From: Bacteroidaceae bacterium
GTDB taxonomy: Bacteria > Bacteroidota > Bacteroidia > Bacteroidales > Bacteroidaceae
Assembly: GCA_024398495.1 (NCBI GenBank)
Contig: JAKSJA010000019.1
Coordinates: forward strand, 1-33,531
Direction of reading: 5' to 3'
Length of the DNA: 33,531 bases
A program made the translations under genes and the position numbers. Under the pieces are notes generated by a model, which ran no database searches, was not told where the DNA came from, and worked only from the letters and a program-made list of their open reading frames with translations. This document shows positions 1 to 33,531 of this stretch, in pieces; position 1 is the stretch's first letter, and each line of letters starts with the position of its first letter.

Positions 1-47
1 TCAGTACAGAATCACAGTTTTGAAAATTGTTTTTTCAGAGAGTTTTT

Positions 48-76
48 TTTGTTTTTAGAAATAATTTGTACTTTTG
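48..76 (+). promoter_or_regulatory. Candidate Bacteroides-type promoter for the LRR gene
   Basis: TACTTTTG at 69-76 matches the -7 box TAnnTTTG. TTTG at 48-51 is a possible -33 box. Spacing is 17 bases, slightly shorter than the usual 19-21, and the -33 match lies in a T-run, so that half is weak. Confidence 0.45.
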
Positions 77-149
77 CAGACGATGATATTCTCTAAGTGA
101 GGATGGAATCAAAAATTTATTGGTAAAATAGCGTTTGCTGTTATTCGGA

Positions 150-262
150 ACTTTTGAAACGTAGGAAATTTCAAACTATACACCGAAGAATACAATGCAA
201 ATGTTTACGTTTTGCGTGAGCATTTCTTGTTGGTGTATTAGGTTTCCTACGACCTCAAAAGT
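150..262. repeat. Long imperfect inverted repeat (hairpin) in the leader
   Basis: ACTTTTGA at 150-157 pairs with TCAAAAGT at 255-262, and CGTAGGAAA at 160-168 pairs with TTTCCTACG at 243-251. Further in, ATACACC (178-184) pairs with GGTGTAT (232-238), AAGAA (186-190) with TTCTT (224-228), and ATGC (195-198) with GCAT (220-223). The pieces are collinear, so they form one hairpin of about 113 bases with small internal loops. It could be a structured leader RNA, a small palindromic mobile element, or the repeats of an invertible segment. The sequence alone does not decide. Confidence 0.65.
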
Positions 263-289
263 AATGAGAATGTTTCACGCTTTCTTATA

Positions 290-353
290 TCTGTTTAATT
301 GTTGACGCTTGGTGTAAAATGAAATGATTTATTATGTCTAACAATTAAATAGA
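290..353 (+). promoter_or_regulatory. 14-bp stem directly upstream of the start codon
   Basis: Bases 290-303 and 340-353 are complementary over 14 positions, with one G-U wobble and a perfect core TTTAATTGTT / AACAATTAAA. The loop is 36 bases. The right arm ends 6 bases before the ATG at 360, so folding in the mRNA would cover the ribosome-loading region. A regulatory role is inferred. Confidence 0.5.
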
Positions 354-359
354 ACAACT

Positions 360-2078
360 ATGAGAAAGATTAATTTTATGTTTTTGTTTTGCTCATTCAT
401 GATAATGAGCATTGGGGCGAGTGCTTACGATTTTAATGTGAGAAATGCTGATGGTGTGAATATTTATTATAACATCGTTTCTGCTGACGATTTAACTTGT
501 GAAGTAATAGCATTTGGCCATTCATACAATAATTTAAGTGGGATAAATATCCCCGAAAAAGCTAATTATTCTTATGGAAATAATATTACTACTTATTCGG
601 TGACGCGTATTGGAAATTATGCATTCGCTGGTTGTAGTAGCTTGACATCAATAAGGATTCCAAATTCCGTGACGAGTATTGGGAGTTATGCATTCAATGG
701 TTGTACTGGTTTGACATCAATAGAGATTCCAAATTCTGTGACGAGTATTGGAGATTATGCATATCAAAGTTGTACAAGTTTGACATCAATAGAGATTCCA
801 AATTCCGTAACGAGTATTGGAGTGAGATCATTTGCTAATTGTGATATATTGAAATCGGTAACAATTGGTAATTCCGTGACGAGTATTGGAGATCATGCAT
901 TCGCTAGTTGTAGTGGCTTGACATCAGTGACGATTCCAAATTCCGTGACGAGTATCGGAGATAATGCATTCGAGGATTGTACATCTCTTCCTGTAGAAAA
1001 CAAAATTCGTTATGCTGATTGGTATTTAATTAAAGCTGTAGATAAAACATTGTCCACATATGCAATAAAAAATGGTACAAAATGGATTAACAGTGGACAA
1101 TATAGTGGTGCCTTCAGAGATTGCAAAAATATGAAATCCATAGAATCACCAAATACGGTTATGTATGTGAAATCGTATGCATTTGCAAATTGTACTAGTT
1201 TAGAATCCGTAATAGTTAATATTGAAGATTGGAGCAACGCAAATGTGTTTGCAACAATTTCAGCGTTACAAGATAAAACATTTACGTATAAGAATAAAGG
1301 GGTTGAACTTGAACAACACATGGTATTCCCGTCGGAAGTGGTAAGTATTGGTGAAAATTTATTGTATAAATGTACGACGTTAAAATCAATAGAATTTCCG
1401 AAAACGATTAATAGTGTAGGAGAGAACGCATTCAATAGTTGTACAAATTTATCATCAATAAAAGTACATTGGAAAAGACCTTTATCTGTACCTTTGACAA
1501 CATTTAATAATATTGACAAAAGCAAATGTACTCTTTATGTTCCTAAAGGAACGGAAACATTGTATTGGGTTGCACCTGTATGGTCAGAATTTACAAACAT
1601 AGTGGAATATGATGAGCCGGAAGACGTTTCATACTACATTACGATAAACGGTTTGGAAGGTGGCGAGATAATGCAGAAAGTGGATATTGGCATGACTTAT
1701 TCGTACAAATTCAAACCTTACGAAGAATGGGAGATAAACAGCGTGACATTCAACGGAGTGGATGTGACGAGCCAGTTGCAGGACAGCATTTTCTCTACTC
1801 CTGCCATTGCTGGAAATTCTGCGTTGAGTGTAGTATATAAAAAGGTGTCTTCTGCAATAGATGCAGTAGAGGGTAACGATGATGTCCGCATACTGGCAAC
1901 GAGTGGTGCAATAGTGATAAACGGTGCAAAGGCTGGCAAGGCTGTGTCGGTGTATGGTCTTAACGGAAATATGGTGGAAAGCACGAAAACAAATGGTGCA
2001 TCCACGATAGTATCACTTCCGCAGAAAGGTGTTTACATCGTGAAGGTCGGCAATGATGTATTCAAAGTTTCGATATAA
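360..2078 (+). CDS. BspA-type leucine-rich repeat surface protein, T9SS-like C-terminus
   Basis: This is a 572-residue predicted exported protein. A signal peptide (about residues 1-22, ending GASA) is followed by Treponema/BspA-type LRRs (LRR_5 family) with the unit VTSIGxxAFxxCxxLTSIxIPNS. Six units around residues 79-217 are nearly identical, and more degenerate LRRs run to about residue 400. Residues 424-495 form a small beta-domain often found at the end of BspA proteins. The last ~75 residues end in GVYIVKVGNDVFKVSI, which resembles a type A T9SS sorting domain, so cell-surface delivery by the type IX system is inferred. The family includes adhesins that bind host matrix or other bacteria; the ligand here is unknown. 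The LRR half appears more AT-rich than the C-terminal part, compatible with repeat turnover or domain exchange. The gene stands alone, convergent with recG. Confidence 0.88.
   Translation: MRKINFMFLFCSFMIMSIGASAYDFNVRNADGVNIYYNIVSADDLTCEVIAFGHSYNNLSGINIPEKANYSYGNNITTYSVTRIGNYAFAGCSSLTSIRIPNSVTSIGSYAFNGCTGLTSIEIPNSVTSIGDYAYQSCTSLTSIEIPNSVTSIGVRSFANCDILKSVTIGNSVTSIGDHAFASCSGLTSVTIPNSVTSIGDNAFEDCTSLPVENKIRYADWYLIKAVDKTLSTYAIKNGTKWINSGQYSGAFRDCKNMKSIESPNTVMYVKSYAFANCTSLESVIVNIEDWSNANVFATISALQDKTFTYKNKGVELEQHMVFPSEVVSIGENLLYKCTTLKSIEFPKTINSVGENAFNSCTNLSSIKVHWKRPLSVPLTTFNNIDKSKCTLYVPKGTETLYWVAPVWSEFTNIVEYDEPEDVSYYITINGLEGGEIMQKVDIGMTYSYKFKPYEEWEINSVTFNGVDVTSQLQDSIFSTPAIAGNSALSVVYKKVSSAIDAVEGNDDVRILATSGAIVINGAKAGKAVSVYGLNGNMVESTKTNGASTIVSLPQKGVYIVKVGNDVFKVSI
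595..1008 (+). repeat. Six tandem 69-bp units encoding identical-length LRRs
   Basis: ATTCsGTGACGAGTATTGG-like segments begin at 595, 664, 733, 802, 871 and 940, an exact 69-base period (23 codons). The middle copies are nearly identical in DNA, not only in protein. That points to recent duplication or homogenisation and to possible copy-number variation by recombination or slippage. Confidence 0.85.
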
Positions 2079-2113
2079 ACCTAAAGTGTCTACATCAAAA
2101 CGGTAAAAAATAT

Positions 2114-2156
2114 CTGAAAAATAAAAACAACAAGGGGGGCTATGATATTGCTCCCC
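2114..2156 (-). terminator. Intrinsic terminator of the upp-recG operon
   Basis: On the minus strand GGGGAGC (2156-2150) can pair with GCCCCCC (2140-2134), with one A-C mismatch. A T-rich tract follows at 2133-2114. The stem overlaps the recG stop codon. It lies in the short gap between two convergent genes. Confidence 0.6.
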
Positions 2157-4242
2157 AGTTGATGTTGTCTTTTTTCAATTCTGCAAGACGACGCCAGACG
2201 AGGGAATAATCGGGATTCGTGCAGTCAAGGTCGGCATCTATTATCGCCTGTGCCTCATCACGTGCCATCTGCACGATGATGCCGTCATGGGCAATATCTG
2301 CCAATTTGAGGTCGAATGCCATACCGCTCTGCTGTGTTCCTTCCAAATCGCCCGGTCCACGCAGTTTAAGGTCTGCCTCAGCAATGGCGAAACCGTCATT
2401 GGTCTCACACATTATATCTATACGTTTGCGCACATCGCTCGTCTTTGCCGTTGAGTCCTTAGTGACAAGAATACAATAACTCTGGTCAGCCCCACGACCT
2501 ACACGTCCACGCAACTGATGCAGTTGGGACAGCCCAAACCGTTCTGCGTTTATGATTACCATGACGGAAGCATTAGGAACGTTGACGCCTACTTCGATGA
2601 CTGTTGTTGCTACAAGTATTTGTGTTTCTCCACTGACAAACCGCTGCATCTCTATCTCCTTGTCTGCAGGCTTCATCTTGCCATGCACCTTACTCAAACG
2701 AAATTCAGGGAATACATGTTGCAGATGTTCATATCCGTCTTCCAGATTTTTAAGGTCTATCTTCTCGCTTTCTTCAATGAGAGGAAAGACGATATATACC
2801 TGTCTGCCTTCATTGACCTGCTGGCGGATACCATCATAAAGGCTCACCGTCTGACTCTCCTGTTTATGAACGGTATGTATAGGCTTGCGCCCCGGTGGCA
2901 GTTCGTCTATGATGCTCACGTCAAGGTCGCCATATACCGTCATTGCCAGAGTACGCGGAATGGGTGTTGCCGTCATGACAAGAACATGCGGTGGATTCGC
3001 GTTTTTCTGCCATAGTTTTGCCCGTTGTGCCACACCGAAACGATGTTGCTCATCAACAACAGCAAAACCAAGATTTTTGAACTGTACATTGTCCTCCGTT
3101 ATGGCATGAGTGCCTACAAGAATGTTTATTGTTCCATCGAGTAGTTCGGATAAAATCTTTTCTCTTTTCTTTCCCTTGACAATGCCAGTAAGCAGCTGCA
3201 CATTTATCGGCATATCTTTCAGGAACTCGCGTATGGTTGCGAGATGTTGTTCTGCAAGAATCTCCGTTGGAGCCATGATACAAGCCTGATAACCATTGTC
3301 GATTGCTATCAGCATGGACATGAGAGCAACAAGAGTCTTTCCCGACCCCACATCGCCCTGCAAAAGACGATTCATCTGACGACCGCTGCCACAGTCCTTT
3401 CTTATCTCACGGATGACACGTTTCTGCGCTCCTGTAAGTTCAAACGGAAGATATTTATTATAAAAGGTATTAAACACATCTCCAACCTTTGAAAAGATGT
3501 ACCCACGGTATTTTCTCCGTTGGTCGCTGGCATAACGCAGAATGTTGAGTTGGATGTAAAATAGTTCTTCAAACTTCATCCTTTGTATCGCATTCGCCAG
3601 TTGATGTTGTGTCTTCGGGAAATGGATTGCACGCATTGCCGTATCTCTGTCCATAAGATGCAAACGGTCAACGATAAAAGGAGGAAGAGTCTCCGATAAA
3701 TTCGGCATTTTTTCCAACATCGAACTTATTACCTTACCCATCTGACGGGATGTAAGCCCGGTGGTTTTCATTTTTTCTGTAGTGATGTAAGCAGGTTGTA
3801 ATTTCAGATTGTCAAACTGCACATCTGCAACCTTTTCCATTTCCGGATGGGATATATTGATTCTTCCCTGAAAGACTGTAGGCTTGCCGAATACAACATA
3901 CTCCTCTCCGACATGATATTGCCGTGTTACATATTTAACTCCCTGAAACCACACCAAGTCCATGACGCCATGTCCATCGGTGAAATGGGCCACCAAACGC
4001 TGTTTGCGCGGTCCCATCTGAAAGGTTTCATAAGAGAGGATTTTTCCTTTCACCTGCACGTATGCCATTGTGGGTGTAAGGTCTTTTATGGCATACAGAT
4101 GAGTGCGGTCAACATACTTATATGGGTAATACTGCAACAGGTCATCATTTTTGAATATGTTGAGTTCATTATTCAGCAACCGTTTCCTCTGTGGTCCGAC
4201 ACCGGGAAGATACTGTATGTCCTGTTGTAGAAATGTCATCAT
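2140..4242 (-). CDS. recG: ATP-dependent DNA helicase RecG
   Basis: This 700-residue superfamily 2 helicase remodels stalled replication forks and Holliday-type branched DNA. The order is standard: an N-terminal wedge/OB region (about 1-240), then a helicase core with Walker A GDVGSGKT near residue 300, the DEQH box near residue 396 (VVDEQHRFGV), motif III TATPIPRT, the RecG-typical ELPPGRKPI, and a C-terminal helicase domain with HQLRGRVGRG. The length is normal for the family. The ATG overlaps the upp stop in an ATGA arrangement (4239-4242), implying translational coupling. A second ATG follows immediately at 4239. Confidence 0.97.
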   Translation of the reverse strand: MMTFLQQDIQYLPGVGPQRKRLLNNELNIFKNDDLLQYYPYKYVDRTHLYAIKDLTPTMAYVQVKGKILSYETFQMGPRKQRLVAHFTDGHGVMDLVWFQGVKYVTRQYHVGEEYVVFGKPTVFQGRINISHPEMEKVADVQFDNLKLQPAYITTEKMKTTGLTSRQMGKVISSMLEKMPNLSETLPPFIVDRLHLMDRDTAMRAIHFPKTQHQLANAIQRMKFEELFYIQLNILRYASDQRRKYRGYIFSKVGDVFNTFYNKYLPFELTGAQKRVIREIRKDCGSGRQMNRLLQGDVGSGKTLVALMSMLIAIDNGYQACIMAPTEILAEQHLATIREFLKDMPINVQLLTGIVKGKKREKILSELLDGTINILVGTHAITEDNVQFKNLGFAVVDEQHRFGVAQRAKLWQKNANPPHVLVMTATPIPRTLAMTVYGDLDVSIIDELPPGRKPIHTVHKQESQTVSLYDGIRQQVNEGRQVYIVFPLIEESEKIDLKNLEDGYEHLQHVFPEFRLSKVHGKMKPADKEIEMQRFVSGETQILVATTVIEVGVNVPNASVMVIINAERFGLSQLHQLRGRVGRGADQSYCILVTKDSTAKTSDVRKRIDIMCETNDGFAIAEADLKLRGPGDLEGTQQSGMAFDLKLADIAHDGIIVQMARDEAQAIIDADLDCTNPDYSLVWRRLAELKKDNINWGAIS

Positions 4243-4889
4243 GCTTTTTCTCCGTAGAGAAGGTCACCGGCATCACCAAGTCCCGGTACTATGTAAGAAT
4301 GTTCATTCAGTTCTTCATCAATGGCAGCACAATACACTTCTGTCTCTTTCGGCAAAACATCTTCAAGGAACTTGAATGCCGGCCTTGCAGCAATCACAGC
4401 GGCAACGATGATACGTTTTGGATGTCCCTTGGCAAGCATTGCCTGCACAGCAAGGTCCAGACTCTTGCCTGTTGCCAACATAGGGTCAACGATGACAAGT
4501 GTCTTTCCATCAATAGATGGAGATGCTATATATTCCGTATGAACAACAAAATTTTTCTCATCAACATATTCCCGATAAGCCGAGACAAATGCATTTTCAG
4601 CATTGTCGAAGATGTCAAGGAACCCTTGATGGAAAGGTAACCCTGCACGAAGAATGGTGCAGAGAACAATAGTATCCGAAGGAACACGACAGGTCGCCTT
4701 GCCAAGACAAGACCACACTTCCTTATCCTCATAATCCAACGTCTTACTTATCTCGTAAGCCATCAGAGAGCCTATACGGCCGATATTTTTACGAAAACGA
4801 AGTCTTTCCTGTTGAATGTTTTTGTCACGTATTTCTGATAAAAACTGATTCAACACCGTGTTTCTTTCACTAAAATTGATTATCTTCAT
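4239..4889 (-). CDS. upp: Uracil phosphoribosyltransferase
   Basis: The 216-residue cytosolic enzyme makes UMP from uracil and PRPP in pyrimidine salvage. The PRPP-binding loop reads DPMLATGKS (most homologues have GGS), and the C-terminal uracil-binding motif GLGDAGD is present. RAGLPFHQG matches the conserved central segment. I start it at the ATG at 4889. The frame stays open to a TTG at 4904, but that codon lies in the likely promoter -7 box (4902-4909) and adds only five residues (LHKNP). The stop overlaps recG by four bases. Pairing with recG is probably simple co-transcription rather than shared function. Confidence 0.95.
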   Translation of the reverse strand: MKIINFSERNTVLNQFLSEIRDKNIQQERLRFRKNIGRIGSLMAYEISKTLDYEDKEVWSCLGKATCRVPSDTIVLCTILRAGLPFHQGFLDIFDNAENAFVSAYREYVDEKNFVVHTEYIASPSIDGKTLVIVDPMLATGKSLDLAVQAMLAKGHPKRIIVAAVIAARPAFKFLEDVLPKETEVYCAAIDEELNEHSYIVPGLGDAGDLLYGEKA

Positions 4890-4901
4890 GGGATTTTTAT
4901 G

Positions 4902-4909
4902 CAAAAATA
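4902..4909 (-). promoter_or_regulatory. Candidate -7 box for upp-recG
   Basis: The minus strand reads TATTTTTG, a match to TAnnTTTG, 13 bases before the ATG at 4889. No TTTG box sits at the usual 19-21-base distance (the nearest is at 4922-4925, only 12 bases away), so support is partial. Confidence 0.4.
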
Positions 4910-4953
4910 ATATAAAAAACCCAAATCAATAGTGTTTCCAATAAAAAAATTAG

Positions 4954-4961
4954 TAAATTTG
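4954..4961 (+). promoter_or_regulatory. Candidate -7 box for pckA
   Basis: TAAATTTG matches TAnnTTTG 47 bases before the pckA ATG, in the divergent gap between upp and pckA. No clear -33 TTTG is present at the expected distance. Confidence 0.45.
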
Positions 4962-5008
4962 CAATTCCAATCAGGATAAACAGGTTATAGTTATATAAAT
5001 ATAAAGAT

Positions 5009-6613
5009 ATGGCAAATATTGATTTAACAAAGTATGGCATCAATGGTGTTAAGGAGATTGTGTACAATCCATCTTGGGAAACACTGTTTGATGAAGAAAC
5101 GAAACCAGAGCTTACTGGTTTCGATAAAGGACAACAGACGGAACTCGGTGCTGTTAATGTAATGACGGGAATCTATACAGGCCGTTCTCCAAAAGACAAG
5201 TTTATCGTCTATGATGAAAACTCAAAAGATACAGTCTGGTGGACAACCCCAGAATACCCTAACGACAACAAGAAATGCAGCGAAGAAAGCTGGAAAGCAC
5301 TCAAGGAGTTGGCAGTAAAAGAACTCTCTAACAAAAAACTGTATGTCGTTGACGGTTTCTGCGGTGCCAACAAAGACACACGCATGAAGGTGCGCTTTAT
5401 CATGGAGGTGGCATGGCAAGCACATTTCGTTAAGAATATGTTTATCCGCCCTATTGACAAGGAGGAAGAAGAACAGGAACCTGATTTCATCGTTTATACA
5501 GCTTCAAAGGCAAAAGTAGAGAACTACAAAGAACTCGGTCTTAATTCAGAAACAGCAATAGTGTTCAACGTAACAAGCAAGGAACAAGTAATTCTCAACA
5601 CATGGTATGGTGGCGAGATGAAGAAAGGAATGTTCTCAATGATGAACTATTTCCTGCCTCTCAAAGGTATTGCCGCATGCCACTGTTCTGCCAACACCGA
5701 CCTCAATGGCGAGAACACAGCACTTTTCTTCGGACTCTCCGGCACAGGCAAGACTACACTTTCCACAGACCCTAAGCGTCTGCTCATCGGTGACGACGAA
5801 CATGGATGGGATGACAACGGTGTCTTCAACTTCGAAGGAGGATGTTACGCAAAGGTTATCAACCTTGACAAAGAGGCTGAGCCAGACATCTACAATGCCA
5901 TCAAACGAAATGCACTCCTCGAAAACGTCACTGTTGATGAAAACGGCAAGATAGATTTCAATGACAAGAGCAAGACAGAGAATACCCGCGTTTCATATCC
6001 TATTGACTTCATAGACAAGATAGTGAAACCTATCTCTCACGGACCTGCGGCAAAACAGGTTATCTTCCTTTCTGCTGATGCCTTTGGAGTGTTGCCGCCT
6101 GTAAGCATCCTGACACCAGAACAATGCAAGTATTATTTCCTCTCTGGATTTACGGCAAAACTGGCAGGTACAGAACGTGGCATCACTGAGCCAACACCGA
6201 CATTCTCAGCATGTTTCGGACAGGCATTCCTCGAGTTGCATCCTACAAAATATGCTCACGAACTTGTCCGCAAGATGGAGATATCCGGAGCAAAGGCATA
6301 CCTCGTGAACACAGGATGGAACGGTACTGGAAAGAGAATTTCTATCAAGGACACACGTGGCATTATTGATGCAATACTTAATGGCAGCATCAATGAAGCA
6401 CCTACAAAGAAGATTCCTTATTTCGATTTTGAGGTCCCTACACAGTTGCCGGGCGTCGATTCTGCAATCCTTGACCCACGCGACACGTATCCTAATGCCG
6501 CACAATGGGAAGAAAAAGCAAAAGATTTGGCATCCCGCTTCATAAAGAACTTCAAGAAATATGAATACAACGCAGACGGAAAGGCATTGGTAAATGCCGG
6601 TCCTAAGTTGTAA
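5009..6613 (+). CDS. pckA: Phosphoenolpyruvate carboxykinase (ATP)
   Basis: The 534-residue cytosolic enzyme interconverts oxaloacetate + ATP and PEP + CO2 + ADP. In anaerobic Bacteroidales it usually runs in the carboxylating direction, fixing CO2 on the way to succinate and propionate (family knowledge). Visible motifs are the P-loop [11 protein letters not shown] near residue 243, the metal-binding and lid segment [18 protein letters not shown] just after it, the [14 protein letters not shown] segment, and [11 protein letters not shown] in the C-terminal half. Length and motif order are those of the ATP-type (not GTP-type) family. It has its own promoter candidate and a 74-base gap to dut, so it is probably monocistronic. 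It has the typical codon use of a highly expressed gene here. Confidence 0.97.
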
Positions 6614-6651
6614 AAAAACTTAATAACACACTGAATCTTAGAAACTTTTTG

Positions 6652-6659
6652 TATATTTG
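6652..6659 (+). promoter_or_regulatory. Candidate -7 box for the dut operon
   Basis: TATATTTG matches TAnnTTTG 28 bases before the dut ATG at 6688. I see no good -33 box. The site lies upstream of the chosen ATG and overlaps an in-frame TTG extension, which argues against that extension. Confidence 0.45.
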
Positions 6660-6687
6660 CATTTGCAGATATACAAGAAGTTTTTTT

Positions 6688-7122
6688 ATGATTAAAATTC
6701 CCATAATAAACAAAAGTAAGCATAGTCTTCCCGAATATGCCACACCATTGAGTGCGGGCATGGACTTACGTGCAAATATAGATGCGCCAATATTGTTGAA
6801 ACCATTACAGAGAGCATTGATACCGACAGGGTTGTATATCGCTTTACCAGAAGGATATGAAGCACAGATACGACCTCGCAGTGGATTGGCAATAAAAAAA
6901 GGCATTTCCATTGTCAACGCTCCGGGCACCATTGACGCTGATTATAGAGGAGAGATTGGAATCATATTGGTAAATCTCAGCAATGAGGATTTTATCGTAG
7001 AAGACGGGGAACGTATAGCACAAATGGTGATAGCACGTTACGAACATATTAAATTCGAAAAAGTAGATACACTGGATGAGACTGAAAGAGGTTCTGGCGG
7101 TTTTGGTCATACTGGCATCTAA
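6688..7122 (+). CDS. dut: dUTP diphosphatase (dUTPase)
   Basis: The 144-residue trimeric enzyme hydrolyses dUTP to dUMP and PPi, keeping uracil out of DNA and feeding thymidylate synthesis. All five family motifs are visible: [32 protein letters not shown] (with the catalytic Asp), GERIAQMVI, and [10 protein letters not shown] as the C-terminal arm. I start at the ATG at 6688; a TTG at 6649 would add 13 residues with no family counterpart. The last 47 bases are shared, in another frame, with the start of the TPR gene. Confidence 0.97.
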
Positions 7123-8791
7123 CATCCCTTACATCGTCCATGCTGCGGACGAAGACAAGAGAGAAAGATTCCAATACCTTTTCCTTGAGTCAGTAAGACA
7201 ACAGGAGAAAGGGAACTATACAGGTGCTTTCGACTTACTGAAAGAATGTGAAGCCATTGACTCTACGTCTGCGGAAGTCAATTATATGCTGTCCAGATAT
7301 TACTATAACCTGAAAGACACACCGTCAAGCAGGTCGTATATAGAAAAAGCATCGAGATTTGCTCCTGACAATGCCTATTACAAGGGGTTGTTGGCTAACC
7401 ATGCCTTACAGAATCAGGAATATGACAAAGCTATTGCCATATATGAGCAGATATATGAACAGGACCATGAACGCGGGGATATTCTTGAGATTATAACAGA
7501 ATTGGCCCGCAGAACTGAAAAATATGACAAGGCAATATGGGCATTGGACAAGTTGGAAATTCTGGAAGGCAAGACAGAAAGCCGTTCCATGATGAAATAT
7601 CACCTGTTCATAGCACAGAAACAAGACGACAAGGCATTGGCAGAACTTAACACCCTATCGGAAAAATATCCCTATGACCTCAACTATAAAGTCATAATGG
7701 GGGACTTCTACATGACACATGAGCAGGAAGACAGAGCGCTGAAGATATATCACGATGTATTGCAACAAGAACCCGACAACATTACCGGGCAGATGTCCTT
7801 GTACCAGTATTATGCAACCAACAATGACTCTGTAAACAAACAAAGCCTGCTCGAGCAAATGCTGTTAAACAAAAACATCACTTCTGAAACTCGGGTATAT
7901 CTTGTCCGTATGGCGGTGGAGGATTTCGCAAGAGAAGAAAAAGACAGTACAGAGATAATCAAATTCTTCCAGTCAATATTACAATATCCGCAAGAAGACC
8001 AAACCGTGAAAACCATGTATGCCTTGTATCTTGAAAGCATAAACATTCCACATGACACCATAGCTCCAATACTTACTGAAATCCTTGAAAAAGAGCCGAG
8101 CGATGCATCGATACGTGTCAAATTGATAGAATATGCATGGGAAAACAAGGATTTCCAAAAGATAATAGACCTATGTATTCCTGCCCGACAATACAATCCT
8201 GACGAGCTGGCGTTTTACTATTATCAGGGAATGGCAAACTTTCAATTGAAGAAACAAGATGAAGTAATAAAAATCCTGCAACAGGGTATCAGCACGATCA
8301 ATGAAGAAAGTAACCCAGAAATCGTTTCCGACTTCTACGCTTTTCTCGGTGACACTTATGAACAAAAGGGCATGACAGATAAGGCCTTTGCAGCATACGA
8401 CTCTTGCCTACAATGGAAACCAGACAACATCGGATGTTTGAACAATTACGCTTATTATCTCAGCGTAAAGAACAGGGAGTTGGACAAAGCAGAACAGATG
8501 AGTTTCAAAACAATCATAAAAGAGCCAAACAATCCTACATATTTAGATACGTATGCGTGGATATTGTTTCAGCAGGGCAGATATGAAGATGCAAAAAAAT
8601 ATATTGACAAAACATTGGCCGCTGTAGATTCTACAGATAACGACGCAACGCTATATGACCACGCCGGGGATATTTATGCGAAGAATGGAGATATAATAAA
8701 AGCGGTTGAATTTTGGGAAAAAGCATTGCAAATGCAATATTCAAAACTCATAGCACGCAAGATAAAAAAACGTACATACATAAAAAAATGA
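7076..8791 (+). CDS. Exported tetratricopeptide-repeat protein
   Basis: The 571-residue protein has a credible signal peptide (residues 1-23, ending IVHA). Many TPR-like helical pairs follow (for example [64 protein letters not shown]), spanning most of residues 30-560. TPR arrays are protein-binding scaffolds, and a periplasmic or membrane-associated role is inferred. The ATG at 7076 lies 47 bases inside dut. Starting there yields a complete signal peptide, which supports the overlap. The stop overlaps the next ATG (ATGA, 8788-8791). Its place between dut and a lipoprotein/EnvC-like pair suggests an envelope role; the partner is unknown. Confidence 0.9.
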
Positions 8792-9660
8792 GCAAGATTT
8801 ATCACATATCTATATGCATCGTGTTGGCAATGGCACTTATGTCATGCCACACCACTAAAAATGCTGTAACGGGAACAGACATAAGCACACACAGGAATCA
8901 GCAAGACAATAATTCCGAACTCTTGAAAAAGTTTGTCTGTACTACACACACGCAAAAAAACATTGTTGCAAAAATCAAATTCACAGCACACAGAAATGAT
9001 TCCGAGGTATCTCTTTCCGGCAGTCTTAAAATGCGGCGTGATGAATGTATCCAAATACAACTCATAGCCATGGGGTTCATAGAGGCTGTGCGTATTGAAA
9101 TTACCCCTGACTATTTTATGATTATAGACCGTCTCAACAAGGCCTATGTCAAAGAACAATACAACAATATAGAATTTATCCAGAAGAATGGATTGAGTTT
9201 CTACTCTCTCCAGTCAATATTCTGGAACGAACTATTCCGCCCGGGAATCAATCACATTACAGAACAAAACATCAACGACTTCTCCATAATGGCAGAAGAT
9301 ACAAGACGGACAATAACACTCAATGACAATGCCAAGCCACAGACTACTGAGATGGCTGCAGCGACATTGACATGGACGACAGAAGACAACAACATAACTC
9401 GTGCGAGCATACAATATGCTGATGAAAATACACTAAAATCACACATCCATTGGCAGTATGCCGATTTCACAAATGTCAATGGAGTATCATTTCCGTCAAA
9501 GAATATGATACAGATAAAAACGCCACGCGTGAACATAGATGCAGAAATGCAACTTGGACACATCAATGATGACAACAACTGGGAGAGCAGGACTACCCTA
9601 TCTAAAAAATATGAACGTATCTCTCTTGAAAAACTCATTCAATTAATCCGTTCACTTTAA
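8788..9660 (+). CDS. DUF4292-type lipoprotein
   Basis: The 290-residue protein has a lipoprotein signal (lipobox LMSC, Cys at residue 20), so it is probably anchored in a membrane facing the periplasm. The body is beta-rich, with segments such as SGSLKMRRDECIQIQLIAMG and VNGVSFPSKNMIQI. This resembles the LolA/LolB-like fold proposed for DUF4292 proteins of Bacteroidetes; I assign the family from pattern memory. I use the ATG at 8788, which overlaps the TPR stop. The frame extends upstream to a TTG at 8713 but would bury the signal peptide. It is followed 12 bases later by an EnvC-like gene. Function is not established. Confidence 0.8.
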   Translation: MSKIYHISICIVLAMALMSCHTTKNAVTGTDISTHRNQQDNNSELLKKFVCTTHTQKNIVAKIKFTAHRNDSEVSLSGSLKMRRDECIQIQLIAMGFIEAVRIEITPDYFMIIDRLNKAYVKEQYNNIEFIQKNGLSFYSLQSIFWNELFRPGINHITEQNINDFSIMAEDTRRTITLNDNAKPQTTEMAAATLTWTTEDNNITRASIQYADENTLKSHIHWQYADFTNVNGVSFPSKNMIQIKTPRVNIDAEMQLGHINDDNNWESRTTLSKKYERISLEKLIQLIRSL

Positions 9661-9672
9661 AAGATTTGAAAC

Positions 9673-11121
9673 ATGTTGAAGAAAATCATATTCATATATT
9701 TACCACTTATAGCACTTCTCGCAAATATACCTTACGATGCTACGGCACAACGCAAACGATCGTCTCGAGCCAAGACAACATATTCAAAAAAGAGAACTTC
9801 CACAAAGAAAAAAACAACAAATAGGAAAAAAGCAACGAAAAAAAATGCGTTTCAATCAAATATTGAAACTGCAGAGATAAGTGACCTCAAAAACGAAAAA
9901 GCAAAAATACAAAAAGAAATTGCTGAAAAAGAAAGCCGTTTACGCAGTAATCAGGCAGACGTAAACAAACGCCTTAAAAAACTTGTCATCCTGAATGGCG
10001 AAATCGCCGACAGGGAGAAGCATATCGTAAAAATGCAGAAAGACATTGATACGCTAACATCACATATTGGAATACTAAACAATGACATAAGACAACTGCT
10101 GAAGCAACTCAAAGAAAGGAAAGAACACTATGCACAATCCTTGAAAAAGATGCAAAAATTAAAAGGTAACAGGAATGACCTTCAATTTATCTTTTCAGCC
10201 AATAGTTTTAAGGAAATGTATAGGCGTATTCGGTATCTAAAAGAATACTCCGCCTACCAAAGAATTAAGGGAGAAGAGATAAAAGAGAAACATCTTGAGG
10301 TGACAAAAAAGAAAACGATATTAGTGCACACCAAATCTGAAAGAGAAGTCCTTCTTCAACAGAATGAGAAAGAAAAGACTGTACTGATAGGACGCAAAAA
10401 TGACCAACAAGGGGTGGTAAAATCTCTTCAAGCACAGCAAAAAGAAATTAAAAATGCCTTAGCAGAACAACGTAGAAAGAGTGCTCAACTAAACAGAAAG
10501 ATAGAACAACTCATCGCAGCCGAGATTGAGAAGGCACGCAAGAAAGCGGAAGAGGAAGCGCGAAAGGCGCGCCAAAAAGCAGAAGAGGATGCCAGAAAAC
10601 GTGCTGCAGAACTAGCAAAGAATGCACCTGAACCTTCAACAAGAAAAAATACAGAAAGTACGAATAAATATAAGGATGCGGAAATAACAACTCCTTTCAA
10701 ATATGAAGATCCCGACTATAAAATTACAGGAAACTTCGAGCACAACAAAGGCAGATTGCCAATGCCTATAACCGGTCCTTATCGAATTATCAGTCATTTT
10801 GGACAGTATAATGTTGCCGGATTGAAAAATGTCACTCTCGACAATAAAGGCATCAACATTCAAGGGCAGGCTGGCGCAAAGGCAAGAGCGGTCTTTGATG
10901 GTGTCATAAGTGCAATATTCCGTTTTGAAGGCTCTATTGTTGTCATGGTAAGACACGGAGGATACATCTCCGTCTATTGCAATCTATCATCCGTAAATGT
11001 AAGTCGTGACCAGAAAGTGTCTGCCAAACAAATACTTGGCACTGTCGGTGCAGACCACATACTACAGTTCCAACTAAGGAAAGGTATAACAAAACTCAAT
11101 CCTGAAGCATGGGTAAGATAA
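9673..11121 (+). CDS. EnvC/M23-like murein hydrolase activator, degenerate active site
   Basis: The 482-residue exported protein has a signal peptide ending near residue 25 (ATAQ), a basic Lys/Arg/Thr-rich stretch to about residue 55, and a long coiled coil (about 65-320, including Ala/Glu/Lys/Arg-rich runs). A C-terminal LytM/M23-like domain spans about 360-482. None of the usual zinc or catalytic residues is kept: the HxGID position reads NKGIN, YAHL reads YCNL, and HLHFE reads ILQFQ. As with E. coli EnvC and NlpD, this argues for a non-enzymatic activator of septal amidases rather than a peptidase. It sits between the DUF4292 lipoprotein and prfB. The target amidase is not in the window. 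Confidence 0.87.
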   Translation: MLKKIIFIYLPLIALLANIPYDATAQRKRSSRAKTTYSKKRTSTKKKTTNRKKATKKNAFQSNIETAEISDLKNEKAKIQKEIAEKESRLRSNQADVNKRLKKLVILNGEIADREKHIVKMQKDIDTLTSHIGILNNDIRQLLKQLKERKEHYAQSLKKMQKLKGNRNDLQFIFSANSFKEMYRRIRYLKEYSAYQRIKGEEIKEKHLEVTKKKTILVHTKSEREVLLQQNEKEKTVLIGRKNDQQGVVKSLQAQQKEIKNALAEQRRKSAQLNRKIEQLIAAEIEKARKKAEEEARKARQKAEEDARKRAAELAKNAPEPSTRKNTESTNKYKDAEITTPFKYEDPDYKITGNFEHNKGRLPMPITGPYRIISHFGQYNVAGLKNVTLDNKGINIQGQAGAKARAVFDGVISAIFRFEGSIVVMVRHGGYISVYCNLSSVNVSRDQKVSAKQILGTVGADHILQFQLRKGITKLNPEAWVR

Positions 11122-11159
11122 ATATTTAACATAACATCAAACATACACAAACATACGAT

Positions 11160-12275
11160 ATGATAACCAGTGACCAACTGAAAGACATACAAGAACGTAC
11201 AGATGCTCTGAAAAAATATCTAAACATCGAAGCAAAAAAGATGCAATATGAAGAGGAGAATCTTCGTACGCAAGATCCACATTTCTGGGACGATGCATCT
11301 GCCGCAGAGGAACAGATGAAAAAAGTACGTTCCATTAAAAAATGGATTGACGGATACAACAAAGTGAAAATCTTGTCTGACGAACTGCAGTTGGCTTTCG
11401 ACTTCTACAAAGACGAGATGGTGTCAGAACAAGAGGTTGATGAAGACTACCGTAAAGCTGTTGAAGCTATTGAAGAATTAGAACTGAAAAACATGCTCCG
11501 TCAGGAAGAAGATCCTATGGATTGTGTATTGAAGATAAACAGCGGTGCCGGTGGTACAGAATCACAAGACTGGGCATCCATGCTCATGCGTATGTATATG
11601 AGATGGGCAGAAGCTAACGGCTACAAATGTACTATCAGTAATCTTCAAGATGGCGACGAGGCAGGAATCAAGACCACCACAATGGAAATAGAAGGTGAAT
11701 ATGCCTATGGATATCTCAAGAGCGAGAATGGCGTACACAGACTTGTACGTGTCTCACCATTCAATGCACAGGGAAAACGTATGACCAGTTTTGCCAGTGT
11801 TTTCGTTACGCCACTTGTAGATGATACAATAGAAGTCTATGTCGATCCATCAAAAATCAGTTGGGATTTATTCCGTAGCGGTGGTGCCGGCGGACAGAAT
11901 GTGAATAAGGTCGAGACGGGTGTGCGACTCCGTTATCAGTATGTCGATCCAGACACTGGTGAAGAGGAAGAAATTCTTATCGAAAATACGGAAAGCCGTA
12001 AACAACTGGAGAACAGGAATAATGCTATGCGATTGCTGAAATCACAGCTCTATGATAGAGAAATGAAGAAACGTCAAGAAGCAAGAGCAAAAATAGAAGC
12101 AAGAAAAAAGAAGATTGAATGGGGAAGTCAAATAAGGAGTTATGTCTTTGACGACAAGCGTGTCAAAGACCATCGCACCAACTACCAAACCAGTGATGTT
12201 GACAGTGTTATGAACGGGAAGATAGATGGTTTTATAAAAGCATATCTCATGGAGTTCCCAGAAAATGAGCAATAA
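11160..12275 (+). CDS. prfB: Peptide chain release factor 2
   Basis: The 371-residue RF2 terminates translation at UGA and UAA. It has the RF2-specific stop-recognition tripeptide in RVSPFNAQ and the catalytic GGQ at residues 244-246 (SGGAGGQNVNK), within a normal-length protein. The region where many bacteria carry the programmed +1 frameshift (E. coli context GYL-stop-D) reads here in frame as KYLN, codons 20-22 near 11217-11225. There is no in-frame stop and no purine-rich stimulator, so expression does not need frameshifting. It lies 38 bases after the EnvC-like gene, probably in the same operon. Confidence 0.96.
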   Translation: MITSDQLKDIQERTDALKKYLNIEAKKMQYEEENLRTQDPHFWDDASAAEEQMKKVRSIKKWIDGYNKVKILSDELQLAFDFYKDEMVSEQEVDEDYRKAVEAIEELELKNMLRQEEDPMDCVLKINSGAGGTESQDWASMLMRMYMRWAEANGYKCTISNLQDGDEAGIKTTTMEIEGEYAYGYLKSENGVHRLVRVSPFNAQGKRMTSFASVFVTPLVDDTIEVYVDPSKISWDLFRSGGAGGQNVNKVETGVRLRYQYVDPDTGEEEEILIENTESRKQLENRNNAMRLLKSQLYDREMKKRQEARAKIEARKKKIEWGSQIRSYVFDDKRVKDHRTNYQTSDVDSVMNGKIDGFIKAYLMEFPENEQ

Positions 12276-12334
12276 AAACATTTCTTGATAAGTAAAAAAA
12301 TTACCATAAATATTTAACAAAACCTATAAAATCA

Positions 12335-12490
12335 ATGATTATGAGTAACAGAGCAAAAATCAAAGGACACAGCGAGAAAGTAGTGACAAAAACAGAGAAA
12401 CATGGACGTAATGTCGTTCTTTACATCTTCGTGGCACTTATCGTGTTAGCACTTATCTTCATGGGATATACAATGGTAGTCATGAGCTGA
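12335..12490 (+). CDS. Small single-pass membrane protein (51 aa)
   Basis: This frame is too short for most gene finders. It begins MIMSNRAKIKGHSEKVV, has a basic N-terminal half, and then one hydrophobic helix (about residues 28-46, VVLYIFVALIVLALIF). The second ATG at 12341 would give 49 residues. Its stop overlaps the ATG of the CYTH gene by one base (TGATG at 12488-12492), and it follows prfB by 59 bases, which supports a real gene in the operon. I do not recognise a family. The likely topology is N-terminus in the cytoplasm (positive-inside rule). Confidence 0.72.
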   Translation: MIMSNRAKIKGHSEKVVTKTEKHGRNVVLYIFVALIVLALIFMGYTMVVMS

Positions 12491-12981
12491 TGGCATTTGA
12501 GATAGAACGGAAATTTCTCGTACAGGGAGATTTTAAAAGCCAATCTTACCAAAACTTCCACATTCTACAGGGATATATCTTCAGTGGTGGTGGAAAAACC
12601 GTCAGGATTCGTATCCGTGATGATAAGGGATTCATAACTATCAAAGGCCCTTCAGACAATGGGGGGCTTTCACGTTATGAATGGGAAAAGGAAATACCTC
12701 TGGATGAAGCAAGAGATTTAATGAAATTATGTGAGCCGGGTATAATAGAAAAAACACGATACCTTATAAAATCCGGCAAACATATCTTTGAGGTTGATGA
12801 ATTCTACGGAGACAATGCAGGTCTCATAATGGCTGAGGTTGAATTATCATCGGAAGACGAGGAATTTGACATACCAGATTTCATCGGACGTGAGGTTACT
12901 GGGGACAGACGGTTCTATAACGGTAGTCTGCGGAGATGTCCATTTAGTGTTTGGAAGCAATCTTTTTTGCAAGAAACATAG
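12490..12981 (+). CDS. CYTH-domain protein (triphosphate tunnel metalloenzyme family)
   Basis: The 163-residue protein opens with the family signature EIERKFLV. Alternating charged strands follow (RIRIRDDKGFITIKG, YEWEKEIP, EKTRYLI, FEVDEF, MAEVEL) and line the tunnel in this fold. Single-domain bacterial CYTH proteins hydrolyse tripolyphosphate or other triphosphates; class IV adenylate cyclase is a less likely alternative. The exact substrate cannot be read from sequence. Its 3' end overlaps the convergent VanZ-like gene by 38 bases. Confidence 0.88.
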   Translation: MAFEIERKFLVQGDFKSQSYQNFHILQGYIFSGGGKTVRIRIRDDKGFITIKGPSDNGGLSRYEWEKEIPLDEARDLMKLCEPGIIEKTRYLIKSGKHIFEVDEFYGDNAGLIMAEVELSSEDEEFDIPDFIGREVTGDRRFYNGSLRRCPFSVWKQSFLQET

Positions 12982-13360
12982 CGAAAGGGAAGACCAACAG
13001 TACTCCAACACTATCAGCAATAAAGTCGAGCCATTCGCCACTTCTACGACCGCCAGTACAATATCTCTGCAAGAGTTCTAACACGCCCCCCATTACAATA
13101 GGAGCAATGACGGCATATAATATGATACGTTTGTATACCATTTTTGTGGTCGGATGATGAGCAGACTTCATATGATGCCTGAGATATTCCCACCATATTA
13201 TGGCGGACGTGCCTCCATACATTGCCAGGTGTGTCCATTTGTCAATAAAACTGATATTATCCAAAGGAGTTTCTGGGAACACAGGAACCAATGACAACAC
13301 CCAAACAATGCATATACACATACACGACAGAGGGTACCTCTTTATTATATATTTCATCAT
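12944..13360 (-). CDS. VanZ-like family membrane protein
   Basis: The 138-residue protein has four predicted membrane helices. The VanZ-family pattern is visible: an N-terminal helix, DKWTHLAMYGG, then ELLQRY...GRRSGEWLDFIADSVGV. VanZ of the vancomycin cluster gives low-level teicoplanin resistance, but most relatives have no known function and resistance should not be assumed. The start is the ATG at 13360 (or 13357), 24 bases downstream of a well-formed promoter. The 3' end overlaps the CYTH gene tail to tail. Confidence 0.85.
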   Translation of the reverse strand: MMKYIIKRYPLSCMCICIVWVLSLVPVFPETPLDNISFIDKWTHLAMYGGTSAIIWWEYLRHHMKSAHHPTTKMVYKRIILYAVIAPIVMGGVLELLQRYCTGGRRSGEWLDFIADSVGVLLVFPFAMFLAKKIASKH

Positions 13361-13384
13361 CTTAATCGTATAAAAAATTACATA

Positions 13385-13417
13385 CAAAGGTAATGAAACA
13401 TTTCGACAAGTCACAAA
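13385..13417 (-). promoter_or_regulatory. Bacteroides-type promoter for the VanZ-like gene
   Basis: On the minus strand TTTG (13417-13414) is followed after 21 bases by TACCTTTG (13392-13385), a full match to TTTG-N19-21-TAnnTTTG. Predicted transcription starts about 20 bases before the ATG at 13360. Confidence 0.7.
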
Positions 13418-13436
13418 ACTTTTCAAAATACTGCAG

Positions 13437-14369
13437 ATGAATGTCAACAATTTTCGATACTACAAGACTAAAGACAAGGTAATAATCGCAACATTGATTG
13501 TCCTGATTATTGGATTTCTTTTTTTCTTTCACTATGGAGGAAAAAAAATGCATTCATCAAACAACAGCCAAAGTCAATACCTCGAAAACAACAGTCAATA
13601 TCATCATATTAATAAAGCGAAGCACGTTAAGTATTACAATATAGAAGGGCGAAAAGTAGAGGTTTTTTATTTTGACCCCAATACGGCAGACAGTACTCAC
13701 CTTCTTAGGTTGGGGCTACAGCCATGGCAAGTACGAAACATATACAAATATCGGGCTGCCGGTGGGGTATATAGATGTCAGGAAGACTTTGCACGTCTAT
13801 ATGGCCTAACAAAAAAAGATTGGCTGCGGTTGAAACCCTATATTAGAATATCCGATGATTATAAGCCAGCAGCAGACTTCGTAGGGAATAACAAAGAAAT
13901 GCTTAGTCATGAAAGAATAAAGACAACAGATGTCAACACCACATCGCCAAACAATACAACAAATACTTATCACATAAAGATAAAACATGGTGAGACCATA
14001 TCATTAGGTGGTGATACAACTGACTTTCAAAGAGTACCAGGCATCGGTCCATATTTCGCAAGACAGATAAAACGTTATGGTGAACGTTTGGGAGGATATG
14101 TCAACGCATCTCAATTACTTGAAATAGAAGACTTTCCTGAAGAGGCTGTATCTTTTTTCACCCCATCAGAACAGATAGTTAAGATAAATGTAAACAAGGC
14201 AACATTATCACAGATGAAACGCCATCCTTACATCAATTATTATCAAGCAAAAGAAATTATAGATTATCATCGTCTTAATGGACCATTGAAAAGCCTTGAT
14301 GAGTTACGGTTCTCTAAATTCTTTTCACAAAAAGACATTGAACGTCTTAAGCCATATATAGAATATTGA
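13437..14369 (+). CDS. Membrane-anchored helix-hairpin-helix (ComEA-like) protein
   Basis: The 310-residue protein has one N-terminal membrane helix (about 15-32, IIATLIVLIIGFLFFF) and a polar Asn/Gln-rich linker. Three HhH-type modules follow: FDPNTADSTHLLRLGL...RLKPYI (about 80-138), RVPGIGPYFARQIKRYGERLGGY (about 200-225), and KINVNKATLSQMKRHPYINYYQAKEII...LKPYIEY (about 250-310). The fold binds DNA backbone non-specifically, and in ComEA it captures DNA during uptake. With the helix at the N-terminus, the HhH part would face the periplasm. A DNA-binding or uptake role is an inference; no other competence gene is adjacent. Confidence 0.85.
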   Translation: MNVNNFRYYKTKDKVIIATLIVLIIGFLFFFHYGGKKMHSSNNSQSQYLENNSQYHHINKAKHVKYYNIEGRKVEVFYFDPNTADSTHLLRLGLQPWQVRNIYKYRAAGGVYRCQEDFARLYGLTKKDWLRLKPYIRISDDYKPAADFVGNNKEMLSHERIKTTDVNTTSPNNTTNTYHIKIKHGETISLGGDTTDFQRVPGIGPYFARQIKRYGERLGGYVNASQLLEIEDFPEEAVSFFTPSEQIVKINVNKATLSQMKRHPYINYYQAKEIIDYHRLNGPLKSLDELRFSKFFSQKDIERLKPYIEY

Positions 14370-14372
14370 ATT

Positions 14373-15176
14373 TCATTTTCGTGAGGTAATAGGGTTTCGT
14401 ACACCTTTATAACTTTTCAAAAAAGCCTTTGCGGACCCAAAGTTAAGATATAAGTCAAGACGGACAGGAATGTGATTGTTGTCATCTGTGACATAAAAAC
14501 GAACAATCTCCTTATATTTATTATCCTCTTTTTCAAGAAAAGACAACACAAGACACTGGAACTGCTCGCCAGTATTATCCATCTTATACTTTCCCTTACC
14601 CCTAAACAATAGTTTGCATTGCTTTATATCATCACCGTCAGCCATAAGGAAAGGGACTGTATGGCCTTTCTGCCAATCGGACGGATCAAAGTTGCGAGCG
14701 CGTTGTAGGTATCCTATCATGTCATATACACACTGGTCACCAATGGCTTTTTCATTCCAATGGTGTTCACTATTTCTATCTATATAGTGTTGTTTTAGAA
14801 AGGGTTTGATTTGATCATAATAGAAAAACACTTCGTCAACAGTATAACGTTTACCTTCACGCGCTCCCTTACGAAAATAATAAGGGAGTATGTCAGTACT
14901 GTAATAGGCAAGAAGAGTATCACGGAGAACAAAGAAGTCGTCAAGCCTATTCGTCCCTTTTGTGACTAAGGATGTTTTATATGCAGACTCTCCCTTGTAA
15001 GTAATCCTGACAGTATTAAAATATGCCAATCCTGCACGCACCCATATAAATTTCCAATTATAATACAAATCGTATGTCAGCGATTCACCATCAGAAAAGG
15101 CTGTATTCTCTATAGTGCATTGTGCAGAAACTTCTGGTGAAAAAAGAAATAAAAAAATAACAACTATACTCTTCAC
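14373..15176 (-). CDS. DUF3108-type exported protein
   Basis: The 267-residue protein has a signal peptide ending SAQC near residue 19. The body is beta-rich, with segments FSDGESLTYDLYYNWKFIWVRAG at the N-terminus and VRFYVTDDNNHIPVRLDLYLNFGSAKAFL near the C-terminus, the pattern of DUF3108 proteins. Family function is unknown; a periplasmic or outer-membrane location is inferred. It is the last gene of the acpP operon, three bases after the Ig-like lipoprotein gene. It is convergent with the HhH gene, with a gap of only three bases. Confidence 0.8.
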   Translation of the reverse strand: MKSIVVIFLFLFSPEVSAQCTIENTAFSDGESLTYDLYYNWKFIWVRAGLAYFNTVRITYKGESAYKTSLVTKGTNRLDDFFVLRDTLLAYYSTDILPYYFRKGAREGKRYTVDEVFFYYDQIKPFLKQHYIDRNSEHHWNEKAIGDQCVYDMIGYLQRARNFDPSDWQKGHTVPFLMADGDDIKQCKLLFRGKGKYKMDNTGEQFQCLVLSFLEKEDNKYKEIVRFYVTDDNNHIPVRLDLYLNFGSAKAFLKSYKGVRNPITSRK

Positions 15177-15179
15177 GTC

Positions 15180-17147
15180 CTAACGTACAAAGTTTTTATA
15201 TGTATTTAGTTGTTTAGCATACTGGCGTTTATGCTGCTGCATATAGTCATAATTACGGTAGCGGATTGTCTTTTCCTTATCGCCTTTCTGCTGTATAAGA
15301 ACAGACGGTTTTTGTCTTTCTGTTGACAGTGCATTAAGGTTCCAGTCAATGGAAACATCCCATTTTTCCTTACATTCTACTTCCTTATTATAGTAATACA
15401 CTTTTTCAGCCTGCTTATCAAGCGCATACTCACCAGTATCCCAAACTCCATTGCCATTATCATCAACAAATAATTTAAGATAGCAGTTCCCCGGTTTGAG
15501 ATAATAGAACTCCGCATGACCGTCTTGCACTTTTGAAATCTTCAGTTCCTTTTCTGATTTATCTATAAGCATCACATACATATCCTTATCTCCACCGCCA
15601 TAGACAGATATTATCAATGAACTATATTCGTCAGACTTGCCTATTCTGATTCCTGTCTTGAATGGACTTGACTTCAACCCATATATATCCACAAATGCCA
15701 TAGAGTCTATCTCAAGCGAATAGGTACAACCTTCTCTCCATTCTGCGATGATATTATACTGATGCCCAAACTCATTTTCACGTCGTATCTCAAAAGGAGA
15801 GGAATACCACATGGAATCCACTTGTACATATAGATGTATCATATCAGCATTACATTCTTTCAACGGTGTAGGTACATCTATGGTATAAATGCCATCTGGA
15901 GCAATTGTATTATTCGTTTGATATTTTATTGCCAATGGCTTTGGAGGCATTATTGAGTCATATGGAAGTCCTTTCTTCCTATTTTTATTCTGCTGTTTCT
16001 CCCACTCTTTATATTCTTCTTCAAACAATTTCTGTCGTTTCTCAAAAGACAACTTCGGTATCAATTCCAAAGTATCTATTTTATTCACCAACACCCCAGT
16101 TGTATCTGTTTCAAAATACTGTGCTTCTACCAATAAGGTGTCCCTATTTATCAGTAACGAATCCTTTATCCAATAAATAATCGTATCTTTCTTTTCAGAT
16201 GCTTCTGCTAATAATTTGTCATCTGCATCAAAGTTCAATCCTTTAATTACAGGCAACTGTTCATGACCGAAACTGAAATACAGAGCAAACTTATTTTCTG
16301 ACATACGTTCTGACTTTATCAGATGTCTGTCCGTCATCGTCTCGTTGAAAGCCAGCAATACTAAGTTATCTGGCATAAACCGTGTATATGGCACTAACTT
16401 TATAGAATCTATATGTAATGAATCGCGCCACAGAGTATCCTGTCGTATTGCCTGCATAGTGGAAGCCGTAATAGTATCGTGAGAGAAAGCCAACATTTCA
16501 CTTTTCTGTGAATATCTGTAATCGCCATCCATATCTTGCAATGCGTAAACTCTATATTTACCTTGTCCGACACCTTTTATTACAAAATGCCCCCTACTAT
16601 CTGTACGCGACACCCTGTCCATAGGTTTTGTCACAAAGGCAGTATCACTCAAATCACGGTACAAACCGACTAATATGCCTTTAATTGGTTCCAGATTGGC
16701 GGCATTAAGTACTTGTCCGGACACTTCAAAAGTATCTATCTCTGAACCTGTTGAAAAACTATATGTATAGTTCCCCATTGGATTATTCTCATGAAAGTCA
16801 ACGATTGCATCGGAAAAATCCACAGTATATGTTGTATTCTTTTTCAACGAATCTTTCAGTATTACAACAATATCCTTACTGCGGGTTTTTATCTCTGGCA
16901 TCTCTGCCTGTGGAGGAGAAACGACAACCTTTTCCGTAGCATTTTCTATGTTGATATATTCATCAAAATGTATTGCAATATTTTTTGTATTTACGTTAGT
17001 GCTCTTATCCATCGGGTGTGTCGATAGTACCCTCGGAGGTGTTTCATCATACAATCCGCCTTCAGGACTGCCCATATTGGCGCATGACATCAAACCAACC
17101 ATAAAAGTCGAAATGACCAGAAACAATATTTTGTCTTTCTTCTTCAT
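15180..17147 (-). CDS. Lipoprotein with SbsA-type Ig-like domain
   Basis: The 655-residue protein has a lipoprotein signal (LMSC, Cys at about residue 22). A Big_5/SbsA-type Ig domain follows at about 38-133 (TPPRVLSTHPMDKSTNV, IHFDEYI, VVVSPP, TYTVDFSDAIVD). Next is a transthyretin-like segment (about 142-215, VSGQVLNAANLEPIKGILVGL...YRVYALQDMDGDY). The C-terminal half has beta-sandwich character, ending in a second short segment of the type YLKLFVDDNGNGVWDTGEY. Such proteins are common in Bacteroidetes next to housekeeping genes; their role is unknown. It lies 31 bases after GH3 and 3 bases before the DUF3108 gene. Confidence 0.85.
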   Translation of the reverse strand: MKKKDKILFLVISTFMVGLMSCANMGSPEGGLYDETPPRVLSTHPMDKSTNVNTKNIAIHFDEYINIENATEKVVVSPPQAEMPEIKTRSKDIVVILKDSLKKNTTYTVDFSDAIVDFHENNPMGNYTYSFSTGSEIDTFEVSGQVLNAANLEPIKGILVGLYRDLSDTAFVTKPMDRVSRTDSRGHFVIKGVGQGKYRVYALQDMDGDYRYSQKSEMLAFSHDTITASTMQAIRQDTLWRDSLHIDSIKLVPYTRFMPDNLVLLAFNETMTDRHLIKSERMSENKFALYFSFGHEQLPVIKGLNFDADDKLLAEASEKKDTIIYWIKDSLLINRDTLLVEAQYFETDTTGVLVNKIDTLELIPKLSFEKRQKLFEEEYKEWEKQQNKNRKKGLPYDSIMPPKPLAIKYQTNNTIAPDGIYTIDVPTPLKECNADMIHLYVQVDSMWYSSPFEIRRENEFGHQYNIIAEWREGCTYSLEIDSMAFVDIYGLKSSPFKTGIRIGKSDEYSSLIISVYGGGDKDMYVMLIDKSEKELKISKVQDGHAEFYYLKPGNCYLKLFVDDNGNGVWDTGEYALDKQAEKVYYYNKEVECKEKWDVSIDWNLNALSTERQKPSVLIQQKGDKEKTIRYRNYDYMQQHKRQYAKQLNTYKNFVR

Positions 17148-17178
17148 CTTATTTTAACAGTCAATGACTTTTTAGTTA

Positions 17179-18684
17179 TTACATCATACTGAGAATGTCA
17201 TCTATATTATCACGATTATTTGACAGACGCGGGACCTTATGCTGACCACCTAACTTTCCTTTACTCTTCAGCCAGTCATTAAATAATCCTGAACGTGCGA
17301 CAATTATTTCCAATGGTTGCAACGTAATGTTCTTGTATCGTTTTGCCTCATAGTCGGAGTTTATCTCCTGCAGTTTTTTATCTAACACATCAGCAAATTT
17401 ATCAATATCATCAGGAGTTTTTGCAAATTCTATAACCCATTGATGACGGCATTTGGCATTTCCATCCATGAAAACAGGGGCTACCGTATATTCCAGCACT
17501 TCAGCATTATTCTCGGCACATGCGTATTCCAAGCCCTTCTCTGCATTATCCTGTATTAACTCCTCACCAAAAGCATTGATAAAATATTTTGTTCGACCAG
17601 AAATATAAAATTTATATGGATTTATCGAAGTAAACACAACAGTATCACCTATCATGTATCGCCACAAGCCACAACTGGTAGATATGACCATTGCATAGTT
17701 CTTGTTCAGTTCCACATCCCATATAGGAACACAAACTGGGTTCTCTTTATCCAATTCATCTAAAGGAATAAACTCGTAAAAACAGTCATAATCCAACATA
17801 AGCAACATTGAAGAATCTTCTGGATCATTCTGCAGTCCAAAGAATCCCTCACTGGCATTATACGTCTCCATATAGTGCATCTTCGGTGATGTTATCAGTT
17901 GTTTGTACTGTTCTCTATATGGTGTAAACGCCACACCTCCGTGGAAGAAACACTCCAGATTCGGCCACACATCTTCGAGATGCGTCTTACCCGTCAGTTC
18001 CATAATCCTTGTAAGCACACTGAGCATCCAAGACGGAACACCACTGATATTTGTCACATTCTGATTTAGAGTCTCACGTGCTATTCTATCGCGCTTTATC
18101 TCAAAATCAGCCAATAAAGCAGTTTCCTTTTTTGGTACTCGGAAGAGATTTACTACTGGATTAATATTCTCAATGAGTATAGAACTTAAATCTCCTACGA
18201 GTGAGTGTTTGAGATTGTTGTTTGGTGAATGACTGCCACCCAAGATAAGGCTTTTGCCATCAAAGAGACGACTGTCTGGATTATTCTGCAGATACATCAC
18301 TACAGCATCAGTTCCACCAGCATAATGCAGATGTTGCAGACCACGTTTGCTAACAGGGATAAACTTACTCTTGTCGTTGGTTGTTCCAGATGACTTAGCA
18401 TACCAATCAATACGCCCTGGCCACAAAATATCTTTTTCGCCATGACGCATCCGGTCAATATCATTCTTTACCTCTTCATACGAATTTATCGGTACTTTCT
18501 TAACAAAGTCATCATAGGTTTTTATGTCTGAAAAACCATGATTTCTACCATATTCTGTATCAGCTGCTGTAGAAACAAGAGTTCTTAGTACCTTTCTCTG
18601 CAGTTCTGCACCTCCAGCCAGATGTTTTTCCAAAGCCTTCATCCTCGGAGAGAACAATATCCTAGCAATCTGCGTTACACTCAT
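17179..18684 (-). CDS. GH3-family acyl-adenylate-forming protein
   Basis: The 501-residue protein belongs to the GH3 superfamily. In plants these enzymes adenylate carboxylic acids such as auxin or jasmonate and couple them to amino acids. Visible features are the P-loop-like SSGTTNDKSKFIPVS, the middle motif YNASEGFFGLQND (ATP-binding YxASE), and the C-terminal YKFYISGRTKYFINAFGEEL. The bacterial acyl substrate is not known. Its ATG lies 23 bases inside rnc. Co-transcription with acpP and fabF makes a link to fatty-acid or acyl metabolism attractive, but this is inference. Confidence 0.88.
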   Translation of the reverse strand: MSVTQIARILFSPRMKALEKHLAGGAELQRKVLRTLVSTAADTEYGRNHGFSDIKTYDDFVKKVPINSYEEVKNDIDRMRHGEKDILWPGRIDWYAKSSGTTNDKSKFIPVSKRGLQHLHYAGGTDAVVMYLQNNPDSRLFDGKSLILGGSHSPNNNLKHSLVGDLSSILIENINPVVNLFRVPKKETALLADFEIKRDRIARETLNQNVTNISGVPSWMLSVLTRIMELTGKTHLEDVWPNLECFFHGGVAFTPYREQYKQLITSPKMHYMETYNASEGFFGLQNDPEDSSMLLMLDYDCFYEFIPLDELDKENPVCVPIWDVELNKNYAMVISTSCGLWRYMIGDTVVFTSINPYKFYISGRTKYFINAFGEELIQDNAEKGLEYACAENNAEVLEYTVAPVFMDGNAKCRHQWVIEFAKTPDDIDKFADVLDKKLQEINSDYEAKRYKNITLQPLEIIVARSGLFNDWLKSKGKLGGQHKVPRLSNNRDNIDDILSMM

Positions 18685-19450
18685 CTTCTTTTTTCGTTTC
18701 TAATATTTTATCCGTAAAAGAACGGTCTTGTTTCAACATATTTAATGTCTCCTTAGAAGCATTTTGCTGTCCTTCTTTTTTTGAATATCCACGTCCCTTG
18801 CCAGCCTTTATGCCAGCTATCTCAACCTGATATTCAAAGAACAGATTACATTTGTCCTCCCTTCCTTCATTGATGAGCACGAAATCCAGTTCTACATGAT
18901 GCTTCTGTGCCCATTCCAATAGACGACTTTTGAAATTCTCCTCTTTATAAGCCACCTTGTCTATGTTCAGCGTATCGGAACAGATACGTTTTTTCATAAA
19001 CTTCATGCAATATGAATATCCTCTATCCAGATAGACAGCACCTATCAAGGCTTCAAAAGCATTACCTTCCATGTAACTGTTATGACTGATATGCTTGTTG
19101 CTGCTCCTTATCAGACTGTCTAGACCAATTTCCTTTGCCAACCTTCCCAAACTAGAGCGTTTCACCACTTTGCTGCGCGCATTAGTCAAGAATCCCTCTC
19201 TCTTTTTAGGAAAATGGCGAAAGACTATGTCACCCACAACCGCATCCAGTATAGCATCACCAAGAAATTCCAAACGTTCATTGTTTATCAGTCGTCCTTT
19301 CTCATTCCTTGCAGCCAGACTACGATGCATCAATGCCATCTTATAATAATCTATCTTTTTGGGATAGAAACCCAAGATGCGATATAAAGATGAAAAAAGC
19401 TCCCTGTCATTGCGGAAAGGGAGCCTTAATTTATCTATCAAATTATTCAT
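18662..19450 (-). CDS. rnc: Ribonuclease III
   Basis: The 262-residue endonuclease cleaves double-stranded RNA in rRNA and mRNA processing. The catalytic domain carries NNERLEFLGDAILD, and EGNAFEALIGAVYLD marks the second metal-binding helix. The dsRNA-binding domain follows (FKSRLLEWAQ...KKEGQQNASKETLNML). In the second helix the position of E. coli Asp114 appears to be Asn, while Glu117 is kept. The start is the ATG at 19450, inside the end of fabF (8-base overlap). An upstream-open frame adds 47 residues that are simply antisense/other-frame fabF sequence. The order acpP-fabF-rnc is conserved in many bacteria. Confidence 0.95.
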   Translation of the reverse strand: MNNLIDKLRLPFRNDRELFSSLYRILGFYPKKIDYYKMALMHRSLAARNEKGRLINNERLEFLGDAILDAVVGDIVFRHFPKKREGFLTNARSKVVKRSSLGRLAKEIGLDSLIRSSNKHISHNSYMEGNAFEALIGAVYLDRGYSYCMKFMKKRICSDTLNIDKVAYKEENFKSRLLEWAQKHHVELDFVLINEGREDKCNLFFEYQVEIAGIKAGKGRGYSKKEGQQNASKETLNMLKQDRSFTDKILETKKEDECNADC

Positions 19451-20702
19451 ATTTCTTGAATATGACACAAGCATTATGCCCACCAAAACCAAACGTATTA
19501 CTTGCCGCAGCACGCACAGGCCGTTTCTTTGCCTTGTTGAAAGTGAAATCGAGGTTGTAGTCAATATTCTCATCCTCATCACCCTCTTCATGATTTATTG
19601 TTGGAGGCACCACATCATCATACACAGCCAATACAGAAAACATTGCCTCTATTGCTCCTGCTCCTCCAAGGAGATGTCCTGTCATAGACTTCGTAGAACT
19701 TATACTCAGTTTATAAGCCGCATCTCCGAAGACTTCTTTAATGGCCTTTATTTCGGCAACATCACCAAGTCCAGTACTTGTGCCATGTACATTGATATAG
19801 TCTATATCCGACGGTTGCAGGTTTGCATCATCCAATGCTTCTTTCATTACCTGCACAGCACCCAATCCTTCTGGATGTGGAGCAGAAATATGATAGGCAT
19901 CGGCACTCATGCCTGCTCCCACCATCTCTGCATATATCTTTGCACCGCGAGCCTTTGCATGTTCCAATTCTTCAAGGATAAGACAAGCACCACCTTCACC
20001 CATGACAAAGCCATCACGACTTTTAGAGAATGGGCGAGAAGCATGCTCAGGGTCATCATTCCTCGTGGACAATGCATGCATGGAATTGAAACCACCTACA
20101 GCACATTCACATATTGCATTTTCAGCGCCACCGCTCACCATGATATCCGCCTTTCCCAACCGTATCAAGTTAAATGAATCAGCAATAGCGTGCGATGATG
20201 AGGCACAAGCAGAAGACGTAGCATAATTAGGGCCTCGGAAACCATATTTGATACTAATGTCACCGGCAGCCATACTTACGATAGTCTTTACAATAAAGAA
20301 AGGGCTGTATTTTGGTCCGTTTTCCTTATCTGCCTCATAGTCCTGTACTTCATGCTGGAAAGAGGTAACCCCACCTATACCAGTGCCTATCACCACCCCA
20401 ACTCTTGACTTGTCAATAGTTTCTAAATCTATGCCCGAGTCTTTCACAGCCTCATCAGCAGCAATCATTGCATACTGACAATACGAGTCCATGCCACGAA
20501 GTTCCTTTCGGTCAAGATACTGGCTCACGTCCAGATCTTTTACTTCACAAGCAAATTTGGTTTTGAATAAGTCAGTATTGAACTTTGTTATCGGAGCAGC
20601 ACCGCTTTTACCGGCAATGATATTCGCCCATGTGGTGGGCACGTCATTTCCCAAAGCAGTAACGGTGCCAAGACCGGTAACGACAACTCTTTTCAATTCC
20701 AT
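19443..20702 (-). CDS. fabF: 3-oxoacyl-[acyl-carrier-protein] synthase II
   Basis: The 419-residue condensing enzyme elongates acyl-ACP with malonyl-ACP in cytosolic type II fatty-acid synthesis. The active-site Cys166 sits in TSSACASSSHA. The two histidines are in VHGTSTGLGD and SMTGHLLGGAGA, and the C-terminal FGFGGHN motif is present. The length is typical. It starts 13 bases after acpP, whose product is its substrate carrier, and overlaps rnc by 8 bases. Confidence 0.97.
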   Translation of the reverse strand: MELKRVVVTGLGTVTALGNDVPTTWANIIAGKSGAAPITKFNTDLFKTKFACEVKDLDVSQYLDRKELRGMDSYCQYAMIAADEAVKDSGIDLETIDKSRVGVVIGTGIGGVTSFQHEVQDYEADKENGPKYSPFFIVKTIVSMAAGDISIKYGFRGPNYATSSACASSSHAIADSFNLIRLGKADIMVSGGAENAICECAVGGFNSMHALSTRNDDPEHASRPFSKSRDGFVMGEGGACLILEELEHAKARGAKIYAEMVGAGMSADAYHISAPHPEGLGAVQVMKEALDDANLQPSDIDYINVHGTSTGLGDVAEIKAIKEVFGDAAYKLSISSTKSMTGHLLGGAGAIEAMFSVLAVYDDVVPPTINHEEGDEDENIDYNLDFTFNKAKKRPVRAAASNTFGFGGHNACVIFKKYE

Positions 20703-20715
20703 TCAGAAAGGAATA

Positions 20716-20952
20716 TTAAGCCTTATTATCTTCAATATATTTGATAGCTTCTGCTACCGTTGAGATCTTTTCTGCCTGATCGTCAGGAATAGAAATTCCA
20801 AACTCTTTTTCAAATTCCATTATCAACTCAACTGTATCAAGTGAATCAGCACCAAGGTCATTAGTAAAACTTGCTTCTGGCTTAACTTCTGCTTCATCAA
20901 CACCAAGTTTCTCTACGATAATCTCTTTTACTTTCTTTTCAATTTCTGACAT
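20716..20952 (-). CDS. acpP: Acyl carrier protein
   Basis: The 78-residue acidic protein carries growing acyl chains on a 4'-phosphopantetheine arm attached to Ser37 in [20 protein letters not shown], the universal ACP motif. It leads the minus-strand operon acpP-fabF-rnc-GH3-lipoprotein-DUF3108. A leader of about 50 bases and a near-consensus promoter lie upstream. Confidence 0.98.
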
Positions 20953-21014
20953 AATTTTTCGTTTTAAATGTTAATAATTATCTTTATTTTGTCTTTTTTC
21001 AAACAAACCGAATG

Positions 21015-21046
21015 CAAAGAAACAATAAAAAGTTCACTTATACAAA
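21015..21046 (-). promoter_or_regulatory. Candidate promoter for the acpP operon
   Basis: On the minus strand TTTG (21046-21043) is followed after 20 bases by TTTCTTTG (21022-21015), one mismatch from TAnnTTTG. Just downstream the minus strand reads TTCGGTTTG, a word also seen in the right-end repeats. Confidence 0.45.
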
Positions 21047-21110
21047 CTTTTATATATAAAAAAGGTACTTTTTTGCACACTTATACTATGTTTGTGCAAA
21101 GAGAAGACAA

Positions 21111-21518
21111 TCATTTTCTACCAAAATCAGCAGGAATTTCCCCATATTCCTTCGTATCCCACTTCTGGATGTTTGGCATCATCTTGCTGTTTTCACGCAA
21201 CCATTTTTCCGCACGTGCGATGAGTAGATGCACCTGCTCTGTTTTCTCCGTACGTTCCAACTGCGTCTTTGCTCTCTTGTTTCTCACCCATGCCAAAGCA
21301 CTGATGCTATCACTATATATGGCATAGTCCGTAATACCTTTCTTCTGCATTAGTGCTGCGGCATGTACTATGGCAAGGAACTCCCCTATATTGTTTGTAC
21401 CCCATATAGGTCCGAAGTGAAACACTTGTCGTCCTGTCGCCAAATCCACGCCGCGATATTCCATCTGCCCAGGATTACCGCTACAAGCAGCATCTACACA
21501 CCATGCATTATCTACCAT
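21111..21518 (-). CDS. RNase HI-family protein (short form)
   Basis: The 135-residue protein consists of little more than an RNase H catalytic domain. It has the four acidic residues expected for cleaving RNA in RNA-DNA hybrids: Asp9 (VDAACSGNPG), Glu46 (NNIGEF), Asp70 (YSDS) and Asp131 (EIPADF). Many Bacteroidetes relatives carry an extra N-terminal viroplasmin-like domain. It is absent here, because the ATG is only three bases after the argS stop. Co-transcription with argS is likely. Confidence 0.88.
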   Translation of the reverse strand: MVDNAWCVDAACSGNPGQMEYRGVDLATGRQVFHFGPIWGTNNIGEFLAIVHAAALMQKKGITDYAIYSDSISALAWVRNKRAKTQLERTEKTEQVHLLIARAEKWLRENSKMMPNIQKWDTKEYGEIPADFGRK

Positions 21519-21521
21519 CTT

Positions 21522-23300
21522 TTACATTCTCTCTGGCACTTCTATTCCGAGCATATCCATACCACTCTTTATTATCTTTGCTACATTACGCGCAATGACA
21601 AGACGCAGCTGCTGTGTCTTACCATCCACATCTTTCAATATCGGGCAGTCATGATAGAACTGATTGAAACTTTTTGTCAGTTCGTAACAGTAGTTGGCTA
21701 TACAACTCGGATTATAGTCTTTTCCCGCCTGTACTATCACCGCAGGATATTCATTCATCATCTGTATGAGTGCTGTCTCTTTCTCATTCAGCACAGCATC
21801 AGCAGAAATAGTCACGTTGATGTGCTGTTCTTCAGCCTTGCGCAAGATACTGCGGATACGTGCATAAGTGTATTGTATGAAAGGACCTGTATTTCCATTA
21901 AAATCTATGCTTTCCTCTGGATTAAAGAGCATATTCTTACGAGCATCAACCTTGAGGATAAAATACTTCAAAGCTCCAAGTCCTACGATACGGGCAATTT
22001 CGCTTCTTTCCTCTTCCGTCATGTCATCAAATTTTCCAGTCTCATCGCTCACCTTTCGGGCATTCTCTATCATGCTTGCAATGAGGTCATCAGCATCCAC
22101 CACTGTACCCTCTCTCGATTTCATCTTACCATTAGGCAGTTCCACCATGCCATAAGAGAAATGTACCAGGTCTTTGCCCCATTTGAAACCAAGTTTGTCG
22201 AGCAGCAACGAAAGCACTTGAAAATGATAGTTCTGCTCGTTGCCGACAACATATATCATCTTGTCAATAGGGTAATCTCTAAAACGCAATGTGGCAGTAC
22301 CTATATCCTGCGTCATATATACCGACGTACCATCACTTCTCAACAGCAGTTTTTCATCAAGACCATCTTTCGTAAGGTCTGCCCATACGCTACCATCATC
22401 TTTCCTGAAAAAGACACCTTGTCTTAGGCCTTCCTCCACTTTTTCCTTCCCCACAAGGTAAGTGTTGCTCTCATAGTATATCTTGTCAAAGCTTACACCA
22501 AGAGCCTTATATGACTCGTCAAAACCAGCATAAACCCAACCATTCATCTTCATCCATAGCGCACGCACATCCGTATCGTTATTTTCCCATTTCACCAGCA
22601 TTTCGCGAGCCTCCTTCATCAGTTCTGTTTCTGGAATTTCCTCCGTATCCAAATGTGCCTTTAGAGCAGCCTCCTGCTCCTTATTTTTTTTATCAAAAAG
22701 CACATAGTAGTCACCAATAAGATGGTCGCCTTTCTTCCCTGATGACTCCGGTGTTTCACCGTTCCCCCATTTCAGCCAAGCCAACATGGACTTGCAGATA
22801 TGTATGCCACGATCATTGACGATATTCGTCTTAACCACGTTAAAGCCGTTAGCCTCCATTATCTTTGCCAACGACCATCCAAGCAGGTTGTTTCTCACAT
22901 GTCCGAGGTGTAGAGGCTTATTCGTGTTCGGCGAAGAATATTCCACCATCACCAGAGGCTGTTTCTCCTTTGCAACCACACATCTTCCAAATATCTCATC
23001 TGCATCTATCGTCTTCAGCACGTCTATCATCGAAGAATCAGAGATGACAAGATTTAGAAAGCCTTTGACAACATTGAAATTTTCTACGTTGTCATCATTC
23101 TGTACGAGCCATTCACCTATTTCCTGTGCCGTCTGTTCAGGTGCCTTGTGCGACATCTTCAAGAAGGGGAAAACCATAAGAGTCACATTACCCTCAAACT
23201 CTTTCCTTGTCTTCTGTAAAGAAACGGAAGAAGCCTCAACATCTGCACCATACAATACATTTACAGCCTTTATAATACTCGCAAGCAGTTCCTTTTCCAT
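21522..23300 (-). CDS. argS: Arginyl-tRNA synthetase
   Basis: The 592-residue class I synthetase charges tRNA-Arg. It shows the N-terminal Arg-tRNA-synthetase additional domain (about 1-110), the HIGH-equivalent LHLGHVRN near residue 130, the KMSKS-equivalent GKMKSREG near residue 400, and a C-terminal DALR anticodon-binding domain. Length and order are normal. It has its own consensus promoter immediately upstream. Confidence 0.97.
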   Translation of the reverse strand: MEKELLASIIKAVNVLYGADVEASSVSLQKTRKEFEGNVTLMVFPFLKMSHKAPEQTAQEIGEWLVQNDDNVENFNVVKGFLNLVISDSSMIDVLKTIDADEIFGRCVVAKEKQPLVMVEYSSPNTNKPLHLGHVRNNLLGWSLAKIMEANGFNVVKTNIVNDRGIHICKSMLAWLKWGNGETPESSGKKGDHLIGDYYVLFDKKNKEQEAALKAHLDTEEIPETELMKEAREMLVKWENNDTDVRALWMKMNGWVYAGFDESYKALGVSFDKIYYESNTYLVGKEKVEEGLRQGVFFRKDDGSVWADLTKDGLDEKLLLRSDGTSVYMTQDIGTATLRFRDYPIDKMIYVVGNEQNYHFQVLSLLLDKLGFKWGKDLVHFSYGMVELPNGKMKSREGTVVDADDLIASMIENARKVSDETGKFDDMTEEERSEIARIVGLGALKYFILKVDARKNMLFNPEESIDFNGNTGPFIQYTYARIRSILRKAEEQHINVTISADAVLNEKETALIQMMNEYPAVIVQAGKDYNPSCIANYCYELTKSFNQFYHDCPILKDVDGKTQQLRLVIARNVAKIIKSGMDMLGIEVPERM

Positions 23301-23325
23301 AAAAATGTTCTATTTTTTCTGCTTA

Positions 23326-23356
23326 CAAAGTTACGAAAAACTGCGAAGAATGCAAA
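23326..23356 (-). promoter_or_regulatory. Bacteroides-type promoter for argS
   Basis: On the minus strand TTTG (23356-23353) is followed after 19 bases by TAACTTTG (23333-23326), a full consensus match. The argS ATG is 25 bases downstream, separating argS from the preceding TonB-receptor operon. Confidence 0.72.
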
Positions 23357-23408
23357 ATTCATTTCTTTCAGAACCGTCTATTTACGAGTTGGCAGAGATG
23401 GATGATTA

Positions 23409-25748
23409 TCAGAAATTGAATTTCACATTGCAGATGATACTGCGTCCTTGTCCTGGCACTCCACGCATAAGTTGTCCGCCACTGATATAGTCAGTATCAA
23501 GAAGATTGTGTACATCAAGAGACAAGTCTAAGCCAAATGGTGAACACCATTCCGCTCCCAAACCAACGACAGCATACGCATCCTGCATCTCAGTAAGGAT
23601 AATTGTAGGGTCTATAATCTTCTTCACAATATCGTTTTGCATACATTCTACCTCTGACTGGAAATGCACGTTAGCACGTACCCAGAAATCACCTGCGGTC
23701 TTCATAGAATAGAACTTCTGCGCTGCTGTGAGGTTGAGTAGGAATTTCGGCACATTGTTCATCTTGTCATTTTCTGATGAGAAGTTCTCCACGCGGAATG
23801 GATGTTGGAATGTAAAGTTGAGGTTTGCTATCGTTCTGTCCGTAGTATATTGAACAGTATTCTCAATTCCTCCCATATTGATGTTTCCTGCATTACTGAA
23901 AGTGGTAGCACCTCCCTGATTATAATAGACAAGACCTTTCACCATATTGTAGAAAGCATTTATTTCATAAGTGAGATGTAATTTTTTCCAGTTAAAGTTG
24001 GCACTCATCTGGAAAGCATCCATCTTTTCTGAATCGAGATTTTCTCCACCGGAGAAGATACTTATATATGAACCGCGATAGAAGAGCGGTGCATCTACGA
24101 ATGAATGCGAGTATCCACCCTTGAAACTTAGTACATCATTGGCAAGCCAGATGAGTGATACACGTGGCGAATATGTATTGATGCGTCTATCGTCTTGACG
24201 TATCTTATGATCAAAACGTATGCCACCGTTGAAGATAAGCCTCTTGGTAAAGTTGTGTTTCAACTGGAAGAACGCAGACAGCGTATGTTCCGAATTTTCG
24301 TTGAAGACCGTGTTTATGGTATTGTTGATCTGAGAAAAGTCAGCTCCTAATTTCAATTCTGCATTAGAAAAGACAAATGACTCATACTGAAGTCCGAAGA
24401 GCATGGAGCCGTACATATTATTTCCCAATTGGTAATTATATCCTCCGTTTGCCGTTGCTCCGAAACTATAGTCCTCCCATCCGATGACCTGTATTACACC
24501 TCGTGTCTTTACTGACGGGATGCCCAACATACTTGCCAGATATGCTGCTATCATATAGTCAACGGTATCACCGAGTGAATTATATATCTGTATGCGTTCT
24601 TTAGCCAAAAAAGCAGATGCAGAGAATGAGAAGTCACCCCATGTCTTGTTATAATCCAAATCAGCACGTACCAACGACTGTGAGAATCCTGGTTTTTCTC
24701 CACTCTGCGGATGATAAGCGTCATAAGTGAATTGATCGTCAAGACCTATGAGATTATAAAAAGGTACCGTCTTTGAATACTGTCCTATCAGAGATATCTT
24801 AAAATTCCCCCAACGAATCTTGCCACCGAACTCATAAGACGGCTGACTGTTATAACCACCCACATAATGTGTAACACCGCTTAAATTGCGTTTTTCTCCG
24901 TCTGCAGTATATATGGAGCCCCATGCCATAACATCCGTCATGAGGTTACCCTTACCAAACATTGCCGCTCCTCCGTATGTATCAAAACTGCCGGCACGTG
25001 CAGCAAGTCTTCCGCCATCAATGTCGCTACCCGACTTCGTGATAATGTTCACCACTGCCGTCAATGCCACATTACCATACAAGGATGATGCAGGACCACG
25101 CAATACTTCTATTTGCTTTATCTTATTCAAGTCATGACGACAGTCGAAAGCCACGGCATTTGTGGTGGCACTATTTAGACGATGTCCGTCAACCATTACC
25201 AACACCGTCTCCTGTGCCAAGCCATACACACCGCGCATGGCGATATTCTGTTCAAGGCTTCCTATCTGCGACATACCCGGCACATAGAGCATCAATACAT
25301 CATTGAGAGAGTTGGCACCAGAAGCACGTATCATCTCTTCCGTAATCAATGTAATCGGTACTGGTACTTCCTCGATGGATTCGTTCATTCGTGATGCCGT
25401 ACTGACTGTTGCCTGTCCTTTTTTCAAGCGTTCTATTATGTCAATAAAACGCGGAGAGTCATTATAGGCCGTATAATATGGATCAAGGGCCAACAATTTT
25501 CCCGCATAGTTTTCCGCCTTTTCCTGTTCATCTTGATTAAGACTGCTCAATGCAAGGAGACGGTATGCCTGAACGAGTTTTTCTCCCTTTGTCTTATGCA
25601 CGAGAGACAACAGAATAGAATCTGCCTGCTGGAAATGTCCCAAGTCATACGCCTTGGCTGCCATGTCAAAATCCTCATTTTCCTGCGCTTTTACAGATGT
25701 GGAAAAAAACGCAAAGAATATAAGTACAAAATATAATACTTGTTTCAT
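23409..25748 (-). CDS. TonB-dependent receptor with TPR-like N-terminal domain
   Basis: The 779-residue outer-membrane protein has a signal peptide ending VKAQ near residue 22. A helical TPR-like segment covers about 25-110 (FDMAAKAYDLGHFQQADSILL, AENYAGKLLALDPYY). A TonB plug covers about 120-240 (VPVPITLITEEMIRASG, QIEVLRGPASSLYGNVALTAVVNIIT), followed by a 22-strand-type barrel ending in the aromatic KFNF. Most Bacteroidetes receptors have a carboxypeptidase-regulatory or STN domain where this one has the TPR-like segment. It is the last gene of the signalling operon, six bases after the soluble kinase. The substrate is unknown; no SusD partner is adjacent. A periplasmic relay role for the TPR-like segment is inferred. 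Confidence 0.92.
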   Translation of the reverse strand: MKQVLYFVLIFFAFFSTSVKAQENEDFDMAAKAYDLGHFQQADSILLSLVHKTKGEKLVQAYRLLALSSLNQDEQEKAENYAGKLLALDPYYTAYNDSPRFIDIIERLKKGQATVSTASRMNESIEEVPVPITLITEEMIRASGANSLNDVLMLYVPGMSQIGSLEQNIAMRGVYGLAQETVLVMVDGHRLNSATTNAVAFDCRHDLNKIKQIEVLRGPASSLYGNVALTAVVNIITKSGSDIDGGRLAARAGSFDTYGGAAMFGKGNLMTDVMAWGSIYTADGEKRNLSGVTHYVGGYNSQPSYEFGGKIRWGNFKISLIGQYSKTVPFYNLIGLDDQFTYDAYHPQSGEKPGFSQSLVRADLDYNKTWGDFSFSASAFLAKERIQIYNSLGDTVDYMIAAYLASMLGIPSVKTRGVIQVIGWEDYSFGATANGGYNYQLGNNMYGSMLFGLQYESFVFSNAELKLGADFSQINNTINTVFNENSEHTLSAFFQLKHNFTKRLIFNGGIRFDHKIRQDDRRINTYSPRVSLIWLANDVLSFKGGYSHSFVDAPLFYRGSYISIFSGGENLDSEKMDAFQMSANFNWKKLHLTYEINAFYNMVKGLVYYNQGGATTFSNAGNINMGGIENTVQYTTDRTIANLNFTFQHPFRVENFSSENDKMNNVPKFLLNLTAAQKFYSMKTAGDFWVRANVHFQSEVECMQNDIVKKIIDPTIILTEMQDAYAVVGLGAEWCSPFGLDLSLDVHNLLDTDYISGGQLMRGVPGQGRSIICNVKFNF

Positions 25749-25754
25749 ATTCTC

Positions 25755-26618
25755 TTACTTTACCGTTTTTACAGGGATGATAAATGTAAATGCCGAGCCC
25801 TTGCCTTCTTCGGACTCTATATTTACCTGCCCATTATGATTTTTTGTAATTATCTCACGCATGATACCCATTCCTAAGCCTGTACCCTTACCTACAGGTT
25901 TCGTTGTGTAGAAGTTTTCAAAAAGACGTGTTTTCACTTCTTCTGACATCCCCATACCATTATCGGCAATACGTATTGTCAAAGATGCAGGTGACACAGT
26001 CGTATCAAGTTCTACCTTTACATCTATCGTTGGCGTATAATCCGTTGAATCTGCAAGATTCCTCTTTTCTTCTACCGTATAGCAGGCGTTATTCATAACA
26101 TTAAGAACTGCACGACTTAGATCCTGCGGAATAACCATTACCTTAGGCATATTCTCTTGATATTCCTCATGTATCGATACATTGAATTCTTTATTATTTG
26201 CTCTTACAGCATGATAACTGAGCCACACATATTCATGAACCAGCTGCTCAATGTCAACAGGAAGAAATTCACCTGATTTACCTCTACTTTGCAGAAGAAT
26301 ACCTCGTATGATACTGATTGCACGTTCTCCGTGTTCCTGTATCTTGCCAAGGTTTTCTCTGAGGTCATCAGCGATATCCTGCATGTCCGCGGCATCATCT
26401 TCGTCAAGACGGTCAGCACAGTCTGACACAATGTCCTCCAGATCTTCAAGGAGTTTGACCGAGAGTTTGCTGAAATTGATAACAAAGTTAAGTGGATTCT
26501 GAACCTCATGTGCAATACCCGCACTCAATGTTCCCAATGAAGCCAACTTCTCCTGTTTCTGCAGTTTCTCCTGCATATCGCTAAGTTGCTGTTTTAATTC
26601 TTCTATCTTATCCATCAT
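25755..26618 (-). CDS. Soluble sensor-less histidine kinase
   Basis: The 287-residue predicted cytosolic kinase has no signal peptide, membrane helix or sensor domain. A short coiled coil (residues 3-25) leads into a DHp helix with phospho-acceptor His37 (AGIAHEVQNPLNF). The ATPase domain has the N box NVMNNACYTV, G1 ADNGMGM and G2 GKGTGLGMGI, all intact. The ATG overlaps the stop of the propeller kinase (ATGA, 26615-26618). Its DHp helix aligns closely with that of the propeller kinase (both read NPxNxxxNFS after the H box), so the two may dimerise. The nearest plausible phospho-target is the receiver-PP2C protein of the same operon. Confidence 0.92.
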   Translation of the reverse strand: MMDKIEELKQQLSDMQEKLQKQEKLASLGTLSAGIAHEVQNPLNFVINFSKLSVKLLEDLEDIVSDCADRLDEDDAADMQDIADDLRENLGKIQEHGERAISIIRGILLQSRGKSGEFLPVDIEQLVHEYVWLSYHAVRANNKEFNVSIHEEYQENMPKVMVIPQDLSRAVLNVMNNACYTVEEKRNLADSTDYTPTIDVKVELDTTVSPASLTIRIADNGMGMSEEVKTRLFENFYTTKPVGKGTGLGMGIMREIITKNHNGQVNIESEEGKGSAFTFIIPVKTVK

Positions 26619-29245
26619 AACGTAACTGTAAATTCTGTAAATTTATCTTTTTCCGATTTTACCGTAATTGTTCCACCTGCATCCTGTATTACCTGCTGAC
26701 AGAGATAGAGTCCTACTCCCGGAGCCTCTGCAGTAGGTTTGGTGGTAAAGAATGGGTCGAATATCTTATCCAATATACTTTCTTCTATGCCGATGCCATT
26801 GTCATAAACAGAGATATGAAGTTTTTCATCTTTATTGACAGACAGACGAACCGTAGGCACATAACCTTCTTCTGGTTGTCCTCCCTCTTTAGATGCTTTC
26901 TTTTTTAGTGCGTAGATACTATTGGACAGCATTGAAAGTATCGTCTTCCCGATATGTTCTGCAACAACATGAGCCACCATAGGTTCCGATGGCTTCTGCC
27001 ATTCTACGTGAATGCCATATTTCTGGATATCTTCTGAAAAATACTTGTTCAACATTTCAATGTTTTTTTCGCAAAGATCTGTAATATTCACATCTTCCAC
27101 TTTACCAGAACGTTCTTTCAAAAGTTCTTCCATTGCTTTTAGTATACGTGTCGTAGAGAGTCCATGTTGTTCTATCTTCGCCAGATTAGTATTCATCATA
27201 TCTATTACATCTAACGAATCTTCATAAGCATCTTCCGTCATGTTCTTCTCTTCTTTCTCTATATTCTCCTTGAGGTCATTTGCCAAATCCAAAGACATAT
27301 GCGAGAAATTGTTGATGTAATTCATCGGATTGAGAATACGGTCAATAAGTCCTTTTGTCAACTTTCCTACCGTTGCCTCCTTTTCCTGACGGAGTATCTT
27401 GCTATGAGCCTCCTTCAACTGCTCTGTACGTTTGTCAACAATCTTTTCAAGACGCATCTGTTCTTGTCTTGCACGATGTATCCTCCAACGGAAGAACAGA
27501 TAAATAAGGAATACGATGATAATTAAATATAACAATATCGCATACCATTTCATGTACAACGGCACTGGGACATCAAACGACTTGGTGGCGGACTCGGAAA
27601 TATTACCATAAGAATCCAACGAACGCACCGTCAGTTCATAGCTACCCGGAGTAAGATGAGCGAAAGTATACGTCTGATCATCACTCCAACGCGACCATTT
27701 GCTATCGTCATGCAAACGATAACTGTATTTCGTATTGCCAATTGGGTCGCCTTTGTCGGCTGCTATTTCGAAATCTACATTTCCGCCATCAACGACCAGA
27801 TTACGAAGATAAGTATTCTGCGTATATGGATGAGTGTCCACCATATTTGTATTAAAACGGATGAGCCCAAAGATGCCACCTAACCAAGCAATACCATCTT
27901 TGATATCCATTGCTTGAATAGTGTAACTCTTAAATGGCAGCAACCATTTTGTCTGATCTTTATACAAGTGTTTTGCAACAAGTCCTGATCCGTTGTTGCC
28001 CGCAGTCCATGTATGCCCTTTCTCATCCATATATTCCATTAGAAGGGAAAGGCGTCCGTATGGCTTTTTTACGAAACCATCCTGCATAGGAGCCTTGTAA
28101 TATGTCTCCTTATTCAATGTCAGCACCCAAATACCGCCGTTGGATTCACGTTTGAACTTCACAACATTCTGTATCGGTGCAATCTTCTTATCAGTACCAT
28201 CTAATCGATGACGATAGATACCATCCAACTCACCGGTAAGGAATGAAGTCTGGTTTTCTTTGAACACGCTTAATGTATGACGTGATGTCAGTTGTCTTAC
28301 CCCCTCTCCAACAATAAACAGACCATCAACGGTGGCTGCCAAAGTCTGGGAGTCACTGGCTTTTACAAGATTCCAGCACGCCTGTTCCGAAGACAGCACA
28401 CGTTTGAAATGGTTGTTGTCATCAAGCACAAAGAGTCCCTGCAAAGTACCTACTATTAACCGGTCGTTATTATTAAGTATGCAAGTTACCTGACCTGCAA
28501 GACCATCTTTCTCCGTATAATGGGAATAAATAGGAGAAATGTTTACTACAAAAATACCATTGTCGGTAACTCCCCACAGATTACCCTTGCCATTGTAAGC
28601 AATATCATTAACGTTATTACTACATAGTCCATCATCTGTTGTTAGTGAAAATATCGGGGATTCATCTTTTGTAAGTACAATACCCCTGTTTATAGTAGTT
28701 GCAGCAACAAATTTATCATCAGAATCAGAGATTTTGACAGTCTTTATCCCATCATTATGAGTTGGTTTATATTTTATCGACTTATATGAAGAGTTCGACA
28801 GCATGTAGTTCTTATCATTGGCAGTAAAACATATTTTACCATTATGTTCATATATCTGCGCAATCTCACCGATATTGACCTTCTTATCCGTATCACTTAT
28901 CACAAACGTCACTTGAATACTGTCTGTCACATCAACTGCATAACCAAGCACATTATATCCACCAAACCACACCTTACCGTCTTTTGACTTGTATAAAGTG
29001 GTTACGCGAGATACTGCCGGCGTATGAGTCATTTTCCAACTTACGCCATCATAGATTAACAAACCTTCAAAGTTTGCCACATATACATGCCCCGTCTTGT
29101 CACATTCCACGGCAAAGTTTCTATTATGGCCATGATATTCCAGTGCAGTGAAATTGACAAAGAACGGTTTCCCCGACATGACACCTGCAAATCCAAAATA
29201 TGAGATGCTACACAAGAATACTGTAACTAATAATCTTTTCATCAT
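26615..29245 (-). CDS. Propeller/Y_Y_Y sensor histidine kinase lacking the phospho-acceptor His
   Basis: The 876-residue membrane protein has a signal sequence (1-20). A large periplasmic two-component-regulator propeller (about 25-480) contains repeats such as KVWFGGYNVLGY and DDGLCSNNVNDIAYNGKGNLWG. A Y_Y_Y domain (about 490-560, TPGSYELTVRSLDSYGNIS) is followed by one membrane helix (about 567-588), a coiled coil, a DHp-like helix and an ATPase domain. The usual His is Asp635 (KGLIDRILNPMNY). The ATPase motifs are largely kept: N box SNSIYAL, G1 YDNGIGIEES, FDPFFTTKP, and G2 GVGLYLC. No DNA-binding or receiver domain is fused, unlike hybrid two-component systems of Bacteroides. The start is ATG 29245 (or 29242), behind a strong Shine-Dalgarno; the frame open to 29293 precedes the signal sequence. 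Confidence 0.9.
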   Translation of the reverse strand: MMKRLLVTVFLCSISYFGFAGVMSGKPFFVNFTALEYHGHNRNFAVECDKTGHVYVANFEGLLIYDGVSWKMTHTPAVSRVTTLYKSKDGKVWFGGYNVLGYAVDVTDSIQVTFVISDTDKKVNIGEIAQIYEHNGKICFTANDKNYMLSNSSYKSIKYKPTHNDGIKTVKISDSDDKFVAATTINRGIVLTKDESPIFSLTTDDGLCSNNVNDIAYNGKGNLWGVTDNGIFVVNISPIYSHYTEKDGLAGQVTCILNNNDRLIVGTLQGLFVLDDNNHFKRVLSSEQACWNLVKASDSQTLAATVDGLFIVGEGVRQLTSRHTLSVFKENQTSFLTGELDGIYRHRLDGTDKKIAPIQNVVKFKRESNGGIWVLTLNKETYYKAPMQDGFVKKPYGRLSLLMEYMDEKGHTWTAGNNGSGLVAKHLYKDQTKWLLPFKSYTIQAMDIKDGIAWLGGIFGLIRFNTNMVDTHPYTQNTYLRNLVVDGGNVDFEIAADKGDPIGNTKYSYRLHDDSKWSRWSDDQTYTFAHLTPGSYELTVRSLDSYGNISESATKSFDVPVPLYMKWYAILLYLIIIVFLIYLFFRWRIHRARQEQMRLEKIVDKRTEQLKEAHSKILRQEKEATVGKLTKGLIDRILNPMNYINNFSHMSLDLANDLKENIEKEEKNMTEDAYEDSLDVIDMMNTNLAKIEQHGLSTTRILKAMEELLKERSGKVEDVNITDLCEKNIEMLNKYFSEDIQKYGIHVEWQKPSEPMVAHVVAEHIGKTILSMLSNSIYALKKKASKEGGQPEEGYVPTVRLSVNKDEKLHISVYDNGIGIEESILDKIFDPFFTTKPTAEAPGVGLYLCQQVIQDAGGTITVKSEKDKFTEFTVTL

Positions 29246-29250
29246 TCTAT

Positions 29251-29254
29251 CTCC
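29251..29254 (-). promoter_or_regulatory. Strong Shine-Dalgarno before the propeller kinase
   Basis: The minus strand reads AAAGGAGATAGAATGATG, placing GGAG 5 bases before the ATG at 29245 and 8 before the one at 29242. Other genes here mostly lack such a site, as is usual in Bacteroidota, so it helps fix this start. Confidence 0.6.
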
Positions 29255-29255
29255 T

Positions 29256-30932
29256 TTATTTGAATTTAACAAAAGGTATGTTTGTCCCCACATAATGGCT
29301 CCACTCTTCGCTTGTGAAGTTACGATGCAGTTTGTTCTTCAAACTATTCGACAATACCGGTACGGAAATATTCATCTTCTGTACCATACCATTACTTGTA
29401 CCGATGAGGACTTCCGTAGGACTTATACGTGACAGTACAAGTGGCCATCCTTCAAATTTATATTCCACCGGTGTAAGCCACTCTGTGGAAGTACCTTTCT
29501 TGTCCACTTGCTTCACCGGCTTCACCATAGCAGTATTAATCTCTTCCGCAAATGTCATACCACTTGGAAATGGAACCATTGACATATTCCATATTGCAAC
29601 TGTTTTGTCATAACCACTTGACACGAGGATATTACCCAATGCAACGACACTGGACACCTTACTGATGTGGGCAGACAAGGTAATGATATTACGTTGATAT
29701 TTGTTTATCACACCTATATCGCCATTCTTGTATCCAAGATACAGACACCCAGATGCTGTATCATAATAAGCGGCGGTGACGACACCCTTTGTCAAAGGTT
29801 TTTTCGGGGTGATATTGCCAGCAACATCCATCTCAGCATAAGAACCATCCACATAGAAAAGACTGATAGTCTTATTATGTTTTATGATTGCTGACAATGG
29901 TTTTGACAAGTCCATAGGTTTGGATTTTGAGCCATTGTTGACATTGTACCAACACATGGATTTGCGTCCTGCCAAAAGCAATGTTCTTTCGTTGACTTTC
30001 ACAATCTTGATATATGAATCGGATTGCAAATTAACAATCTTTGCCTTCTTCAACAAACCCGTCAGACTTATTATCACCAATTGTCCATGTGCTGACAATG
30101 CATACACGTTGTTTTTCTCTATGCATGCATCACGGAAGTCAAACATATTGTCATGAAAAAGAACTTGCCCTGCAGACCCCACAGACTTTATAAGTTCTAT
30201 CTCACCATAATCAGAAACAGCAATACACCTGCCATCTGCCATAGGAAGCAATGTCGTAACAGCTCCCCTCTTATGCATGAAACTGCTTTTCTTCGCATCG
30301 ACAGCAAGGCTCAATGCCTTAAATGATTCTGACAGATAAGTATTGCCCTTGTATTTATTGAGATAATACCAGCTGGTGTATGCCAACAGGTCTGCGATTT
30401 CACCATTTCCAGTCTCATGTTGAGTGATGGACAAATTGCCCAACGTTCTTCCGAGTGTCCGAAAACTCAATGTATCCGTTATGCTCTTTGCATAATTTGC
30501 CTGGTCACGCTGCTCTTCTGCCATCTTCTGATGACTTATTGCCATTGCCCTCTGACTTTCTGCTTCACGTGCAGATTTCTCTGCCTCTTGTGCATACTGC
30601 TTTGCTTGATTTTCTGCCTGACGTGCAGCATGGCTCTCCGCCTCTGCCTTGTCACGCATCTGAATAGCAAGTTTTGATTGTTCTTCCGCACGATCTCGTT
30701 GCTTGTCAGAGATGGCTTTTTGCTGATACGCGATATCCTCCATCTGCTGGCTGACACGTTTCACTATGGCTGCATCACGCTCTTCTACTTGCAGGGTGTG
30801 AATATTTTCCAACAACTCTTCCCTATCTGTACTTTCAGAAGCATTTTTACCAATCAGAAACGAGATTACTGCTATTACGGCAACTGCAAGTACAGCCGCA
30901 GGAATCAGTACCTTTTTATCTAATAGTTTCAT
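29256..30932 (-). CDS. Membrane-anchored coiled-coil/WD40-like propeller protein
   Basis: The 558-residue protein has an N-terminal membrane helix (about 7-28, LIPAAVLAVAVIAVISFLIG). A long Ala/Glu/Gln/Arg-rich coiled coil covers about 35-150. A conserved-looking helical segment follows (LLAYTSWYYLNKYKGNTY), then a beta-propeller (about 210-500, for example SSVVALGNILVSSGYDKTVAIWNM). The C-terminal tail FTSEEWSHYVGTNIPF resembles the ends of WD40 proteins fused to STAND NTPase or caspase-like domains, but no such domain is present. The anchored coiled coil suggests an oligomeric scaffold; which side of the membrane holds the propeller is not certain. The ATG overlaps the phosphatase stop by four bases, and its stop is 10 bases before the propeller kinase. 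Confidence 0.83.
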   Translation of the reverse strand: MKLLDKKVLIPAAVLAVAVIAVISFLIGKNASESTDREELLENIHTLQVEERDAAIVKRVSQQMEDIAYQQKAISDKQRDRAEEQSKLAIQMRDKAEAESHAARQAENQAKQYAQEAEKSAREAESQRAMAISHQKMAEEQRDQANYAKSITDTLSFRTLGRTLGNLSITQHETGNGEIADLLAYTSWYYLNKYKGNTYLSESFKALSLAVDAKKSSFMHKRGAVTTLLPMADGRCIAVSDYGEIELIKSVGSAGQVLFHDNMFDFRDACIEKNNVYALSAHGQLVIISLTGLLKKAKIVNLQSDSYIKIVKVNERTLLLAGRKSMCWYNVNNGSKSKPMDLSKPLSAIIKHNKTISLFYVDGSYAEMDVAGNITPKKPLTKGVVTAAYYDTASGCLYLGYKNGDIGVINKYQRNIITLSAHISKVSSVVALGNILVSSGYDKTVAIWNMSMVPFPSGMTFAEEINTAMVKPVKQVDKKGTSTEWLTPVEYKFEGWPLVLSRISPTEVLIGTSNGMVQKMNISVPVLSNSLKNKLHRNFTSEEWSHYVGTNIPFVKFK

Positions 30933-32095
30933 TTAAGTCGTTTTATCACTAACTGCGTAATATCATCAAACTGAGTTGCTTCGCCTACAAATTCCTTTAT
31001 CTTCTCATTGATAGTCTTTACTATCGTCTCACTATCTGCACCACGAAGTTCCTTGAGAGTATTTATGAGGCGCTCGTCACTAAACTGATTGTGTTCCGTA
31101 TCTTCAGCCTCTGTCACGCCATCAGTAAATGTCACCAGAATATCATTTGGTTGCAATTGCATTGTGTCGCTCTTATATTCAAGACCTTCCATAATGCCCA
31201 ATGCCATGTTTGTATTAGACTTAACCATATCCACACTGCCATCCGCATGAAGTACATACGGACGGTTATGACCTGCGTTGGTGTATTCTATTGTTCCTGT
31301 GGTCATGTCGTAAATACCATAGAAGACTGTTACAAACATTTCATCCAGACTCTCTTCACAAAGAAGATTATTCACTATCTTCATACATTCATTGGAAGAA
31401 ATGCCACGTATTCCGTTTGCTTTTATCATTGTGCGGCTTACTGCCATGAAAATTGCAGCCGGAATACCTTTTCCACTGACATCTGCCATCGTGAAACCAA
31501 AATGAGTGTCATCTATTGGGAAGAAATCATAGAAATCGCCACCGACATCCTTTGCTGCGATCATGCTTGCGAACAGGTCAACATTGTCAGCATTATCTAT
31601 CTTCATCTTGAACACACGAGGAAGAATAGCATGCTGTATCTCGCGTGCCACGTCCAAATCATTCTGGATATCAGTGAGTTGTTTATGCTCCTTCTGTGAA
31701 TTACGAACAAACTCTATCTGTTCTATCGCTTTGTTGATAGTCAATTGCAAATCATCAAGGTCTATAGGCTTTGTCGCAAAATCGAAAGCACCATTATTCA
31801 TGGCATGTCGGATATTATCCATATCACCATAAGCACTTACCATGATGCACTTCTGTGCTGGATTACGCATTTCATTGATTTTGCTCAAAAGAGTAAGACC
31901 ATCCATTTCCGGCATATTGATATCCGAAAGGATAATGTCTATATCTGGATGTTTTACCAAGACCTCCAATGCTTCAAGCCCATTGTGCGCAAAGAGAAAT
32001 TCGTATTCTCCGTGACGGATTTTTCTGCGGAAATACTGGGTTAAAAGAAGCTCCAAGTCGAGCTCATCATCTACACTTAGAATTTTTACTGCCAT
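30929..32095 (-). CDS. Response regulator with PP2C (SpoIIE/RsbU-type) phosphatase output
   Basis: The 388-residue cytosolic protein has a receiver domain at 1-125, with acidic pair Asp9/Asp10, phospho-acceptor Asp58 (LSDINMPEMDG), Ser87 and Lys109. A coiled linker covers about 125-160. A PP2C-type Ser/Thr phosphatase domain covers about 160-388, with metal-binding motifs VGGDFYDFF, ADVSGKGIPAA, TFTDGVTEA and FDDITQLV all intact. In other bacteria such proteins dephosphorylate STAS anti-sigma antagonists in partner switching. No STAS or RsbW-like gene is nearby, so the substrate is unknown. It leads the five-gene operon. No clear TAnnTTTG box was found in the 157 bases upstream, which hold two tandem repeats. 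Confidence 0.93.
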   Translation of the reverse strand: MAVKILSVDDELDLELLLTQYFRRKIRHGEYEFLFAHNGLEALEVLVKHPDIDIILSDINMPEMDGLTLLSKINEMRNPAQKCIMVSAYGDMDNIRHAMNNGAFDFATKPIDLDDLQLTINKAIEQIEFVRNSQKEHKQLTDIQNDLDVAREIQHAILPRVFKMKIDNADNVDLFASMIAAKDVGGDFYDFFPIDDTHFGFTMADVSGKGIPAAIFMAVSRTMIKANGIRGISSNECMKIVNNLLCEESLDEMFVTVFYGIYDMTTGTIEYTNAGHNRPYVLHADGSVDMVKSNTNMALGIMEGLEYKSDTMQLQPNDILVTFTDGVTEAEDTEHNQFSDERLINTLKELRGADSETIVKTINEKIKEFVGEATQFDDITQLVIKRLK

Positions 32096-32150
32096 ATTAT
32101 TATCTTAATTTTACGTTATTTCTATTGTTTTACTATTGACTTTAAACTTA

Positions 32151-32190
32151 TACGGTTATACGGTTTTACGGTTTTGCGGTTTTACGGTTG
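32151..32190. repeat. Five tandem 8-bp units (TACGGTTT type)
   Basis: Units at 32151, 32159, 32167, 32175 and 32183 read TACGGTTA, TACGGTTT, TACGGTTT, TGCGGTTT and TACGGTTG. The array is intergenic, upstream of the receiver-PP2C gene. Confidence 0.85.
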
Positions 32191-32194
32191 ACCT

Positions 32195-32250
32195 CTTAAA
32201 CTCTAAACTCTAAACTCTAAACTCTAAACTTTAAACTCTAAACTTTAAAC
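32195..32250. repeat. Eight tandem 7-bp units (TCTAAAC type)
   Basis: Units of seven bases run without interruption from 32195 to 32250: CTTAAAC, four TCTAAAC, TTTAAAC, TCTAAAC, TTTAAAC. The array stops two bases before the stop codon of the nitrilase-family gene and starts four bases after the 8-bp array. Confidence 0.88.
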
Positions 32251-32252
32251 TC

Positions 32253-33035
32253 TTAATAATACTCCTTTGTCCATACTATGTCATCAAGTATAGGGAATTT
32301 CTTTCTATACTGATTCAACGTATTCATATCTATCTCACCTGTTATTTCACAAACCTTATCTCTGTCTGCTTTTTTTACAAAATGTCCATAAGGATGAATG
32401 ATTGCAGACTCACCAAAATACTCTCCCCATTCGTCAGTACCAACTCGGTTGCACATAGCGACATAGCACTGATTCTCTATGGCACGTGCAACAGAAAGAG
32501 ATTTATATGCCAACTCCCTTGCCACAGGCCAGTTTGTAGCATAGATAATCATATCGTATGCAGGCGTACCATCCGGTCTCATCACATTACGACACCACAT
32601 CGGGAAACGCAGGTCATAGCATATCTGCAACAATATCCTTACGCCACGCCATTCCACAATGACACGTTTCGTACCCGCATTGTATTCAAATCCCTCTCCA
32701 CCATATGTAAAGAGATGAGCCTTGTCATACGACACAAAACTACCATCCGGTTTTACGAAATACATACGATTATACCATTTGTCATCTTCTTCAGTAGCAA
32801 TGCTGCCACAGATAGCGGCATCTGTCTCTTTTGCTTTTGCCAGCATCCATTGTAATGACTGATTGAACGTATCCTTGCTTAGCACACGGGGTTTTGTCAC
32901 GAAACCGGTATTCCACATTTCCGGCAACACATACAGATCACTGCCAGCATTCCTATCTATGGCAACATCCGCCTCTGCGATATTACGTTCAACATCGCAC
33001 CAAGCAGTATTCGGCTGTATGATTGTCGTTATCAT
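32253..33035 (-). CDS. Nitrilase-superfamily amidohydrolase (omega-amidase-like)
   Basis: The 260-residue cytosolic enzyme has the full Glu-Lys-Cys triad: Glu39 (VLPEMWNTG), Lys105 (YDKAHLF) and Cys139 (LLQICYDLRFP). Length and motif context fit the YafV/NIT2-like branch, whose members hydrolyse omega-amides such as alpha-ketoglutaramate; the substrate here is inferred. I start at the ATG at 33035. The frame is open to a TTG at 33092, but that lies upstream of the predicted transcription start. It appears monocistronic, followed by the tandem-repeat gap. Confidence 0.92.
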   Translation of the reverse strand: MITTIIQPNTAWCDVERNIAEADVAIDRNAGSDLYVLPEMWNTGFVTKPRVLSKDTFNQSLQWMLAKAKETDAAICGSIATEEDDKWYNRMYFVKPDGSFVSYDKAHLFTYGGEGFEYNAGTKRVIVEWRGVRILLQICYDLRFPMWCRNVMRPDGTPAYDMIIYATNWPVARELAYKSLSVARAIENQCYVAMCNRVGTDEWGEYFGESAIIHPYGHFVKKADRDKVCEITGEIDMNTLNQYRKKFPILDDIVWTKEYY

Positions 33036-33061
33036 ACGGTGGCTATATCTATTCCGACTGA

Positions 33062-33093
33062 CAAAGTTAGTGCAAACCGAACATACTACCAAA
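33062..33093 (-). promoter_or_regulatory. Bacteroides-type promoter for the nitrilase-family gene
   Basis: On the minus strand TTTG (33093-33090) is followed after 20 bases by TAACTTTG (33069-33062), a full consensus match, with the ATG 26 bases downstream. The -33 box and spacer lie inside the first copy of the right-end repeat. Confidence 0.72.
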
Positions 33094-33531
33094 TAAATTT
33101 TATTTATTTCTTTTATTGAAACAAAAAGGCACGAAATTTATTTCAGGGAATTATTGTGACAATAAAAGTAAAACGCAGTTTGTAGGCAGTATTGAGGTGC
33201 AGCCTAATTTCGGCATAGCCAAAATTACAACAAACCGAATGTACTACCAAAATAAATTTGATTTATTTTCTTTTATGAACATAACACGAGCAAAATTTAT
33301 TTTAGTGAGTAGTTATGAGAATAAAAGTAAAACGCAGTTTGTAGGTAGTACTGAGGTGCAGTGTACTTTCGGCGTAGCCAAAATTACAACAAACCGAAGA
33401 CAGAAACAAAAATAATTTAGATTATTTTAGATTTTAATTGTGGGAAACATAGAACTTGTTATATATGTTTTCAAACAAGAAAAATCGTTAAAAACGCAGT
33501 TTTTTTGTTTCTGTTAAGGTGCAGCCTAATT
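33073..33531. repeat. Tandem ~159-bp structured repeat element, about 2.9 copies
   Basis: Copies begin with CAAACCGAA at 33073, 33231 and 33390 (periods 158 and 159); the third runs past the window end. Constant parts are CAAACCGAA, AAAACGCAG, GGTGCAG and TTCGGCrTAGCC. Each copy has complementary arms just inside the constant ends: 33083-33090 with 33185-33192 (one mismatch), 33241-33248 with 33344-33351, and 33400-33412 with 33502-33514. Each also has an AT hairpin near its start (33091-33109, 33250-33268, 33409-33428). The third copy keeps the pairing with different bases. No gene is supported in this stretch. Confidence 0.8.

Follow-up and report, generated by a model that had tools for sequence, protein, structure and literature searches.

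How might a gene set that combines an outer-membrane TonB-dependent receptor, propellers and histidine-kinase-like proteins with a PP2C phosphatase operate, and on what does the phosphatase act? The question is raised by positions 23409..32095 of the window, i.e., the whole 33,531-nucleotide stretch of DNA analyzed here, which comes from a Bacteroidaceae MAG that is 63% complete. From the sequence evidence, we favor, with a probability of about 0.6, the explanation that the whole is a signaling cassette, patchily distributed in Bacteroidales, that feeds a partner switch. All five open reading frames are read from the minus strand, at the positions first reported for them, and, in the direction of reading, the order is RRPP, CCWD, PHK, SHK and TBDT, with transmembrane (TM) segments called by hydropathy and domains by Pfam profiles:

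32096..32252, minus strand: presumed promoter region, the 157-base gap upstream of RRPP, with repeated gtttagagtttaaag-like runs read from the sequence
30929..32095, minus strand: RRPP, a response regulator with a receiver (aa 5-120) and a SpoIIE-type PP2C phosphatase (aa 196-386), by Pfam
29256..30932, minus strand: CCWD, with an N-terminal TM segment (aa 9-27), a long coiled coil, a helical stretch and a WD40-like propeller, by hydropathy and profiles
26615..29245, minus strand: PHK, a predicted pseudokinase with a propeller (Reg_prop, Y_Y_Y), a TM segment (aa 567-585), a His-less DHp-like helix and a HATPase domain, by Pfam and hydropathy
25755..26618, minus strand: SHK, a soluble histidine kinase with HisKA and HATPase domains and no TM segment, by Pfam and hydropathy
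23409..25748, minus strand: TBDT, a TonB-dependent receptor with an N-terminal extension of about 110 aa (TPR-like, weak) before the plug, by Pfam

The sequence-only reading had described five co-directional genes with junctions of -4, +10, -4 and +6 bases, and this proved exact on recheck. The 10-base gap between CCWD and PHK arises because the start of PHK is taken at the ATG at 29245, which has AAAGGAG just upstream, rather than at the mechanical ORF start of 29293. One promoter-like site is seen at 32124-32096; the region-wide count of 42 is near chance (34.0 in shuffles, sd 5.8), and the terminator scan is likewise near shuffle level.

The arrangement recurs in 46 distinct loci, 42 of which have all five genes, and the identical order and strand in 41 of these 42 rule out a chance arrangement. 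Overlaps of 4 bases are found at 32/45 RRPP-CCWD, 31/44 CCWD-PHK, 6/42 PHK-SHK and 31/41 SHK-TBDT junctions. These counts leave out L041, L049, L060 and L063, which are copies of L024, L026, L027 and L028 with identical proteins on contigs of equal length, as well as L036 and L037, which show weak CCWD matches with no cassette. Conservation of the neighborhood in relatives, set beforehand as a test that could refute the sequence-only reading, was thus looked at and found; the remark that the set has no known name also stands, in that a literature search, mostly without subscription papers, gave neither a name nor a description of it. The distribution of the cassette within Bacteroidales is patchy: CCWD matches occur in 15 of 201 family genomes, with 13 of them (the window's genome included) being real cassettes, and in none of the 12 listed congeners. 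A class-wide search with CCWD returned a full-length match only in the window's genome, along with five nSTAND1-WD40 proteins. At one cassette locus (L025) the TBDT was not found. In another (L035) the five genes are split between two units that point away from each other, RRPP-SHK and PHK-CCWD-TBDT, which is what a division into cytoplasmic core and envelope part would predict. Correlations between the distances of one gene and those of another mostly reflect shared descent, with the distances of TBDT agreeing least with those of the cytoplasmic genes (r 0.70-0.73).

RRPP combines confidently matched Response_reg (5.8e-22) and SpoIIE (4e-49) domains with no TM segment by hydropathy. Nine residues across its receiver and PP2C domains, including the Asp of each, are kept in 46 of 46 orthologues; the receiver phospho-acceptor is Asp58 (codon 31924-31922). 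As the PP2C is the only output domain of the set, which has no DNA-binding domain, the proposal that the output is a phosphatase and not a transcription factor is borne out. The closest solved sequence (3eq2, 5.2e-25) belongs to RssB of Pseudomonas aeruginosa (3eq2, 3f7a), which shares the receiver-PP2C architecture and also provides the best NCBIfam model, though far under the model cut-off. RssB is an adaptor for a sigma factor, and we know of no link between it and TonB receptors or propellers.

The kinase-like members form an unusual pair. The 876-aa PHK has a signal-like segment and one TM segment by hydropathy, and its profile matches include the solved propeller sensor kinases 3v9f, 4a2l and 3ott. 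At the H-box position it has Asp635 (codon 27343-27341) and Asp replaces the His in 44 of 44 orthologues, around which the DHp helix sequence GL[IV]DRILNP[LM]NY[IV] is kept. The N-box Asn, G1 Asp and G2 Gly, one residue per box, are each retained in 44/44 (the 45th row being truncated). Hence, judged by its residues, PHK is a conserved pseudokinase with an intact ATP site. Its HATPase_c domain (4.2e-19) extends to the last residue, and no fused receiver or HTH was matched with Pfam. Thus, while PHK resembles the Bacteroides hybrid two-component systems in its Reg_prop/Y_Y_Y sensor, TM segment and kinase-like part, it differs from them in having no His and no fused receiver or DNA-binding output. 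SHK, in contrast, has the phospho-acceptor His37 (26510-26508), with His and Glu both kept in 43/43 orthologues, and neither a TM segment nor a recognized sensor domain was found in it by hydropathy and Pfam. Within the window's genome as assembled, the PHK kinase part has its closest relative in SHK (119 bits versus 26 for the next). Two other kinase matches in that genome lie in frames of 1331 and 1338 aa that also hold a receiver. The cassette accordingly encodes one catalytic kinase, not two, since PHK has Asp at the His site while SHK keeps the His; the view of two propellers feeding two kinases fails in that one of the supposed kinases is a pseudokinase.

On the envelope side, CCWD would be periplasmic. 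Its coiled-coil motif SQQMEDIAY (aa 61-69) is invariant in 21 rows, its coiled-coil/helical part matches nSTAND1-WD40 proteins, and a search for a catalytic domain found none. Its WD40 match is weak and below the Pfam cut-off; WD40 structures are matched by profile. TBDT has clear Plug (4.1e-18) and TonB barrel (2.6e-26) domains, with the Plug present in 20/20 orthologues, and its matches among solved structures include the sequences of the colicin I receptor and BtuB. A TPR in the N-terminal extension is plausible: the window's protein has no match to TPR profiles, and among the orthologues TPR_2 is matched in 5/20 and TPR_16 in 3/20 (E <= 0.1).

Where, then, might RRPP act? SpoIIE-type phosphatases of its class act on STAS proteins, according to the accessible part of PMC11418112. 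Genome searches with PF13581, PF01740 and PF07228 found an RsbW-STAS pair in adjacent genes on another contig (C7) of the window's genome, ruling out a missing switch target; a near-identical genome (G491, the source of L039) has the same RsbW at 98%. The sequence-only reading had taken the absence of STAS and RsbW-like genes to mean that the target is elsewhere or new. "Elsewhere" is most likely right, given the pair on the other contig and the STAS and/or RsbW genes that lie within or next to 8 of the 46 cassettes (L030, L031, L032, L043, L057, L069, L070, from the gut commensal Parabacteroides sp. An277, and L072), in four different arrangements. The remaining 38 loci have neither in the flank examined, some flanks being short.

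RsbW-like proteins are present in all 46 cassette genomes (13/13 and 33/33) as compared to 59 of 188 cassette-free genomes (Fisher 9e-20), and a standalone RsbW with no PP2C but RRPP in the stretch examined is found in 13/13 cassette genomes versus at most 8/188 cassette-free ones (Fisher 2e-15), both Fisher figures being too optimistic as they assume independence of genomes that are related. Among the eight, the standalone RsbW of G012, G145 and G151 sits in a stretch free of PP2C, while G068 (on a short contig), G011, G077 and G191, as well as a further RsbW site in G155, were conservatively counted as PP2C-less. The standalone RsbW of G034 is at a contig end, where a neighbor could be cut off. 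Small STAS proteins are found in 13/13 cassette genomes checked. In 6 of these 13, no strong SpoIIE-type PP2C other than RRPP is found: four (G104, G197, G006 and the window's own G000) have a single match, and in G113 and G168 the second reaches just 28–30 bits. The other seven have further strong PP2Cs. Of the 33 cassette genomes beyond these 13, 14 have their best RsbW match in a long frame; 12 of the 14 frames are seen to be PP2C-RsbW fusions, all adjoining STAS, and two were judged by length only; in G495 a private PP2C adjoins RsbW. RRPP is thus not always the sole phosphatase. The window's close RsbW type also occurs in the cassette-free G117, G068 and G119, and G122, a congener that lacks the cassette, shows four RsbW-like matches, all in frames of 681–772 aa.

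As for what RsbW might hold, a SigB-like sigma factor is not supported as a general rule. PF04539 (sigma-70 region 3) has a single match in 5 of the 9 cassette genomes with a completeness of 90% or more, in a frame of 287–313 aa, which would fit a primary sigma, and 2–3 matches in the other four, which argues against a region-3 sigma as a general companion of the cassette. The window's 63%-complete genome has one match, and each of seven cassette-free congeners has two. Suggestive only, as clues to the target, are STAS-APH fusions (L159, L166, L170), an RsbW fused behind a family-tested DAGK/YegS lipid-kinase domain (L188, with similar frames in L187, L189 and L190) and RelA/HD neighbors.

Taken together, we posit that a ligand or envelope state would be detected by TBDT at the outer membrane along with the periplasmic propellers of CCWD and the PHK sensor part. 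PHK, which cannot take a phosphate on the usual His, might then form a heterodimer with its paralogue SHK by way of the DHp helices, setting the kinase/phosphatase balance of the latter; alternatively, it could lend its intact ATPase domain to the His of SHK. SHK would phosphorylate the RRPP receiver, and the PP2C, judging from linkage, co-occurrence and family, would dephosphorylate an RsbV-like STAS protein, which would capture the RsbW-like Ser kinase and free its bound partner. The relay thus probably ends in a phosphatase flipping a protein switch encoded elsewhere in the genome. In a bolder, somewhat unlikely, version, the TonB receptor would signal through a split histidine kinase, with PHK supplying periplasmic sensing and a working ATPase and SHK the His, to a PP2C switch whose output lies not in a sigma factor but in metabolism, on enzymes of the (p)ppGpp, lipid or NRPS-type kind. 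Where an NRPS-type gene immediately follows TBDT, as in many relatives, what the receptor reads may be that enzyme's product; if so, the cell would sense its own secreted compound.

Other explanations part from the favored one at different steps. At the phosphatase, RRPP might act on a new non-STAS phosphoprotein, with the RsbW/STAS modules served only by their own sensor-PP2Cs, as the PP2C-RsbW fusions beside STAS and the 38 loci with neither STAS nor RsbW in the flank examined would suggest. We hold this to be unlikely in light of the action of this phosphatase class on STAS proteins (the part of PMC11418112 noted above), the six genomes combining a sole strong PP2C with a standalone RsbW, and the four linked arrangements. 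At the kinase step, PHK could be an ATPase-sensor in its own right that works with some other partner, leaving SHK to cytoplasmic signals only and the envelope genes independent. While SHK, with neither TM nor recognized sensor domain, gives no sign of a physical link, and L035 transcribes the two groups divergently, this is quite unlikely: SHK is the closest relative of the PHK kinase part in the assembled genome, the two are neighbors in 41 of 42 complete loci, overlapping by 4 bases in the six noted above, and PHK retains the DHp sequence around the lost His.

Finally, the locus might be an ordinary nutrient two-component system, a TonB receptor whose ligand is siderophore-like, with its regulator, the PP2C being incidental. 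The receptor does resemble Cir, BtuB and siderophore receptors, and an AMP-binding/NRPS-type gene follows TBDT within 42 bases or overlapping it in 25 of 39 judged loci, a count that omits seven of the 46: four with no TBDT seen (L025, L039, L048, L072) and L052, L068 and L064, with 2, 2 and 504 bases left after it. However, the window's TBDT is followed by argS, so that an NRPS-type gene is no universal sixth member, and the output without a DNA-binding domain and the invariant PP2C residues make a nutrient locus highly improbable.

The favored reading places the cassette as an apparently new variant of two-component-fed partner switching. In the accessible text of PMC3999984, RbaY-RbaV-RbaW of Rhodobacter capsulatus likewise comprises a receiver-PP2C (RbaY), a STAS protein and an RsbW-like kinase, with the RbaY gene lying away from those of RbaV and RbaW, as RRPP does from RsbW-STAS in the window's genome; its authors report finding no sigma target. 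The sensor kinase is not known there, whereas in the cassette the genes for receptor, propellers, pseudokinase and kinase accompany that of the phosphatase. A two-component-fed phosphatase regulator that sets STAS phosphorylation is also at work in HsbR-HsbA of Pseudomonas aeruginosa and CrsR-CrsA of Shewanella, with FlgM and RpoS as outputs; unlike RRPP, HsbR (PA3346) doubles as a kinase and receives its input via an HPt protein, and the descriptions compared, from parts of PMC6482189 and PMC8256260, include no envelope receptor cassette. For PHK, the precedents are DivL-CckA (Caulobacter), RetS-GacS (Pseudomonas) and ChrS-HrrS (Corynebacterium), where a kinase-like partner controls a competent histidine kinase; per the available portion of PMC9491836, the partner is a pseudokinase in DivL and a ChrS variant, and hetero-oligomers form in some cases. 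PHK differs from those there described in its propeller sensor, invariant Asp at the His site, retained ATP-site residues and encoding with its partner in one gene set. An NRPS pigment is controlled by a receiver-RsbW protein (PMC12826045, in part) that is related in theme but different in build.

If the favored reading is right, gut Bacteroidales would gain a route from envelope to cytoplasm whose last step is protein dephosphorylation rather than transcription-factor binding, with its input and output parts named by the cassette. A propeller kinase that is otherwise intact but invariably has Asp in place of His, next to a competent paralogue, would be a clean natural case for the study of kinase pairs, and the partner-switch side would narrow to small sets of candidate targets.

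The five-gene cassette is real and conserved. In the window, a complete 33.5-kb contig from a genome that is 63% complete, all five genes lie on the minus strand with junctions of −4, +10, −4 and +6 nucleotides, just as the sequence-only reading had them. Pfam profiles identify a receiver fused to a SpoIIE phosphatase (RRPP), a protein with a weak WD40 signal (CCWD), a Reg_prop/Y_Y_Y sensor with a HATPase domain (PHK), a HisKA-HATPase kinase (SHK) and a TonB plug and barrel (TBDT); transmembrane segments were called by hydropathy. The last had been described as a TPR-TonB receptor, of which the TonB part stands while the TPR label is weak. The closest named record is Candidatus Equicola stercoris (locus L039), with a CCWD identity of 96%. 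The window also holds a BspA-type leucine-rich repeat protein at 360–2078 (LRR_5, 4.6e-65) and, at 33140–33440, two near-identical stretches (ggtttgttgtaattttggctaYgccgaaa ... ctacaaactgcgttttactttta) in the gap upstream of a nitrilase-like gene.

CCWD matches occur in 15 of 201 family genomes, its own counted, two of which (G100 and G119) have weak matches without the cassette, and in none of 12 listed congeners; full-length RRPP is found in the same 13 family genomes as the true cassette. A scan of genome contigs returned 37 loci. With four duplicates taken out, the cassette is present at 46 distinct loci, the window included. All five genes are present in 42 of these (TBDT being shortened in L052 and L068), while three of the four incomplete loci stop at a contig end and L025 lacks a TBDT match. 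Order and strand, the neighbourhood conservation on which the operon proposal depended, are the same in 41 of the 42 five-gene loci, including three (L032, L069, L070) where about 6 kb separates RRPP from CCWD; in L035 the genes form two divergently oriented units, RRPP-SHK and PHK-CCWD-TBDT. A sample of 295 genomes of the class yielded no further full-length CCWD, and hence, as far as these samples go, the cassette is uncommon and patchily distributed.

CCWD has a single N-terminal transmembrane segment preceded by basic residues, which would probably place its coiled coil and propeller in the periplasm. Its coiled-coil/helical part, in which the motif SQQMEDIAY is invariant across 21 rows, matches five proteins from elsewhere in the class (1007–1110-aa frames, E 7e-11 to 1.5e-18), each of which combines an nSTAND1 NTPase with WD40 domains. 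CCWD therefore resembles the stalk-propeller portion of an nSTAND-WD40 protein, the NTPase being absent. Across 40 loci, pairwise-distance correlations are highest for CCWD-PHK (0.97), reach 0.93 for RRPP-SHK, and are lowest for TBDT (0.70 with RRPP, 0.73 with SHK). These values fit a membrane-to-cytoplasm chain, but common descent accounts for most of the correlation.

The earlier count of two kinases has to be revised: judged by its residues, the cassette has one kinase, SHK, and one pseudokinase, PHK. The H-box histidine position of PHK is an aspartate in 44/44 orthologues, within GL[IV]DRILNP, and one residue per N, G1 and G2 box is retained in the same 44; SHK retains His and Glu in 43/43, and all nine receiver and PP2C residues checked in RRPP are retained in 46/46. 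With the PHK kinase part as query against its own genome, SHK scores 119 bits and the next match 26, identifying the two as close paralogues by sequence. This paralogy and their adjacency make pairing via the DHp domains plausible, a prediction modelled on ChrS-HrrS and RetS-GacS as presented in PMC9491836. The same paper describes the ATPase of DivL as dispensable; in contrast, PHK keeps its ATP-site residues and might therefore phosphorylate SHK in trans.

STAS proteins are substrates of PPM phosphatases of the RRPP class, according to PMC11418112. The reading that STAS and RsbW are absent, with the target elsewhere or new, most probably holds as regards "elsewhere" and fails for the genome as a whole: contig C7 of the same genome (G000) carries adjacent genes for a STAS protein and a kinase of the RsbW-like kind. 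The switch was compared in 20 genomes, the 13 with the cassette and seven of the 12 congeners without. All 13 cassette genomes have PF13581 (RsbW-like) matches of at least 69 bits and a small STAS protein, as against at most 30.6 bits in the seven congeners, where STAS occurs only in 567–587-aa frames (4/7) or not at all (3/7). Another congener, G122, has four RsbW-like matches, every one in a 681–772-aa frame. Across the 201 genomes, RsbW-like proteins are found in 13/13 with the cassette versus 59/188 without, and in 33/33 further cassette genomes. In 13/13 genomes there is a standalone RsbW accompanied by no PP2C other than RRPP in the stretch examined, the G034 contig ending beside RsbW, compared with a PP2C gene in 16 of 20 standalone-RsbW stretches from 18 cassette-free genomes. 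RRPP is the sole strong SpoIIE-type PP2C in 6/13 genomes, two of the six having a second match of 28–30 bits. In several loci the switch lies within or next to the cassette itself:

L032, L069, L070: STAS and RsbW between RRPP and CCWD
L030, L031: STAS and RsbW after TBDT
L043: STAS ahead of RRPP, RsbW after TBDT
L057, L072: a PP2C-RsbW fusion and STAS, both upstream of RRPP

For 14 of these 33 additional genomes the best RsbW match lies in a long frame, which in 12 cases was observed to be a PP2C fusion, and G495 has a private PP2C adjoining RsbW; in these genomes the cassette is therefore at most one of several inputs. Also encoded between RRPP and CCWD in L032, L069 and L070 are a GH13 resembling isoamylase, a GlcNAc-2-epimerase-like protein and a member of the DJ-1/PfpI family, and the GH13-STAS-RsbW-PP2C linkage recurs without the cassette in L158 and L160.

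We propose that the cassette works like RbaY-RbaV-RbaW (PMC3999984) and HsbR-HsbA (PMC6482189, PMC8256260), which combine two-component input, a PP2C-type response regulator and a STAS protein. It differs from both as there described in encoding the input stage, namely a TonB receptor, two propeller proteins and a fixed pseudokinase-kinase pair. This encoded input stage is what is new, two-component-fed PP2C/STAS switching being already known; no description of the five-gene set was found in the literature searched, of which coverage was partial.

As to output, a SigB-type sigma factor does not appear to be a general companion: among the nine cassette genomes with completeness of 90% or more, five contain one region-3 sigma only and four contain two or three. 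In G000, G117 and G119 the close-type RsbW-STAS pair has RelA_SpoT-like, HD and tyrosine-phosphatase genes in its vicinity, and in G070 it adjoins the RelA-like gene (compare L192 and L193). On contig C7 (L135, 8793–12908) RsbW and STAS share one strand with RelA_SpoT-like, HD_4-APH fusion and Y_phosphatase3 genes, some of these neighbours being found again in L151, L155, L157, L192 and L193. Other arrangements include a 402–407-aa fusion of STAS to an APH-type phosphotransferase domain near RsbW (L159, L166, L170) and, in L188, a protein in which a lipid-kinase domain (DAGK_cat and YegS_C) precedes RsbW; the 434–439-aa RsbW frames of L187, L189 and L190 have a similar N-terminus. In L187–L190 these genes come after an HD gene. 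On the signal side, an AMP-binding/NRPS-type gene directly follows TBDT in 25 of 39 judged loci (L024, L042, L069 and 22 more) and is itself followed by another such receptor in L027 and L042. The RelA, HD and tyrosine-phosphatase neighbours and the NRPS-type gene are possible leads to output and signal, and it is possible that partner switching is linked to (p)ppGpp in these bacteria.
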